A DNA stretch of 64,000 nucleotides from Nocardia vinacea. GTDB lineage: Bacteria > Actinomycetota > Actinomycetes > Mycobacteriales > Mycobacteriaceae. Numbering within the stretch: position 1 is the first letter of the stretch; every line of letters begins with the position of its first letter. A program made the translations under genes and the position numbers. The stretch spans positions 6,882,001 to 6,946,000 of the forward strand of contig NZ_CP109149.1 in assembly GCF_035920345.1 (NCBI RefSeq), written 5' to 3'. Below, piece after piece: positions 1 through 64,000 of the stretch. A model generated the notes under the pieces. The model ran no database searches. It had not been told where the DNA came from and saw nothing but the letters and a program-made list of their open reading frames with translations.

Positions 1-1
1 C

Positions 2-604
2 AAATTCAGTGATTACTTCACCACGGTCGTCTCCCTGCTGGTGCTGAGCACGCCGGTGTTCCTGCTCGCCACCTTGCTGAAATACGGTGCGCTGGAAGTA
101 AATACGCTCACCGGATCGCAGATCTTCCTCTATACCGGCGAGACCTCGGCGAACAAGATCAACGGTTTCTTCCCGCAATTGCTCGACCGTCTCCAGCATC
201 TGGTGCTGCCGACGGCCGGTCTGGCTCTCGGTGCAATGGCCGGTTACAGCCGCTACCAGCGCAATGCCATGCTCGACGTGCTGCAGAGCGATTTCATCCG
301 CACCGCCCGCGCCAAGGGCCTGACCCGCACCAAGGCGCTCTACAAACACGGCCTGCGGACCGCGCTTATCCCGATGGCGACGCTGTTCGCCTACAGCCTC
401 GGCGGATTGATCACCGGCGCGACCTTCACCGAGAAGATCTTCGGCTGGCACGGCGTCGGGGAATGGCTGGTCAATTCGATCAATGCGCAAGACCTCTACG
501 TTGTCGTCACGGTGACGGCATTCGCCGGTCTTGTCGTGCTGGTGTCGGGTCTGCTCTCCGATGTCGTGTACGCGATTCTCGACCCCAGGGTGCGTGTGTC
601 GTGA
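2..604 (+). CDS. ABC importer permease, DppB-like (5' truncated)
   Basis: Membrane permease subunit of a family-5 (dipeptide/oligopeptide/nickel) ABC importer. The frame is open from base 2, so the true start lies upstream of the window and only the last 200 residues are visible; the internal GTG at 41 is not taken as the start. About four membrane segments are visible. An EAA-type cytoplasmic loop with RTARAKGL, which docks on the ATPase, and the family's usual ending LDPRVR support the call. It is the first visible gene of a seven-gene co-directional run, and its stop overlaps the GTG of the 77-bp spacer that follows. Substrate cannot be told from a permease. Confidence 0.9.
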   Translation, partial: KFSDYFTTVVSLLVLSTPVFLLATLLKYGALEVNTLTGSQIFLYTGETSANKINGFFPQLLDRLQHLVLPTAGLALGAMAGYSRYQRNAMLDVLQSDFIRTARAKGLTRTKALYKHGLRTALIPMATLFAYSLGGLITGATFTEKIFGWHGVGEWLVNSINAQDLYVVVTVTAFAGLVVLVSGLLSDVVYAILDPRVRVS

Positions 605-677
605 GTGAGCGCAGCGAACGAACCATCAACACAGCACGGTCCGGCGTGACGGAGCCGAGCGCTAGCGAGGCGCAGTC
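601..677 (+). repeat. 77-bp MIRU-like spacer with coupling micro-ORF
   Basis: The only spacer of size in an otherwise overlapping operon is exactly 77 bp. It begins in a GTGA overlap with the stop of the upstream permease and ends in an ATGA overlap with the next start. A 26-codon frame runs through it from GTG 601 to TGA 679-681 without interruption. Mycobacterial interspersed repetitive units (MIRUs) are known for this size class and for overlapping the flanking stop and start codons. I see no second copy in the window. The relation to MIRUs rests on architecture, not on an alignment. Confidence 0.5.
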
Positions 678-1619
678 ATGACCGAAGCCGAAATCATTGT
701 CCAGGGCGCGCCGGAAGTCGCGGCCGCCTCGGGTCGGCGCAGGCTCGTGCTGCGGCGGTTCCTGCGCAACAAGGCCGCCGTCGCAGGCGTGATCGTGCTG
801 CTGCTCCTGGTGTTGGTGGCCTATGTGCTGCCGTACTTCTGGACCTGGGACTATCAGGAACTCGACGGCACGGCGCTGCGCAAACCGCCGTCGGCCAAGC
901 ATCCCTTCGGCACCGACGCCATCGGCCACGACGTACTCGCCCAAACCCTGCGAGGTATGCAGAAATCGCTGATCATCGGCTTCTGCGTCGCCATCATCAG
1001 CACCACTATCGCGGCGCTGACCGGTTCGATCGCCGGCCTTATCGGCGGTTTCACCGATAAGGCCATCATGTGGCTGGTCGACCTGCTGCTCGTGGTCCCG
1101 AGCTTCATCATCGTCGCGCTCTTCGCGCCGAAGACGAAGGGCAGCGGGTCCATCCTGCTGCTGATTCTGCTACTGAGCGTCTTCGGCTGGATGATCAGCG
1201 CGCGCATCGTGCGCGGCCTGACCATGAGTCTGCGCGAACGCGAATTCGTCAAGGCCGCACGGTATATGGGCGCGCCGACCAGGACGGTGATCCTGAGTCA
1301 TATCCTGCCGAATATCGCCTCGATCCTGATCATCGACACCACGCTGTCGGTGGGCGCGTCGATCATGGCCGAAACCGGTTTGAGCTTCCTCGGATTCGGT
1401 GTGCAGTCGCCGGATGTCTCACTCGGCACGCTCATCGCCTCGGGTACCGCATCGGCGCTCACCTTCCCCTGGCTTTTCATGTTCGCCGGTGGACTGCTGA
1501 TCGTCATCGTGCTCTCGGCGAATCTGGTGGGTGACGGATTGCGGGACGCATTCGATCCCAGTGCCAAACGGGCTCGCTCGCGCAAGAAGGCTGGGTCGGA
1601 AAAGAAGGTAGGGGCATGA
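678..1619 (+). CDS. ABC importer permease, DppC-like
   Basis: Second permease subunit of the peptide-type importer, 313 residues, normal for the family. It has one N-terminal membrane helix, then the periplasm-facing motif [13 protein letters not shown] typical of DppC proteins, then about five further helices. A cytoplasmic EAA loop reads [13 protein letters not shown]. The ATG at 678 overlaps the stop of the micro-ORF in the preceding spacer, and the stop overlaps the ATG of the ATPase gene (ATGA at 1616). This points to translational coupling and one complex. The basic tail after the last helix is cytoplasmic. Confidence 0.93.
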
Positions 1620-3490
1620 CGGACCCAGCGGACAAGGTCACCACCGAAAAGAACTCCACCGCACCGCTGTTGGAGGTCTCCGACCTGCGGGTCTCCTTCC
1701 CCAGCGAAGAGGGCCGCATCGACGCGGTGCGCGGGGTCGACTACAACGTCTCCGATGGCGAAGTGCTCGCCATCGTCGGCGAATCCGGATCCGGCAAGTC
1801 GGTCTCCTCACTCGCGGTGATCGGATTGCTGCCGGAGCAGGCGCGGATCAACGGTTCCATCCGGCTGCGCGGCCGCGAACTGCTCGGGCTCGGCGATCGC
1901 CAATTGTCCAAGCTGCGTGGACGTTCCATCAGCATGGTGTTCCAGGACCCGCTCTCGGCGCTGACGCCGGTGTATCGGGTCGGCGATCAGGTCGCCGAAG
2001 CCCTGCTCGCGCATACGGACATGACCGGTCGAGAAGCCTCGGCACGGGCTGTCGAACTGCTGGATCTGGTCGGCATTCCGGAACCGGCATTGCGCGCCAA
2101 GGCATTTCCACACGAGTTCTCCGGCGGTATGCGTCAGCGCGTGGTCATCGCCATGGCCATTGCCAACGACCCCGCGCTGATCATCTGCGATGAGCCGACC
2201 ACCGCACTCGATGTGACGGTGCAGAAGCAGATCCTGAATCTGCTGCGCAAAGCGCGCGATATCACCGGCGCCGGTGTCATCATGATCACCCACGACATGG
2301 GCATCGCCGCCACGCTCGCCGATCGGGTCGCGGTGATGTACGCCGGGAAAATTGTCGAAACCGCACCGGCGGCAGAGCTTTTCGCCGCACCCCGGATGCC
2401 GTATACGGTCGGCCTGCTCGGCTCGATTCCCCGCATGGACGGTCCGGCCCGCAGCCCGCTGATCCCGATCGTCGGCGCACCGCCCGCCATGCACGCGCTG
2501 CCGCCGGGTTGCTCGTTCGCACCCCGCTGCCCCATCGCGATCGATGACTGTCGTGCGGCCGAGCCGCCGTTGGAGAAGACCGGCCCCGGCCATTCGGCCG
2601 CCTGCATCCGCACCGCGGAAGTCACCTCCACCGATCTGTTCGAGGCCTACCGCCAGGAGATTTCGGAGCCATCCGCCGAAGCCGATACCGATGAGCGTGT
2701 GGTGCTGCGGGTTTCGGATCTGGTGAAGACCTACCCGATCACCTCGGGGGTGGTGTTCAAAAGTCGCAAAGGTGAAGTCCGAGCCGTCGACGGCATCAGC
2801 TTCGAGGTGCGCGCGGGGCGCACATTGGCGCTGGTCGGCGAGTCCGGATCCGGAAAATCCACGACACTCACCCAGATTCTCGACCTGGTGAAGCCGCAAG
2901 CGGGCACCATCGAGATCATGGGCAGCGATATCGCGACCCTGACCAAGGCGCGCAGGCGGGAGATCCGCCGGAAGATGCAGATCGTCTTCCAAGATCCGAC
3001 GGCCGCACTGGATCCGCGGCTGCCGATCTTCGACGTGCTCGCCGAACCGATGCGCATCGATGGCCGGCACCGCACCGAAATCGCCAAGCGAGTACCGCAA
3101 CTGCTCGAACAGGTCGGTCTGCGGCCCGAACACGCCGACCGCTATCCCGCCGATTTCTCCGGCGGCCAGAAGCAGCGCATCAGCATCGCCCGTGCACTGG
3201 CCCTGGATCCGGAGATTCTCGTGCTGGACGAGCCGGTGTCGTCACTGGATGTGTCGATCCAGGCGGGTGTGCTGAATCTGCTGCGTAACCTGCAGACCGA
3301 ACACGGTCTGTCCTATCTGTTCGTCTCGCACGATCTTTCGGTGGTCCGCAATCTGGCCCACGATATCGCGGTGATGTATCGCGGGAAGATCGTCGAGGCC
3401 GGGCCGGCCGAACAGATCTTCGACCGTCCCAGCAACGAGTACACCCGGGCATTGATCGATGCGGTCCCGGTGCCGGTCGTCAGCCGATAG
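1616..3490 (+). CDS. Fused double ABC ATPase (DppD-DppF type)
   Basis: Energy-coupling ATPase of the importer: 624 residues holding two complete nucleotide-binding domains in one chain. The first has Walker A GESGSGKS (residues 55-62), signature FSGGMRQR and Walker B LIICDEP. The second has Walker A GESGSGKS at about 405, signature FSGGQKQR and Walker B ILVLDEP. Between them is the oligopeptide-type tail containing [11 protein letters not shown], a Cys-containing motif usual in OppD/DppD-like subunits. Both halves have every catalytic motif, so both should bind and hydrolyse ATP. It overlaps the permease by ATGA and is followed 12 bp later by the first binding protein. Confidence 0.95.
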
Positions 3491-3502
3491 AGGGAGAACG
3501 CG

Positions 3503-5191
3503 ATGCGATCGAGAACCCGAACCAAGGGGACGGCACCGGTTGCCGCGCTGGGTCTGATCGTGTTGGGTCTGATCGCGGCGGGCTGTGGTTCGGGCGGCGA
3601 TTCGACGGCGGGGCTGTCGGATACGCTCGGCACCACCAACGACATCAACCCCAAGAGCGTCGACGAAGTCCGCGAGGGTGGGAATCTGCGCCTCGCGACC
3701 ACGTCGTATCCGGCCAACTGGAACACCCTGTCCAACGACGGAAACGACGGCGAGATAGCCGATATCGAACGGCCGCTGATGCCGCGCGCGTTCGATACCG
3801 ATGCCGCGGGCGAATTGTCCGTCAACAAGGACTATTTCACCGATGTCGCGCTGACCAACACCAGCCCGCAGCAGGTCACCTACACGATCAATCCGAAGGC
3901 CGTATGGTCCGACGGCAATCCGATCACCTGGGAAGACATCAAATCCGAGGCCAACGCGCTCAGCGGTAAGGACAAGCGATTCCTGATCGCCATCACCAAC
4001 GGCTTCGAATTCGTGGACAAGGTGGAGCGCGGCGTCGACGACCGCCAGGCCGTCCTGACCTTCAGCCACCCGTACGCCGAATGGCGCGGCCAGTTCGCGG
4101 GCAATTCCTCACTGTTCCCGAAATCCGTTACCGCCGACCCGGATTCGTTCAACAACAGCCTCGCCGATGCGATGGGGCCCAGTGCCGGACCATTCCAGGT
4201 CGTCTCCACCGACCGGTCGCAGGGCCGAATCGTGCTGGGCCACAACCCGAAATGGTGGGGGGCCGAGCCCAAGCTCGACACCATCACCTACAGCGTGCTC
4301 GATCACTCGGCTTGGACGACGGCGCTGCAGAACAACGAGCTCGACCTGGTGCAGCTGACCACGGTCGACGACGTCCAGACGGTGCGCAATACCGGCGGCC
4401 TGGTGGTGCGCCGCGCACCGGGTAATCGCTGGCGCCACATCACCTTCAACGGCGCGCCGGGGTCCATCCTGTCCGATGCCAAGGTGCGCGTCGCCATTTC
4501 GAAGGCCATCGATCGGCAGGCGATCGTCAGCGCGATTCAGAACGGCCTGGTCGAGAATCCGAAGCCGCTGAACAATCACATCTTCCTACAGGGACAGGCG
4601 GGCTACCAGGACAACAGCCTCGGCTTCGACCCGACCGCCGCCGCGCGCGAACTCGACGAGGCGGGGTGGAAACTCAACGGCGATGTGCGGGAGAAGGACG
4701 GGCGCAAGCTCGTCATCCGCGATGTCATGTACAACGATCCGACCTGGGTGCAGGTCGCCCAGATCATCCAACAGAACCTCGCCGGAATCGGCGTAGGGCT
4801 GACCATCGACACCAAGCCCGGCGCGGGGTATTTCACCGATGTCATCCAGCCCGGCGATTTCGACGCCGCCCAGTTCATCTGGATCGGTGATGCATTCGCG
4901 TTCAGCAGTATTCGACAGGCGTACTACTACGACCCGAACGATTTGCAGGGCAATTACGCCCGCGTCGGCTCGCCGGAGCTCAATGCCCTGATCGATCGCA
5001 CCCTCTCGGAACTGGATCCCGCGAAGGCGCTCGAGCTGGCCAATGAGGTGGATCGCAAGGTGTTCGAGGAGGGTCATTCGCTGCCGCTGATGCAGAGCGA
5101 CGGCAGCTTCGGCGTCCGCGCGAATCTCGCCAATATCGGTTCCCCCGGCCTCGCGTCCTACGACTACACCAAGATCGGATTCGTGAAATGA
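3503..5191 (+). CDS. Family-5 extracellular solute-binding lipoprotein, copy 1
   Basis: Substrate-binding lipoprotein (SBP_bac_5 family) of the importer, 562 residues. An N-terminal signal sequence ends in the lipobox LIAAGC with the lipidated Cys at residue 28, so the protein is anchored outside the membrane. The start has a clear GAGGGAGAA ribosome-binding site. The mature N terminus carries the phrase NDINPK, repeated in the next two genes, and the C terminus carries the shared block LNGDVREKDGRKL. Copies 1, 2 and 3 are alignable over their full length. The stop overlaps the start of copy 2 (ATGA). The ligand is probably a peptide, but this is not provable here. Confidence 0.93.
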   Translation: MRSRTRTKGTAPVAALGLIVLGLIAAGCGSGGDSTAGLSDTLGTTNDINPKSVDEVREGGNLRLATTSYPANWNTLSNDGNDGEIADIERPLMPRAFDTDAAGELSVNKDYFTDVALTNTSPQQVTYTINPKAVWSDGNPITWEDIKSEANALSGKDKRFLIAITNGFEFVDKVERGVDDRQAVLTFSHPYAEWRGQFAGNSSLFPKSVTADPDSFNNSLADAMGPSAGPFQVVSTDRSQGRIVLGHNPKWWGAEPKLDTITYSVLDHSAWTTALQNNELDLVQLTTVDDVQTVRNTGGLVVRRAPGNRWRHITFNGAPGSILSDAKVRVAISKAIDRQAIVSAIQNGLVENPKPLNNHIFLQGQAGYQDNSLGFDPTAAARELDEAGWKLNGDVREKDGRKLVIRDVMYNDPTWVQVAQIIQQNLAGIGVGLTIDTKPGAGYFTDVIQPGDFDAAQFIWIGDAFAFSSIRQAYYYDPNDLQGNYARVGSPELNALIDRTLSELDPAKALELANEVDRKVFEEGHSLPLMQSDGSFGVRANLANIGSPGLASYDYTKIGFVK

Positions 5192-6873
5192 CAACAGCAC
5201 GTATCGCCCGGCAGCGCCGGGTGGGAATGCGGATCGCGGCACCCGCCGTCGCCATCGCGCTGATTCTGTCCGGGTGCGGGTCGGGCGATGACGTGACGGC
5301 CGGTTCGAGCTCGATCGGCACGGCCAACGACATCAATCCGAAGGACGCCGGCGAATTGCGCGACGGCGGGAATCTGCGGCTGGCGCTGACGAACTTCCCG
5401 TCGACCTTCAATGCATCGCATGTCGACTCCGACGGTGAGGTCTCCGATCTGGTCGGGTGGGCGCTGCCAGGGTCGGTCAAATCCGATGCGGCGGGCGACA
5501 TCACCACTGACACCAACTATTTCACCGAGATCAAACTCACCAATACGAATCCGCAGACGATCGTCTACACGATCAATCCCAAGGCGGTCTGGACCGACGG
5601 GACGCCCATCACCTGGGAAGATCTGAAATCCCAGGCCGAAGCGCTCAGCGGGCGCAACCCGGCCTTCCAGGTGGCGGCAACCCAGGGCTATGCGCAGATC
5701 GGCACGGTCGAACGCGGCGTCGACGACCGGCAGGCGATCGTCACCATGGCCCAGCACTATGCGGAATGGCAGGGCATCTTCAGCACGGTGTACCCGAAGG
5801 CCTCGACCGCGACCCCGCAGGCCTTCGACGACGTCGACCGCAACGGTCTGCCTGTTTCGGCGGGTCCGTTCATGATCACCTCGATCGATAAGGCACAGCA
5901 GCGAATCGTGTTGAGCCGAAATCCGAAATGGTGGGGTGATACACCGAAGCTGGATACGGTCACCTACAGCGTGCTCGACTACTCCGCCCGGCTGAACGCA
6001 CTGCAGAACAACGAACTGGATTCGGCGACGGTATCGGGCATCGATGAGGTCAAGACGGCCGCCAACGCGCCCGGCATCAAGGTGCGTCGCGCGGCCGCGC
6101 CGCGGTTCTCGCACTTCACCTTCAATGGCGCGCCCGGCTCGATCCTCGCGGATCCGAAACTGCGCGTTGCCATTTCGAAGGGTATCGATCGGCAGGCCAT
6201 CGCAACCTCGGCACAGCAGGGCGTCGTGATCGACCCCAAGCCGCTCGACAACCACATTTTCATGGTTGGTCAGAAGGGCTATCAGAATAATGCCGCATCG
6301 GTGGCCTACAACCCCGAATTGGCCGCCAAAGAGCTCGATGACCTCGGGTGGAAGCTCAACGGTGATGTCCGCGAAAAGGACGGCCGCAAGCTGGAAATCC
6401 GCGATGTGATGTACCAGCAGGAGAGCTGGGTGCAGATGGCCCAGATCGCGCAGCAGAATCTGGCCAAGATCGGCGTCAAGCTGATCATCCAGACCTACCC
6501 GGGCAATGGGCTTTTCACCGATGTGATCGACCCGGGCAACTTCGATGTCGCCCAGTTCACCTGGAGCGGCGGCATCCTTCCGCTGGGTGCGCTGCCACAG
6601 ATCTACGCCTACGACCCGGCGAATACGTTGAGCAATAAGGGCAAGATCGGCTCGCCCGAACTGAATGCGCTGATCGAGCGGACGATCGCCGAGCTCGATC
6701 CCGAAAAGGCCATCGAGCTGGCGAACGAATGCGACAAGATGATCTTCGACGAGGGCTTCTCGCTGCCCATCGTGCAGTCCGCGGGCACCGTGGCGGTGCG
6801 CGAGGGCCTGGCAAACTACGGCGCCTTCGGCCTCGCGTCGGCGGACTACACCAAGGTCGGGTTCGAGAAATGA
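5188..6873 (+). CDS. Family-5 extracellular solute-binding lipoprotein, copy 2
   Basis: Second tandem binding lipoprotein, 561 residues, same family and overall sequence as its neighbours. The signal sequence is longer and ends in a lipobox with Cys at residue 30 (ILSGC). The phrases NDINPKDAGELRDGGNLRL near the N terminus and LNGDVREKDGRKL near residue 390 are shared with copies 1 and 3. It starts in an ATGA overlap with copy 1 and ends in an ATGA overlap with copy 3, so the three are translated as a unit. It looks closer to copy 3 than to copy 1 by shared blocks such as PGNFD and AYDP. Confidence 0.93.
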   Translation: MTTARIARQRRVGMRIAAPAVAIALILSGCGSGDDVTAGSSSIGTANDINPKDAGELRDGGNLRLALTNFPSTFNASHVDSDGEVSDLVGWALPGSVKSDAAGDITTDTNYFTEIKLTNTNPQTIVYTINPKAVWTDGTPITWEDLKSQAEALSGRNPAFQVAATQGYAQIGTVERGVDDRQAIVTMAQHYAEWQGIFSTVYPKASTATPQAFDDVDRNGLPVSAGPFMITSIDKAQQRIVLSRNPKWWGDTPKLDTVTYSVLDYSARLNALQNNELDSATVSGIDEVKTAANAPGIKVRRAAAPRFSHFTFNGAPGSILADPKLRVAISKGIDRQAIATSAQQGVVIDPKPLDNHIFMVGQKGYQNNAASVAYNPELAAKELDDLGWKLNGDVREKDGRKLEIRDVMYQQESWVQMAQIAQQNLAKIGVKLIIQTYPGNGLFTDVIDPGNFDVAQFTWSGGILPLGALPQIYAYDPANTLSNKGKIGSPELNALIERTIAELDPEKAIELANECDKMIFDEGFSLPIVQSAGTVAVREGLANYGAFGLASADYTKVGFEK

Positions 6874-8537
6874 GATTCGCGACCGCCGTAGCAGTTCCGG
6901 TTGTCGCCCTCGGTCTGATCGCGACCGGTTGCTCCGACAACAGCATCACGCCCGGCACGGTCGATATCGGTAGTACCAACGACATCAACCCGAAGGATCG
7001 CAGCGAGCTGCGCGACGGCGGGAATCTGCGCCTGGCCATCACCAACTTCCCGGAGAACTTCAACTATCTGCATATCGACGGCACCACCGAAACCACGGCC
7101 TCGGTGGTCAATCCGACCATGCCGTCCCCTTGGGTGAGCAATGCCGCGGGAGAACTCACCGTCGATCACAATTACTTCACCGACATCAAGCTGACGAATA
7201 CCAGCCCCCAGCAGGTCACCTACACGATCAACCCGAAGGCCGTATGGTCCGATGGCACCCCGATCACCTGGGAGGACCTGCGATCGCAGGCGGCCGCGCT
7301 GAGCACCGCGGACCCCGGCTTCCTCATCTCCTCCCCCAGCGGCTTCGACCGGGTCGAGAAGGTCGAACGAGGCGAGGATGACCGGCAGGCGATCGTCACT
7401 TTCAACAAGCCGTATGCCGAATGGCAGGGTCAATTCAGTCCGCTGTATCCGAAGGCCGTCACCGCTACCCCGGATGCGTTCACCAACGCCGACCACGACA
7501 CCCTCCCGGTCAGCTCGGGTCCGTTCATGCTCACCGGCATCGATCGCGCGCAGAACCGGATCACGTTGGGCCGCAATCCGAAATGGTGGGGCGAAACCCC
7601 GAAGCTGGACACGATCACGCTCAGCGTGCTCGACGATACCGCGGTGCTGCCGGGGATCCAGAACAACGAGATCGACTATGCCTATATGTCCGGCATCGAG
7701 AATGTGACCGGCGCGAGGAACTCTCAGAACGTGGTGGTGCGGCGCACGCCCGAGCCCAGTTGGTCGCATTTGACCTTCAACGGCGGCAAGGGCGCCCTGC
7801 TCGCGGATCCACAACTGCGCATTGCCATTTCGAAGGCAATCGATCGGCAGGCCCTGGTGACCGCCGCCCAGAACGGCGTCGTCGAAAATCCGACGCCGCT
7901 GAACAACCACATCTACATGAAGGGCCAGAAGGGCTACCAGGACAATTCGGCTCCCATCGCCTACGACCCCGGCGAGGCGGCGCGGATGCTCGACGCGCTC
8001 GGGTGGAAGCTCAATGGCGATGTCCGCGAAAAGGACGGCCGAAAGCTGGAACTGCGCGACGTGATGTACCAGCAGGAGGGCTGGGTGCAGACCGCGCAGA
8101 TCGTGCAGCAGAACCTGGCGAAGGTCGGGGTGAAGATGACCATCCAAACCGTACCCGGCCAAGGGTTGTTCAAGGATGTGATCGATCCGGGCAACTTCGA
8201 CATCGCCCAATTCAGCTGGGGCGGTGGCGTTCTACCACTGGGGGTGCTGCCGCAGGTCTACGCGTATGACCCGAACAACCCGAACAGTCAGGGGAGCAAT
8301 AAGGCCCGCATCGGATCCCCGGAATTGAATGGGCTGATCGAGCAGACCATTGCCGAACTCGATCCGGCGAAGGCCATCGAGTTGGCGAACAAATGCGATC
8401 AGATGATCTTCGCTGAGGGCTATTCGGTGCCATTGCAGCAGGCCTCGGGCACCTATGCGGTGCGCGACAACCTCGCCAACTACGGCGCGTTCGGCCTCGC
8501 CTCCCCCGACTACACCAAAGTCGGCTTCCTGAAGTGA
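6870..8537 (+). CDS. Family-5 extracellular solute-binding lipoprotein, copy 3
   Basis: Third tandem binding lipoprotein, 555 residues from the ATG at 6870. The frame stays open upstream to 6729, but the ATG at 6870 overlaps the previous stop (ATGA) and begins a proper signal sequence with a lipobox at Cys 21 (IATGC), so that start is chosen. It shares NDINPK, the N-terminal RDGGNLRLA block and the C-terminal YTKVGF ending with its paralogues. A small unalignable stretch (NNPNSQGSN) sits where copy 2 has a shorter loop. It overlaps the following membrane-protein gene by GTGA. Confidence 0.92.
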   Translation: MRFATAVAVPVVALGLIATGCSDNSITPGTVDIGSTNDINPKDRSELRDGGNLRLAITNFPENFNYLHIDGTTETTASVVNPTMPSPWVSNAAGELTVDHNYFTDIKLTNTSPQQVTYTINPKAVWSDGTPITWEDLRSQAAALSTADPGFLISSPSGFDRVEKVERGEDDRQAIVTFNKPYAEWQGQFSPLYPKAVTATPDAFTNADHDTLPVSSGPFMLTGIDRAQNRITLGRNPKWWGETPKLDTITLSVLDDTAVLPGIQNNEIDYAYMSGIENVTGARNSQNVVVRRTPEPSWSHLTFNGGKGALLADPQLRIAISKAIDRQALVTAAQNGVVENPTPLNNHIYMKGQKGYQDNSAPIAYDPGEAARMLDALGWKLNGDVREKDGRKLELRDVMYQQEGWVQTAQIVQQNLAKVGVKMTIQTVPGQGLFKDVIDPGNFDIAQFSWGGGVLPLGVLPQVYAYDPNNPNSQGSNKARIGSPELNGLIEQTIAELDPAKAIELANKCDQMIFAEGYSVPLQQASGTYAVRDNLANYGAFGLASPDYTKVGFLK

Positions 8538-9295
8538 AATTCGGACCGGGCCACCCCCTGGCCTATCCGGTCTCCGTGACGATCGGCGCCCTGGTTGTCT
8601 GCCTGGCCTGGGCGCCGTTCGGCGACTTGGACCAGGTGGCGGCATTGGCGACGGTTGCTCTTGGCATTCTGGGCTATACGGGGTTTCAGCTCGCCAGGGC
8701 GTTGGGGCTTTTGCCGAATGGATTAGCAGACATCGGCCCACGCCGGGAGGACCGCACGGATACACCTCGCGGTGAGGGCGATATCGGCTCACACTTGGGC
8801 GCAGGCAGCGGCAGCACCGGGAGCAGCGATCGTGCGCGCACCGTGGAGATCAGGCGGGTGCGCCAGCAACATCGGCTCGTCAGCCGAAGTTGGCTCGAGA
8901 TCAACGAGAACTATCGAACTCGCTGGCTGCCAATGTTTTTCGATCCGGCACTGCTCGCCATGGCCGAGACCGAAGCCGAAGTGACCGACAGATCAGTCGA
9001 CACCGCCACCTTGCACTTCTACCCGTCCGGAAAGGCACGGAGCTCCGAACCGCCCGGCCACCTGATCGACAATCCATCCCGTCCCGATCCCGACGCTCCG
9101 ATCCTCGCCACCGACTCCGCTCGGGTCCGCCGCCGTCTCCTGCTCGACGCCCAATCCACCGTCGCCGCACCCTTCGTAGCCCTCATGTGGGTCTACATCG
9201 CCGCGGGTGGCTTCATGGCCTTCCTTGCTGCCACCTCGGTTGCCGCCGCCACCGCCATCTGGCTCGCCGCCATTCGCGGCTCCGACCCCAGCTGA
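8534..9295 (+). CDS. Hypothetical membrane protein at the end of the importer operon
   Basis: 253 residues from GTG 8534, which overlaps the stop of the third binding protein. Two hydrophobic segments lie near the N terminus (about residues 10-60) and another pair near the C terminus (about 210-250). Between them is a hydrophilic middle rich in Gly, Ser and charged residues with no motif I recognise. The tight coupling suggests it is made with the importer. Its function is unknown; I do not recognise the family. Confidence 0.75.
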   Translation: MKFGPGHPLAYPVSVTIGALVVCLAWAPFGDLDQVAALATVALGILGYTGFQLARALGLLPNGLADIGPRREDRTDTPRGEGDIGSHLGAGSGSTGSSDRARTVEIRRVRQQHRLVSRSWLEINENYRTRWLPMFFDPALLAMAETEAEVTDRSVDTATLHFYPSGKARSSEPPGHLIDNPSRPDPDAPILATDSARVRRRLLLDAQSTVAAPFVALMWVYIAAGGFMAFLAATSVAAATAIWLAAIRGSDPS

Positions 9296-9364
9296 CCTCC
9301 CGAATCGCCCACTCTGCCGGGCGTTGTCCAAAAGTACGGATTGTCCGTTCCGCCTCGGCCGGAC

Positions 9365-9375
9365 TGGTCTGACCA
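9365..9375. promoter_or_regulatory. FadR-family operator TGGTCTGACCA
   Basis: The 11-mer is a palindrome fitting TNGT-N3-ACNA, the core recognised by FadR-subfamily GntR regulators. It lies about 37 bases before the ATG of the FadR-type gene, so autoregulation is likely. Seen in the sequence; the binding is inferred. Confidence 0.55.
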
Positions 9376-9411
9376 CTTGACCTCCTGACCTTTTTGACGC
9401 AGAGTGGCGGT

Positions 9412-10149
9412 ATGGCGTTGCAACCTGTGGTCAAGCGGTCGGTATCGGGCGATGTATTCGAGCAGATCGCGGCGGATGTGCTCAGTGGGGAATTGGCGCC
9501 CGGCGCGACGCTGCCCAGCGAGCGGCAGTTGGCGGAGGCTTTGGGAGTTTCACGGCCCGCGGTGCGGGAGGCGCTGCAGCGGTTGGCGGCGGCGGGACTG
9601 GTGGCGGTGCGGCAGGGAGATGCGACCACCGTGCTGGACTACCGGCGCGGAGCCGGGCTGGAGGTGCTGCCGCGACTGCTGGTTCAGGCCGGTGAGCTGG
9701 AACCGAAGGTCGCTCGCAGCATTCTGGAAGCGCGGCTGCACAACGGACCGAAGGTGGCCGAACTCGCGGCGATCCGGCTCGGCAAAACCGAGTCGGCCAC
9801 CGTGCGCGCCACCCTGGATCGTACGGTCGACGCGCTTGCCGCCGAACAGGATCCGATCGCACAGCAGCGGCATGCGATGGAGTTCTGGGATCACGTCGTC
9901 GACGCCGCTGACTCCATTGTGTTCCGGCTGATGTTCAACATGTTGCGCGCCGCCTATGAACCCGCGCTCGCGGCGCTGGCCCCGATCATGTCCGCCGAGG
10001 TGGGCAATGTCGAGGCCTATCGAAACCTGGCCGCCGCCATCGAGGCAGGTGCGCCGGAACAGGCCGCAAGCACCGCTCGGACGCTGCTCGAACCGGCGAC
10101 TACGGCCCTGATCGAAGTATTGGAGGGCACCGAAAGCATCGAACGCTGA
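9412..10149 (+). CDS. FadR-subfamily GntR transcriptional regulator
   Basis: DNA-binding regulator of 245 residues. The N-terminal winged helix-turn-helix contains the GntR signature [22 protein letters not shown]. The C-terminal part is an all-helical FCD-type effector domain. ATG 9412 is preferred to a TTG at 9394 because it starts the domain without extra residues. A TGGT-N3-ACCA palindrome just upstream fits autoregulation. FadR-type proteins usually respond to small organic acids. It may control the importer operon upstream or the hydroxylase-like gene downstream, but neither link is shown. Confidence 0.88.
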
Positions 10150-10258
10150 CGGCGAATATGCGATCCGGGTCGACAATCACGGATCATCGCGGCGGTTCGG
10201 AATATCGCTCGGTCGCCACCGAATGGACGGCACCGACTGGCTCCACCAAGGAAAGACC

Positions 10259-10969
10259 ATGACGAAACCACAATCATCCAGCAAGGATTCGGCCACAACG
10301 CGCGAGCCTGTGCGTCAAGACGAGCGGCCCCTGCGCCGCGGCCTCACCCTCGCCGCCGCCTTCCGCGAATTCATCCGGCACCCCTCGCCATGGCTGATCG
10401 GCACCACCCTGGTGGCGGCGCTGGTCGCCCGAATCATCATGGGCGACTGGCAATCGACCGATGCGCTGGTGCCCGCGTTCATGCTCGCGGTCTTCCCGGT
10501 CTTCGAATGGATCGTGCACGTCACGGTATTGCATTGGCGGCCGAGGCAACTCGGCCCGATCCCGATCGATAGCGAACTGGCGCGCAAACACCGTGAGCAC
10601 CATGTGGATCCGCGCAATATCCCGCTGATCTTCATCCCGACCAAGACGCTTTCGGTACTGGTGGTCGTCCTGATCGCGATCGCGACCCTGGCCTTTCCCC
10701 GCCTCGGCCTCGGCCTGACCTTCCTGCTGATGATCACCGCCCTCGGCCTCGGCTACGAGTGGACCCACTACCTGATCCACACCGACTACAAGCCGAAAGG
10801 CTCGCTCTACCGGGCGGTTTGGCGCAACCATCGCCACCACCACTACAAGAACGAGCACTACTGGTTCACCGTGACCACCTCCGGCACCGCCGACCGTCTG
10901 CTCGGCACCTATCCCGATCCGGCGACCACGGAAACCTCCCCGACAGCCCGGCACCTGCACTCGGCCTGA
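10259..10969 (+). CDS. Fatty acid hydroxylase/sterol desaturase-family membrane protein
   Basis: Membrane di-iron oxygenase-like protein of 236 residues. The histidine clusters expected for the metal site are all present: HREHH (111-115), HYLIH (170-174) and HRHHHYKNEH (191-200). Four or five hydrophobic segments surround them. ATG 10259 is chosen over the upstream in-frame start at 10223 because AAGGAAAG lies at good distance before it. Members hydroxylate or desaturate lipids, sterols or carotenoids; the substrate here is unknown. It stands alone after the FadR-type gene. Confidence 0.88.
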   Translation: MTKPQSSSKDSATTREPVRQDERPLRRGLTLAAAFREFIRHPSPWLIGTTLVAALVARIIMGDWQSTDALVPAFMLAVFPVFEWIVHVTVLHWRPRQLGPIPIDSELARKHREHHVDPRNIPLIFIPTKTLSVLVVVLIAIATLAFPRLGLGLTFLLMITALGLGYEWTHYLIHTDYKPKGSLYRAVWRNHRHHHYKNEHYWFTVTTSGTADRLLGTYPDPATTETSPTARHLHSA

Positions 10970-11102
10970 AGCCCGGGCACCACCAGCGCGGCGCTTCCAG
11001 CCTTCGCCGCCGCACACCTAGCGGCCTCCGGGCCACGCTGCGCTGGTGCGAGATGGCCGAGGTGGTCGGCGTCGCCCAGGCACGCCGGCCCCGGGAGATC
11101 GT

Positions 11103-11172
11103 GCGGTGGTCGGCGCAACCGTCAATGTCGGCGGGCAGATCATGGTGCACGCCAATTGAATCGGCGTCGATA
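11103..11172 (+). pseudogene. Remnant of a copper-type P-ATPase gene
   Basis: Read in frame, this 70-base stretch gives [18 protein letters not shown], a stop, then IGVDK. It matches the actuator-domain segment [23 protein letters not shown] of the intact copA at about 14,691-14,758 almost residue for residue. The flanks on both sides do not match the ATPase. It is therefore an isolated, stop-containing scrap of a copA-like gene, either from a partial duplication or from a lost paralogue. The rest of the gap between 10,970 and 11,206 shows nothing else. Confidence 0.7.
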
Positions 11173-11206
11173 AGCGGCCGGGCGGGATCGTTATCCGCCG
11201 ACAGTC

Positions 11207-11764
11207 TCAGCTCGCCGCGAGCAGACGTTGGGCGATGACTCGGGCGCGGTCGGCGGCGGCCGGGGTCGCCTCGCGAACAGACGTGACGATTGCGCCATCG
11301 ACGAGGAGTGCGAACTCGGCCGCCAGTTCGGCAGCGTCGGAACGGCCTGCGGCGGTAAGTAATTCGGCGAGGTAGTCGATGACGCGTCGCTTGTGCCGAT
11401 CGGCGGCCTGATGGGCGGCCGAGCTCGGATCGGCCACTTCGACCATGGTATTGATGAAGGCGCAGCCGCGGAAGTCGTTGCGGGCGAAGCGCTCCGAGAG
11501 TGCGTCGAAGACCGTGAGTGGACGGTCCGCCGGGTCGCTCGCCTTCGCTTCGACGGACTCCCGTAACCACGCCAGCCAGCGCCGATCCCGGTCCTCGAGT
11601 ACGGCGACGACCAGGTCGTCCTTGCTCGCGAAGTGGCGATAGAAGGAGGCACGGCCGACGCCGGACTCCTGCAGCAGGCGATCGACGCCGACCGCCCTGA
11701 TGCCCTCGGCGTAGAAAAGTTCCTCGGCCGTGGTGAGTAGTCGCTGCTTGGCCTGTGTTGCCAT
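11207..11764 (-). CDS. TetR-family transcriptional regulator
   Basis: 185-residue repressor. The N-terminal TetR helix-turn-helix is clear (about residues 8-50, including RLLQESGVGRASFYRHF), followed by a helical ligand-binding domain. It is divergent from the AhpD-like gene at 11,884. The 119 bases between them hold three copies of a palindromic operator, one of them next to this gene's start, so it very probably represses itself and its neighbour. The inducer is unknown. Confidence 0.92.
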   Translation of the reverse strand: MATQAKQRLLTTAEELFYAEGIRAVGVDRLLQESGVGRASFYRHFASKDDLVVAVLEDRDRRWLAWLRESVEAKASDPADRPLTVFDALSERFARNDFRGCAFINTMVEVADPSSAAHQAADRHKRRVIDYLAELLTAAGRSDAAELAAEFALLVDGAIVTSVREATPAAADRARVIAQRLLAAS

Positions 11765-11783
11765 GGCATCACCCTACCAGGAC

Positions 11784-11859
11784 GGTACCGATCGGTACCA
11801 TCCAGCTTGACGCATTCGGCACCGATCAGTACCGTTTCAATCCGGTACCGATCAGTACC
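11784..11859. promoter_or_regulatory. Three copies of a TetR-type operator
   Basis: Three 16-base sites lie between the divergent genes: 11,784-11,799 (perfect palindrome GGTACCGATCGGTACC), 11,818-11,833 (GGCACCGATCAGTACC) and 11,844-11,859 (GGTACCGATCAGTACC). Centres are 34 and 26 bases apart. They are presumably bound by the TetR protein encoded at 11,207-11,764. Confidence 0.75.
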
Positions 11860-11883
11860 ATCACGTTCGAGTTTGGAGTCACG

Positions 11884-12639
11884 ATGTCTCGGCTACCGCT
11901 TGTATCGACCGAAACCGCCGACGCCGAGCAGGCCGACCTGCTCGCCGAGGTGCAGCGCCAACTGGGCCGGGTTCCGAATCTCTACGCCGCGATGGCGAAC
12001 AGCCCCGCGACACTGCGCGGATACCTGAACATGCGCGACGCACTCACCCGCGGCAAGCTCTCGGCCCGCATCCGCGAACAACTGGCCCTGCTGGTCGCGA
12101 GCGAAAACAGTTGCGACTACTGCGTTGCCGCGCACAGCATGCGAGCGGGGCGGATGGGTTTCACCGAGGAGGCCATCGCGGCCACCCGTGCGGCGCACGC
12201 CGATGATCCGCACGCGGATGCGGTACTGCAGGTCGCGCGCGAGGTGCTGCGATCGCGCGGCCGGGTCGACGATCGCTTCATCGACTCGGCCCGCGAGCGT
12301 GGCGTGAGCGATGCCGAGTTGAGCGAGGTGGTCGGTCATATCGCACTGAATGTCCTGTCGAACTATTTCAATCACGTCGCACAGCCGGAGCTGGACTTTC
12401 CTCCCGCCGAACCCACGAAGGACAACACAATGAACGCGAAATGGCGTAAGGCCACCAAAGTCGCTCTGGTCGGCGGGTATTCACTGCTCGACCGGAATGG
12501 ACAGCCGGTTCGGACGATCGATGACGTCGAGGTGTCGATCGAGGGTGGATTCCTGCACGTCAAGATCGCAGAGTCGGCAGAGGTACAGGTGGTTTCGGCG
12601 CCCGCGGTGGCGCTGGTCACTTACCGCCCCGAAGCCTGA
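11884..12639 (+). CDS. AhpD-like (carboxymuconolactone decarboxylase-family) protein with C-terminal extension
   Basis: 251 residues from ATG 11884; the frame is open further upstream, but that part covers the operators and is rejected. The first 180 residues form an AhpD/CMD-type domain with the redox motif C77-x-x-C80 and H84 (SCDYCVAAH), as in peroxidase-coupled thiol reductases. After residue 182 a new stretch of about 70 residues begins with MNAKWRKATK. It has a beta-rich look and no motif I know, and reads like a separate small protein fused in frame. Divergent from and probably repressed by the TetR gene. Confidence 0.87.
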   Translation: MSRLPLVSTETADAEQADLLAEVQRQLGRVPNLYAAMANSPATLRGYLNMRDALTRGKLSARIREQLALLVASENSCDYCVAAHSMRAGRMGFTEEAIAATRAAHADDPHADAVLQVAREVLRSRGRVDDRFIDSARERGVSDAELSEVVGHIALNVLSNYFNHVAQPELDFPPAEPTKDNTMNAKWRKATKVALVGGYSLLDRNGQPVRTIDDVEVSIEGGFLHVKIAESAEVQVVSAPAVALVTYRPEA

Positions 12640-12651
12640 GCATCGCAGACC

Positions 12652-12686
12652 AGAGCCCGGCCCGGTCCAGTACCGAGCCGGGCTCT
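12652..12686 (+). terminator. Intrinsic terminator-like hairpin after the AhpD-like gene
   Basis: AGAGCCCGG (12,652-12,660) pairs with CCGGGCTCT (12,678-12,686) around a 17-base loop. It sits 12 bases after the stop and before the copper promoter. There is no T run, as is common in actinobacteria. Confidence 0.6.
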
Positions 12687-12714
12687 CGTCTGCATACCCT
12701 CACCCCGTACCATA

Positions 12715-12742
12715 TTGACAATGTACCCTAGGGGGGTATGGT
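12715..12742 (+). promoter_or_regulatory. Copper-responsive promoter with CsoR-type operator
   Basis: A TTGACA -35 box (12,715-12,720) and a TATGGT -10 box (12,737-12,742) are 16 bases apart. The spacer and -10 hold GTACCCTAGGGGGGTATGG (12,723-12,741), the C-run/G-run pseudopalindrome typical of CsoR operators. A CsoR repressor would cover the promoter and release it on binding Cu(I). No csoR gene lies in the window. Confidence 0.75.
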
Positions 12743-12795
12743 AGAGCCGAGTTCGACGGGACGGTCCGCCGAATGAATCCGAACGGAGCCTCCTG

Positions 12796-13701
12796 ATGAA
12801 CGCAGCAAACAAGTTCACCGGCTTCACCCTCGGTCTCGCGGCGGTCTTCGGGATCGCACTGGCCGTCGGTGCCGCGCTCGGGCCGGAACCCACCGAGTCC
12901 GCGCACGACGCCGAGGGACACGAGGCCATGGGCGAGTCCGACGAGCTGCCCGCTGGACTCATGGCCAGCGAAAACGGCTACACCCTGCGCTTGGATACCC
13001 CGCAGACCACCGCGGCGGCGAATGTTCCGCTGCGGTTTCGCATCCTGAACCGCGACGGCGCACCCGTCACCAGCTACGTCCGCAGCCACGACAAGGATCT
13101 GCACCTCATCGTGGTCCGCCGCGATATGGCCGCCTTCCAGCACGTGCATCCGGTACTCGACCAAGCCGGAGCCTGGAGCGTCCCGCTGGATCTCACCCGC
13201 GCCGGTGACTACCGGGTCTTCGCCGACTTCACACCTGATGGCGGTCAGAATCTGACGCTCGGTGCCGATCTGCGGGTCGCGGGCAACTACGACGCCCGGG
13301 CGCTGCCCGCGCCGTCGGCTACCGCGCAGGTCGGTGAGTACACCGTCGCGCTGAACGGCACGGTCACGCCGGGCCAGGCCTCGAAGGTCGTGCTCACGGT
13401 CAGCCGCAATGGCACACCGGTCACCGATCTGCAGCCCTACCTGGGGGCCTATGGTCACCTGGTGGCATTGCGCGCCGCCGACCTCGCCTACCTGCACGTC
13501 CATCCGGAGGGCAGCCCCGGCGACGGTGTGACCCCGGCCGGACCAGGCATTACCTTCTACGTCGACGCGCCGAGCACGGGCGACTACCGACTCTTCCTGG
13601 ATTTCCAGCACCAAGGCGTGGTTCGCACCGCCGAATTCACCCTCTCGGTTGCCGGCTCCGCGCCCATCCCGGCAGCGGAACCTGCCGGACACGGCCACTG
13701 A
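12796..13701 (+). CDS. Secreted or membrane-anchored His-rich copper-operon protein
   Basis: 301 residues. An N-terminal hydrophobic segment (about 8-28) acts as signal or anchor, followed by a His/Asp/Glu-rich linker. Two similar halves of about 110 residues each contain a LHVHP/QHVHP motif, and the protein ends in GHGH. Such proteins usually precede copA in actinobacterial copper operons and are thought to bind copper outside the cell; that role is inferred. A GGAG site precedes ATG 12796. It follows the CsoR-type promoter and is 34 bp upstream of copA. Confidence 0.85.
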
Positions 13702-13735
13702 TCACTACCCTGATTCGCATAGAACGGAGCACACG

Positions 13736-16021
13736 ATGACCACCGCGACACAACCATCCGCCGGACAGGTCGAATTGGTGATCGGTGGCATGACCTGCGC
13801 GTCCTGCGCCAATCGCATCGAGAAGAAGCTGAACAGGCTCGACGGCGTCACCGCGACGGTCAACTATGCGACAGAGAAGGCGCGGGTCGACTTCAGCGGT
13901 GATATCTCACCGGAGCAGCTGATCGCCACCGTCGAGCAGGCCGGTTACACCGCCGCGCTGCCGAGGATCGAGGAACCCGCGGAAACCGCCGCCGACGAGG
14001 ATCCGACGGCGGCGCTGCTGACCCGACTGCTGGTTTCGCTGATGCTGACGGTTCCGGTTATCGCGCTGGCGATGGTGCCCGCGCTGCAGTTCGACAACTG
14101 GCAGTGGCTTTCGCTGACGCTGGCCGCGCCGGTCGTGGTGTGGGGCGCACTGCCCTTCCACCGCGCCGCGTGGGCCAACCTGCGGCACGGCACCGCCACC
14201 ATGGACACCCTGGTGTCGATGGGCACGCTCGCGGCGTTCGGCTGGTCGCTGTATGCGCTGTTCTGGGGCACGGCCGGTATGCCCGGCATGAAGCATGCGT
14301 TCGAGTTGACCATTGCGCGGATGGACGGCACCGGCAGCATCTACCTGGAGGCCGCGGCCGGCGTCACCACCTTCATCCTGGCCGGACGCTACTTCGAGGC
14401 GCGCTCCAAGCGGCGGGCCGGGGCGGCGCTACGGGCGCTGCTGGAGCTGGGCGCGAAGGAAGTTTCGGTGTTGCGCGGCACAGGGGGACGGCAGCCGACG
14501 GAGTCGGCGGGGTGGGTAAACACAGTAGAACAGCGAATTCCGGTCGAGCAGTTGAGCGTTGGCGACATCTTCGTGGTGCGGCCCGGTGAGAAGATCGCCA
14601 CCGACGGCGTGGTCGTCGAGGGTTCCTCGGCGGTCGACGCCTCGATGCTCACCGGTGAATCGGTGCCGGTGGAGGTCGGTCCCGAGGATGCGGTGGTCGG
14701 TGCGACGGTCAATGTCGGCGGGCGGATCGTGGTGCGCGCCAATCGCATCGGCGCCGACACCCAGCTGGCTCAGATGGCGAAACTGGTCGAGGACGCGCAA
14801 ACCGGAAAGGCGCAGGCACAGCGGTTGGCGGACCAGATCTCCGGAATTTTCGTGCCGATCGTGATCGCACTGTCGGTCGCGACGCTCGGATTCTGGTTGG
14901 GAACCGGCGGTTCGGTCGCCGCGGCCTTCACCGCCGCGGTCGCGGTCCTGATCATCGCCTGCCCATGCGCCCTCGGACTGGCCACGCCGACGGCGCTGCT
15001 GGTCGGCACCGGTCGAGGTGCGCAGCTGGGCATTCTGATCAAGGGTCCGGAGGTGCTGGAGTCGACCCGTCGGGTCGATACCGTGGTGCTCGACAAGACC
15101 GGCACCGTCACCACCGGCAAGATGACCCTGCTGGATGTCATTGCCGCTGCGGGTGAGGACACTGCCGAGGTGCTGGCACTGGCCGGGGCGCTGGAGGATT
15201 CGTCGGAGCACCCGATCGCCCACGCGATTGCCAAGGGTGCCCGGGATAAGGTCGGTGCGCTGCGGCGGGTCGAGGATTTCGCGAATATCGAGGGCCTCGG
15301 CGTGCAGGGTGTGGTGGACGGCCATGCGGTGATCGTCGGGCGCGCAAGGCTGCTCGCGGACTGGTCGCAGCAGTTGGACGCCGACCTCGAGCAGGCCATG
15401 CACGCTGCCGAAACCGATGGCAAGACCGCCGTCGCGGTGGGTTGGGACGGTAAGGCACGCGGCGTGCTCGTGGTCGCCGATGCGGTGAAACCCACTTCCG
15501 CCGAAGCGATCTCGCAGCTGAAGGCACTCGGTCTCAACCCGATCATGCTGACCGGCGACAATATTGCCGCGGCGAAAGCCATTGCGGCACAGGTCGGTAT
15601 CGACGAGGTGATCGCGGAGGTGCTGCCCGCCGACAAGGTCGACACCGTCAAGCGGCTGCAGGCCGAGGGCAAGGTGGTGGCGATGGTCGGCGACGGCGTC
15701 AATGATGCCGCGGCACTGGCCCAGGCCGACCTCGGCCTGGCGATGGGCACCGGAACAGATGTCGCCATCGAGGCCAGCGACCTGACCCTGGTCCGCGGTG
15801 ACCTGCGGGCGGCCGCCGATGCGATCCGACTGTCCCGCAGGACCCTCGGCACCATCAAGGGCAACCTGTTCTGGGCCTTCGCCTACAACGTGGCGGCGAT
15901 TCCGCTCGCCATGGCCGGACTGCTGAACCCGATGCTCGCGGGCGCCGCAATGGCCTTCTCCTCGGTCTTCGTGGTCAGCAACAGTCTGCGCCTGCGCGGC
16001 TTCCGTTCCACCGCTCGATAG
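13736..16021 (+). CDS. copA: Copper-exporting P1B-type ATPase
   Basis: Pumps Cu(I) out of the cytoplasm using ATP; 761 residues. One N-terminal metal-binding domain has GMTCASC (18-24). The transmembrane metal site is C409-P-C411 within [12 protein letters not shown]. The phosphorylation loop is DKTGT with Asp 453. SEHPIAHA is the P1B-specific His-Pro motif, and [14 protein letters not shown] closes the P domain. All catalytic residues are intact. The start at 13736 has GGAG upstream and begins just before the metal-binding domain; the longer frame to 13649 overlaps the previous gene and is rejected. A 15-bp-stem terminator follows the stop. Confidence 0.96.
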
Positions 16022-16023
16022 GA

Positions 16024-16059
16024 ATCGGGCGGGACGGCGTATATGCCGTCCCGCCCGAT
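16024..16059. terminator. Strong bidirectional terminator after copA
   Basis: A perfect 15-bp stem (16,024-16,038 with 16,045-16,059) around the 6-base loop GTATAT. It begins 3 bases after the copA stop and lies 9 bases before the end of the small convergent gene, so it probably serves both. Confidence 0.85.
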
Positions 16060-16067
16060 CCCATGGC

Positions 16068-16169
16068 TCACTGCAGAATGCCGCTATTTGCCAGACCCGC
16101 CGCGGCACTTCCGGTGGCCCATGCAGCAGCGGCACTTCCGGTCATGGCCAAGAGGGAGAGCAGAATCAT
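16068..16169 (-). CDS. Small secreted or membrane peptide, 33 residues
   Basis: A short minus-strand gene: ATG at 16,169 with GAAAGG about nine bases upstream. The product starts MILLSLLAMTGSAAAA, a hydrophobic signal-like segment, then holds a repeated GSAAA unit and ends SGILQ. The sequence ATGTSAA-like block is duplicated at DNA level (CCGGAAGTGCCGC occurs twice). It converges on copA across a shared terminator. No family recognised; could be a small membrane protein or a leader peptide. Coding is supported by the ribosome-binding site and composition only. Confidence 0.45.
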   Translation of the reverse strand: MILLSLLAMTGSAAAAWATGSAAAGLANSGILQ

Positions 16170-16436
16170 CGGTTCGACCTTTCGTAGAGCAACGATCAGC
16201 AATCGAAAACTACTGCGACCCAAAGGCGTCCACAATCAGCTGCGCGATACTCTCGGCAACCTCTCGCGACATTGCCAGTCAATTCCCAGCAAGAAATTTC
16301 GCGTTTACATGAACGCGGTCGGACGCCCTCGGACCCGGTTCGCCCGGCGGACTATCGCCTGGACGCCTGTGCCCTGTCGAGGCAGTGTCGACTGGCCGGT
16401 CACCACAGCCCGTCACCGCACCTCAGGAGCCAGCCG

Positions 16437-16694
16437 ATGCCCATCATGGACAACCCCGAAGTCCCTCCCGCGGTATATGTTCAGATCGACCACGACGTCG
16501 ATGCCATTCGCCCGATAGGTCCGATCAAGGTGACCGTGACAACATGCGGCGCCGCTGGATCCCACGTCGACTTCCATTGGTCCGATGCCCCCTCGGCACG
16601 AACCGCTACCTTTCGCGTATGCGAGAGGTTGGCGCCAATACGATCTTCGAAGTCTACAAAGGGGATGAAGATTGTGGTCCGAATTGCATTCTGA
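16437..16694 (+). CDS. Hypothetical protein, possibly frameshifted
   Basis: ATG 16437 follows AGGAG at good spacing and opens an 85-residue frame without known motifs. From about 16,619 the +1-shifted frame reads more like protein (REVGANTIFEVYKGDEDCGPN, ending at 16,762) than the end of this frame does. The real gene may therefore run to 16,762 with a frameshift near 16,615. The area is less GC-rich than its surroundings. Function unknown; between 16,170 and 16,436 I see nothing. Confidence 0.4.
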   Translation: MPIMDNPEVPPAVYVQIDHDVDAIRPIGPIKVTVTTCGAAGSHVDFHWSDAPSARTATFRVCERLAPIRSSKSTKGMKIVVRIAF

Positions 16695-16827
16695 TTACAC
16701 ACTCGATGCCTTCATGGGACTTTAGGACGTTTCGTATCAGGAAAATGCCCAGCCACCTATGAAAATCGTTCCTTCGATCGCGGAAATCTGGGATATCCGG
16801 CATGACGATGGAACTTGCCCGCTGCGG

Positions 16828-17475
16828 TCAATGTTGCGGAAATAGCGCTACGCCGGCACCGGTGAGCTGATCCCATGCGTGCTGGCGACCGGTAACGATC
16901 AGGAGCAGGGCGGCGACCGGGCCGGTGATGGCGGATCCGTCGCCGGCGGACCAGTTGGTGTCGGTTGCGGCGAGGCGGTAGCCGGTGAACTTCTTGCGGG
17001 CGTGGAACGGGGCGCCCATTGTCCAGATTCGGTGAATGGCTGCTCGTGCCGCGGCGACCGGCATATCGCGGGTAATGCCGAGTGGGACCGCGATATCTTG
17101 GCCGTGCACCAGTAGGTCCATCAGGCGATCGGCCGGTGTGGTGCCGACCGCCGTGACCCGCGCGTCGATGCTGTCGCGCAACTCGCCGAGCAGCTGCTGG
17201 GTCGTGATGCGGTCCGCGTGACGGATAGCGGTATCGCGAATCGCCCGGTCCAGGCTGCCGCGGGCGCGGATCACATTGATCAGGATCCAGCCGATGGAGG
17301 CGCGGGCGGACAGCACGATGTGCGCGACGACGTCGCGGACTCGCCAGCCATCGCAGAGCGAAGGATGATCCCAGTCGACTTCCGACAGCGGCTCCAAAAG
17401 TTCGACCAGACTGGCTCGCTCGGCGGCAACTGCCCGCCAGATCTGGTCGGTGCTCATCATCGTGTCCTCGGCCAT
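16828..17475 (-). CDS. Mycothiol-dependent maleylpyruvate isomerase-family protein (DinB-like)
   Basis: 215 residues. The N-terminal part matches the actinobacterial MDMPI_N/DinB-type four-helix domain, with LCDGWRVRDVVAHIV at about residues 38-52, whose His is a likely metal ligand. The ATG at 17,475 is preceded by AAGGAG; the frame extends upstream but would overlap the divergent MerR gene. Members use mycothiol or bind metal, and many have unassigned substrates. It shares a short divergent promoter region containing a palindrome with the MerR-type gene. Confidence 0.82.
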   Translation of the reverse strand: MAEDTMMSTDQIWRAVAAERASLVELLEPLSEVDWDHPSLCDGWRVRDVVAHIVLSARASIGWILINVIRARGSLDRAIRDTAIRHADRITTQQLLGELRDSIDARVTAVGTTPADRLMDLLVHGQDIAVPLGITRDMPVAAARAAIHRIWTMGAPFHARKKFTGYRLAATDTNWSAGDGSAITGPVAALLLIVTGRQHAWDQLTGAGVALFPQH

Positions 17476-17515
17476 CCGCGTATCTCCTTGTCCCGGTGGG
17501 TGTTCCAGTAGGGTA

Positions 17516-17540
17516 GGAACTCCACCGAGGTGGAGGTTCC
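17516..17540. promoter_or_regulatory. Palindrome in the DinB-like/MerR divergent promoter
   Basis: GGAACTCCACC and GGTGGAGGTTCC are near-perfect inverted arms around GAG. This dyad between divergent genes is of the kind bound by MerR regulators between stretched promoter elements. Likely bound by the adjacent MerR protein. Confidence 0.6.
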
Positions 17541-17547
17541 AGCGAAT

Positions 17548-18468
17548 GTGACGGATAACACACACCGCGACGGCCTCGTGAGTATCGGGGAGCTGTCGCG
17601 AGTGACCGGGGTACCGGTCCGCACGCTCCGCTTCTACTGCGACAACGGGGTACTGGAGTCGCGGCGCAGCGGGGGCGGGCACCGGTTATTCGATCCGGTT
17701 ACCACGGTCGATCAGGTGTTGCTGGTACGTCGCCTCCGAATGCTCGGCCTGAGCCTGTCGGCAATCATCGAGGTTCTCACCGGCACCCTGTCGATCGCCG
17801 ATGCGATCGCCGCGGAACGCGCCGCACTCGACACCGAACTCGGCGTGCTGTCCTGGCGGCGCGCATCGCTACGCGCCGTCGAGGATGCGCCACCCGCCGA
17901 ACGCGCCCGACGGTTGGAACTGCTTGCGTCCGTACAAGATCGGGACCGCGCACGCGACAATCTGGTGACCTTCTGGCGGACACTGCTCGCCCCGATTCCA
18001 CCGGCACTGTTCGACGGATTCATCGCGATGAACATCCCGCAGCTACCCGCCGATCCGACCCCTCAGCACATCGTCGCCTTCGCCGAACTCACCACCCACA
18101 TCATCGATCCCGCATGCACCACCGCGATGTCACGACAGCTCTGGCGGACGAACCCGACCCGAATCCACGACAAACTCGCACTGGTCACCGGGGTCGCCGA
18201 AGCATGCGCGGCCGTGGCCTCGCTCGGCACACAACCGCACCCGGGCCCAGAACTCGACCGGTTCATCGACGCGCATGCCACCGCCCGACGCGACCGCGAC
18301 ACCCCGCGCCTGCGACACCGACTCCTCGACAACGCGCCCGACAACGACCCGCGCATCCATCGCTACTGGAAACTCACCACCCAGATCACCGGAACCACCA
18401 ACGCGGGAACCGCCCTCTACTGGCTGTACCAAGCACTCGCGCAGTGGGCCGATGACGTTCGCGCATGA
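17548..18468 (+). CDS. MerR-family transcriptional regulator
   Basis: 306 residues from GTG 17548. An N-terminal MerR winged helix is clear (VSIGELSRVTGVPVRTLRFY followed by a VDQVLLVRRLRMLGLSL segment). A long helical C-terminal region of about 200 residues, larger than classical MerR effector domains, follows. Start choice is uncertain: GTG 17530 lies within the palindrome, so 17548 with GGAGG 11 bases upstream is used. Divergent from the DinB-like gene, which it probably regulates. Confidence 0.85.
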   Translation: MTDNTHRDGLVSIGELSRVTGVPVRTLRFYCDNGVLESRRSGGGHRLFDPVTTVDQVLLVRRLRMLGLSLSAIIEVLTGTLSIADAIAAERAALDTELGVLSWRRASLRAVEDAPPAERARRLELLASVQDRDRARDNLVTFWRTLLAPIPPALFDGFIAMNIPQLPADPTPQHIVAFAELTTHIIDPACTTAMSRQLWRTNPTRIHDKLALVTGVAEACAAVASLGTQPHPGPELDRFIDAHATARRDRDTPRLRHRLLDNAPDNDPRIHRYWKLTTQITGTTNAGTALYWLYQALAQWADDVRA

Positions 18469-18673
18469 CCACCGGTAGCTGTTCAACCTGACCGGAATGC
18501 GGACGATCCGCGCTCGGCAGCTGCTCGGCGATAGGCGGCGGCTCGTTCGGCAAGCACTTCCATTCAAGCGAGTGGAACGGAGAATCGTCGCGGGCCACGA
18601 CAACTGGTTGCACAGTGAGATCAGCCTAGGTAGATTCCCAACCGATTGCACATTGCAACCAGAAGGGATTCCG

Positions 18674-19318
18674 ATGACACAGCTGGTCCGAGTTCAGAAC
18701 TTCAACGTCTCCAGCGATGGATACGGCGCCGGCGAGGGACAAAGCCGCGAGCACCCATTCGGCCACGCCGATCCGAGCGCGTTCTTCTCCTGGGCAGGCG
18801 CCACCGCCCACTGGCCCAACCGAACCGACCCCGGCGGCACCTACGGCCTCGACGACTACTGCACCCGAGACTTCGCCAACAACATCGGCGCCGAGATCAT
18901 GGGGCGCAATAAATTCGGTCCGCAGCGGGGTCCATGGGAGAACTACGACTGGCAAGGCTGGTGGGGCGACGAACCCCCGTTCCACACACCGGTTTTCGTC
19001 CTCACTCATCATGTGCGCCCATCGATCACCCTGGGGGACACCACATTCCACTTCCTCGACGTGTCTCCGAAAGACGCACTGGCGCGGGCATTCGACGCCG
19101 CCGAGGGCAAGGATGTGCGAATCGGCGGGGGTGTCGCCACAGTCCGGGCATTCCTCGACGCCGATCTCATCGACAACATGCACATCGCCGTCGCACCGAT
19201 CGAACTCGGTCGCGGCGAAAGGCTGTGGACCAGCCCCGACGAACTCATCGACCGTTTTCATCTGGAGCAGATCCCGAGCCCGAGCGGCGTGGTACATCAC
19301 TTCTTCTGGCGAAAGTGA
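18674..19318 (+). CDS. RibD/dihydrofolate reductase-like protein
   Basis: 214 residues. The fold is that of the RibD C-terminal/DHFR superfamily: an N-terminal strand, the middle motif PFHTPVFVLTHH, then DVRIGGGVATVRAFLDADLIDNMHI, where the GGG loop contacts NADPH. The ATG at 18,674 has AGAAGGGA upstream; the longer frame from 18,497 is rejected. These proteins are probable NADPH-dependent reductases of unknown substrate. A related but distinct copy occurs at 42,051. Confidence 0.88.
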   Translation: MTQLVRVQNFNVSSDGYGAGEGQSREHPFGHADPSAFFSWAGATAHWPNRTDPGGTYGLDDYCTRDFANNIGAEIMGRNKFGPQRGPWENYDWQGWWGDEPPFHTPVFVLTHHVRPSITLGDTTFHFLDVSPKDALARAFDAAEGKDVRIGGGVATVRAFLDADLIDNMHIAVAPIELGRGERLWTSPDELIDRFHLEQIPSPSGVVHHFFWRK

Positions 19319-19469
19319 CACAACCCTCGGTCACACCACCCCCAGGACTGGGGGCTTCCGGCCGCAACCGGCGTCCGATTCGATCTACGGTAGTAACGAT
19401 TGCCCATTCGGTGGACTACCTAAACGGGCTTGCACGTTGCGCGGATGCGATTTTCAGGAGAGACCCGGT

Positions 19470-20507
19470 ATGCGATTCAGAGTTCTCGTTGCGGCGGCCG
19501 CCGCTGTGACGGTCGTCGGCACGGGAGTGAGCCTGGTGGCGCCTGCGGCCTCGGCCGCACCGATCAACAGCGCGGCCAAGGCACCGGACGGTTCCTACAT
19601 CGAGAAAGTAGAGCCCCTCGGCGACCGCAAGCTGCAGCTCGAGGTCCACTCCACGGCCATGGATCGGACGTTCCCGGTCCTGGTGGATCTACCCGCAGAC
19701 AACTCGGTCCCGCGCCCGACGCTGTATCTGGTCAACGGCGGCGGCGGTGGCGTCGACGGTAACGCCTCTTGGGACCAGAAGACCGACGCCAAACAATTCC
19801 TCGCCGACAAGAACGTCAACGTCGTCGAGCTGATCGGCGGCCGGTGGAGCTACTTCGCCGACTGGCGCGCGACCGATCCGGTTCTCGGCGTGAACAAATG
19901 GCAGACCTTCTACACCGAGGAGCTGCCACCGATCATCGATGCGGCGCTCGGCACCAACGGCAAGAACTCGATCGCGGGCTACTCGATGGCGGGGACATCG
20001 GTGCTGATGCTGGCGATCACCAAGCCCGGCCTGTTCCAGAATGTCGGCGCCTACAGCGGCTGTGCGCAGACCAGTGATCCGATCGGCCAGAAGTTCGTGC
20101 AGACCACGGTCGAAACGTGGGGCGGCGGTAACCCGGACAATATGTGGGGACCCGCGGACAACCCGCTCTGGCGAGCGAACGATCCGGTCCTGCACGCGGA
20201 CAAACTGCGCGGAACGAACCTCTGGGTTGCGGCGGGCGGCGGTCTGCCCGGCGCGCACGACGCTCCCGGCGACCCGTTCATCATGGGCGACGACAAGTAC
20301 AACCCGATCAGTGTGGCCAACCACGTCGTCGTCGGCGGCATCATCGAGGCGGCGATGAGCGCCTGCTCGCACAACCTCCAGAACCGGTTGAACCAGTTGG
20401 GAATTCCGGCGACATTCGACCTGCCCCCCACCGGCACGCACACCTGGGGCTACTGGCAGGACGACCTCAAGCAATCATGGCCGGTTCTGTCCAAAGATCT
20501 CTACTGA
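19470..20507 (+). CDS. Secreted esterase of the mycolyltransferase (antigen 85-like) family
   Basis: 345 residues with a classical signal peptide cut near ASAAPI (about residue 31). The alpha/beta-hydrolase nucleophile motif is GYSMAG, and the catalytic His is likely the one in TGTHTWGYW near the C terminus. The layout matches antigen 85/esterase D-type mycolyltransferases, which attach mycolic acids to the cell wall; a plain esterase is the alternative. ATG 19,470 is chosen because CAGGAG lies just upstream; the open frame back to 18,717 is a shadow of the previous gene. A strong hairpin follows. Confidence 0.88.
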   Translation: MRFRVLVAAAAAVTVVGTGVSLVAPAASAAPINSAAKAPDGSYIEKVEPLGDRKLQLEVHSTAMDRTFPVLVDLPADNSVPRPTLYLVNGGGGGVDGNASWDQKTDAKQFLADKNVNVVELIGGRWSYFADWRATDPVLGVNKWQTFYTEELPPIIDAALGTNGKNSIAGYSMAGTSVLMLAITKPGLFQNVGAYSGCAQTSDPIGQKFVQTTVETWGGGNPDNMWGPADNPLWRANDPVLHADKLRGTNLWVAAGGGLPGAHDAPGDPFIMGDDKYNPISVANHVVVGGIIEAAMSACSHNLQNRLNQLGIPATFDLPPTGTHTWGYWQDDLKQSWPVLSKDLY

Positions 20508-20550
20508 CCGACCCTGACCGGCCACAACTACCACCCATGTGACGGTATTC

Positions 20551-20587
20551 CTCGCCCCGACCTGGACCAGCCGCAGGTCGGGGCGAG
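20551..20587. terminator. Terminator between the esterase and the molybdate operon
   Basis: CTCGCCCCGACCTG (20,551-20,564) pairs perfectly with CAGGTCGGGGCGAG (20,574-20,587) around a nine-base loop. It sits 43 bases after the esterase stop and about 106 bases after the convergent modC stop, so it may serve both. Confidence 0.75.
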
Positions 20588-20693
20588 CTGTGTCCGATGC
20601 CGCAGCGACCGGCCATCACCTGTTGCGGCGACTGTCGCCACATCCCGGTCGCCGATTCGCAAGCCGTAGCGGCGGAGTCGTAACTGGGCCGTA

Positions 20694-21743
20694 TCACGCC
20701 GGGTAGGTGTGGATTTCGGTGGCCTTGACCGCGGCCCACAGGGGCGCTCCGATCTGAAGACGCAAATCGGCGACGGTCGCGGGGGTGACGTCGGCGAGCA
20801 CGGATGGGCTGCCATCGAGGCGAATCCGGGTGGTGTTGGCGTGCTGTTCGAGCCCGACCACGGTGACCGGCCAGGTATTTCGCGGGCTGCCCGTTGGTTG
20901 TTCGAGGTGCAGGCTCACCGCGCTCGGCGGGAACGCGACATGTACAGCGCCCTGGGCAGGCTCGGCGACCGTGAGTGCGCCGCCGTCATCGAGATCGATG
21001 GCATTGCCGTGGGCGCTGCCGCGATAAAGATTGAGGCCCACCAGGTTTGCGACATAGTCCGAGCGTGGTCTGCGGGCGACCTCGCTGGGCGGGCCTTCCT
21101 GAATGATGCTGCCGTTTTCGACGATGACGAGGCGGTCGGCCAGCACCATGGCATCGAGCGGGTCATGGGTGACCAGCACGGTGTGTCCGGTGTAGTCGGC
21201 GAGATGGTGGGCGAGGTCGGCGCGAACCTGCAAACGGGTGCTGGCGTCGAGTGCCGCCAACGGTTCATCCAGCAGCAGCAGCCGCGGATCGGTGGCCAGC
21301 GCACGGGCCAGCGCGACACGTTGCGCTTGACCGCCCGACAGCGCACGCGGTTTGGCGTGCAGGTGCTCGGCGAGGCCGACTCGGTCGAGCCAATACTTCG
21401 CGCGGTCGCGCGCGGCCCGGCGGTGCTGCCCGCGGGCGCGCAGCCCGAAGGCGACATTGTCCTGGGCGGACATGTGCGCGAACAGCAGGTAATCCTGGAA
21501 TACGACGCCGATCGCGCGCCGCTCAGCCGGGATGAACAGCTTCGGCGGTGCGTCCCAAGTGTTTTCGTCGAGACGAATGCTGCCACCGGTGAGTGGGGTG
21601 AGTCCGGCCAGCGCCCGCAGCGCGGTGGTCTTGCCCGCACCGTTGGGACCCAGCAGTGCGACGACTTCGCCCGGTGCCACGCTGAGGGTGATATCGAGTT
21701 CGAATTTGTCTCGGGTGACGCGTATTTCGGCATCGAGTGTCAT
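20694..21743 (-). CDS. modC: Molybdate ABC transporter ATPase
   Basis: ATP-hydrolysing subunit of the molybdate importer, 349 residues. Walker A GPNGAGKT, signature LSGGQAQRVALARAL and Walker B LLLLDEPLAALD are intact. The last 70 residues form a Mop/TOBE domain that binds oxyanion and regulates transport. ATG 21,743 overlaps the modB stop (ATGA) and has GAGGAG upstream, so it is preferred over the slightly longer frame. Last gene of a four-gene coupled operon. Confidence 0.93.
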   Translation of the reverse strand: MTLDAEIRVTRDKFELDITLSVAPGEVVALLGPNGAGKTTALRALAGLTPLTGGSIRLDENTWDAPPKLFIPAERRAIGVVFQDYLLFAHMSAQDNVAFGLRARGQHRRAARDRAKYWLDRVGLAEHLHAKPRALSGGQAQRVALARALATDPRLLLLDEPLAALDASTRLQVRADLAHHLADYTGHTVLVTHDPLDAMVLADRLVIVENGSIIQEGPPSEVARRPRSDYVANLVGLNLYRGSAHGNAIDLDDGGALTVAEPAQGAVHVAFPPSAVSLHLEQPTGSPRNTWPVTVVGLEQHANTTRIRLDGSPSVLADVTPATVADLRLQIGAPLWAAVKATEIHTYPA

Positions 21744-22555
21744 AGCGCTCCTCGCGTCCACCGGTCCCGCAGCGCGGCCAATACGACCACCGACACGGTG
21801 AGCAGCACCAAGCTGAGCACGATCGCGTCCTCGGGATCGGTTTCCAATGCGAGGTAGACCGCCAGCGGCATGGTCGTCGTCGTACCAGGAAAGTTGCCCG
21901 CGAAGGTGATCGTGGCGCCGAACTCACCGAGCGCACGGGCCCAGCACAGCACCGCACCCGCGATCACACCCGGCATCACCGAGGGCAAGGTGACCCGCCG
22001 GAAAGTCAGCCAACGCGACGCGCCCAGAGTGGCGGCGGCTTCTTCGTAGCGGGGATCAGCTCCCCGCAAAGCACCCTCGACGGAAATCACCAGAAACGGC
22101 ATCGCCACGAATGCTTCGGCGACGACGACCCCGGCGGTGGTGAAAGGCAGTGAGACACCGAACCACTCGTACAGATAGCGGCCGATGATCCCGCGCCTGC
22201 CCAATACCAGCAGCAACGCGACACCGCCGACCACCGGCGGCAGCACCAGCGGGACCGTCACCAGCGCCCGTACGAACCCGAGCCCGGGGATCTCACCGCG
22301 AGCGAGCAACCACGCCAAGGGAATCCCGAAAACAAGGCAGACGACAGTCGCCGAGCTCGCACACACCAGCGAAAGGCGCAGCGCCTGGCCGACTTCGGCG
22401 CTGAACAAACGGTCGGGCAGACCGCGCCAAGGCGCGCGCAGCAGCAGCCCGGCCAGCGGCAACAACAGAAACGCCAAACCGCAGACGGCGGGCAGCACGA
22501 GAACGAGCGGTCGCCGCCCGCGCGCCACCCGCCGCCGGCCCGAAGTTCGGATCAC
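21740..22555 (-). CDS. modB: Molybdate ABC transporter permease
   Basis: Inner-membrane permease, 271 residues, with about six helices. The EAA loop reads YEEAAATLGAS, where it meets the ATPase. GTG 22,555 overlaps the modA stop (GTGA), and the stop overlaps the modC start. ModB-type features include the LPPVVGGVALLLVLG stretch. A basic N terminus of 17 residues faces the cytoplasm. Confidence 0.94.
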   Translation of the reverse strand: MIRTSGRRRVARGRRPLVLVLPAVCGLAFLLLPLAGLLLRAPWRGLPDRLFSAEVGQALRLSLVCASSATVVCLVFGIPLAWLLARGEIPGLGFVRALVTVPLVLPPVVGGVALLLVLGRRGIIGRYLYEWFGVSLPFTTAGVVVAEAFVAMPFLVISVEGALRGADPRYEEAAATLGASRWLTFRRVTLPSVMPGVIAGAVLCWARALGEFGATITFAGNFPGTTTTMPLAVYLALETDPEDAIVLSLVLLTVSVVVLAALRDRWTRGAL

Positions 22556-23331
22556 GGGTTGTCGAATCCCGCCTTGGTGAACACCGTGCGTGCTCGGTCG
22601 GACCGGACGAACTCGACGAACGCCGCGGCGGCCGCGGAGTTGGGTGCCTTGGCCAGCGGCGCTACCGGATAGTCGTTGATCGCCTTGTCCGCCTCGGGGA
22701 AGTCGATGCCCTCCACCTTGTCACCGGCAGCCTCGACATCGGTGCGGTAGACGAGCGCGGCATCCACCTCACCGAGGGTGACCTTCGTCAGTACTGCCTT
22801 GACGTCGGCCTCACGGGTGTCGGGCTGCGGGTGCACGCCGGCGACCTCGAATACGCTCTTCGCGGCGGCACCACATGGCACCTGTTCGGCACACAGCGCG
22901 ATCTTGGGTTCGGTCTTGCCGAAGTCGGCCAGTCCGGTGATATGGCCGGGATTGCCCTTGGGGACCGCGATTTCGAGACGGTTGCGAACGAACGTCACCG
23001 GCGTTGCCGTGATATCGCCGGCGTCGACGACCTGCTGCATATTCTTCGGCGCGGCCGAGGCGAACACATCGACCGGGGCGCCCTGCTTGATCTGCTGGGC
23101 CAGCGCCGAACTCGCACCGAAGCTGTACACAACCTCGACTCCGGGATGAGCGGCCTCGAACTGCTTGCCCAACTCGGTGAACGTCTCGGTCAACGATGCG
23201 GCCGCGAATACCGTCACCGTGCCGGAAATCTTGTCGGTGGGGGCCGGATCGGACGACTTGTCCGATCCACAACCGACCAATGTCAATGCGACAGCTCCGG
23301 TCAGAGCAACCGCGCTCAGCGAGCGAATCAT
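22552..23331 (-). CDS. modA: Molybdate-binding lipoprotein
   Basis: Periplasm-side binding protein of the molybdate importer, 259 residues from ATG 23,331. The lipobox LVGC places the lipidated Cys at residue 21. The mature N terminus has TVTVFAAASLTETF, the hallmark ModA strand with the anion-contacting Ser. SFGASSALAQQIKQGAPVDVFASA follows. A TTG at 23,340 that overlaps the upstream stop (TTGA) is an alternative start. Coupled to modB by GTGA. Confidence 0.93.
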   Translation of the reverse strand: MIRSLSAVALTGAVALTLVGCGSDKSSDPAPTDKISGTVTVFAAASLTETFTELGKQFEAAHPGVEVVYSFGASSALAQQIKQGAPVDVFASAAPKNMQQVVDAGDITATPVTFVRNRLEIAVPKGNPGHITGLADFGKTEPKIALCAEQVPCGAAAKSVFEVAGVHPQPDTREADVKAVLTKVTLGEVDAALVYRTDVEAAGDKVEGIDFPEADKAINDYPVAPLAKAPNSAAAAAFVEFVRSDRARTVFTKAGFDNP

Positions 23332-23336
23332 CCTCG

Positions 23337-23747
23337 TCAACTTTCCGGGATTTCTACAACAACATGGGTGGACTTGACCGACGCGACCGCGATGCTGCCG
23401 ACCTCCAGGCCGAGTTCGTCGACCGAGTCCCGACTCAGCAGCGACACCAATCTGAACGGCCCGGCTTGCATCTCGACCTGAGCCATCACCGTGTCCTTCA
23501 CGATGCGTGTCACGATCCCGCGCATCCGATTCCGCGCCGAGACCGCCACCGTGGCACCCGGCTCCGGGGCCTCCGAGTTGGCCCGCAGAAATTCCGCCAG
23601 CTCGCGGCCGCTCACCCCCTTGCGCCCGTTATCCAGCTGAATCGCGTTGAGTCGGCCCTGATCGATATACCGCCGCACGGTGTCATCGCTGACACCCATC
23701 AACGCAGCAACCTCACTGATCCGCAGATTCGACACGATTGGCAGCAT
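23337..23747 (-). CDS. HTH-Mop molybdate-binding regulator
   Basis: 136 residues. The first 55 form an excisionase/MerR-type helix-turn-helix (RISEVAALMGVSDDTVRRYIDQG). The last 70 form one Mop (TOBE) domain, SARNRMRGIVTRIVKDTVMAQVEM. This looks like a one-protein molybdate sensor and regulator. It is first in the operon and its stop overlaps the alternative modA start. The start could also be the GTG six codons in. It is a different architecture from ModE, which has a LysR-like HTH and two Mop domains. Confidence 0.87.
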   Translation of the reverse strand: MLPIVSNLRISEVAALMGVSDDTVRRYIDQGRLNAIQLDNGRKGVSGRELAEFLRANSEAPEPGATVAVSARNRMRGIVTRIVKDTVMAQVEMQAGPFRLVSLLSRDSVDELGLEVGSIAVASVKSTHVVVEIPES

Positions 23748-23926
23748 ATTGCCGTATCCGCGGAATGCATAGCCGAATGCACACGCGCCAGCGGATCGTT
23801 ATCCATACCTTTCGCGGCGGGCTCAGGCCGTGAGAGTTATCCGAAACACGACGTCACCGACGACCTACACCACGTCGGCACACGATCCGACTCCGGCAAC
23901 CCTGTGAGGTTCCGTTCGGCTTGCTG

Positions 23927-25474
23927 CTAGCCGACCGGCACGGTCACGCCAGAGGACGACGGCGCGCCGTGCAGGACCAGCCGGCTCGGGGTGTCGTTCT
24001 TCTTGTCGTTTTTCTTGCCGTTCTTGTCCTTGCCGGGCAGGTCGAAGGCCAGCCGAATCGTGCGGGTACTGCCGGGATCGATCTGGTCGACACCGGTGCC
24101 GGACGGGTTCAGTTCGGTGGTCGCAGTCACGTCGGGGACGAGGGAGCGGCCAGCGGCAGTGATCAGGCGCTGGTCGGCGATGCGGAAGACTTGGCCATGT
24201 TGTGAGACGTTCGTGACCGACAGCGTCACGATGGTGTAGGAACCACCCGGGGCTACCGAACCGGTGCGACTCACATTGGACGCGACCTCGGTCACGAGGA
24301 AAGCAAAGTTCCCGTCACGAACCGCACCAGCCGGAACCGGGGATTGCCCACCGGTCGAGTGCGGCGGCCATTCGGTCGAGGCAGCAGCGGTCGTCGCCGC
24401 GCCTGGAGCGGAGTCGGACCCGAGGTCGCTGTTCAGCAGCCACAGTGCCGCTGCAGCCACAAGTGCTAGACCGGTGGCGATCGGTAACCATCGGCGCACC
24501 AACAGCTTTCGCCGAGGCGCTGGTGAGAGTGTCCGGGGCTCGGGCGATTGCGGCGCCGACCGGGGCTCGGCCAAGGTCGGGGGCGGGCCGACGGCGGTAA
24601 TAACTCGAGTAAGCGGGTGACTGCCCGATCTCGCAGAGGCCGGTTGCGCCGACACGGGCCCGCCCAAAGCCGCACCTGCCGCGGCGGCGAACTCCCCCGC
24701 GCTGGCATAGCGTTGCCCCGGTTCCTTGGCCATCCCGCGGGCGATAACAGCGTCCAGCGCCGGCGAGACACCTCCGGCAGCCCGTGACGCACGCGGGGGT
24801 TCGGACATCAAATGCGCATGCATCTGCTGTGCCGGGTCACCCTCGCCATACGGCAGCTTCCCGGTGAGGGTTTCATACAGCACGCAGGCCAGCGAGTAGA
24901 CATCCGAACGGGCATCGGCCGTGCCGGTGAATCGCTCCGGCGCCATATAGCCCAACGTGCCCACCACCAAGCCGGTCGCCGTGAGGGCGCTGCCATCCAC
25001 GGCGCGGGCGATACCGAAGTCGATCAAATATACGAAACCGCTGGTGTCCTCGAGGATATTGCCCGGCTTCACATCCCGATGAACAAGCCCCGCCGCATGA
25101 GCGGCATCCAGCCCCTCCGCCGCTTGGGTGATGACCTCGACCGCCCGAGCCGACACCAACGCACCCGACCGCAGCCGCGTGGCCAGATCAATGCCCTCGA
25201 TGTAGTCCATCTCCAAAAACAGATGACCATCGACCTCACCGAAAGCGTGAATCGGCACGACGTGTGGGTTGCGCACCTGGGCGCCCAGCCGCGCCTCCCG
25301 CTCGAAACGGCGCCGATAGCCCGGATCGGCGGAATACGCCGCGGACAACACCTTCAACGCGACGGTGCCACCGGCGCGGTCGCGCGCCAGCCACACCTCA
25401 CCCATACCGCCACGACCCACCAAGCGTTCGAGGTGGTAATTCCCGAACGAGCCGCCAGCGCTCTGCACCGACAC
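23927..25474 (-). CDS. Receptor-type serine/threonine protein kinase
   Basis: 515-residue Pkn-type kinase. The cytoplasmic kinase domain covers residues 13-275: glycine loop GRGGMGEV (20-27), catalytic Lys 41, HRDVKPGN with Asp 134, DFG 152-154 and APE 178-180. A Pro-rich linker leads to one transmembrane helix (about 329-348). The outer domain of about 130 residues, with repeated strands such as VTEVASNVSRTGSV, resembles DUF4352-type sensor domains. The tail is Lys/Asn-rich (KNGKKNDKKND). All catalytic residues are intact. Its substrate and signal are unknown; it is not in an operon. Confidence 0.95.
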   Translation of the reverse strand: MSVQSAGGSFGNYHLERLVGRGGMGEVWLARDRAGGTVALKVLSAAYSADPGYRRRFEREARLGAQVRNPHVVPIHAFGEVDGHLFLEMDYIEGIDLATRLRSGALVSARAVEVITQAAEGLDAAHAAGLVHRDVKPGNILEDTSGFVYLIDFGIARAVDGSALTATGLVVGTLGYMAPERFTGTADARSDVYSLACVLYETLTGKLPYGEGDPAQQMHAHLMSEPPRASRAAGGVSPALDAVIARGMAKEPGQRYASAGEFAAAAGAALGGPVSAQPASARSGSHPLTRVITAVGPPPTLAEPRSAPQSPEPRTLSPAPRRKLLVRRWLPIATGLALVAAAALWLLNSDLGSDSAPGAATTAAASTEWPPHSTGGQSPVPAGAVRDGNFAFLVTEVASNVSRTGSVAPGGSYTIVTLSVTNVSQHGQVFRIADQRLITAAGRSLVPDVTATTELNPSGTGVDQIDPGSTRTIRLAFDLPGKDKNGKKNDKKNDTPSRLVLHGAPSSSGVTVPVG

Positions 25475-25518
25475 ACTCCGACCGTATCGCTGCGAATAGA
25501 TGCCCCCGCGACCGGGAG

Positions 25519-25630
25519 AGCGGATGACGGGATTCGAACCCTGTTTCGACGGTTCACAAGAACGCTGGTCAACAGCCTGAGTTAACCCAAATGTTGGGCC
25601 TCAACAGACCTTTCAGAACTTTTCAGTACT
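25519..25630 (-). repeat. attachment-site-like repeat A: tRNA-Gly 3' end plus element arm
   Basis: Bases 25,519-25,540 are the reverse complement of the last part of a tRNA-Gly(UCC)-type gene (T loop plus acceptor ending CATCCGCT). No anticodon or 5' half follows. From the T loop rightwards, 25,531-25,630 aligns without gaps to 49,631-49,730, with about 82 of 100 positions the same by eye, including a run of 30 nearly unbroken bases with the dyad CCCAAATGTTGGG. This is what the left end of an element integrated into a tRNA gene looks like. Confidence 0.65.
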
Positions 25631-25757
25631 GGGACAACAGGTGTCGCCGTGCCAAGCGCTGACGCCTTCCTTGACGGCGATGGCGGCGATGACCAGGGCG
25701 GCGAGTTTCGCCTAGGGGCTTGACCTTGCCCCCGGGGCAGTGTTCGAGCATGGTGGC

Positions 25758-27137
25758 ATGAACGAGATAACCCAGGAACTTTCGGAATTCGTTGCGGCCT
25801 CGGCCGAGAAGTTGGGCGTACCGGGCGTCGCCGTCGGGGTGTTGGTCGGTGGTCGAGAAGACTTCGCGTGCCAGGGGGTGACGAGCGTGGACAATCCGCT
25901 TCCGGTGGACCGGGACACAATGTTCGTGGTCGGGTCTGTGAGTAAGACATTCACCGCGACCGCGTTGATGCGGCTGGTCGCCGAGGGCCGGGTGGAGTTG
26001 GACGCGCCGGTGCGTCGGTATGTCCCGGAATTCGCCGCCGCTGATGCGGCCACGGACGAGATCACCGTATTGCGGCTGCTCAACCATACGGCGGGGTTGG
26101 AATGGCGCCTCAGTGACGACACCGGCGAAGGAGACGACGCCTTAGCGCGGCACGCGGTGAAACTGGCCGAGTCGCAGCTGATCGGAAACCCGGGAGCGCG
26201 CGCGTCGTACAGCCAGGCGGGGTTCAACCTGGCCGGCCGGATCGTCGAGAACGTCACCGGATCGAGCTTCGAACGGGCCATCGCGTCGCTGTTGTTCGAA
26301 CCGCTCGGGCTGGCACACAGCTGCTACGCGATCAACGACGTCATGACCCGACGGTTCGCGGTGGGCCACAACGTCGATGCGAACGGTGCGCTCGCGGTCG
26401 CCGGGCAGTGGAAGGACAACCGCGCCAACAACCCCGGTGGCGGCGTGGTGACGTCCGTGGGTGATTTGCTGCGTTGGGCGCGGTTCCATCTGGGTGACGG
26501 CCAGACCGAGGGCGGCGAGCGCATTCTGCCCACCGAACTGCTGCACCGGATGCGGGAGCAGACGGTGCAACTGCGTGGAAGCACACTGGGTGACGCGTTC
26601 GGCATCTGCTGGTTCCTGCGCGAGGCGGACGGTGTCGCGACCATCGGGCATGGCGGGTCGGCCAATGGCCAGTTCGCCGACTTGCTCGTCGTGCCGGAGC
26701 GGAATTTCGCCGTCGCCGTGATGTCGAACGCGGGCCCGGACGCGGGCCTCGCATTCAACCGAGCCGTGGTGAAGTGGGTGCTCGAACACTACCTCGGCGT
26801 GGTTGAACGCGACCCCGAACCGCTGCCCTACGAGAGGGCACGGGCAACGGAGATCCTCGGACATTACGACAACGAGATGATGCGGCTCACCCTCGACACC
26901 GACGGGACCGGCTTGACGATCGAATGCGCCATCAAACCGGAGATACGTGCCGCCGCGGACACCCAACTGCCGCCCGACCTGCCACCCGCTACTCTCGGCC
27001 TGCTGCCCGGTGACGCGGACGAGTACATCGTCACAGGCGGCGGTCTGCAAGGACAACGCGGGTTCTTCACCCGTGACGAATCCGGCGCCGTGGCCGGAAT
27101 CGATCTCGCCGGTCGGCTGTTCGCCCGGGTGCGATGA
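25758..27137 (+). CDS. Serine hydrolase of the class C beta-lactamase/PBP-like family
   Basis: 459 residues, cytoplasmic-looking (no signal peptide). The nucleophile motif is S60-V-S-K63 (VVGSVSKTF), the second motif is YSQ (in place of YxN), and HGG replaces the KTG box, as in esterase EstB-like members. A C-terminal domain of about 100 residues follows. ATG 25,758 is chosen, though GTG 25,740 is also possible. Probably an esterase or peptidase rather than a true beta-lactamase. It is followed 39 bp later by a MerR gene. Confidence 0.86.
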   Translation: MNEITQELSEFVAASAEKLGVPGVAVGVLVGGREDFACQGVTSVDNPLPVDRDTMFVVGSVSKTFTATALMRLVAEGRVELDAPVRRYVPEFAAADAATDEITVLRLLNHTAGLEWRLSDDTGEGDDALARHAVKLAESQLIGNPGARASYSQAGFNLAGRIVENVTGSSFERAIASLLFEPLGLAHSCYAINDVMTRRFAVGHNVDANGALAVAGQWKDNRANNPGGGVVTSVGDLLRWARFHLGDGQTEGGERILPTELLHRMREQTVQLRGSTLGDAFGICWFLREADGVATIGHGGSANGQFADLLVVPERNFAVAVMSNAGPDAGLAFNRAVVKWVLEHYLGVVERDPEPLPYERARATEILGHYDNEMMRLTLDTDGTGLTIECAIKPEIRAAADTQLPPDLPPATLGLLPGDADEYIVTGGGLQGQRGFFTRDESGAVAGIDLAGRLFARVR

Positions 27138-27176
27138 CAGCCGCGGATAGGTGGCACACCCTCGAAGGAGACGCGC

Positions 27177-27908
27177 ATGATCACAATCGGCCAGCTCGCG
27201 CGGTATGCGGGTGTGACGATCAAGGCCGTGCGCGTCTACCACGAGCGCGACCTACTCCCCGAGCCGCCGCGCGACTCCTCCGGCTATCGCCGCTACCGTG
27301 CCGAAGACGCCATCGATCTGGTCAAGATCAAGACACTGGCGCAGGCCGGCGTGCCCTTGGCGCGTGTCAAGGAATTGCTCACCGCGAACTCCGACGAGTT
27401 CGCGGCGGCGATCGCCGAGATCGACCGCATGCTCGTCGAACGCGCCGAGGAGATCCGCCGAACCCGTGAGCGGATCGCCGAATTGGGTTCCGGCGACCGA
27501 CTGTTCGTGTCCACCGAAGTCACCGAGTACCTCGATCGCCTGCAACAACTCGGGGTCAGCGACCGGGCAGTCCGGATGGAGCGCGACCTCTGGATTTTGC
27601 TGCAATCGGTCGCCCCGAAACAGGCGGCGGGCTGGGTCGCCGACAAGCTCGACGCCATCGACGACACGGAATTCGCAGCCATCTACCTCGACTACGACGC
27701 AGCATTCGACTGGTCCCCCGACGACCCGCGCCTGGCGAACCTGGCCGACCGCACCCGACGGTGGCTGACCGGCAGACGCACCGGAGCAGGCCGGACAACC
27801 CCGACGCTGGATCCGAAGCTGATCCGCCTGGTGAACGAATCCGTCGGAATCACCTCGCCCGCCTGGGAACGGCTAGCGCAGATCACCCAGAATTCTACGA
27901 CCGTGTAA
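27177..27908 (+). CDS. MerR-family transcriptional regulator
   Basis: 243 residues. The N-terminal MerR DNA-binding domain reads TIGQLARYAGVTIKAVRVYHERDLL, followed by the GYRRY wing and a dimerisation helix (about 80-115). The C-terminal half is a helical effector domain. A strong GAAGGAG lies before the ATG. Co-directional with the serine hydrolase, so probably one operon, with the regulator reporting on the hydrolase's substrate or product. Confidence 0.9.
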   Translation: MITIGQLARYAGVTIKAVRVYHERDLLPEPPRDSSGYRRYRAEDAIDLVKIKTLAQAGVPLARVKELLTANSDEFAAAIAEIDRMLVERAEEIRRTRERIAELGSGDRLFVSTEVTEYLDRLQQLGVSDRAVRMERDLWILLQSVAPKQAAGWVADKLDAIDDTEFAAIYLDYDAAFDWSPDDPRLANLADRTRRWLTGRRTGAGRTTPTLDPKLIRLVNESVGITSPAWERLAQITQNSTTV

Positions 27909-28079
27909 CGCTCGCGTCTCAGCGTCAGATCGACACGCTCCAGAACCTATGCGACTGGCAGAAGACAAGGAGTTCCGACTGCGCCATCAACGTAGCCTGT
28001 TCCGTTTCAAGAGCGGGCTGTTGGCGTTTGTAGAGACTTCAGTTTGGCACCTCTGCGCGGCTGAATTGACTGTGCCCGT

Positions 28080-28420
28080 TCAGATCTCCCGGTACCGCGC
28101 CAGAACCTGTTTCACAACATCCGTAACCGGTACTTCCTCGGCCAGGCTGGTCCACATGTAGGCGTCGTCTTCGGTCAGCTGCACTGTGTCGGTACTCGTC
28201 GACCGTGAAGTTGAACTGACGGCTCTTCTTGCCGCTGCCGGACTGGTAGTCGAACTCGCCGGAGGTAGTTCGTGATGGTGGTGACGTCGAGACCAGTCTC
28301 CTCCTTACCTTTCCCGGATCGACTCGCAGGCCATTTCGCGCCGGGCACGTGGAACGTGCTACTCACGTTGCAGACCGATCCGTTCCTCGAACGGGCCCAC
28401 GTCGGCCAGCCCCACGACCA
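28080..28420 (-). pseudogene. NUDIX hydrolase pseudogene
   Basis: Read on the minus strand the region encodes pieces of a NUDIX protein in different frames. First comes SIREGKEETGLDV (the end of the NUDIX box), then GEFDYQSGSGKKSRQFNFTVDE, then VQLTEDDAYMWTSL to the stop at 28,080. At least two frameshifts separate these blocks, near 28,250 and 28,195, and probably a third in the NUDIX box. The N-terminal part is not recognisable. A broken gene, not a sequencing slip, given several lesions. The stretch 27,909-28,079 holds nothing else I can support. Confidence 0.7.
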
Positions 28421-28492
28421 CACTCACCGGATGGGCGTTCTCATCGCGACGAAGTCCCCGGACAAACCACACGAAAGGCGGATCCAGCCTCG

Positions 28493-29050
28493 ATGAAGCA
28501 CGAGTACGAAGCCAAGTTCCTGGCCATCGATGTCGACGCCGTACGCACCAAGCTCACCGCTCTTGGTGCCACCCAGTCGTTCGCACGAATGCTATTGACC
28601 CGCAAGATATTCGAGAATGATGCGCTCGCCCGCGGCGCGTGGGTGCGGCTCCGGGATGAGGGCTCTCGCTCGACGCTCACCCTCAAGCAAGTCACCGATG
28701 CCAGCACAATCGACGGCACCACCGAGATCGAAACGACCGTCGGTGATCTGCACGCCATGGCCGAAATCCTGACCAAGCTCGGCCTGCAAGAGCTCCGCTA
28801 CCAGGAGAACTACCGCGAAGAATGGCAGCTGGGCGACGTGGTGTTCGACCTCGATACCTGGCCGGACCTGCCGACTTTCTTGGAGATCGAGGGACCGGAC
28901 GAAGCAGCGGTCCGCCACGCAGCGGACCAACTCGGCCTCGACTACGCCGAGGCGCGCTTCGGCAGCGTCGATGAAATCTACAAGAGCGAGACCAGCCGCG
29001 ACATTCTCACCGAACCGACACTGCTATTCAGCGATACCACCGGGGCCTAG
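28493..29050 (+). CDS. CYTH-domain protein (CyaB/ThTPase-like)
   Basis: 185 residues. The N terminus carries the ExExK signature of the CYTH superfamily (HEYEAKF), and further alternating Glu/Arg/Lys strands (WVRLRDEG, TLTLKQV, TEIETTV, FLEIEGP) build the triphosphate tunnel. Members are class IV adenylate cyclases, thiamine triphosphatases or inorganic triphosphatases; which one applies is open. ATG 28,493 begins at the motif and is preferred over the longer frame. Stands alone. Confidence 0.85.
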   Translation: MKHEYEAKFLAIDVDAVRTKLTALGATQSFARMLLTRKIFENDALARGAWVRLRDEGSRSTLTLKQVTDASTIDGTTEIETTVGDLHAMAEILTKLGLQELRYQENYREEWQLGDVVFDLDTWPDLPTFLEIEGPDEAAVRHAADQLGLDYAEARFGSVDEIYKSETSRDILTEPTLLFSDTTGA

Positions 29051-29519
29051 TCGCAGGTTTGGGCCTCAGGGTCCAAAAGCCCTGGCGGAGTGGCGGCTTC
29101 GGCTTGCAATCCGGCAGCCGCAAGACAGCTGCCGGAGCAACCTGAGCATCGACGTATCAGCAGGCAAGCCGATGGCGCACGGCCGGAACCATGAGGCAGG
29201 CATTCGGGAAAGCCGTAGATCGAGGAGCGCTCAGCGACGGGTGCACCAACGTTGGTCGCATATAAAGGAAATCTGCACGGCTGCGGGCGATTTCGAACTG
29301 GTTGAGCCCGTTTGCCCGCGGTCGTCGACGTCGCTGGTGGCGAATCTGTCTGGCCGCATCGTCCTCCGCGGAAACACCTCCCTGGCCGTCTCCGGCAGCC
29401 GCCCCGTCCGGACCGCACATCTGCTACCAGCTGATCCATTGCCCTGATCTGACGATTCAGTTCCACCGCATCATGTTCGGCGTGAGCAGACCGGTCATGC
29501 TGCAGCACCGGCCGACAAC
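29051..29519. other. Gene-poor stretch between the CYTH and methyltransferase genes
   Basis: About 470 bases with only short overlapping frames of Arg/Ala/Pro-rich composition and no ribosome-binding sites. I see no gene, RNA or clear repeat. Confidence 0.5.
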
Positions 29520-30353
29520 GTGAGTAGTGTCGCTGGCGTGAAAGACACTGGACTCGTCGGAGTGCAGAAGACCATCAGCCCTGTACTCAGGGCCAAAGCA
29601 CTGGACAACCGGCTGTGGGACCCGATCCTCGGCGACAAATACGCCGAGCAGGCGATGCGTCGCCTCGACCCGGACTACGACAAACGCAGATTCGGCACCA
29701 GCCAGATGGGCCTTGCCGCCGTGGTACGCGCCAAGGCCCACGACGACTGGGCGCGAAGCTTCCTCGCCGATCACCCCGACGCGGTCGTGCTGCACCTGGG
29801 CTGCGGCCTCGACGCCCGCGTCTACCGGATCGACCCGCCCGCCACCGTCGACTGGTACGACCTGGACTACCCCTCCATCATCGAACTGCGGCAACAATTC
29901 CTGCCGCCGCGAGAGCACTACACCCTGATCGGCTCCAGCGTCACCGACCTGACCTGGCTGGACCGTATCCCCCGCGGCCGGCCCGTGCTGATGATCGCCG
30001 AGGGGCTGGTGCCCTACCTGACCGAGGCCGACCTCCGGCGGCTGCTGACCAGCGTCGTCGACGCCTTCCCCACCGGCCAGATACAGTTCGACACGGTGCC
30101 GGTCTGGGCATGGCGCACCTCGAAATGGGACCCCACCCTGCGCAAATACGACACCCAGTTCCATTGCGGCTTCAATGATCCGGCCGCGCTGGCCGATTGG
30201 CACCCGCGCCTCGAATACGTCGACGAGGCGCCGATGAACGACTCACCGGTGCTGATGGCCAAGGCGCCCGCGAACGTACGCCGCATGTTCCGCCTCTTGA
30301 ACCTGCTGCCGGGCATGAAACGGTCCACCCGCATCGTGCGGTTCCGGTTCTAA
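29520..30353 (+). CDS. SAM-dependent O-methyltransferase (LCM/TcmP-like)
   Basis: 277 residues of the leucine carboxyl methyltransferase-like family. The SAM-binding glycine loop is VVLHLGCGLDARVYR (about residues 89-103), preceded by the family's N-terminal RAKALDNRLWDPILGD. A second acidic strand is WYDLDYP, and MIAEGLVPYL is a further family block. Start is GTG 29,520; a GTG at 29,538 is an alternative, and neither has a good ribosome-binding site, so a leaderless transcript is possible. Substrate unknown, perhaps a small metabolite carboxylate or hydroxyl. Confidence 0.88.
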   Translation: MSSVAGVKDTGLVGVQKTISPVLRAKALDNRLWDPILGDKYAEQAMRRLDPDYDKRRFGTSQMGLAAVVRAKAHDDWARSFLADHPDAVVLHLGCGLDARVYRIDPPATVDWYDLDYPSIIELRQQFLPPREHYTLIGSSVTDLTWLDRIPRGRPVLMIAEGLVPYLTEADLRRLLTSVVDAFPTGQIQFDTVPVWAWRTSKWDPTLRKYDTQFHCGFNDPAALADWHPRLEYVDEAPMNDSPVLMAKAPANVRRMFRLLNLLPGMKRSTRIVRFRF

Positions 30354-30436
30354 TGCGCCGACGGTCAATACAGGCTGGACAACTCCGAAATCACCCCACC
30401 CACACCAAAAACGACCTTCGACACGAACAGCCACCG

Positions 30437-30859
30437 ATGAGCGCCGCCACCGAAATCATTGCCCGCGCGATCATCCGCGACGGCGGTCGGCTACTCGTGG
30501 CACGCGAACGCGGCAAAACATGGGCCTTCCTCCCCGGCGGACATGTCGAACCCGGCGAACCCGTCGAATCCGCACTCATCCGCGAACTCGCCGAAGAACT
30601 CGGAACCGCAGGCAGGATCACCGGCTTCGCCGGTGTAATCGAGCACGGGTACACCGATCGTGGCAACGCACACCACGAAGTCAATCTCATCTTCGAAGCA
30701 GAACTCGACGGCACACCGACCAGCCAAGAAAACCACCTCGAATTCGACTGGCTCCCAATAGACCAGATCGACACCACAGACCTACGCCCCAGCGCTCTGA
30801 AAGCCGTCATCGCAAGCCACACCAGATCGTTCTGGCACAGCTGGAACGCCGACAAATAG
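30437..30859 (+). CDS. NUDIX hydrolase
   Basis: 140 residues with a complete NUDIX box, GHVEPGEPVESALIRELAEE, matching Gx5Ex7REUxEExGU. It therefore should bind Mg and hydrolyse a nucleoside-diphosphate-linked substrate. ATG 30,437 starts the domain directly; upstream frames overlap the methyltransferase. A different family member lies in ruins at 28,080-28,420. Confidence 0.88.
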   Translation: MSAATEIIARAIIRDGGRLLVARERGKTWAFLPGGHVEPGEPVESALIRELAEELGTAGRITGFAGVIEHGYTDRGNAHHEVNLIFEAELDGTPTSQENHLEFDWLPIDQIDTTDLRPSALKAVIASHTRSFWHSWNADK

Positions 30860-30879
30860 CCCGGCCGCGTTACGCGGAG

Positions 30880-31713
30880 CTACTTCTCCCGTAGACCGTC
30901 CAGCGTCCTGCGGACCTGGGACCTGGCGATCGAATCGAGTTCGTCCCGCCGCACCGCGGGAGAACCCTGCTCACGCGTGAGGGAGATCTTCACCCGCACC
31001 GAGACATTGCCGTCCTGCACACAGACGACGTAGGCCATGTTCGCGACGAGGTTTCCTCTGACTTCGGAGTACCAGTAGCCCTGATTGCCGATTCCGGTGA
31101 CCTCACCGGAAGCCGACTCCGCTTCGGGTGTGGCGAGATCGGCGTGCTTCCAATGGTCGTAGAAGGGCGCCGCCGCACCGTTGGTGAATTCGGCCTCGAC
31201 GCTCATGCCGGCCTTGTTCATGGGGAACTCGCCGGCGGTCGCGCTGGTGTATCCGGCATCGCACTTCAGGCTGCCGCTCTCGTGGGCGGTTGGCCGCGTT
31301 TCCCTATGCTCGGGAGCACCTTTCGGCGTGGGCGACCACTTGGTCAACGGCGTGGGATCGACAAGGTCGCATGCGTTGGTGATCGCATTCATCGAATAGG
31401 TCCCCGTTTCCCACCGGGCAGTAGCCGAGGCACCGGCGGACTCACTGCTACTGTCGCCACCGCCGACGACGATGCCGATCACCACACCGAGCCCCAGCAC
31501 CACCACCAGGCCGAGTGCACCGGCGATGATCAAACCTGTTCTGCCGTTGCCGGTCGATGGTGGCGGATACGACAGTGTCGGCCCATATCCCTGGCCAGGT
31601 GGCACGTAAGGCATGCCCCAGCCGCCTGTCGGCGGATCCGGTTGCCGCGCAGCGGGATCGACGCCACCCAGCATAGGAGGCCGACCACCAGGTCCGCGCT
31701 CGGAATCGGTCAT
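30880..31713 (-). CDS. Single-pass membrane protein with outer domain, function unknown
   Basis: 277 residues. The N-terminal 60 residues are rich in Pro, Gly and Tyr and cytoplasmic. One transmembrane helix follows (GLIIAGALGLVVVLGLGVVI, about 61-80). The outer part has a Ser/Ala linker and a folded domain with two Cys (NACDLVDP and LKCDAGY) likely to form a disulfide. The layout recalls actinobacterial DUF3558-like secreted proteins. ATG 31,713 follows GAAGGG at some distance; the frame continues upstream for another 167 codons, but without protein-like composition. Confidence 0.75.
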   Translation of the reverse strand: MTDSERGPGGRPPMLGGVDPAARQPDPPTGGWGMPYVPPGQGYGPTLSYPPPSTGNGRTGLIIAGALGLVVVLGLGVVIGIVVGGGDSSSESAGASATARWETGTYSMNAITNACDLVDPTPLTKWSPTPKGAPEHRETRPTAHESGSLKCDAGYTSATAGEFPMNKAGMSVEAEFTNGAAAPFYDHWKHADLATPEAESASGEVTGIGNQGYWYSEVRGNLVANMAYVVCVQDGNVSVRVKISLTREQGSPAVRRDELDSIARSQVRRTLDGLREK

Positions 31714-32777
31714 CCCTGTAGCCCTTCGATTCCGCAACGGGCTCTCCCGTCGCCCGCAACTCAGAGCCGATCGTATTCCCGCGACCATTGTCACGGGCAG
31801 CAGCGTCGGTGTCGCTCCCGGCACGTCGCTTCCTGGGCAGAGGCTTTCGTGGATGACGCGCCTGGTCGGCATCCACCGCAGCCCCAGATTGCCTCCAGAT
31901 CGACGCGAACGGCCGGAAAAGGAGCCGCGCGCTCTCGTCGAAAGTGCCCGCGCGCTGCTGTGGGGGCACGATCGTCTCCGCCGCGATGCAGGCCCGGTCG
32001 AGGAGACCTTCACCTGGCTGCGGCGGGCGAGGAAGGCATCGAAATCGAACGCTGGACGGTCCGCTGCGCCACCGTCGATCAAAGCCTCACCCAGCACAGG
32101 CAACTGGGTCTCACGATTCTTCGAACAGCCGCGATGCCGAACGGACAACGTCGCTCGCCGACCGGTAGCGGCCCGAAGTGACCTCGACATCGATGAACAC
32201 CCATCGATGAACACGCTGTAAAGCTCACCGAGCGCGTCAGGTTAATGGCAGAAGGCCCCAACTTGCGCCACAACGGCGGCAATACGTCAGATCAACTGGC
32301 AAAGGACAGCATCGAGCGAAAGGTTTGCGAGCCTGCTCGGCCAAGTGGCTCTGTCCGTGAGCTATGACGGCAGTTATTCGCGAATCCTGGTGGCGTGTCG
32401 CCACATGTATACACCGAAGATATTCGCGAATGGACGAACAGGGTCAGGTCAGCATCTCGTGCTCGGCCGAGCATCTACCCCTCTCGATCATCCGAAATGC
32501 CGATGCGCGGATGCCAATTCGCCACATAACGGCGCTATTCGCGCAAGCGCACCGGTGCTGCGCTGATCCGATGGAACCCGGCTGTCTGCTCAGATCTCCG
32601 GTGATCATTTTGTGATGCCGATAATGTGCGAATTCGCGTGTAGCGCAGTATCGTCGGGCGCGGTGCGCAGTAGTGGCCGCTCGATTGCTGTCAATTCATC
32701 CGAGCAGCAACAGGCAGTCTCCCCCTGATGAAGTAGTGGACTCGGTTGTTCCGAGGGCCCAAAAGGTTAGGAAAACA
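31714..32777. other. Long gene-poor stretch
   Basis: Just over 1 kb without a gene I can support. The first 500 bases hold only shadow-like frames on both strands. The second half is less GC-rich and carries two exact ATTCGCGAAT palindromes plus a near copy before the small secreted-protein gene at 32,778. Confidence 0.5.
32376..32431. repeat. Paired ATTCGCGAAT palindromes
   Basis: Perfect 10-base palindromes at 32,376-32,385 and 32,422-32,431, with a near copy ATTCGCGCAA at 32,538. They lie in the AT-richer region upstream of the small secreted protein and could be operator sites. Confidence 0.35.
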
Positions 32778-33125
32778 ATGTTCCGTTCTGCCCTGATCAA
32801 GACGAGTCGCGTCCTTGCAGTGAGTGCCCTGCCGTTAGCTGCAGCCGTCGTATTCGCGGGCGCGTCTTCCGCCTCCGCGGATCAGGCTGCTGCTCCGGCG
32901 GCTCCGGTTGTTGCCCAGCCGATCGCCGGGCTCCCACTGGAGGATGTCACCACCAACCCTGACGCGCAGTACCCCGATCCAGTGCTGAACGGCGCGGCTG
33001 CGGGCGCTGCGATCGGCTCCGCCACCGGTTCCTTCATCGACCCCGTGCCCACCGTTATCGGCGCCCTGATCGGCGGGATCGTCGGCTCGGTCAACCCGGG
33101 CGTCATCCCCCAGGTGCTGCCCTGA
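32778..33125 (+). CDS. Small secreted protein with glycine-zipper segment
   Basis: 115 residues. A signal peptide runs to about residue 35 (cut after SASA), then an Ala/Pro-rich spacer. A hydrophobic C-terminal part is full of small residues spaced as in glycine zippers (GAAAGAAIGSATG and GALIGGIVGSV). The ATG is preceded by AGGTTAGGAAA. A perfect 14-bp hairpin follows the stop. Such short secreted proteins are common in Nocardia-like genomes and have no assigned role; membrane insertion is plausible. Confidence 0.75.
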   Translation: MFRSALIKTSRVLAVSALPLAAAVVFAGASSASADQAAAPAAPVVAQPIAGLPLEDVTTNPDAQYPDPVLNGAAAGAAIGSATGSFIDPVPTVIGALIGGIVGSVNPGVIPQVLP

Positions 33126-33150
33126 TCCCCTAGGACACAACCCTTTTCGT

Positions 33151-33182
33151 CGAGTCCGAGCAGCGCACGCTGCTCGGACTCG
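33151..33182 (+). terminator. Terminator of the small secreted-protein gene
   Basis: CGAGTCCGAGCAGC pairs perfectly with GCTGCTCGGACTCG around GCAC, 25 bases after the stop. From here to 33,620 (about 440 bases) I see no gene; a short minus-strand frame ending at 33,395 has protein-like text but no start and is left out. Confidence 0.8.
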
Positions 33183-33620
33183 ACTCGTTCACCGCCCCTG
33201 CACTCACCTTGTGGTGCGGATAGACACCGCGTTCCGCTCGCACCAACGGTGAACCGGCTGTCTTCGTTTGGTTACTCGATGTGGCGAAACGGTCTTGGGG
33301 AAGACTCGTGGGTCGGATAAGGACGAACGTCGGCTGACGAGATTTCCCGTCCCCGTATTCGGCGATCAGTTCGCCCCGGTGGTAGTCGGTCCTGCTAGAC
33401 CGAGTACCCGGCCGCCGCACCGATCGCGCTGAGCAATGGATTCGCAGCACCGAGACAGGCTGGCACGCCTGCAGTGATCTCGGCACCGCGTTTGGGGGCG
33501 AGCGCTGACTTGCTGCGTCACGGCACACCTGCCCGGAAGATCTGCCTGACCTGATGAAGTGAGAACACCTGGCCTGCAGGATCATCCGACAACGGCCTAT
33601 CACCTGACACCAGGCGTCCG

Positions 33621-34400
33621 TCAATAGTCGAGGGCATGTTCCGGTTGACAGACGTGCATCGGCGACGGCAGATACCGGACGATGGCGTCCAGGAGCGGGG
33701 CGATGTCGTCACTCCATGGCGCCGCATCACACAGGACGGGCACAGCGTCGCCGATGCGCGTGAGGCAGCGGATGCGCTCGTGCAAGTGTTCGGGTGGGAT
33801 CTGTCGGAAGCCGAGGATAGCGTCGGAATCTGCCGGGTCCTGTTCCATCACCGTGGCCACGAGGTTGCGGTACCGCTGCTCGGCGACTTTCCAATGGCTG
33901 CCATAGAATTCGACGGCCATCGGTTCGAGCGCCCACATCGGGACCAGATCGATGACGCCTTCGAACTCGGTGCCGATGCCGATAGGAATCTGCAACGTCA
34001 ACGGCACCGCCCCGCGCGTCTCGGCGATCGTGCGGACGCAGCGGTCGAAGTCGGCGGCAGGATGACCCAGTCCGGTCACCAGACACAGCCGTGCGACCTG
34101 ATGGTCGTCGGCAAGGCGCAGTATCGTCTCGAGTCGCGGCGTGCTCTTCACGGCAGCGTTCACGACCGCGATCACCCCGTCGGCTACCCGGACGGACCGC
34201 TCCAGGTCCGCGATGGGCGCGTGGCTCGACAGCTCGGCGATGTGGATAGCGTGATCGACGCGGCTCGTCACCCAATGGACCGTGGCCGCCGTCCTGGCGA
34301 AACGGCGGAACAGGCGGTGGACGACTCGCGTCGTCTCGTCGGGGTCCCCGATGATCGTGACGTTGCGGATCGACTGCGGGTCAATGGCTTTGGTGCCCAT
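33621..34400 (-). CDS. EF-G-like protein with degenerate GTPase motifs
   Basis: 259 residues that follow the G domain of elongation factor G in order. IRNVTIIGDPDETT stands where EF-G has the P loop, ERSVRVADGVIAVVNA where EF-G has ERSLRVLDGAV, DFDRCVRTI and GAVPLTLQIPIG match the region after NKMD, and AIVRYLPSP matches DAVVDYLPSP. But G1 lacks GKT, the G3 DTPG position reads ELSS, and G4 NKMD reads TGLG. It cannot bind GTP by the usual motifs. No translocase domains II-V follow. Function unknown: perhaps a ribosome- or partner-binding pseudoenzyme. Confidence 0.7.
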   Translation of the reverse strand: MGTKAIDPQSIRNVTIIGDPDETTRVVHRLFRRFARTAATVHWVTSRVDHAIHIAELSSHAPIADLERSVRVADGVIAVVNAAVKSTPRLETILRLADDHQVARLCLVTGLGHPAADFDRCVRTIAETRGAVPLTLQIPIGIGTEFEGVIDLVPMWALEPMAVEFYGSHWKVAEQRYRNLVATVMEQDPADSDAILGFRQIPPEHLHERIRCLTRIGDAVPVLCDAAPWSDDIAPLLDAIVRYLPSPMHVCQPEHALDY

Positions 34401-34505
34401 CGGCGTTGTGGTACTCCAAGTCGACTCGAGGGTCTCGTCGCGTCCTCAATCCGCAGTCACCGTACCTCCGCGCGTACATCGCCGGAGCGGATTTCAGCCC
34501 CAAAC

Positions 34506-34520
34506 TAGAACATGTTCCTA
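34506..34520. promoter_or_regulatory. KstR-like operator
   Basis: TAGAACATGTTCCTA fits the inverted repeat AGAAC-N2-GTTCT typical of KstR, the repressor of sterol-catabolism genes in mycolic actinomycetes. It ends 12 bases before the GTG of the DUF35 gene, which is followed by an Ltp3-like thiolase, a gene type within that regulon. Confidence 0.65.
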
Positions 34521-34532
34521 TAGCGTCGGGTT

Positions 34533-34979
34533 GTGCAGAAAGAACAACGCCCCGCGGTGGCAGATTGGTTCACTGCGGACGACGGCGCGGTACGTCTCGT
34601 GGGAAGTCGCTGCGATGTGTGCGGCACACCGTATTTCCCGCGGAACACGCTGGCCTGTCGCAACCCGCAGTGTGCAAGTCCGAAGGACGGCTCCGAGCTG
34701 GTCGAGTACCTGTTCTCCACGCGTGGCCGGATCTGGTCATACGCGGATGCCCGGTACAAACCGCCCCCGCCCTATGTCTCGCCCGATCCGTTCGAGCCGT
34801 ATGTCGTCGCGGCGGTGGAGCTCGAGGTCGAGCAGATGGTGATTCTCGGGCAGGTCCAGCGCGGCCTCACGGTGGACGACCTGGCCGTCGGCATGCCGGT
34901 CGAACTGACCCTCGGCGTGCTGTACGAGGACGAGGAAGCGGAGCACACGGTGTGGATGTGGAGGCCGGTCGATGCCTGA
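34533..34979 (+). CDS. DUF35 zinc-ribbon/OB-fold protein, thiolase partner
   Basis: 148 residues. The N-terminal zinc ribbon has CDVCGTPYFPRNTLAC and a further C in PQCASP. The C-terminal part is an OB fold (IWSYADARYKPPPPYV, then YVVAAVELE). Such proteins pair with SCP2-type thiolases or hydratases in sterol side-chain and fatty-acid degradation. The GTG at 34,533 sits just after a KstR-like operator, so the leader is very short. It overlaps the thiolase gene by eight bases. Confidence 0.87.
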   Translation: MQKEQRPAVADWFTADDGAVRLVGSRCDVCGTPYFPRNTLACRNPQCASPKDGSELVEYLFSTRGRIWSYADARYKPPPPYVSPDPFEPYVVAAVELEVEQMVILGQVQRGLTVDDLAVGMPVELTLGVLYEDEEAEHTVWMWRPVDA

Positions 34980-36174
34980 CACGAATAATCGCGACATTGC
35001 CGTCCTCGGTGCGGGCATGCACCAGTGGGGCAAGTGGGGACGCAACTTCGTCGAATACGGGCTGGTCGCGGCACGCGCGGCGCTGGCCGATGCCGGGGTG
35101 GACCACCTCGACGTCGGCTATATCGCCGGTGCGGACACGATCCGCAACGGATACCCCGGTTTCGTCTCCGGTGCGACATTCGCCCAGGCGTTGGGCTGGT
35201 CGGGTGCGCGGATCTCGAGCAGCTACGCCGCCTGCGCCTCCGGTGCGCAGGCCATCGCCAATGCGCGTGCCCAGATCCTGGCCGGATTGACCGATGTAGC
35301 GCTGGTGATCGGCGCGGATGCCGCCCCGAAGGGCTTCTTCCAGCCGGTCGGCGGTGAACGCCGCGACGATCCGGACTGGTTGCGCTTCCACCTGCTCGGT
35401 GCCACCAACCCCATCTATTTCGCGCTCTATGCCCGCCGCCGGATGGCGCTGCACGGCGCCACGCTCGACGATTTCGCCGCGGTCAAGGTGAAGAACGCCA
35501 AGCACGGCCTGAACAACCCGTACGCCCGCTACCGCAAAGAGGTCGCGGCCGAGGAGGTCGCGGCCTCGGCGATCGTCTCGGACCCGCTGCGGCTGCTCGA
35601 CATCTGCGCGACCAGTGACGGCGGTGCGGCACTGGTGCTGACCTCGATGGAGTACGCCCGCCGCCACGGCGTCACCGACCCGGTCCGTATTCGGGCGCTG
35701 TCGACGGTCACGCCGACGTTCCCGAAAACCGTCCTCGACCTGCCGGATTTCGCGACGGACTCCTCCGTGGCCGTCGAGCCCCCGCCGCACACGTTCCGAT
35801 CCGCCATCGCGCACGCCGCGTATGAGGAGGCCGGGCTCGGTCCCTCCGACCTGTCCTTCGCGGAGGTCTACGACCTCTCCACCGCCCTGGAGTTGGATTG
35901 GTACGAGGACATCGGGCTCTGCGACACGGGCGGCGCCGAGGACCTGCTGCGCAGCGGCGCAACGACTTTGGGTGGACGCGTACCGGTGAACCCCAGCGGT
36001 GGGCTGGCCTGCTTCGGTGAGGCGATCCCCGCGCAGGCGATCGCTCAGATCTGCGAACTCACGTGGCAGTTGCGCGGCCAGGCCGACAGCCGCCAAGTGG
36101 AGAACGCCCGTGCAGGCATCGCGGTGAATCAGGGCCTCTTCGGTCACGGCTCGGCAATCATCGCCACCCGCTGA
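34972..36174 (+). CDS. ltp3: SCP2-type thiolase, Ltp3-like
   Basis: Thiolase-fold lipid-transfer protein of 400 residues. It closely follows M. tuberculosis Ltp3 (Rv3523) as I recall it, from RDIAVLGAGMHQWGKWGR at the N terminus to NQGLFGHGS at the C terminus. The active-site nucleophile is the Cys in SSSYAACASGAQA (about residue 86), and GGRVPVNPSGGLACFGEA is the conserved C-terminal block. Ltp proteins act in CoA-dependent breakdown of sterol side chains, probably with the DUF35 partner encoded just upstream. A hairpin terminator follows. Confidence 0.9.
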   Translation: MPDTNNRDIAVLGAGMHQWGKWGRNFVEYGLVAARAALADAGVDHLDVGYIAGADTIRNGYPGFVSGATFAQALGWSGARISSSYAACASGAQAIANARAQILAGLTDVALVIGADAAPKGFFQPVGGERRDDPDWLRFHLLGATNPIYFALYARRRMALHGATLDDFAAVKVKNAKHGLNNPYARYRKEVAAEEVAASAIVSDPLRLLDICATSDGGAALVLTSMEYARRHGVTDPVRIRALSTVTPTFPKTVLDLPDFATDSSVAVEPPPHTFRSAIAHAAYEEAGLGPSDLSFAEVYDLSTALELDWYEDIGLCDTGGAEDLLRSGATTLGGRVPVNPSGGLACFGEAIPAQAIAQICELTWQLRGQADSRQVENARAGIAVNQGLFGHGSAIIATR

Positions 36175-36195
36175 ACCGAGGCCGATCCACGCTGC

Positions 36196-36222
36196 GAAAA
36201 CCCGGGCGATACCCGGGTTTTC
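36196..36222 (+). terminator. Terminator after the thiolase gene
   Basis: GAAAACCCGGG pairs with CCCGGGTTTTC around five bases, 21 bases after the stop; the T-rich right arm gives it a classical intrinsic-terminator look. Confidence 0.8.
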
Positions 36223-36416
36223 GTATATCGACCGCGATGAAGCCATAGTCGCTGGATGTTGACCGATGGTCCTGCTGAATCAGATCCCCAGTACCGTAGC
36301 GAAGGTCGGCGTAACCGATGTCGTGGTGCCCGGTCTCACTCGCTGACGCGGTCCATTCCGCTCACTACCGGACGGTCGGTGACGGCCTTTCTTGTGGGAT
36401 CGCCCACGATGCCCGA

Positions 36417-36815
36417 CTACTCGGCGCCGCGACTGGTGAAGTCGAAGGATCCGCTGTCGATGCCCCAGGAGATGACCCGTTCGGGGTGAATTCGGATGAC
36501 CGCGCGTTCCTGGGGTTGGAACGGTGGCTCCTCGTCATCGAGCGCCTCGGCCGTGCCGCGTACCTCGATGCCGCGAATCACGTATGGCTCCAATGAAACC
36601 TGTTGGTCGATGACGAACGACACCCGGCTGCCCGCCTCGACATTGCGGTACTTGCGACTGGCACGCATCCGCATGCCCCCGATGTCGATCGTGCCGTCGG
36701 CGTTCACCCGATAGCTGGTCGGGTTATTCTGCACAACGCCGTCGGGCGACACCGTGGCCAGCCGACCGATCCCGGCCTCCGCGAGGAACTGCTGTTCATT
36801 GATGGTGAAGGTCAT
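36417..36815 (-). CDS. PPOX-class pyridoxamine 5'-phosphate oxidase-family protein
   Basis: 132 residues with the split-barrel flavin fold: the N-terminal block GIGRLATVSPDGVVQNNPTSY, then KYRNVEAGSRVSFVIDQ and VRGIEVRGTAEAL. Actinobacterial members of this size mostly use F420 rather than FMN and reduce small substrates. The ATG has a good GAGGAG eight bases upstream. It is oriented away from an unusual CTAG-rich operator region. Confidence 0.88.
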   Translation of the reverse strand: MTFTINEQQFLAEAGIGRLATVSPDGVVQNNPTSYRVNADGTIDIGGMRMRASRKYRNVEAGSRVSFVIDQQVSLEPYVIRGIEVRGTAEALDDEEPPFQPQERAVIRIHPERVISWGIDSGSFDFTSRGAE

Positions 36816-36944
36816 GTCAGTTACTCCTCAGTGAATTCGATATCAGGTGTGCCCCGGCGATCAGCCGGAAGTTGTTGGGTGCGGGAAGCGCAAGCTGTTG
36901 CCTGCCGCGTCTTGCGTCGGCGGTTCGGCTTCCCTTCCTGAAGG

Positions 36945-37007
36945 CTAGCATCGCTAGATACTAGAGCAACGGTAACATTCGTTCGCTAGTTTGTCTAGCG
37001 TTGCTAG
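36945..37007. promoter_or_regulatory. Array of six CTAG half-sites
   Basis: CTAG starts at 36,945, 36,954, 36,961, 36,986, 36,995 and 37,004. Pairs spaced nine bases form CTAG-N5-CTAG palindromes, such as CTAGCATCGCTAG and CTAGCGTTGCTAG. CTAG is usually rare in high-GC bacterial DNA, so six in 63 bases is striking. Likely operators for a TetR- or PadR-type repressor; no such gene adjoins. From here to 37,351 only a doubtful 65-residue frame (37,055-37,252, one hydrophobic segment) is seen. Confidence 0.6.
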
Positions 37008-37351
37008 AGTTCAGATCGCTACCGCGGGATCGCGCTCGGATCAGCAAGCTGTACATGCCCGTTCCGGCCGAGCGGCCGCTGTCGCCCGGCAAGCCGGTCA
37101 CCGAACGCTGGCAGATCTTCGGCCTGCTGGTTCCGCTGGTGGTGCCGGGGCTCATCGCGGTCCCGGTCCTCGTCGACCGGGTTGCGGGCAGCCTGACCGC
37201 GTCGGGGTCGGCGATCGACGGCGCCTGGCAAACCCCGCCTCGACGCCGGTGAGCTGACCTGCCGCCCATCACCGCCACTTACCGCCCTCGACCCACAGGT
37301 AGGTAACGAACCCAGCTGCGATGTCGCCTGGTGAGTGCTGGTCGGGTCGGG

Positions 37352-38245
37352 TCAGGTTTTCGGGGAACTCTGGTTCGGCGCGGGGTTCGAGGGTGCGGTC
37401 CAGCTGGCGAGTAGTTGGATCGCGTCGTGTTCGGAGGTGCCCGGTTGTGGGGTGAACACGGTCAGCACCTGGTCGCCGACGGCGTCGATGGTGAGGTTCT
37501 CATAGGGCAGGACGAGTTCGCCGAAGAGAGGATGCCGGAAGGCTTTGGTGCCCGCTCTGTGGGTTTTGACGTCGTTGGCGGCCCAGCGGGTCCGGAATGT
37601 CCGGCTGTGGGTGGACAGGGTTCCGATGAGGGCGATCAGTTGCGGGTCGTCGGGGTGTCGGCCGGCTTCGGTGCGCAGGATGGACACGGTGTCATCGGCT
37701 ATGCGTTCCCATTCGGGGAACAGTGCCCGGGCGGCGTGTTCGTCGAGGAATATGAATCGTGCTGTGTTCTGCGGGTTTTCGACGTCAAGCATGCTCGCAT
37801 AGAGGGCTCGTCCGAGGTCGTTGACGGCAAGGACATCGAGGCGGCTGTTGAATACCACGGCCGGTAGGTGGTCGATCGAGTCCAACAGGACCCGGATCCC
37901 GGGGCTGACGGTGTCTTTGACCGGGGGTTTGCGGTGTTTGCGGGCTTCGGGGGTCAGGGCCGCGAGTAGCCGGTCGAGGTGGGCGCGTTCGTCGTCGTCG
38001 AGTCGCAGCACCGTGGCGACGGCATCCACGACCCCGCGTGAGGGGCCGGTGGCTTTGCCGCGTTCGAGGCGAATGTAGTACTGCGGGCTGACACCTGCCA
38101 GCAACGCGACCTCCTCGCGGCGCAGACCTTTCACGCGACGTCGGGTTCCGGTCTCCGGGAGGCCGACATCGGCAGGAGAGACTCGGTCGCGGCGGGTACT
38201 GAGAAACTCGCGGACCGCGGTGCGCGCCGCCTCCTTCTCGTCCAT
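37352..38245 (-). CDS. XRE-family regulator with MmyB-like ligand domain
   Basis: 297 residues. The N-terminal helix-turn-helix reads RREEVALLAGVSPQYYIRLERG. The C-terminal PAS-like MmyB domain runs from PAVVFNSRLDVLAVNDLGRALY to ELVLPYENLTIDAVGDQVLTVFTP. Proteins of this kind regulate neighbouring oxidoreductases in actinobacteria, some binding fatty acids. ATG 38,245 is chosen; the frame goes on upstream across the intergenic region. Divergent from an aldo/keto reductase, its likely target. Confidence 0.91.
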   Translation of the reverse strand: MDEKEAARTAVREFLSTRRDRVSPADVGLPETGTRRRVKGLRREEVALLAGVSPQYYIRLERGKATGPSRGVVDAVATVLRLDDDERAHLDRLLAALTPEARKHRKPPVKDTVSPGIRVLLDSIDHLPAVVFNSRLDVLAVNDLGRALYASMLDVENPQNTARFIFLDEHAARALFPEWERIADDTVSILRTEAGRHPDDPQLIALIGTLSTHSRTFRTRWAANDVKTHRAGTKAFRHPLFGELVLPYENLTIDAVGDQVLTVFTPQPGTSEHDAIQLLASWTAPSNPAPNQSSPKT

Positions 38246-38424
38246 GGTTACGAGCGTAGATGCAGGCAGGACCCCTGAAGGGTCACCGTGAGTAACCCTC
38301 TCACCAGGCTCTGTCTCGACCGCAGGCCACAGTGTTGGCTGGAGTCCAGGGAAACACCGACAGGTTGCACTCTGGTGCGCCACCCGGCCTCCCTGACTAT
38401 CTCTCACCGACGAAGGAGAAACCG

Positions 38425-39405
<981 letters not shown>

Positions 39406-39726
39406 CGACCGCACCGCACCGCAAGCGTCCGGACAACGTCGAGACTCGCGGAACCGCCATCATCCGCCGCCCCTACCACGACGAAGTGGTGACAGCTGTC
39501 CCGCTGATCGTCCGTTCCCGTCGTATGGGCGCATCGGCAAAAGCACTCCCCGGTCGGGGCGCCCATAACAACCGTCTCAGCAGCGGCCATCCGTCATCCG
39601 GTAGCTGATCACTACTCGGAAGGTCCGCCCGCACCCGCGCCCGCTCGTACACCATGCCGGACGTTGGTAGTTGCCGGTTGGTGCGGGGCGTAGTGCGCTG
39701 ACCGATTCGCAGAAAGGCCCGGGAAG
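39406..39726. other. Stretch without a supported gene
   Basis: About 320 bases between the aldo/keto reductase and the convergent CAP protein gene. Only short frames without ribosome-binding sites are present. Confidence 0.5.
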
Positions 39727-40419
39727 TCAGCTGCAGGAGACGAATTGCTGGACGAAGATGCCGGCGGGGTCGGTGGTGTCGAAGCCGGGGCGCGCGGCGC
39801 CGGCGCGGACACCTGCACCGAGCTTGGTGACGTTGCGGTCGAGGATGTTGGCCTTGTGGGTGGGGCTGTTCATCCACCAGGTGAGGGCTGCTCGGGCGGT
39901 GGTGAAGGTGTTCGAGCCCCAGCCTGCGTAGGTGTTCTCCGACCAGCGGTTCACGTCGTGGCCATCGCCCTGGTAGTAGGTGCAGGGGTTGTAGGACTTC
40001 ACGCGGCGTTGGATCTGGGTGAGCACCGGGACACCGGCGAGGTCGGGATCGTCGTGAGAGTTCGCCCCGTCGGTCCACCATTGGCGCCCCTCGGCGTGGC
40101 GGGCGAAATCAGCTGCGCTGTTGCGCAAGTCGTCGCTCCATTTCAGCTCGGGGACACCGGCATTGGCGCGTTCGATGTTGGTGAGGCAGAAGACGGCGTG
40201 CTCGATCTTGTCGAACTGGTCGTTGAGGGCGAACATGGCGCCGAGGCCGTTGTTGGGGTACTTGTTCGCGAAGTACTGGTAGCCGTGCACCGGGTCGTCG
40301 GCGTTATCGCAGGTTGGGGCCGCTGCGGCGGGCGCGGCGGTGCACGGGAGACCGGTGACGGCGGTGGTGGCGGCGATGGCCAGCGCCAGGACGGCACCGC
40401 CGATGATCTTGCGGCTCAT
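39727..40419 (-). CDS. Secreted CAP (SCP/PR-1)-domain protein
   Basis: 230 residues with a signal peptide (cut near AAPAAAAP, about residue 36). The CAP domain shows LTNIERANAGVPELKWSDDL, HDVNRWSENTYAGW and TWWMNSPTHKANILD, the standard motifs with the conserved His and Glu. It ends QQFVSCS, with Cys residues likely in disulfides. CAP proteins are extracellular and bind lipids or act on cell-wall material; the role here is unknown. A single-gene unit. Confidence 0.9.
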   Translation of the reverse strand: MSRKIIGGAVLALAIAATTAVTGLPCTAAPAAAAPTCDNADDPVHGYQYFANKYPNNGLGAMFALNDQFDKIEHAVFCLTNIERANAGVPELKWSDDLRNSAADFARHAEGRQWWTDGANSHDDPDLAGVPVLTQIQRRVKSYNPCTYYQGDGHDVNRWSENTYAGWGSNTFTTARAALTWWMNSPTHKANILDRNVTKLGAGVRAGAARPGFDTTDPAGIFVQQFVSCS

Positions 40420-40875
40420 GGTCTTTCAACTCCGTACGCTCGAGGAACCAATGGGCTCCTCGAGCATCGGCGCCGAGACCAACAGTCCACCAACGGAATT
40501 CCAATGGGCGCCGGGCGCTCGAATCGACTCCTTGCTTCATCGTCACCGAGGACCTCGCCACCGAACTCGACAAGGCACTGCTGGATGGAGTAAAGCGTCG
40601 CGAGCGCGGCCGGATCGGTCAGGACGGCGCTCCGGAAGTGATCGCCATCGAGGCGGTCGGCGATACGCGCCATCTGCTGCGAATAGGCCGGAAACCGTTG
40701 CGTGGCGCTCGGGGCGCTGGCCCAGAATCGGCCGGCGACCAGCTGGTGGTCCCCAAGCTCGATCGGCTCGGTCGCACCCCGCGGGCGGCGCCCGTTATTC
40801 CAGATCCTCGGCGCCAAGTTTTCCGGATGTCCAAGCACGACCTGCGCGCCCCGGCCGATCTAACACCACAAGCGC
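40420..40875. other. Degraded stretch before the transposase remnant
   Basis: About 450 bases with broken frames on both strands. They give protein-like phrases of up to 50 residues, but no complete gene. Probably decayed DNA left by mobile-element activity. Confidence 0.4.
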
Positions 40876-41140
40876 GGAGTCCATCGAGGCCCATCTGACC
40901 ATCGTGTTCGCCGTGCTCGCGGTCACCAGGTTCGTCGAGAACGCGACCGGCTGGTCCATCAAGCGTTTCGTGCGCACCGCGCGGCGTTACCGCACGGTAG
41001 AGATCAGGGTCGGCGCCCACACCCTGACCGCCGAAGACCCACTCCCGCCTGACCTACGCGACGCGCTGGCCCAGATCAAGGGACGAGGTGCGCACAAGCC
41101 TGAGCCGAGTCAGGTGACAGGGGTCACGATCGTCATCTGA
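40876..41140 (+). pseudogene. IS1634-type transposase, C-terminal remnant
   Basis: Only the last 88 residues or so of an IS4-superfamily transposase of the IS1634 group remain. SIEAHLTIVFAVLAVTRFVE carries the late catalytic-region helix (the E of the DDE set would lie in IEAHL), followed by TGWSIKRFVRTARRYRTVEI. The N-terminal four fifths are missing. The final 34 bases (41,092-41,125) recur at 42,884-42,917. Confidence 0.7.
41092..41125 (+). repeat. Direct repeat flanking the ArsR-SRPBCC-DHFR cassette, left copy
   Basis: 34 bases, GACGAGGTGCGCACAAGCCT to CAGGT, belonging to the end of the IS1634-type remnant. The second copy at 42,884-42,917 differs at one base by eye. Confidence 0.65.
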
Positions 41141-41199
41141 CCAGACCCGCCTGATTCATCTCGACTTGACGCATACCGATATGGGAATATGATGTCCAC

Positions 41200-41541
41200 A
41201 TGGCACGAGCAGCGACGACGTCGGACGTCTTCAACGCGATCGCCGAGCCGCAGCGCCGGGAGATCCTGATATTGCTGCGGGCGGGTGAGCGGCCGGTGAC
41301 CGAGTTGGCCCGGGAGCTGGGGATGACCCAGCCGGGAGCGTCCAAACACCTGCGGGTGCTCCGGGAGGTCGGGCTGGTGCGGGACCGCAAGGCAGGCAAG
41401 CAGCGCCTGTACGGCCTGGACGCCCGCGGGCTGCGACCGATCCACGAGTGGACCGGCGGGTTCGAGCGGTTCTGGAACGAGAGCTTCGACCGGCTGGACG
41501 CATACGTGCAGGACCTGAAGCAGACACGGCAGGAGGAATGA
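41200..41541 (+). CDS. ArsR-family transcriptional regulator
   Basis: 113 residues. The winged helix is clear: FNAIAEPQRREILILLRAGERPVTELARELGMTQPGASKHLRVL. No metal-binding Cys are present, so this is the non-metal group that is often encoded with SRPBCC (AHSA1) proteins. It is followed at once by such a gene, 4 bases on, and by a RibD-like reductase. Codon use is markedly G/C-ending even for this window, hinting at transfer as a cassette. Confidence 0.92.
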   Translation: MARAATTSDVFNAIAEPQRREILILLRAGERPVTELARELGMTQPGASKHLRVLREVGLVRDRKAGKQRLYGLDARGLRPIHEWTGGFERFWNESFDRLDAYVQDLKQTRQEE

Positions 41542-41544
41542 CCG

Positions 41545-42051
41545 ATGGCAGAAGCAAGGCAAGAAACGCGGGCGGAGCCGGCGACGGCCGACCGCGAGAT
41601 CGTGATCTCCCGGGTCATCAGCGCCCCACGGGAGCTGGTGTTCGAGGCGTTCACCGAGGTCCGGCACCTGTCGCGATGGTGGGGACCGGAGGGGTTCACC
41701 ACCACCACGCAGTCGTTCGAGTTCCGCGTCGGCGGGGAGTGGGACTTCGTGATGCACGGACCGGACGGGACGGACTACTCCGAGTGGATCTCCTGGACCG
41801 AGATCGCCCCGCCGGAGCGGATCGCGCTGCTGCACGGTGAGTCCCGCGACGACCCGAACGCCTTCGAGTCGGTCCTCACGTTCGTGCCCGACGGCGCGGC
41901 GACCCGGATCGAGATGCGCACGGTGTTCCCCACCAAGGAGCTGCGCGACGAGGCGGTCGAGAAGTACCACGCGATCGAGGGCGGGCAGCAGACCCTGAGC
42001 AACCTGGCTGCCTACGTCAACGAGATCGTTCGGAAGGGAGTGGAGGACTGA
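41545..42051 (+). CDS. SRPBCC/AHSA1-family protein
   Basis: 168 residues of the START-like AHSA1 group: VISAPRELVFEAFTEVRHLSRWWGPEGFTT at the N terminus and ESVLTFVPDGAATRIEMRTVF later. The fold makes a deep hydrophobic pocket for a small ligand. Nearly always found with an ArsR partner, as here. The stop overlaps the start of the next gene (TGATG). A strong AGGAGG upstream. Confidence 0.9.
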   Translation: MAEARQETRAEPATADREIVISRVISAPRELVFEAFTEVRHLSRWWGPEGFTTTTQSFEFRVGGEWDFVMHGPDGTDYSEWISWTEIAPPERIALLHGESRDDPNAFESVLTFVPDGAATRIEMRTVFPTKELRDEAVEKYHAIEGGQQTLSNLAAYVNEIVRKGVED

Positions 42052-42671
42052 TGGCCGGAAAGGTGTTCTTCAGCGTGTCGATGTCGCTGGACGGGTTCAT
42101 CGCGCCCGAGTCCCCCGAGGACTTGATGGGGCAGCAGTGGATGGAACTGCAGCAGTGGATCTTCCCGCTGCGGTTCTTCCGGGAGAACCTGAAGCTCGGC
42201 GCGGGCGGCGAGGAGGGGCGCGACAACGACATCGTGCGGGAGACGTTCGAGCGCACCGGTGCGAGCGTGATGGGCAAGCGCATGTTCGACGCCGGCGAGC
42301 AGGCGTGGCCGGAGGAGGCGCCGTTCCACACGCCGGTGTTCGTCGTGACCCACGAGAAGCGTGACCCCTGGGAGCGGCCGGGTGGGACCACCTTCCACTT
42401 CGTCAACGACGGCATCGAGCCCGCGCTCGACCAGGCCCGCGAGGCCGCCGGCGACCGAGACGTGCGCATCGCGGGCGGCGGCGCAACGATCCTGGAATAC
42501 GTGAACGCCGGTCTGATCGACGAGTTCTCGATCGCGCTCTCACCTGTGCTGTTCGGCTCCGGAATCCGCCTGTTCGAGGGCGTGGACGCGGGCCGCGTGG
42601 CCCTGGAGCCGGTCCGCGCGGAGCCCTCCCCGAGGGTGACGCACCTGACCTACGCCGTCCGGGAGCGGTAG
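42051..42671 (+). CDS. RibD/dihydrofolate reductase-like protein
   Basis: 206 residues. The start VFFSVSMSLDGFIAPESPEDL is the typical first strand and active-site loop of this family. PFHTPVFVVTHEKRDPW and DVRIAGGGATILEYVNAGLIDEFSIAL follow. It is a probable NADPH-dependent reductase with unknown substrate. Third gene of the ArsR-SRPBCC-DHFR cassette, coupled by TGATG. Resembles the gene at 18,674 in family only. Confidence 0.91.
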   Translation: MAGKVFFSVSMSLDGFIAPESPEDLMGQQWMELQQWIFPLRFFRENLKLGAGGEEGRDNDIVRETFERTGASVMGKRMFDAGEQAWPEEAPFHTPVFVVTHEKRDPWERPGGTTFHFVNDGIEPALDQAREAAGDRDVRIAGGGATILEYVNAGLIDEFSIALSPVLFGSGIRLFEGVDAGRVALEPVRAEPSPRVTHLTYAVRER

Positions 42672-42883
42672 GCGCACCGCGGACGACACGGCGGACGGCG
42701 GACGCGAAGGAACACCCACCGGTTGGCACGCAGACGGTTCTCCTGCCGGGATGACCAGCCCACCTGCTGGATGGCCAGGAAGGATCCGGTGGCCCCGGGC
42801 CGCTCGGCGCCCATGGGGGACGATTCGCCAGGTGGAATGGCCAGGAACGGGCCCCGAATCGTAAGCCGAGTCAGGGATCAACT

Positions 42884-42917
42884 GACGAGGTGCGCACTAG
42901 CCTGAGCCGAGTCAGGT
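42884..42917 (+). repeat. Direct repeat flanking the ArsR-SRPBCC-DHFR cassette, right copy
   Basis: Second copy of the 34-base repeat, here with no transposase frame around it. The motif AGCCGAGTCAGG inside it also occurs once more at about 42,863. The rest of the 42,672-43,125 gap holds no supported gene. Confidence 0.6.
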
Positions 42918-43125
42918 CAGCGGCTCTGTGTCCGTGCACTGTAGCTGTGGTCTATGACCGCCATACGCACCGACCGCGCGGGTGTTCGTCGTGCTGGTGG
43001 CTCCTGGTCTGACCTCACGGCGCGCTGAGGAGAGCGTTCCGATTATGAAATGGGTTACACCTCATCACGTCGGCGGGTGCTGTCTCGTCCTCTGGTCGAA
43101 GACATCCCCTGCCACGGAGTACCTA

Positions 43126-44068
43126 ATGCGATTCAGAATCCGCTTCCGCCGCCTGGCCCTCGGGCTCGCCGCCACCCTGACCGCGCTGTTCGCGCTGGCT
43201 CTTCCGGTCGCCTACGCCTGGGAGCCGCCGAGCTCGGACCTGCCCTCGCACTACCTGACGCGCATCGAATCCCGGTATGTCGAAACTGATCTCGCTCGGT
43301 TCCACTACACCGTCTCGGGTAGCGGATCACCCGTCGTCCTGATCGCCGGTGGCGGCCTGTGGGGCTACTCCTGGCGGGAGGCGGCCCCCGCACTCGCCCG
43401 GCAGCACACCGTCTACGCGGTCGACCTGCCCAGCCAGGGCTACACCGAATTGCACAGCGCCGGTTTCGCCTTCGACCTGCCCGCCATGGCGGACGCCATC
43501 GCGACCTTCCTCGACGCCGTCGGCTTGAACCGCACCGCGCTGGTCGGGCACTCGTGGGGTGGGGCCTGGAGCCTGTACTTCGCCGAACAGCATCCGGAAC
43601 GCGTCGAGCGGCTCGTGCTCCTGGACTCCCCCGGCCTGGACGCCGAAAAAGCTCCGATCACACCGCTGTTCAAGACGCCAGTGATCGGTGAACTGACCAC
43701 CAATCTCACGACCCGGTCCTTCTACGCCGACAGCATCCGCGGCACGTTCGCGCACCAGGATCTCGTCACCGACGAGCTGATCGACGAGTTCTACCCGCCG
43801 TTCTCCCGGCCCTCCAACCGTGACGGCTTCCTGGCCCTGTGGCGAAATCTCGACTACCGCCGCACCGACGCCGGACTGAACCAGGTGACCGCACCCACCC
43901 TGGTGCTCTGGGGCGGCGACGACCGATGGCTGCCGTCCTCACAAGCAACCCGACTGGCCGACCGCATCCCCCCACGCCGAGGCGGTCATCCTGCCCGGCT
44001 GCGGCCACACCGTGCACGAGGACTGCCCCGCCGCGACGATCCCCCGGATCACGACCTTCCTGAACTGA
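43126..44068 (+). pseudogene. Alpha/beta hydrolase, frameshifted near the C terminus
   Basis: Exported hydrolase: signal-like N terminus (to about residue 30), then the alpha/beta fold with nucleophile Ser in GHSWGG and acid Asp in LWGGDDRWLP. The run of six C at 43,968-43,973 shifts the frame. As written the product ends with an unrelated Arg/Pro tail at 44,121. Dropping one C restores PHAEAVILPGCGHTVHED, with the catalytic His, and a normal end at 44,068. Without it the enzyme lacks its His and is inactive. Either a phase-variation-like tract, a recent mutation or a base-calling error. ATG 43,126 is the likely start. Confidence 0.75.
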
Positions 44069-44153
44069 TCACCATGAACGCGAGCAGCCTCGCATCGAAA
44101 ACCAGTGTCCAATCGTCGTAGGCCGCGCTGCCATGGTCGGTTCCTGCGACCCG

Positions 44154-44621
44154 TCAGGGCTCGAGGTCGACCACACCTTTGCCGCTCGGGATGTCGAGCG
44201 GCACCGACACCTGATCGTGCGCGATCAACCAGGTGTCGTCGATCTTCCGCATGCCGTACGTGACCCGGACCCACATACCGCTCGTTGTGGCCCCGTTCTT
44301 CAGCGTGCCGCTGAGACGAGCAAAGGCGTGCCCGAATGCCACATCATCGCCTACGGTGAACGTCAGGTCGCGAATCTCATAGGTCACATTCTCGAAGACC
44401 GTGAAGACTTTCGCCCAGTTCTCGAGTTTCGCCGCTATCCCGACATGCTGGAGCGGCGGCTCGACATCGAAGGACACGACGTCGGTTGTGTACAGCTGTT
44501 TCACGGCCTCGAGATCCTTGGCGCGCAGTCCTTCGACTACCTTGTCGATTTGCTGGCGAATCTCGACTTCATCTACCTCGATACGGTCAGCGCGTGACTG
44601 AAAGTCGTTCGGGCTCGTCAT
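44154..44621 (-). CDS. SnoaL-like/NTF2-fold protein
   Basis: 155 residues with the cone-shaped NTF2 fold pattern: IDKVVEGLRAKDLEAVKQLYTTDVVSFDVEPP, then VTYEIRDLTFTVGDDVAFGHAF and a MWVRVTYGMRKIDDTWLIAHD end strand. Many such proteins are isomerases or simple ligand binders; they are common around ECF41 sigma factors. Its ATG lies 35 bases inside the end of the FMN reductase gene, so the two are probably co-transcribed. Confidence 0.85.
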   Translation of the reverse strand: MTSPNDFQSRADRIEVDEVEIRQQIDKVVEGLRAKDLEAVKQLYTTDVVSFDVEPPLQHVGIAAKLENWAKVFTVFENVTYEIRDLTFTVGDDVAFGHAFARLSGTLKNGATTSGMWVRVTYGMRKIDDTWLIAHDQVSVPLDIPSGKGVVDLEP

Positions 44622-45219
44622 GATTGGTTCCTTCGGAGTTGATGTGCGGGGTATCGGTGGCGGGCCGCCGTAGCGGCGCCAGAGCGGTGCTCCATGCGAT
44701 GAGCTGATCCAGCAAGGTGTTCAGCGCTGTGGTGTGGCGGTCGCGCGGTGTGAAGGTGGTGTGGTTCTCGAAATCGGTGAGCACCGAGATCTCCACCGGA
44801 CGGCTCACATCGGCCATGCCCAGCGTGCTGCAGACCACCCGCAGCTGCGCCACCGCGCGGGCGCCGCCGCTCACGCCGTAGGAGACGAATCCGACCGCCT
44901 TGTCGGTCCATTCCGCGCACAGGTGGTCGATGGCGTTCTTCAGTACCCCGGGGGCGCCGCCGTTGTACTCCGGGGTCACCACCACGAAGCCGTCGAACGG
45001 GGCGATCCGCTCGGCCCAGGCACGGGTGTGCGCATGCACCGACGGGCCGAACATCGGCGCCACGGGCTCGTCCAGATGCGGCAGCGGGTGGTCGCGCAGA
45101 TCGATCAGTTCGAACTCGGCGTCGCCGCGCTGCGATGCCGAGTCCAGAACCCACTGGGCGACCTGCGGGCCGTTGCGGTTGGGCCGGGTACTGCCGAGGA
45201 TGATGCCGATTCTGATCAT
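44587..45219 (-). CDS. NADPH-dependent FMN reductase
   Basis: Flavodoxin-fold reductase of 210 residues. It has the FMN-phosphate loop GSTRPNRNGPQVAQW and the second loop TPEYNGGAPGVLKNAIDHL. ATG 45,219 has CAGGAG upstream; the frame stays open far upstream through the sigma-factor pseudogene and that part is rejected. Divergent from the ruined ECF41 sigma factor, whose family typically controls an oxidoreductase next door, so this was probably its target. Confidence 0.9.
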   Translation of the reverse strand: MIRIGIILGSTRPNRNGPQVAQWVLDSASQRGDAEFELIDLRDHPLPHLDEPVAPMFGPSVHAHTRAWAERIAPFDGFVVVTPEYNGGAPGVLKNAIDHLCAEWTDKAVGFVSYGVSGGARAVAQLRVVCSTLGMADVSRPVEISVLTDFENHTTFTPRDRHTTALNTLLDQLIAWSTALAPLRRPATDTPHINSEGTNHDEPERLSVTR

Positions 45220-45245
45220 TTCCGGAACTCCTGATTTGCTGAAAG

Positions 45246-45274
45246 TGTCACGACCTTCCGACGACACAGCCGTC
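45246..45274 (-). promoter_or_regulatory. Possible ECF41-type promoter motif
   Basis: TGTCACG (45,246-45,252) and CGTC (45,271-45,274), 18 bases apart, resemble the ECF41 consensus TGTCACA/CGTC in the region between the FMN reductase and the sigma gene. The motif reads in the plus direction, towards the sigma gene; strand assignment and use are uncertain. Confidence 0.3.
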
Positions 45275-45354
45275 CGGAATGTCAGGCCGCCCCACAAATC
45301 GGGTCGCCGATTCGTCGATTTCGGTGAGGGACACACAAACCGAAGGGGCCGACC

Positions 45355-46222
45355 ATGACTGACCCGCACCTGCCCGGGGTGATCGGTGAACGCCGTCAGC
45401 TGATCAATCTCGGCTACCGGCTGCTCGGCTCCCTGGCCGAGGAGGATCTCGTGCAGGAGACTTACGCGCGCTGGTACGCGCTGTCCGAGCGGCAGCGGCG
45501 GGACGTGGCGGCGCCCGGCGCGTGGTTGACGACGGTCGCCAGCCGGATCTGCTCGGCTCGGCTCGCGCCAGGCGGGAACGTTATGTGGGCGAATGGATTC
45601 CGGAGCCGGTAACCCGGCCGGTCCGAATGGCTCGACGGCCCCGCCTCCGTCGATCCCACCGACCGCGTCACCCTCGACGAGTCGATCAGCATGGCCTTCC
45701 TCGTCGTGCTGGACTCCATGACACCGGCCGAGCGGGTGGCGTTCGTTCTGCACGACGTCTTCCGCTACCCCTTCGCCGAGGTCGCCGACATCGTCGGGCG
45801 CACCCCCGCAGCCCGCCGCCAGCGCCCACCGCCGCATCGATACCTCGCGGGGCCCGTCGAGCACCGAACGCACCGAGGTGGTCCGGGACTTCAAACGGGC
45901 TTGGGAGACAAAAGATATCGAGGCCCTGATCGGCCTGCTCGACCCGCAGGCGATCGCGACGGCCGACGGGGCGGTCTGGCATTGGCCTTCCGCGACCCAA
46001 TCAACGGCGGCCAGCAGATCGCCCACGCCGGGGATGGAACTCGCCACCCATGGCCCAGCGCTAACCCTGCAGGAGCGTACGGTGAACGGCCAGCCCGCCC
46101 TGGTAGCACAGCTCGACGGCACCATCGTCTCGGTCTACGCCTTCGACATCACAGACGGACGGATTACGCGCATCTGGGCGATCCGGAACCCGGAGAAACT
46201 GCGGCCCTGGGTGGCCAGCTGA
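45355..46222 (+). pseudogene. ECF41-type sigma factor (SigJ-like) pseudogene
   Basis: The pieces of one sigma factor lie in order but in different frames. Region 2 comes first (LINLGYRLLGSLAEEDLVQETYARWY, 45,355 on). Region 4 follows (MTPAERVAFVLHDVFRYPFAEVADIVGRT, about 45,718-45,805). The SnoaL-like C-terminal domain typical of ECF41 is last (VRDFKRAWETKDIEALIGLLDPQAIA to IRNPEKLRPWVAS). At least three shifts or small losses, near 45,550, 45,620 and 45,820, and another near 45,975 break it. It can no longer make a working sigma factor. Confidence 0.8.
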
Positions 46223-46489
46223 ACTGAACAGCGGATCCACAAGCTGTTCCGGATGGGCCCTGCACAACCTGCCTTGCTGCCCGGACTGGTTGGCCGCGAG
46301 TCGACTCTCGCGCCCAGCAGCGGTGCGGTCATGTCGTGGCCAACGGACCGCCTACTCGGCCGCAGCGGCTTCGATCACCGGCGCTCGGTCGGGCCGAGTT
46401 AGGGCAGAGAGACGGCGGCACGATCGCTCACGCCGCCGCTCAACTCCGCTTCCGACGGGCAACGGCACCGCACACATCCGGCACAGCCT

Positions 46490-47002
46490 TCAGTCCAGCT
46501 CGTACCGCATGAACACATCCGCGCGCTCGTACGGCATCGGCCCGATCTGATCGCTCGGGACGTGCACGAAACCGATCGATTCGTACAGATGCACAGCGTC
46601 GGCCAACTTGGTGCTGCTACCGAGGAACAGCGCCGTGGCGCTCTGCCGGCGGGCGTAGTCGATGGCCTCCTGCAGGATGATGCGGCCGAGGCCGCGGCCG
46701 CGCCGGTCCCGCGCCACCGCCATCTTCGACAGCTCGAACACGCCGTCGCCCTCCGGCACCAGCGCCACACATCCGACGATGTCGTCGCCGTCGCGGGCGA
46801 TGAGCACCTGTCCGCCCTTGGCGACGATCTCGCGCTCCGGGTTGTCCAGTTTGACGGAGTCGGCGGGTTCGAGGGAGAACAGCGCGACGATCCATTCCTC
46901 GTTGAGTTCCTTGAACGCCCGTGCATCGGCCGGGCTGGACATCGGCTCGACGACGATGGTGTCGATCGGTTCGGTGGCAACGGATTCGGTCTGCTGTGTC
47001 AC
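46490..47002 (-). CDS. GNAT-family N-acetyltransferase
   Basis: 170 residues with the acetyl-CoA site motif A as FELSKMAVARDRRGRGLGRIIL (the RGRGLG loop binds pyrophosphate), preceded by GCVALVPEGDG and followed by LYESIGFVHV. The substrate is unknown. The start is a GTG; divergent from a LysR-type gene 69 bases away, which may regulate it. Confidence 0.9.
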   Translation of the reverse strand: MTQQTESVATEPIDTIVVEPMSSPADARAFKELNEEWIVALFSLEPADSVKLDNPEREIVAKGGQVLIARDGDDIVGCVALVPEGDGVFELSKMAVARDRRGRGLGRIILQEAIDYARRQSATALFLGSSTKLADAVHLYESIGFVHVPSDQIGPMPYERADVFMRYELD

Positions 47003-47071
47003 GTCGTCAGCATGCCCGGCCGCGAATCATCACGTCCAATACTTGATAGGTCTGATTGATATGTTGAACTT

Positions 47072-48073
47072 ATGAATAATGGGGTCGAACTACGGCACCT
47101 GCGCTACTTCCTGGCGGTCGCCGAGGAGCTGCATTTCGGCCGGGCGGCCGCGCGGCTGCACATCGCTCAACCCGCGCTGACCCAGCAGATCCAGCGGCTG
47201 GAGACTCTGCTGGGAACCCGCGTGTTCGACCGCACCTCGCGCAGTGTCGCCCTGACTCCGGCGGGAGAGGTACTGCGCGAGCGGGCCGCGGCGATCCTCG
47301 GTCACGCGACCCGCGACCTCGACGAGGTCGCGCGCATCGGCCAGGGCAGCCAGGGGCGGCTCTACCTGGGCTTCGTCCCATCGGTGCTGCCGCTGAAACC
47401 GCTGCGGAGTGTCCGGCAGTTCCGGGACCACTACCCGCTGGTCCAGATCGACCTCATCGAGGGCTACACCACCCACATGATGGCGCAGCTCGGCTACGGC
47501 GCGCTCGACATGGCGATCGTGCGCGACCCCGACGAGCAGCCCGACACCGTCGTATTCCCGCTGGTCACCGAGCCGTTCATGGCGGTGCTGCCGGTCGATC
47601 ACCCGCTGGCGGACCATGCCACCCTCACCGGCTCCGACCTCGCCGACGACCCGCTGGTGTTCTTCCCCCGGGCCGCGGGCTCCCATGCCCACGACAAGAA
47701 TCTGCGGCCCCTGGTGGAAGCTGGTTACCGGCCCCGCATCGTGCAGGAGGGCAACAACTGGACCACCATCCTCCACCTGGTGGGTGAGGGGCTGGGCGTC
47801 ACTATCGCACCGCGCAGCGCGACGTTCACCGCGCCGCAGACCGTGCGCATCGTGCCACTCACCGAAACCACCGCCACGACAACGGTTTACGTGGCTCACC
47901 GGGTCGATGACGATCGGGCTCTCGTTCGCAACTTCCTATCGCTACTGCCGAAGGATGACGCTCGGGCGAGCAGCCCGGAGGATCGAACGGCATATGCGGC
48001 AGCAGATCTGGACGTAGTGCCGGAAATCACGGCCGCAACCACCAAGGCGCGTAGCGATATCGGGAGCGGCTGA
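47072..48073 (+). CDS. LysR-family transcriptional regulator
   Basis: 333 residues. The N-terminal LysR helix-turn-helix is standard (ELRHLRYFLAVAEELHFGRAAARLHIAQPALTQQI, with RLE at the end). The C-terminal periplasmic-binding-like domain carries the effector site. The last 30 residues are an unstructured extension. It is divergent from the GNAT gene, the usual LysR arrangement; an AT-rich TTGATAGG..TTGATATG stretch in the gap could hold the operator. Confidence 0.93.
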   Translation: MNNGVELRHLRYFLAVAEELHFGRAAARLHIAQPALTQQIQRLETLLGTRVFDRTSRSVALTPAGEVLRERAAAILGHATRDLDEVARIGQGSQGRLYLGFVPSVLPLKPLRSVRQFRDHYPLVQIDLIEGYTTHMMAQLGYGALDMAIVRDPDEQPDTVVFPLVTEPFMAVLPVDHPLADHATLTGSDLADDPLVFFPRAAGSHAHDKNLRPLVEAGYRPRIVQEGNNWTTILHLVGEGLGVTIAPRSATFTAPQTVRIVPLTETTATTTVYVAHRVDDDRALVRNFLSLLPKDDARASSPEDRTAYAAADLDVVPEITAATTKARSDIGSG

Positions 48074-48311
48074 TTCCCCGGGGCGTCGCGGTCTCTGCCG
48101 AAACGAGCCGTTCGATCCGCCACTTTCGCTGTTACGCCGACGGTGACCCCGGAAACGGTCGCCAGGTAACTCTCGATTTGTCACCTATCCGTGCAGCAGT
48201 CCCGAGATTGCAGATATTGATGCGACTCTGACGACACTGGATACGGGGTTGCGCGCGGTCCGGTCTACCACTCGCTGCGAGCTCTCCCGATCCATCGCGC
48301 CCACAGGTGCA

Positions 48312-48875
48312 TCAACTTCTGCGCGTCGCATCCACTACACAGGCATCCACGGCTCGTACCCGCTCGTCTGCCGGCGAAATACTCAGCGGTGACGACGAGG
48401 CTTTCGGGAATTGCGAGTTGATGCGTGCGCCACCGGTGGAGGCGAAGACGACGTGGTCGCGCAGGATCCACACGTCCGAACGCTCTTCCATCTGTCCGGA
48501 TGCGTCGAGGGTCGTCGCGCCGAAGAACGTGAGACGACCGTCGATGATCACCGTGGCATTGGTGAGCCGGTAGCCATCCATGGTTAGGCCCGCTTGCACC
48601 TGCGCGACGACATTCTCCGCCGCTGGCGCGCATCGCGGATCCGACAGAGACACCGGCGCAGCGGCCGGTGTGGTTGCCGGCGCAGTAGGGGCTGAGCTGC
48701 TCGCTGTACTCGCCGCAGTCGATTCCGAATCTTCCTCACCCAGGCCGAGCGCCTTCGAGACGAGCACGACGACGACTAACAGTGCGAACACACCGACAAC
48801 GCTGGTGATCAGGGCGCGCACCACAGCATTAGCTTGCCCGCGTATGCCAAGGCGTTCGTCTGGTTCGATGGACAT
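48312..48875 (-). CDS. Membrane-anchored hypothetical protein
   Basis: 187 residues from ATG 48,875 (AAAGGG upstream). One membrane helix near the N terminus (LITSVVGVFALLVVVVLVS, about 22-40), a Ser/Thr/Ala/Pro-rich linker, then an outer domain of about 100 residues with two Cys (RCAPAAENV and DACVVDA) and a TMDGYRLTNATVIIDG strand pair. No family recognised. The gap from 48,074 to 48,311 shows nothing. Confidence 0.75.
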   Translation of the reverse strand: MSIEPDERLGIRGQANAVVRALITSVVGVFALLVVVVLVSKALGLGEEDSESTAASTASSSAPTAPATTPAAAPVSLSDPRCAPAAENVVAQVQAGLTMDGYRLTNATVIIDGRLTFFGATTLDASGQMEERSDVWILRDHVVFASTGGARINSQFPKASSSPLSISPADERVRAVDACVVDATRRS

Positions 48876-49053
48876 GGGAAACCCTTTGTGCGATTGACGG
48901 ATTGACCGCGCCGCGAGCACCTGTTGACCCTGTGCACGAGGCGCAGGAATCAGCCTGTTCACGGCAGGCCGTGGCTACGTTAGCGCCATGGGAACCCGAG
49001 CCGCTCGCTGATCTCACTCATGAGAATCGTTCCATGGCGCGACCAGCAACGAA

Positions 49054-49335
49054 GTGTTACAACAAGCTAGGCCGTCAGTCGGCTGCCAACTCATCGGCAC
49101 CGACCGCTCCCCCGTTGCCAATCGGGTGATCTTCGCCGGATCGATCAAATGGCTCGGCACCCCATTCGACCATCACGATCTAGCCGAACTCACTCGCGGG
49201 GTCGCCAGTGTTCCAGGCTTCGTCCCGCACGAAACAGCATTGGTCGCAGTGTCCTTAGCCGATATCGAGCCCACCCTCGCCGACACCATCGACCTGGTAT
49301 GGAACGCCGCTGACGTGCTCTCCGCATGGAGTTGA
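49054..49335 (+). pseudogene. C-terminal remnant of a DUF234-type ATPase
   Basis: 93 residues that match only the end of the archaeal-type ATP-binding DUF234 proteins: LIGTDRSPVANRVIFAGSIKWLGTPFD, then a typical HETALVAVSL strand. The AAA part with Walker motifs, some 350 residues, is missing and no matching frame lies upstream. The remnant sits 280 bases from the second attachment-like repeat, so it may be chromosomal or left-over mobile DNA. The following 280 bases to 49,618 show no gene. Confidence 0.6.
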
Positions 49336-49618
49336 GGAAGCCGCCACAACGTTTGCCAGCAACCTGTCGACCAGATCATTCAGCTGTTGCCAAGTCCTAT
49401 TACGGACATTCGGGCTACGTTTCATCCGACAAAGGCTGTGCCGCAACGACCGGAACTTCTTTGGGCGAGGTCCAGACCTGAGAACCCCACCATGAAACCC
49501 CGGCATAGGCGCCGCCCGGAGGCGCGGTGGTGTGCCCGAGAAGCAGATGGTGACCGCTGTGGTGACGCGGCACAAAGTCGAGGCTGCCTGAATGGTCGAT
49601 GACCAGGACTTATGCGGG

Positions 49619-49730
49619 TGGACCTAGGAGGATTCGAACCCTGTTCCAGCGCTTCACGATTCGCCTGGCCAGCAGCCTGGGCTAGCCCAAATGTTGGGCC
49701 TCAACAGACCTTTCAGAACGTTTGAGTACG
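49619..49730 (-). repeat. attachment-site-like repeat B: tRNA-Ile 3' end plus element arm
   Basis: 49,619-49,640 reads on the minus strand as the T arm and acceptor end of a tRNA-Ile(GAU)-like gene (CCTCCTAGGTCCA). From the T loop, 49,631-49,730 matches 25,531-25,630 without gaps at about 82 of 100 positions. The tRNA halves differ between the copies but the arms agree. This marks the probable left end of the defence island that follows; the intact tRNA-Ile would lie beyond the window's right edge. Confidence 0.65.
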
Positions 49731-49755
49731 TTTCGAGACTCGAACCTACCACCTC

Positions 49756-49871
49756 CCTGGTGACTTCGTCACCAGGCCGTTTAGCGGCGTCGCACCTTCG
49801 AGTGGTGACGGTATCACCACCCTGAGAGGGTGACGGGATGTCTCCCGCGCCGGATCGCGGGACTGGTCCCG
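49756..49871. other. Cluster of hairpins upstream of the toxin-antitoxin genes
   Basis: Four stems in 116 bases: 49,756-49,776 (eight pairs, loop CTTCG), 49,802-49,820 (seven pairs, loop CGGTA), 49,818-49,832 (six pairs, loop GAG, sharing three bases with the former, so the two exclude each other) and 49,858-49,871. Could be recombinase arm sites, a terminator pair or a regulatory leader. Confidence 0.4.
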
Positions 49872-50013
49872 GACTCGGGTTCTGCCACCGTCGCCGTCGC
49901 GACACATTTTGGTGAGTTGGCGGCAATGAGCTGCCTTTCTCAGTCCTCAGCGCTGATGGCTATTCCTCTCATCTTGCTGGCGCGCCATGGACTATCTGGC
50001 AGTATCGTGAGCT

Positions 50014-50721
50014 ATGGGGACAATCGTCGATCTACAGGACAGGCCGGTGTACGGCCTGAGCCAGGTCGATCGCATCCTCGGCCTCAAAACTGGTACAGCC
50101 CGCCGATGGATCGACGGGTACCGACGTGGCACCAAGTCTTACCCACCCGTAGTCCGGTCAGAGCCGACAGGCGACGAGATCGTGACCTGGGGCGAGTTCG
50201 TCGAGGCGCGGCTGTTGTCGGAGTATCGCGAAGCTGGCGTTCCCTTGTTCAAGATGCGCCCCGTCGTTGAGCTGCTAAGAGCCGAACTCGATACAAAATA
50301 TCCCCTCGCCTCTGCCCGCACCTGGCTCGACGTCGACGGCAGAGAGATCGTTCGTCGAGCCCAGGAACAGACCGAACTCGACAAGCGGCTGGCGCTGGTC
50401 GAAGTCGTTCGCACCGATCAGACCATGCTGGAGTGGACTGCCCCCGCACAGGAATTCGCCGATTCGGCCATATGGAGTGACCAGAGCCGCGACGCCGTGC
50501 TCATCAGCCTCCGACCTCTACCTGAGATACCCCAGGTATTGGTCGACCCGCGACGCAGCTTCGGTGAACCATCAGTCAGGGGGGTACGCACCGACATCAT
50601 CGGTGAACTGATCCGCGCGGGCGACCCGCCCGAAATGATCGCCGACATGTACGAACTGGAACCAGAACTCGTCAACGCTGCTGTGCGGTACGAGCTGCTG
50701 CGTGTCCCACAGGCGAGCTGA
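50014..50721 (+). CDS. VapB45-like antitoxin (DUF433)
   Basis: 235 residues. The N-terminal region has a MerR-like helix-turn-helix (LSQVDRILGLKTGTARRWIDGYRRG), and the C-terminal 50 residues form a DUF433 domain (FGEPSVRGVRTDIIGELIRAGDPPEMIADMYEL). Length and order match the M. tuberculosis VapB45 (Rv2018) type. It would bind and silence the PIN-like protein encoded 11 bases downstream and repress the pair's promoter. First genes of the island after repeat B. Confidence 0.85.
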   Translation: MGTIVDLQDRPVYGLSQVDRILGLKTGTARRWIDGYRRGTKSYPPVVRSEPTGDEIVTWGEFVEARLLSEYREAGVPLFKMRPVVELLRAELDTKYPLASARTWLDVDGREIVRRAQEQTELDKRLALVEVVRTDQTMLEWTAPAQEFADSAIWSDQSRDAVLISLRPLPEIPQVLVDPRRSFGEPSVRGVRTDIIGELIRAGDPPEMIADMYELEPELVNAAVRYELLRVPQAS

Positions 50722-50732
50722 TCGTCTGAAAT

Positions 50733-51146
50733 ATGGCCGCTGTTGCTGGGCAGATTCGGTTCTATGTCGATGAAAGCGCGCTCGGTCTCGGCAAAGCGCT
50801 CGCGTTCGCGCGCAAGGACACGATTCACGTCGGCCACCCACTGATCCTGCCCCAATGCCCGCTCGGCGTACTGGATCCGGATTGGATCCCCGAGGTGGCG
50901 GCCCGCGGCCTGATCGTCATCTGCCGCGACAAGCGAATCCGGACAAAGCCCGGAGAGCTGCTCGAGATGAAGAAGGCCGGACTTCGCACATTCTGCCTAG
51001 GCGGCAAAAGGGACCAATCGACTTGGGACTGGCTCACTCGCGTTGTCCGCTGGTGGGACCAGATAGAGAATATCGTCCACACCCGGCCCGATGGGCCATG
51101 GTTCTACCTGATCAACCAGAACGATCTCGCCGAACTGATCGTCTAG
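50733..51146 (+). CDS. VapC45-like PIN-domain toxin
   Basis: 137 residues with the Mut7-C/DUF5615-like PIN fold. The first acidic residue is in RFYVDESALGLGKAL and a second cluster is VICRDKRIRTKPGELLEMKKAG. The C-terminal WWDQIENIVHTRPDGPWFYLI resembles VapC45 (Rv2019, similar length). Expected to be a ribonuclease held in check by the upstream antitoxin. From 51,147 to 51,600 (about 450 bases) there is no gene I can support. Confidence 0.82.
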   Translation: MAAVAGQIRFYVDESALGLGKALAFARKDTIHVGHPLILPQCPLGVLDPDWIPEVAARGLIVICRDKRIRTKPGELLEMKKAGLRTFCLGGKRDQSTWDWLTRVVRWWDQIENIVHTRPDGPWFYLINQNDLAELIV

Positions 51147-51600
51147 CTCGCCTATTAGCAGACTGTCAGCAGTCAACTCGGTTGACCGTGCGCTAACGGC
51201 CAACCGGGCCAACAGATTACGCGATCTATCCACCCGGTCGGTTCAGCCTCGGGATCTTGGCCGCGACGACTTCGTGATCCGTTGCTTAACCCCGCTGGCT
51301 GAGGATGCCGGAACGTGGGCGAGCACCTCGACGATCGCCACGTCCTCGGCCTGATCCGGCAGGGCTCTCGACATCGTTGGAATGTGTCGGTGGCGTCTGC
51401 GAGCACCGTTGGTGTGGTCGATGTACGCCGAGGTAGTGGTTGATGTGCACCAGGCTCAGGCATGCCCATTCGCTGGGCTTGGGGTCACGATCCATCCGAA
51501 ACGCGTTCGGGAGCAACAAAACAGGCCCGGGAATCCAGCGCTGACACGCCGATAGTCGTCTTGCTCTGCGAGGCGTGGCGTCGAGATGCATTCGGGGACA

Positions 51601-52524
51601 ATGAGATATCCTTCATCGATGCCGCCAAGTTCATCCTCGCCATCGGGCAGCGGAAGTCGACCGAACGGCGACGCGAGCGAACTCGAGATCGGCCCGTTCC
51701 TGAAGTGGCCAGGCGGGAAGCGATGGCTGGTGGAATTGCATGCCCACCTTTTTCGCTTTCAGTTTGACCGATATATTGAGCCATTCCTCGGTGCTGGCTC
51801 CGTCTATTTTCATCTCAAGCCTGAGCAGGCGATCCTTGGCGACTTAAACGAGGATCTAATCACTGCCTATCGAGGCATTCAACAGGACCCCGACGGGGTT
51901 CAGATCCTACTTGAGAAGCATCACGTCCTACACAACAAAGAATACTACTACGAAGTTCGGAAAGAGATCCCACCTGGGCTCGTGGCGCGGGCTGCCCGGA
52001 TCATTTACTTGAACAGGACATGCTTTAACGGAATATACCGCGTGAATCAACAGGGGCTCTTCAATGTCCCGATCGGAACCAGAGATCAGGTTGTGCGCGA
52101 CACCGATAACTTCGCGGGAGTTTCCCGTCTGCTGCACGGCGTGGATTTGCGACACGGGGACTTCGAACCACTTGTTGATGAAGCACAAGCCGGAGACTTT
52201 GTTTTTCTCGACCCTCCTTACACTGTCCGACATAACACTAATGGCTTTATCAAATATAACGAGAAGCTCTTCTCATGGGACGATCAGGAAAGACTGGCTA
52301 AAGCTGCCACGCGGGCAGCTGAGCGTGGGGCGAAAGTAGTGGTAACCAATGCGTCTCACATTACTGTGCGCCGCCTGTATCCAGGCAGCGTTTTCAAGTT
52401 TCGACGCGTAAGCCGGTTCTCGTCGATCTCAGCTTCAGGCGATAGTCGTAAACATTTTGAGGAACTAGTGATAACCAATAAGCACACTGGGAGGGCGCGT
52501 GCAGTCAGAGGATTTCTTCAATAA
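51601..52524 (+). CDS. D12-class DNA adenine N6-methyltransferase (Dam/DpnM-like)
   Basis: 307 residues. FLKWPGGKRWLV is the family's AdoMet-side motif, FIEPFLGAGSVYFHL-like text (YIEPFLGAGSVYFHLKPE) is motif I, and FLDPPYTVRHNTNGFIKYN is the catalytic DPPY motif IV. It should methylate adenine in a short palindrome; GATC is usual for the class but not certain here. Start is uncertain (51,586 or 51,601; the first 30 residues are low-complexity Ser/Pro). AT-richer codons than the chromosome suggest transfer. Its end overlaps the HerA gene by 26 bases. Confidence 0.92.
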   Translation: MRYPSSMPPSSSSPSGSGSRPNGDASELEIGPFLKWPGGKRWLVELHAHLFRFQFDRYIEPFLGAGSVYFHLKPEQAILGDLNEDLITAYRGIQQDPDGVQILLEKHHVLHNKEYYYEVRKEIPPGLVARAARIIYLNRTCFNGIYRVNQQGLFNVPIGTRDQVVRDTDNFAGVSRLLHGVDLRHGDFEPLVDEAQAGDFVFLDPPYTVRHNTNGFIKYNEKLFSWDDQERLAKAATRAAERGAKVVVTNASHITVRRLYPGSVFKFRRVSRFSSISASGDSRKHFEELVITNKHTGRARAVRGFLQ

Positions 52525-54532
52525 ATTGGAGTACCAGGACACACCACTGGCAGCTCTAACGGATTTCTTGGATGCCGAGCAGCGCTACGAACATGCTCAA
52601 CAGATTGATAAGATGCGATTCGTCGGTTATGTCCTCGAGCTAGGTTACGACACCGCCACCATAATCACTTCGGATCCTTACAAGGTGACTGTCGGCGGCA
52701 TTCCGCGCGGCTCCTTCCTCATCCTCGCACCGCACGATCTGAAAGGTCTCGCACCACATTTCACACTGCTGCGGGTCAGCGATACAGCGCCGACTCCACT
52801 GTCAGGACAGGTGCAGCAGACGTACTTCGAACTACACAAGAAGTCCATGCCAGAGCTGGACGTGTGGACGCAGAGCGAGTTGCAGTGGGGAGCGCTTCGG
52901 TCCGCAGTGCTCGGCATGTTCTACCCGGACAAGAATGACCGGACCAAGATAGCGTTCTCCGGCGACGTAAACACTGTGGTCAGCGCCCACCGATACCGGG
53001 TTTATGCACCCGACGAGGCATTGCTGGACCTGATCGTCAACGGCTTGGTGAAGCGGAAGGACGGTGAGCCGTTTGGGATCGGTGACCTACGTCCGACAGA
53101 GAACGAACTTGCCTCCATCCTCAACGCTGATACTGGAAAGGCGACCTCGACAAGCGTCAAAGTTTCCGTGGAGGACTTCAAGGGTGCCCGAACCGCAATG
53201 TTCGGCAAGACACGACTGGGGAAGTCGAACGTGGTCAAGCTGCTGGCTCAAGCCATCATTGACTCGACCAAGGACAATCGGTCAGTCGGACAGCTGATCT
53301 TCGACATCAACGGAGAGTACGCCAACGATAACGAGTGGGAGGGCTCAAGATCCATTCGCAGTGCCAACGAGGATCTGTGCGACGTGTACGCACTCACTCA
53401 GCGTCCGCAAACTCCATCGAAGCCGCTGCGGCTGAACTTCTACGAGCAACCCTCCTCAGCGATTGACATCCTCAGTTCCTTGCTGTCCCAGGACAACAAG
53501 AAGTCCGACTATATCGAGGGATTCGCGAGCGTCACGCTCCCATCGATCGACGAAGTGCAACACGACAACGAGCACGGTAGCCACACTCGAGGCATGCGGC
53601 GCATCCAGACCTTCTGGGCAATCTTGCATGTTGCCGGGTTCATCGCGGACGAACCACGTATGGCCGGGTTGAAAAGAGGAGAGGCCGGCTGGTTCACTGT
53701 GCGGGCATCGGAGAGCGTCTTCGATCCGGCATTCAGTCAAGCTGTCCGTTCCGAGGTATATGGGAAGGGAAACGAGCCGCAGAAGCCGATGTCGCTGGCC
53801 GAGCTCGTCAGCGAGCTGCGGCAGATCATCGGTTTCCTCCGCGAAGAGCCATCTGATGGGCCTCGCAAGAAGGTCCACGAGGAGCTGGTAAAGAAATTCG
53901 AAGCAGACGACTTCGCCTTGTTCGAGTTCTTGTCACCACGACGATCGTCGAGCACCGGACCGACGCTGCTCAATCGATACCGGCTGTATCACCACCCACG
54001 AGCAACCGATTTCGAACGTGAGGTTCTGGCCGCTCTCGATGCGGGTCGCACCGTGATCCTGGATCTGGGAAACGCGACCGACCAGATACGCACATTCTTC
54101 GCCGATAGTCTTTCTCGGGCAGTATTCAGCCATCAGGAAGACAAGTTCACCGCAGCAAACCTCGGTAAGCACTACGTGCAGCTGTATTTCGAGGAAGCAC
54201 ACAACCTGTTCCCCGCCAAAGCGGACCTCAAAGGCGTTTACGCCCGATTCGCCAAAGAGGGTGCTAAATTCCACATCGGAATGACCTACTCGACCCAATC
54301 CCCGTCGACCATATACGGCGAGCTTCTCACCCAGACGGAGAACTTCTTCGTCGGGCATCTGTCCTCGTCGGACGAGACCAGGGCACTGGCCCGGCTCCAG
54401 CGGGCATTTGTCGGCATCGAGGAGGAGATCATGCGCTCTCGCACACCAGGTTTCATGCGCATGCTCACCCAGTCACACCGATTCGTGATCCCCGTGCAGG
54501 CGAAGCTGTTTGAGGCCAGGAGCGGGAGCTGA
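52499..54532 (+). CDS. herA: HerA-like hexameric DNA-pumping ATPase
   Basis: 677 residues. The N terminus has a HAS-barrel-like part (RFVGYVLELGYDTATII). Walker A is GKTRLGKS (236-243), followed by the HerA block QLIFDINGEY (about 265-273). Walker B is YVQLYFEEAHNLF (acidic pair 565-566), then the family's FHIGMTYSTQSPS sensor segment. HerA forms rings that drive DNA end processing with the NurA nuclease. GTG 52,499 with GGGAGG upstream lies inside the methylase gene, and NurA follows after one base, so all three are coupled. Confidence 0.9.
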   Translation: MQSEDFFNKLEYQDTPLAALTDFLDAEQRYEHAQQIDKMRFVGYVLELGYDTATIITSDPYKVTVGGIPRGSFLILAPHDLKGLAPHFTLLRVSDTAPTPLSGQVQQTYFELHKKSMPELDVWTQSELQWGALRSAVLGMFYPDKNDRTKIAFSGDVNTVVSAHRYRVYAPDEALLDLIVNGLVKRKDGEPFGIGDLRPTENELASILNADTGKATSTSVKVSVEDFKGARTAMFGKTRLGKSNVVKLLAQAIIDSTKDNRSVGQLIFDINGEYANDNEWEGSRSIRSANEDLCDVYALTQRPQTPSKPLRLNFYEQPSSAIDILSSLLSQDNKKSDYIEGFASVTLPSIDEVQHDNEHGSHTRGMRRIQTFWAILHVAGFIADEPRMAGLKRGEAGWFTVRASESVFDPAFSQAVRSEVYGKGNEPQKPMSLAELVSELRQIIGFLREEPSDGPRKKVHEELVKKFEADDFALFEFLSPRRSSSTGPTLLNRYRLYHHPRATDFEREVLAALDAGRTVILDLGNATDQIRTFFADSLSRAVFSHQEDKFTAANLGKHYVQLYFEEAHNLFPAKADLKGVYARFAKEGAKFHIGMTYSTQSPSTIYGELLTQTENFFVGHLSSSDETRALARLQRAFVGIEEEIMRSRTPGFMRMLTQSHRFVIPVQAKLFEARSGS

Positions 54533-54533
54533 G

Positions 54534-55871
54534 ATGCCGTACCAGGGTGGACAGCGCCTCACATCGACCGAACGTGCCAGCAAACTGGGGCATCTGGAGG
54601 TCGTGAAGAGCCCGTTCGTCAGGCAGCTGGTCGATCAGTTTGAGCGGCCAGAGACTTCCGACGAGGAGCCGGGCAAAGACCTCTGGGAGGAGTTCGATCC
54701 GTCGAGTGCCGAACCTCTAGGTTTGGTGTTGGCCGTGGACGGGTCGTTCCAAGCAGTCACCTCTAGCGATTATCCACCGCGCTCGGTCGCCTTCATTAAG
54801 ACAGCCCTGGTGCGGATCGATCGACGCCAGCTCGACAAGATCGACAAGGAGCTGCCGCACCCAGTTTTGATGAAGGCACTTATGTCCGAATCGGCACTCC
54901 AGTCGTCCACCGTACTGCCCTTACGCAACATCAAGGTGCCCGGAACGTCGAACTACGACCTGGTACGCACCATCATCCGCGACTCGTTCCAGATCGAGTC
55001 GGACGGCCTTGTCCACCAAACGCTCAAGTGGTTGGCCTACCGGAAATGGAGAACCGATGAGGCGAGCGCATCACCGGAATTCCGGTGCCCCCACTGCCCC
55101 AACGACATTCCCGGCCTGCCCCACGATGCAGACACCGGCACTTGTGGTCGCTGTGGCGGCGAGGTCTACCTGTCGGACATGATCGGCTTCCACCTTGAGA
55201 TGGGTGAAGATCAGGCGCCCGACAGCGTCGCCTCGGCCTACATGCTGGTCCACGAAACACTGCTACTGCTGTCTGTGGTCCGTCACTTCTGGCAACGCAG
55301 TGACTTGGCCTCGTTGCGCAACGTACTCCTGATCAAGGACGGGCCCCTGTCGCTGCGCGGTCAGTACTCCAAGCTGGTCGACAACATCCGAGATCTTTTG
55401 GCATTCGCCTTCGACTCAGGCTTTCCGATCCACATCATCGGCCAGGAGAAGACCGGGCGATTCGTCGATCACCTGCACGAGATCGAGCGCTTCACCAAAC
55501 CGAAAGTGCGTGGCGACCTTCCCCGCTACGCGATCCTGTCCCATCGCTACGTCCGCCAGCAAGTTGACCATGCACCCGAACGGGTCAATCCCTATGGACT
55601 GAAGACGAATTACGGCGAGAAGGTTCTGGTCAAGCTGGATTCTCACACATCGATGGCGCTGTCTGTACCGACCGGCTACTACAACCCCAGCCAAGACTTC
55701 CCCGCCAGCAAGAACGACCTGATCGGCCTAGACCGAATCCTGGCCACCCTTCCCAGACTCATCAGCTACCAAAACGAGGGCGCCCTCGTACCGATCGCGC
55801 TTGCCAACGGTGTCGCATCCCTCTCGTCTTACCCCTCAGCTGCTGTGCTGAAGCTCTTTGCGGGCCTGTAG
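54534..55871 (+). CDS. nurA: NurA-family nuclease with zinc-ribbon insert
   Basis: 445 residues. NurA motifs are visible: the first catalytic acid in GLVLAVDGSF (D69), the second in LLIKDGPLSLRGQY (D269), and a C-terminal HTSMALSVPTGYY block. A four-Cys knuckle, CPHC (185-188) and CGRC (204-207), sits between them and is not part of minimal NurA. NurA is a 5'-3' DNA nuclease that works with HerA, its neighbour here. ATG 54,534 follows GGGAG. Convergent with the Res-Mod operon beyond an IS110 relic. Confidence 0.85.
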   Translation: MPYQGGQRLTSTERASKLGHLEVVKSPFVRQLVDQFERPETSDEEPGKDLWEEFDPSSAEPLGLVLAVDGSFQAVTSSDYPPRSVAFIKTALVRIDRRQLDKIDKELPHPVLMKALMSESALQSSTVLPLRNIKVPGTSNYDLVRTIIRDSFQIESDGLVHQTLKWLAYRKWRTDEASASPEFRCPHCPNDIPGLPHDADTGTCGRCGGEVYLSDMIGFHLEMGEDQAPDSVASAYMLVHETLLLLSVVRHFWQRSDLASLRNVLLIKDGPLSLRGQYSKLVDNIRDLLAFAFDSGFPIHIIGQEKTGRFVDHLHEIERFTKPKVRGDLPRYAILSHRYVRQQVDHAPERVNPYGLKTNYGEKVLVKLDSHTSMALSVPTGYYNPSQDFPASKNDLIGLDRILATLPRLISYQNEGALVPIALANGVASLSSYPSAAVLKLFAGL

Positions 55872-56122
55872 TCCGCGGACGCCATTGGAAGGCGGGTGAA
55901 CCACCCGGGCTTGCCCGGAGCCGCCCGAGTCGCCATGGGCGGTTCACTACATGTCTCAGGCGCCAGCTATGGCACTAGCGCACATCCACACACGCTGGCA
56001 TGACCGTGTTGTGGCTGCTGGCGCGATCCCATACCGCTGCGACATGCGGATCGCTTGCTGGGGAAGCAGAGGTTCCATAGTAGGACTTCTGCATCCCCAG
56101 CAACCTTGTTAAACACGCACGG

Positions 56123-56278
56123 TCAACTACCTGATCCGCGGCAGGCAGCAAACAGCCCTATGGTCGCCACCCATACCGTCACGGCGGCTGTCCAATCGAC
56201 CAACAGGCCGAACAACACAGCCGCGCCCAGGCTCAGCGCCAGCGCGAGCAGCGGATGAACCGCGGGGTCCGGTGGTGA
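56123..56278 (-). pseudogene. Truncated small membrane protein gene
   Basis: The minus strand encodes a coherent C-terminal part with two hydrophobic stretches (LLALALSLGAAVLFGLLV and AAVTVWVATIGLFAAC) ending at 56,123. Its upstream part is lost exactly where the IS110 remnant begins. Probably a short integral-membrane protein cut by the insertion. The 250 bases between NurA and this remnant hold nothing else. Confidence 0.5.
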
Positions 56279-56845
56279 CTCGTCGACCACAGGGAGGACA
56301 TCGTCACCGAACGCACCCGTGTGATCGCACGGCTGCGCTGGCATCTGCACGAACTGGACCCGGGCTGGATGCCGCCGGGCAAGCTCGAACGCGCCAGCAC
56401 CTACGACCGCGTAACAGTCCACCTGGCCCAATTCGACGGGCCCGTCGCCCGATTGGCGGTGACACTGGTCGAGCACTGCCGACGACTCACCATCGAGATT
56501 GACGGACTGGCCGACGAAATCGGCCAGCGGATCCATCAGGTCGCGGCGTCACTGTTGGCCATCGTCGGCTGCGCGGACCTGACCGCGGCGAAGATCATCG
56601 GCGAAACCGCCGGCGTCGACCGCTTCCGATCCAAGGACTCCTTCGCCCGCCACAACGGCAGCGCACCACTACCGGTCTGGTCGCCCAACCGCTCGCGACA
56701 TCGCCTGTCCCGCACCGCAAACCGGCAACTCAACGCCGCACTCCACCGCATCGCCCTCACACAGGCACGCTGCGACCCAGACGCACGAGCACTGCTGGCT
56801 GCTTGTATCCGGCGATCTTCTCCAAGGCGCCATTACGCCGCTTGA
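56279..56845 (+). pseudogene. IS110-family transposase, N-terminally truncated
   Basis: 189 codons in frame matching the second half of IS110 transposases: LVDHREDIVTERTRVIARLRWHLHELDP, then the C-terminal Transposase_20 domain LAIVGCADLTAAKIIGETAG with the catalytic Ser region LSRTANRQLNAALHRIA. A TGA directly precedes the frame and the N-terminal DEDD domain is missing. No IS ends could be made out. It separates the NurA operon from the convergent Res operon. Confidence 0.85.
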
Positions 56846-56942
56846 GACCGACGAGTGAGCCTTTCGGGTCTGCGATTGAGACAGCCTCAGCGCACCGCGC
56901 ACCACTGGGCAGGCTCGGACCGTTTGAGGCGCGGGTGGTGTA

Positions 56943-59543
56943 TCAGACTTCGGCGTAGTAGTTGACAGCAAACTGGGAGTTGTAGAACCAGTCGACCGGC
57001 TGGCCGCCGGTCATGACGATGCCCCGTACGTCCTCGTCCTTCAGGTTCAGCATCTTCATTACGTCGCTGACCTTGCTCAGGGCCTCGATTCGGTGGAACG
57101 CGTGACCATGCTCCTCGGCGAATCTGGCAAGCGCCTGAAGCTTGACCAGTGAGTCGTCCAGATGGTGGCCGTGCGGGTCGACGATCGACGCCTTTGCTTC
57201 ACCGTCGACCTCGTGAAAGAAGACGAAGTCCGGATGCATCGAACGCCAGTTGCCGCTCGTCTCATCGCGGTAAGCGATTCCGAGCGAGTCGGCCGTCTGT
57301 CGCGGCGGGTTCCGGTACCACGCGAGTGCGCCGGCACGAGCGATCTCATGCTTGACGATCTCGCCTTCCCAGTCGTTCAACTTCGTGATGGGAGCTTCGC
57401 CGTTCTCGTCCGCCATCAAGTGCAACATCACAAGCTCGGCGCGGCTCAGCTGACCGTCGTCGTCCTCCTCAATGTAGTCCTCAATACGGGTGCGCGGCCG
57501 ACCGAGCCGATCGATTTGAGGGGTCGCAGCGAGCGCGTTGATGTCGCGATACTCCTGTTGGCGATCGTCGGGCAAGTCCTGGATCGCGTCCGCGTGCTCC
57601 TCAAACAGCTCTTCTGCCATCTGGTCGGACTTCTTGTCGACCGCTTCACGCACCTCCGGAACGCAGGCGAGCGCCGCGGCCCGCACGAACGCATCGCGCA
57701 ACGCGTCGTCGCTGTCGTCGTCGTCCGTCAGGTGGTCGACGTAGGCCTGTGCGATATCGGAGCCGAACACCTTGCGTGCGTCCTCGAACGCAGCACGAAT
57801 GGCTCGCTCGTCAGCCTGCTCGACGATGTTGGTGTATTCGACGCTCTTCCCGCCAAACTTCGCCGAGATTTCCTGCAGACGGACCGCCAGCACCTCAGCG
57901 GTAGCCGCCTTCACGCGGGTCTTGTACAGCTCGGCGGACTCGTCGAGCACCCGGTGGATTTGCCTGGTGACCTCAGCCAGTGCTTCCTGGCGCACGCTGT
58001 CAGTCGACAGTGAGAGCGCGAGAGAAGCAAGGCGTTTAACGGGTGACGTGCCGCGCTGGGGAATCGTCATTGACGGCAGGTTGTCCCATACATTCCAGAC
58101 GATCTCTGGGATTACCTTGTTCGGCGTCATGACGCACTCTTCGAGGATCACCTTCCGAGTCGTCGGGTCGGGCACGCCGTCGATCTGGGCGGTCAGCAGC
58201 TTGACGACATCACCAGCGGTCTTGCGGTCGAAAAATGGCAGCAGGCAGTCGACCGAGTTGAGCTCGTCGTCACCCGGGACTCGCCGCGCAAGTGGCGTGC
58301 GCACCATTCGGCCGAGCAGTTGCTGGATGTGGTCGTGATCCTTCGCGGGCCGGAACGACACCAACACCTCGGCACGCGGGCAGTCCCATCCAGTCGAGAT
58401 CGCGTCCTTGGCGATAATCACCCGAACGTGCGTGCGATCCTCGACCACTTGTGGCTCGATCCAGCCAACCTGGTGAGGCCCGAACGTCTGCATCGAGTGT
58501 TCGCCAAGTACGTGCCGGACGGAGTCAGACCCCAGCTCGGGCATCACCTCGAAGATGACGCCAAGCGCCTCGCCTAGCTTGTCGTGGTCTGGGGTGTTAG
58601 GTGCTTGCAGGATCAGCAGCGGCTTGACCACGTCTGGCAACCCCTGCGACTCGCAGTACGTCTGCCACCGCTCGGACGAGTGCTTCAACTTCTTGGCGGC
58701 CCGACGAACCAGGACCATATCGATCGCCTGCGCCTCGGCCGGGATGTCGACCTTCACGACGTCCTTGACTAGTCCCGACTCCTGCACCTGGAAGCCATCG
58801 ACCTGGACAGGCGGCAGATAGCGCCGGTCACCCGACACGTGTGCGTCATCCATCGCTTCCTTGAAGTCGCCGATGGTCGCGGAGATGCCCCAAACGATCG
58901 GCACGGGCGGATAGCCGGCGTGTCCGTTGATGAGGCGCTGAACGATCGTCGACTTGTCGCGGGTCGTCTTCGTGCCGAACCCGCGGTGCGCCTCGTCGAC
59001 GATCAAATAGAGCGTGAGATCAGGATCGCCGATCGTATTGGCGATCGTCTGCCAGATCGTGTATCCCTGCAGGTCGGGCTGGACGGAAGCGTGCATCCCG
59101 TCCAGAACTTCCTCCTCGGCAAAGACCTCGTGGCCACGCGTCAGCAACGACGACTTCGACAGTTTCTGCGTGTTGAGGAAGTACACCTTGCCTGGTTCAA
59201 GCTTCGGCTTCGAGAACGGCGGCTCGATCGTGACAAGGTCCGTCGACACGACCTTGTCGGACGCCTCCATGATGCGGAATCGCGTCTGCTCGTTCAGGTT
59301 CGGATCGTCGGAGAACCAGATGACTACGGCGCCGTCGTCCGGCTCGAAATCAAAGTCGTCATTGCCGTAGAACAGCGACTCGATCACGGCTGACGCGATG
59401 ACAGTCTTGCCAGCGCCCGTGGTGGCGGACAACGAGACTGAAGTGGGGGTAGTCTCGCGCTCTTGGATCGTCTTGGCTCGGTCGAGCGTAGCAAGCATGT
59501 CCTCGAGCGCGGCGCGCTGGTACGGCTTGAGGGTGAACTTCAT
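56943..59543 (-). CDS. Type III-like restriction subunit (SF2 helicase-nuclease)
   Basis: 866 residues. The SF2 helicase starts with LKPYQRAALEDML (Q-like motif), Walker A TTGAGKT (41-47) and DEAH (183-186), with a late motif HIQQLLGRMVRTPLA. A coiled region leads to a C-terminal PD-(D/E)xK-like nuclease: HPDFVFFHE (PD at 771-772) and SIVDPHG (789-792). The third position, normally (E/D)xK, reads D-P-H, so the metal site is a variant. It overlaps the Mod gene by ATGA. Expected to translocate on and cut unmethylated DNA with Mod. Confidence 0.88.
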   Translation of the reverse strand: MKFTLKPYQRAALEDMLATLDRAKTIQERETTPTSVSLSATTGAGKTVIASAVIESLFYGNDDFDFEPDDGAVVIWFSDDPNLNEQTRFRIMEASDKVVSTDLVTIEPPFSKPKLEPGKVYFLNTQKLSKSSLLTRGHEVFAEEEVLDGMHASVQPDLQGYTIWQTIANTIGDPDLTLYLIVDEAHRGFGTKTTRDKSTIVQRLINGHAGYPPVPIVWGISATIGDFKEAMDDAHVSGDRRYLPPVQVDGFQVQESGLVKDVVKVDIPAEAQAIDMVLVRRAAKKLKHSSERWQTYCESQGLPDVVKPLLILQAPNTPDHDKLGEALGVIFEVMPELGSDSVRHVLGEHSMQTFGPHQVGWIEPQVVEDRTHVRVIIAKDAISTGWDCPRAEVLVSFRPAKDHDHIQQLLGRMVRTPLARRVPGDDELNSVDCLLPFFDRKTAGDVVKLLTAQIDGVPDPTTRKVILEECVMTPNKVIPEIVWNVWDNLPSMTIPQRGTSPVKRLASLALSLSTDSVRQEALAEVTRQIHRVLDESAELYKTRVKAATAEVLAVRLQEISAKFGGKSVEYTNIVEQADERAIRAAFEDARKVFGSDIAQAYVDHLTDDDDSDDALRDAFVRAAALACVPEVREAVDKKSDQMAEELFEEHADAIQDLPDDRQQEYRDINALAATPQIDRLGRPRTRIEDYIEEDDDGQLSRAELVMLHLMADENGEAPITKLNDWEGEIVKHEIARAGALAWYRNPPRQTADSLGIAYRDETSGNWRSMHPDFVFFHEVDGEAKASIVDPHGHHLDDSLVKLQALARFAEEHGHAFHRIEALSKVSDVMKMLNLKDEDVRGIVMTGGQPVDWFYNSQFAVNYYAEV

Positions 59544-61663
59544 CGTGCGGCCCTCCCGGCCTCGATCTCGAAGTTGCGCAGGTAGGACGAGTACAGGCGA
59601 ACCGGTTCGATGTGGTCGGGCAACTGCCGAACCATGGCCTCGAACAGGCGATCTTCGTCCGTGACGACGAACGCGTGGGTGAGACCGTCCTGAGCCTCGA
59701 CCGCCTTAATGAATGCTTCGCTCAAGTCCAAATTCGCGATCACGCCGTACACCTCACCCACATCCCAACCGGACACGATGTCGTCGATACGTCGTCCCCT
59801 GGATCCTGCTCGAAGCCATAGGAACGGGGCGATCTTCGCGAACTCACGGTTGGACGACACACGCATCGCAGACTCGTAGGTGAGTGTAAAGAACTCGACG
59901 TTCTCGTTGAAACCGTCCGACATCGGGAACTCGTCGGTGAACTTGTAGTCGCCCATGATTGGGGTTCCGTCAGGTGTCGTGCCGCTGATCGCTGCGGTGA
60001 TCCTGGGCTTGGTGATGTAGTCACAAATACCCTGCGTTTCCCAGCCCACATCGCCCGGCCGGAGACCACGCTTTCGGAGGGTCTTCTGCTCTTCGGCGCT
60101 AACCTCGTTGTTAGTGATCGAGATGGAACGACGATTGCCTCCGTCCTGCTTGTTCAATCGCACCACCGCATGCGCCGTGGTGCCGGAGCCAGCGAAGAAG
60201 TCCAGCACAACGGCATCAGGCTTTGATTTGAGCACGTGCGACAAAGAATCTTCTACCGCGAACAGCGATTTCGGGAATGGAAACCTCCGTCCGGGGATCA
60301 GCTCGCGGAGCACCTGCGTACCGCCACGCTGGGCATCGTGTGCAGCGTGGTTCCAATGAGTTGTCGGCATGACGACTCGTCCGGTGACGTACTCTGCAAC
60401 GACCGAACCGTCTTCTGCTCGTGCGGTCACACGGGCCGCGCCAGTGCCAATGTCGGAGATGATGCCAGCAGTCAAGTACGAAATGACAAACTGCTGCGGC
60501 TCCGTGGGTTTCGGGCGACCGACCCGGATGTATCCTTCAGCAAGTCGCTTACGTGCGGCATCGGGAGTGAGACCCCAGTTCATCTCTGTACCGTCAGGCC
60601 GGATTGGGAAAACAGATACACAGCCAGGAACAAGGGGGGAAGTTTCCCGGTCCACTCCGTGAGCGAGCGGCTCTCCAATTTCCCGGATTCGACGGCTCTC
60701 CGTATCAACATAAATCGGGTAGAATTGTGCGGTTCCGCCTTTAGCGGTACCGCGTCGCGAAGCAAAGTCACTGCGGCGAAGTGTGTCCCAAACCACCCCC
60801 TTAGCCTCTTCTTCTCGTTGCTGCGGCAAGATTGCACACACGCCAAAGCGTGCATAGAAGATGTACTCGTCGGTTCGGCTGAACTCAGTTGATCGACCTG
60901 CGCCTGCGGGATTGATGACTGACGAAATCATCTGTATGGAGGCTTCCGGAAACGTCTGTTCCAGCAGCAGCCCCAGCCGCAGGTACTCCTTCTCATCAAT
61001 GGTGACGATGAGCACCGAGTCGTCGGGGTTCAGCAACTCCTTCGCAAGCAACAGACGGCGCTCCATGAACGCTAGCCACTTCGAGTGGCGATAGTGGTCG
61101 TCGGACTCGACGTAGTCGTTGTTGTACTTCCAGTCCTTCGCCCCGGTGTTGTAGGGCGGGTCGATGTAGATGCAGTCGACTCTCCCACGATGGGTAAACA
61201 GCAGCGCTTGGAGCGCGTGGTAGTTCTCGGAGTTGATGACGGTGTGGAACGGCTTGTCACCCCCGCGTTCGACCCTGCCGGTGGAGACTAGGCCCGGGTA
61301 GATGGGATCACGGAACTCGGCGACGACGACGAGGTCGTTCGCGAGCACGGACGACACCTCGTCGGGGTCGTCCACCGCCACAACGTCAGCCCACCGCTCG
61401 CCGTCTTCGGTGTAGATCTTCGCGACCCGGTAGAGACGTTCGTTCTCCTTTTTCGGCATTTCGCCGCAGTCCGGGAGGATACGTACCTTGTCGTTCTTGC
61501 GTACGGGCCTACCCGGCAGCTCGACTGCCTCGGGGACGTGCCGCTCGAAGTTCAGTCCGAACGCGCGGCGGTCTGCGAGCGCGTTGGTTTCGCGCTGCAG
61601 ATCTTTCGCCAACTGGGGGTCAGTGTTGGCGACTTGGCGGAGGAGGTCGTTGAGGCGTGACAC
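59540..61663 (-). CDS. Type III-like DNA methyltransferase (Mod)
   Basis: 707 residues from GTG 61,663 (AAGGAAG upstream); the longer frame from 61,867 would overlap the helicase gene by 190 bases and is rejected. The order of motifs is that of the beta class used by type III Mod proteins: catalytic CIYIDPPYNTG (DPPY at 168-171) before the AdoMet loop VLDFFAGSGTTAHAV (490-496). The 300 residues between hold the likely target-recognition part. Methylates adenine in an asymmetric site and, with Res, forms the restriction complex. Confidence 0.91.
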   Translation of the reverse strand: MSRLNDLLRQVANTDPQLAKDLQRETNALADRRAFGLNFERHVPEAVELPGRPVRKNDKVRILPDCGEMPKKENERLYRVAKIYTEDGERWADVVAVDDPDEVSSVLANDLVVVAEFRDPIYPGLVSTGRVERGGDKPFHTVINSENYHALQALLFTHRGRVDCIYIDPPYNTGAKDWKYNNDYVESDDHYRHSKWLAFMERRLLLAKELLNPDDSVLIVTIDEKEYLRLGLLLEQTFPEASIQMISSVINPAGAGRSTEFSRTDEYIFYARFGVCAILPQQREEEAKGVVWDTLRRSDFASRRGTAKGGTAQFYPIYVDTESRRIREIGEPLAHGVDRETSPLVPGCVSVFPIRPDGTEMNWGLTPDAARKRLAEGYIRVGRPKPTEPQQFVISYLTAGIISDIGTGAARVTARAEDGSVVAEYVTGRVVMPTTHWNHAAHDAQRGGTQVLRELIPGRRFPFPKSLFAVEDSLSHVLKSKPDAVVLDFFAGSGTTAHAVVRLNKQDGGNRRSISITNNEVSAEEQKTLRKRGLRPGDVGWETQGICDYITKPRITAAISGTTPDGTPIMGDYKFTDEFPMSDGFNENVEFFTLTYESAMRVSSNREFAKIAPFLWLRAGSRGRRIDDIVSGWDVGEVYGVIANLDLSEAFIKAVEAQDGLTHAFVVTDEDRLFEAMVRQLPDHIEPVRLYSSYLRNFEIEAGRAAR

Positions 61664-61677
61664 GTGTCGATTCTTCC

Positions 61678-63177
61678 TTACGAATCCGGTGAGACTGTGA
61701 CGGTCCCCCGCGCAAACGAGGCAAGGATGCGCTGGTGGGTCTGGCGTGGTAGATGGCGATTGCCCGGCTCGCCGAACGGGGTGCCCGGTCGAGCAGGAGC
61801 CTCCTGAAGCAGCTTGTCGAGGCCGGGGCGCGACACCATCAGCAACCCGTGGGTGGCGCGCGTGCACGTGACTGCGAGGCGGCCGAATGCCGAATTGAAC
61901 TCATCCAGCTCGGACGCGCCGGTGAGTGGGTGGATGGCGATCGTGATGCCGTTCGTCTGCCCCTGCCATGAGTCGACCGTGGAGGCGATCAGGTCGGACG
62001 CGATCAGGTTATGTTTAGCGCTGAGGCGGGCGACGGCGTCGGCGGCGTCGTCAACCGCTTGGTTGCGGGTGGCGAGAATGGCGATGAGGGTGTTGGCTGG
62101 GGCAGAGCCAGGGCGGTCCACATTGGTCTTGCCGCTCGGTGTTCCGTCGTCGTTGTAGACCTGCTCGAAGAGGGCAAACCCGGCTGCGAACAGGCCGTCG
62201 AGAAGAGTCTCGACGAACTCGATGAGCGGCAGGTCGACATCGGCGGCTTCGGCGTCGGGCAGCCCGTCGACTTCAAGGAGCGTAGGGACTCCCGTGGCGA
62301 CGGACTCCCACACGGCCTTCGCCGGGCCGGACAGGTGGCCCAGCTCGATTGCACGGTCGCCAGGTGCGGCAACGCAGTTGAGCGACTCGAACTCGGGGTA
62401 GAACGCGCGCCACAAGCCCAGTTGCTCGCCGGTCGGACGCCAGACCGCGGGCAGTTCGGTCGTCCACGTCTTGGTGTCGTCCCCGTCGTAGGAGGTCGGC
62501 CAGGCGCGGTAAGGGTTGAAGCCGGGGTCGCCACGCCACGGGTTTTCCGCGATCTCCAGTGGCGGCAGCTGGCCGACGTCGCCGACACCGACATGGATGG
62601 GTGCGGTGTAGGTGATCCTGTCGAACAGGTGATGCGGCAGTTGCCATGCCTCGTCGACGAACAGGACGTCGAAGCGGTGGTCGCCATGGAAGGCGGACCC
62701 GAAGTGGTTCGAAACGTACTGGCGAGTCATTCCGAACATGTGGGTCGTAGTCAGCACCACGGGCACGTCCTGGGGAATCGCCTTCACGGAGTCGACGACC
62801 ATAGCCGACGCCTTGACCCAGTCCGGCACGTCATTGAGGACGCGCGTGGACGCCCAGAGCCACACGCGGTCCTTGCCGACTTCGTCCCCGAGGGACGCGG
62901 CGAGTGGCCAAAGCTGCCGGTTCTGGAAGGCAGTCACGGCGACGCGCAGGCACTGGGGCTGAGCGATAACATCGCGGACGAGACCGCGCAACAGGAACGA
63001 CTTGCCCGCACCGGCGGCGGCTTTCAGCAGGATGCGCTGGACGTCGGAGCTGCCGTTAAGCGCGTCGAGGAGCTGTCCCTTGGCGAACTTGGCCGCGGCC
63101 TCGTTCTGGGCCGCGGCGCGCGAGTGGTGACAGGCGTCAGTAGCGACGAGCAACGGTGATTTGAACGTGACGGTCAT
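61678..63177 (-). CDS. SF1-type helicase/ATPase of the Mod-Res operon
   Basis: 499 residues. P loop KAAAGAGKS (52-60), Walker B FVDEAWQL (DEAW 175-178), the SF1 motif III GDVGQLPPLEI, and an arginine-finger motif VI TCTRATHGLLMV near the C terminus. This is a helicase core without an obvious nuclease or partner domain, related to UvrD/Upf1-like or DUF2075-type ATPases. Not a usual part of type III restriction systems. It lies 14 bases before Mod and 3 bases after the unknown gene, so it belongs to the same transcript. Confidence 0.87.
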   Translation of the reverse strand: MTVTFKSPLLVATDACHHSRAAAQNEAAAKFAKGQLLDALNGSSDVQRILLKAAAGAGKSFLLRGLVRDVIAQPQCLRVAVTAFQNRQLWPLAASLGDEVGKDRVWLWASTRVLNDVPDWVKASAMVVDSVKAIPQDVPVVLTTTHMFGMTRQYVSNHFGSAFHGDHRFDVLFVDEAWQLPHHLFDRITYTAPIHVGVGDVGQLPPLEIAENPWRGDPGFNPYRAWPTSYDGDDTKTWTTELPAVWRPTGEQLGLWRAFYPEFESLNCVAAPGDRAIELGHLSGPAKAVWESVATGVPTLLEVDGLPDAEAADVDLPLIEFVETLLDGLFAAGFALFEQVYNDDGTPSGKTNVDRPGSAPANTLIAILATRNQAVDDAADAVARLSAKHNLIASDLIASTVDSWQGQTNGITIAIHPLTGASELDEFNSAFGRLAVTCTRATHGLLMVSRPGLDKLLQEAPARPGTPFGEPGNRHLPRQTHQRILASFARGTVTVSPDS

Positions 63178-63180
63178 TGG

Positions 63181-64000
63181 CTACTCCACGTCGTCCATCG
63201 TCAGGTCCTCGGGCGGTTGCTCGGCCGGCCGGTCGGCCGGGTTGGGCAGGCTCTCGTCAGCGGCGTTGACATCGAACGCGTCCGAGTCGATCACCGGCGG
63301 CCACACCTGCGGGTTGAGCTCACCGCGAGCGCGGCGGCCTGCAAGAATGTCAGACCACTCGGCCTCCGACGTCTCGTGAGGCTTGCAGCACCACTGGTGG
63401 TTTGCGGGGGCGTCGATAAACGAGTCGGGTGTGCATGTCTGCTTCGGCGCGGACGACGAGTCGACGCTCGGCTTCTCCACATTCAGCCACACGTCGCCCT
63501 TGTTGGTGGAGAACCACGAGAAGTCTGCGACGATCAACTCGTCGCCGACGGCGAACCCAGGGTCGTGGTGGGGTGCCCATGTGTAATGGCGAAGCGGTGC
63601 CCCGGTGGCCGCGAGCTCGCCGATGGGCATATGGGAGACCTTGAAGCTGCCCTTCTGGGCCTGGAGGGTCACGTCCTCGGCCTCTACTAGGGCGTAGCCG
63701 TTCAAGTGGAGCGCCACGATGCGCGACTCGTCGCCAATGCGACGGGAGTCGACTTCGAGGGTAAGCGGGTCGTCGATAACGACGCGAGCCAGTGCGAGTT
63801 GTCTGGTGCCCGCGTCCTGGGCAGCGTCGTAGGCGGCGAGCGGGTTCGTCAGGACGGTCACTTGTGCGTCGAACTTGTCGTCCGCTTCGAGCAGCGGCAC
63901 CGCGTCGTTGCGCCACCAGCGGGTGGTGCGACCGAACCGGACGAGGTCGAACGCATGCAAGTTGAGGCGTCGACGCCAGACGCGCTGGGCGTCGGCCTCC
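63181..64000 (-). CDS. Unidentified protein of the Mod-Res operon (5' part beyond the window)
   Basis: The minus-strand frame is open to the window's edge, so only the last 272 residues are seen; the TTG at 63,960 is internal. Visible parts have a beta-rich look (RIVALHLNGYALVEAEDVTL), an aromatic HYTWAPHHDPGF segment, and a Trp/Cys/His cluster (CTPDSFIDAPANHQWCCKPHET) that could bind a metal. The acidic Pro-rich end follows NPADRPAEQPPED. It is three bases from the helicase gene. I do not recognise the family. Confidence 0.75.
   Translation of the reverse strand, partial: EADAQRVWRRRLNLHAFDLVRFGRTTRWWRNDAVPLLEADDKFDAQVTVLTNPLAAYDAAQDAGTRQLALARVVIDDPLTLEVDSRRIGDESRIVALHLNGYALVEAEDVTLQAQKGSFKVSHMPIGELAATGAPLRHYTWAPHHDPGFAVGDELIVADFSWFSTNKGDVWLNVEKPSVDSSSAPKQTCTPDSFIDAPANHQWCCKPHETSEAEWSDILAGRRARGELNPQVWPPVIDSDAFDVNAADESLPNPADRPAEQPPEDLTMDDVE

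Follow-up and report, generated by a model that had tools for sequence, protein, structure and literature searches.

The stretch of DNA analysed here (the window) comprises 64,000 nucleotides of Nocardia vinacea (positions 6,882,001 to 6,946,000 of contig NZ_CP109149.1, assembly GCF_035920345.1), whose genome is a single contig of 10.36 Mb. Three tightly packed genes at 51601–55871 code for a DNA methylase, a HerA-type motor and a NurA-fold nuclease, and have the following features ("same-order" denotes loci that carry the three genes in this order):

51601–52524, plus strand: gene for a Dam/DpnII-family DNA adenine-N6 methyltransferase of the D12 class (PF02086, E 3e-42; TIGR00571, 216 bits)
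52210–52221, plus strand: catalytic DPPY motif of the methylase, read from the sequence (DPPY in 47/47 aligned same-order proteins, window included)
52499–54532, plus strand: gene for a HerA-type DNA-pumping ATPase, TdpA-like
53204–53230, plus strand: HerA Walker A motif, GKTRLGKSN (kept in at least 46/47 same-order proteins)
54185–54211, plus strand: HerA Walker B motif, YFEEAHNLF (kept in at least 46/47 same-order proteins)
54534–55871, plus strand: gene for a NurA-fold nuclease, TdpB-like
54738–54740, plus strand: NurA D69 (motif VDGS), predicted to bind metal; the same residue in all 14 diverse homologues compared
55086–55154, plus strand: NurA CPxC...CxxC cluster (C185, C188, C204, C207), predicted zinc site
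55338–55340, plus strand: NurA D269 (motif IKDGPL), predicted to be the other catalytic acid; likewise the same residue in all 14 diverse homologues

The initial annotation, made from the sequence alone, had called a D12 methylase, a HerA and a NurA with intact motifs at 51601–55871. We confirmed these calls, and the gene coordinates fit the packing it described, with a 26-base overlap between the first two genes (52524/52499) and a one-base gap before the third (54532/54534). The trio was also said to use AT-richer codons than its surroundings, and we found a lower GC content. The best structural matches of the window HerA and NurA models were TdpA and TdpB, with E-values that are partly circular for the two profiles that included a TdpA- or TdpB-like row, the other searches against the PDB being free of such rows. 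In Pfam, NCBIfam and PADLOC 2.0.0 the window NurA had no matching family, and specifically it gave no match to the Pfam NurA family PF09376 at E 0.05. Its four cysteines are all invariant in an alignment of 31 sequences; in the alignment of 14 more diverse homologues the cluster is partly lost in the divergent members and absent from the TdpB-like row.

Among solved structures, the methylase is closest to DpnM (2dpm, E 9.5e-51), with E. coli Dam next, and no other D12 methylase was found in the host genome of 10.36 Mb. At the positions that we take, from Dam-DNA structures, to be the GATC contacts of E. coli Dam (K9, N120, R124 and P134), the window protein carries K, N, R and P, and the same residues occur in 38, 45, 47 and 45, respectively, of the 47 same-order methylases. 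It differs conservatively at Y119 (F) and L122 (I), presumably two further contact positions of Dam. Since the DNA-contact residues match, the window methylase is predicted to methylate GATC, most likely as m6A. The window shows no shortage of GATC, with 576 sites against a Markov expectation of 555.

Exact peptide patterns taken from the NurA alignment were run against one genome per species and returned 56 loci, a set that favours close kin because exact patterns were used. The order methylase-HerA-NurA was present at 44 of them; L059 has HerA-NurA followed by another D12 methylase, and L021 a complete pair at a contig edge. A complete HerA was missing at the other 10, where we found a contig edge (L022, L044, L045 and L057), a single, nearly full NurA (L047) or NurA fragments (L052, L054, L055, L058 and L061). 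Together with the window, four relatives, 4 of 6 chosen Deinococcota stretches and 20 of 26 loci from surveys of three phyla, the scan provided a non-random sample of 75 complete HerA-NurA pairs, from which L108 was excluded since no NurA was recognised there. A modification gene adjoins 73 of these 75 pairs, and 47 of them, window included, have the exact methylase-HerA-NurA order, in at least nine phyla. The 73 partners are 49 Dam-type methylases (47 upstream, 2 downstream), 12 divergent D12 methylases, 8 of N6/N4 type, 2 of N4 type, one other D12 enzyme and one TdpC. The exceptions are L021 and L176; at the latter, HerA-NurA lies directly upstream of apparent type I hsdR-hsdM-hsdS genes and a methylase of its own was not seen. 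For 20 pairs identified solely through NurA, 80 flanking proteins were compared with Pfam, and 19 of them match PF02086 (11) or PF01555 (8). The database search proposed in the initial annotation thus led to 47 same-order loci, window included, and the fear that the trio might be rare and never conserved as a unit is not borne out: it is a conserved, mobile unit and not a chance neighbourhood. At L059, a Deinococcales locus, a gene for a GIY-YIG/DUF4357 protein precedes the three genes.

On a tree of HerA, the 47 same-order proteins and that of L021 separate from 26 others with a branch support of 100 (SH-aLRT only), and TdpA sits far outside on a very long branch. The same-order group spans Actinomycetota, Pseudomonadota, Bacillota, Bacteroidota, Spirochaetota, Planctomycetota, Myxococcota, Thermodesulfobacteriota and Deinococcota, with the phyla intermixed on the tree. 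Partner type changes 8 times along it, where seven labels require a minimum of 6 changes and shuffled labels gave a mean of 24.8 (0/200 shuffles were as low). Across the 47 same-order loci, pairwise identities of HerA and NurA correlate with r = 0.90 and those of the methylase with either at 0.58–0.60, values that are descriptive, the sequences being related. Branches thus have different methylase classes, HerA and NurA vary together, and at the Thermus Tdp locus (L106) a PAPS-reductase-type gene (PF01507, TdpC) stands in place of a methylase.

Canonical NurA genes gave a different picture. None of 20 PF09376 loci from Deinococcota (20 of the 26 matches were fetched, and HerA was near NurA by profile in only 3/20) had a methylase within about 15 kb, as judged by the same methylase profiles, which derive from the trio family and detect that family's methylase types; a parallel Pfam scan of these loci reports only families with at least 5 members and cannot show zero. 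In a further control with a piece of TdpA, 14 of the 16 loci were weak matches, presumably to DnaX and not HerA; of the HerA loci that it gave, L189 has a weak N6/N4-methylase match adjacent, and L190 a NurA-like ORF beside HerA and no methylase. A HerA search of plasmids and phages returned seven records, four of them with a methylase (two Vibrio phages, Halorarius and Deferribacter). In all three cyanobacterial plasmids (L263, L266 and L267) a small HTH regulator gene precedes HerA-NurA, with no methylase within about 5 kb; these pairs may be decoupled, may rely on a methylase elsewhere or may have another role. On the Deferribacter megaplasmid (L265), an IS200/IS605 TnpA-TnpB element interrupts HerA.

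The distribution of the trio is patchy. Among 99 genomes, including that of the host, six have any match to the NurA profile: the close type occurs only in the host and in a congener (G045), whose trio is 76–84% identical to that of the window, and a divergent type in four others (G026, G039, G041 and G082). Surveys by the NurA profile found it in at least 10/396 genomes of Actinomycetota, at least 1/398 of the Thiobaca phylum (the match being the seed genome itself), at least 13/299 of the Paenibacillus phylum (several matches being weak or fragmentary) and at least 11/296 of the Larkinella phylum, all lower bounds since at most 4–5 candidates were scored per genome. All three of the viral contigs carry a Dam-type trio surrounded by phage genes (ten chosen proteins were assigned over the three contigs). 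In L270 its neighbours are a repressor and an integrase; in L269 and L271 a portal gene occupies one flank, and the opposite flank holds replication genes (L269) or dUTPase genes (L271). Two Vibrio phages (L262 and L268) carry the row integrase-HerA-NurA-methylase-excisionase, with a methylase of another class than that of the window; the HerA gene of Vibrio phage PQ189353 is broken into two ORFs. We found no near match to the L012 copy in E. coli genomes, and none to the window DNA in plasmids. Patchiness within the genus, lower GC, the lack of flanking genes in common with its two closest relatives and carriage by phages together mark the horizontal spread of the trio.

The genes around the trio in the window are as follows:

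50014–51146, upstream of the trio: DUF433/HTH_66 antitoxin-like and PIN_10 toxin-like gene pair
56321–56845, between the trio and Mod-Res: IS110-family transposase remnant of 174 aa, which matches the C-terminal part of the model
56943–59543, minus strand: type III Res
59540–61867, minus strand: type III Mod (PADLOC MTase_III, E 8e-255)
61678–63177, minus strand: AAA/SF1-like ATPase
63181–63960, minus strand: gene without an assigned product, which may run past the window

The minus-strand row (56943–63960) adjoins the trio. The toxin-antitoxin pair and the Mod-Res operon named in the initial annotation are present, but neither seems to travel with the trio: at E 1e-5, none of the ORFs of at least 90 aa outside the trio at 40–64 kb of the window had a counterpart in the DNA flanking the trios of the two closest relatives, a comparison in which ORFs were picked by length, so that a small gene could be missed, and the relatives' flanks were about 5–8 kb long. 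We therefore rejected both as parts of the cassette, and the nearby type III Res belongs with its neighbouring Mod-Res genes. More broadly, 132 flank proteins from 33 loci matched 478 PADLOC families, and 117 proteins from 20 arbitrary places matched 53, where redundant families are counted and not proteins with any match. The loci were picked evenly (36 of 62 usable), with the near-duplicates L024 and L072 and, for its length, L015 dropped. Models of Septu PtuA/PtuB matched up to 4 flank proteins each, against 1 each at arbitrary places. Enrichment of the trio's flanks as a defence island is only suggestive.

Among known systems, the nearest named one is TdpABC of Thermus, which An et al. (2025) are said to have described as an anti-phage system that senses phosphorothioation, the DNA mark made by the partner reportedly inhibiting both translocation and cutting by TdpAB. 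Like the trio, it combines a HerA-type ATPase and a NurA-fold nuclease with an adjacent DNA-modifying gene (L106). The window has a TdpA-like HerA and a TdpB-like NurA but no TdpC: its third gene codes for a D12 methylase where TdpABC has a PAPS-reductase-like enzyme, and the order modifier-nuclease-ATPase of L106 differs from the methylase-HerA-NurA of the window. Since the branch of TdpA is very long, we regard TdpABC as a distant cousin. The trio also resembles type II restriction-modification of the DpnII kind by its Dam-family methylase, closest to DpnM and with intact motifs (PF02086, DPPY), but in place of a site-specific restriction endonuclease it has a HerA motor and a NurA nuclease. 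With Sir2-HerA (Nezha) and DUF4297-HerA, the comparison suggested in the initial annotation, it has in common the pairing of a HerA motor with a nuclease-type partner in the context of defence; it is distinct from both, having no Sir2 or DUF4297 Pfam domain and carrying instead the NurA-fold nuclease and the methylase. According to the accessible parts of PMC10853773, HerA/FtsK motors have also been recruited against invaders in HerA/FtsK capture systems and DndFGH, with nucleases and sensors that differ from those of the trio; the word NurA is absent from the text of that paper. The statement that no named system has exactly this gene set holds for the papers listed, although TdpABC is a named relative; none of the matches listed in the open literature describes the set, and an earlier mention in Iyer et al. 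2004 or in the TdpABC paper is possible. The trio should work like restriction-modification and like TdpABC, but it falls outside both because it has no restriction endonuclease and no TdpC, and so lacks a defining feature of each. It is most likely an uncatalogued immune system.

HerA hexamers pump duplex DNA and NurA dimers cut DNA. From this knowledge of the family and the precedent of TdpAB, we propose that the Dam-type methylase would mark host DNA, most probably by placing m6A at GATC, and that a hexameric HerA ring would pull duplex DNA into a NurA dimer that cuts both strands. Marked DNA would stall or fail to feed HerA-NurA and survive, and unmarked invading DNA would be degraded from an end or a break. 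With a probability of about 0.6, the trio is a restriction-modification-like immune cassette that spares GATC-methylated DNA and destroys unmarked DNA through HerA-NurA, a reading in which we infer the activity and site of the methylase, the HerA-NurA complex, its inhibition by the mark, and phage resistance. The similar role put forward in the initial annotation is supported, and survives the tests of conservation and of a repair function. Against it stand the HerA motor itself, in which no recognition domain for sensing m6A is seen, the pairs that lack a methylase of their own nearby (the three cyanobacterial plasmids, L190 and L176) and the great distance to TdpA.

In a rival reading with the same biological role, the methylase would be the site reader of a complex with HerA-NurA, in which unmethylated sites license pumping and cutting and hemimethylated sites are methylated, as in the logic of type I/III or BREX systems. 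We consider such a complex unlikely, if still a serious contender. The partner is nearly always a site-specific DNA enzyme, no recognition domain is seen in either HerA or NurA, and a modification gene is adjacent in 73/75 pairs; yet the methylases found beside HerA-NurA belong to unrelated classes, the distant cousin has a phosphorothioation enzyme instead, the cyanobacterial plasmids have no methylase nearby, and the methylase sequence follows those of HerA and NurA less closely than these two follow one another. Because methylase classes differ and methylase-less pairs exist, sensing of the mark by HerA-NurA itself is slightly favoured over a methylase that reads.

Other roles appear less probable still. 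Phage copies that lie beside integrase, repressor or structural genes might point to counter-defence by a mobile element, whose methylase would shield phage or plasmid DNA from GATC-cutting enzymes while HerA-NurA removes competing DNA or aids takeover. However, the 56 scan loci are genome or MAG records (which may include prophages), and cargo that a lysogen expresses typically sits next to integrase or repressor genes, making this role improbable. Even less probable is a housekeeping end-resection pair beside an orphan Dam, the general repair function that the initial annotation had raised against its own proposal. The window pair has the same HerA and NurA folds as the archaeal or Deinococcus pair, but it lacks PF09376, is patchy (any NurA-profile match in 6/99 genomes, a close one in 2), is carried by phages and is linked to a methylase across phyla, with no such link seen at 20 canonical NurA loci; given its distribution and methylase linkage, we consider this reading unlikely. 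For the HerA-NurA of T. kodakarensis, which cuts both strands, antiviral defence has been suggested, according to the accessible parts of PMC12977600. The least credible option is a type IV-like attack of HerA-NurA on methylated invader DNA; methylation and degradation genes are linked, but with the methylase in the operon itself, the host's own chromosome would presumably be marked and become a target.

If the restriction-like cassette is real, this conserved, phage-carried system from no fewer than nine phyla would be a further class in the catalogue of prokaryotic immunity, TdpABC would gain methylating relatives, and NurA-like nucleases outside repair would be explained. It would also raise the question of whether a DNA-pumping ring can read a small base mark. 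Tentatively, HerA-NurA might even be a general mark-gated DNA shredder without sequence specificity of its own, silenced by whatever modification its partner makes: m6A at GATC or elsewhere, methylation of the N4/N6 type or, in the distant cousin, phosphorothioation of the backbone. Such shredders would form a separate restriction class, with specificity residing wholly in an exchangeable modification enzyme and TdpABC as one branch.

Within the same-order group, the methylase looks to have been replaced twice, once in L107 with L169 and once in L008, since divergent methylases there accompany HerA and NurA proteins within the range of the group; these loci offer natural experiments on mark reading. 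Mean identity to the other methylases is 33–35% for L107/L169 and 34% for L008, compared with at least 44% for the remaining 44 loci. The HerA and NurA proteins of L008 are typical of the group, and those of L107/L169 are at the low end of its range. L107 and L169, which are sisters on the HerA tree, share a methylase in which two of the Dam contact positions are altered (N120 to K and P134 to G).
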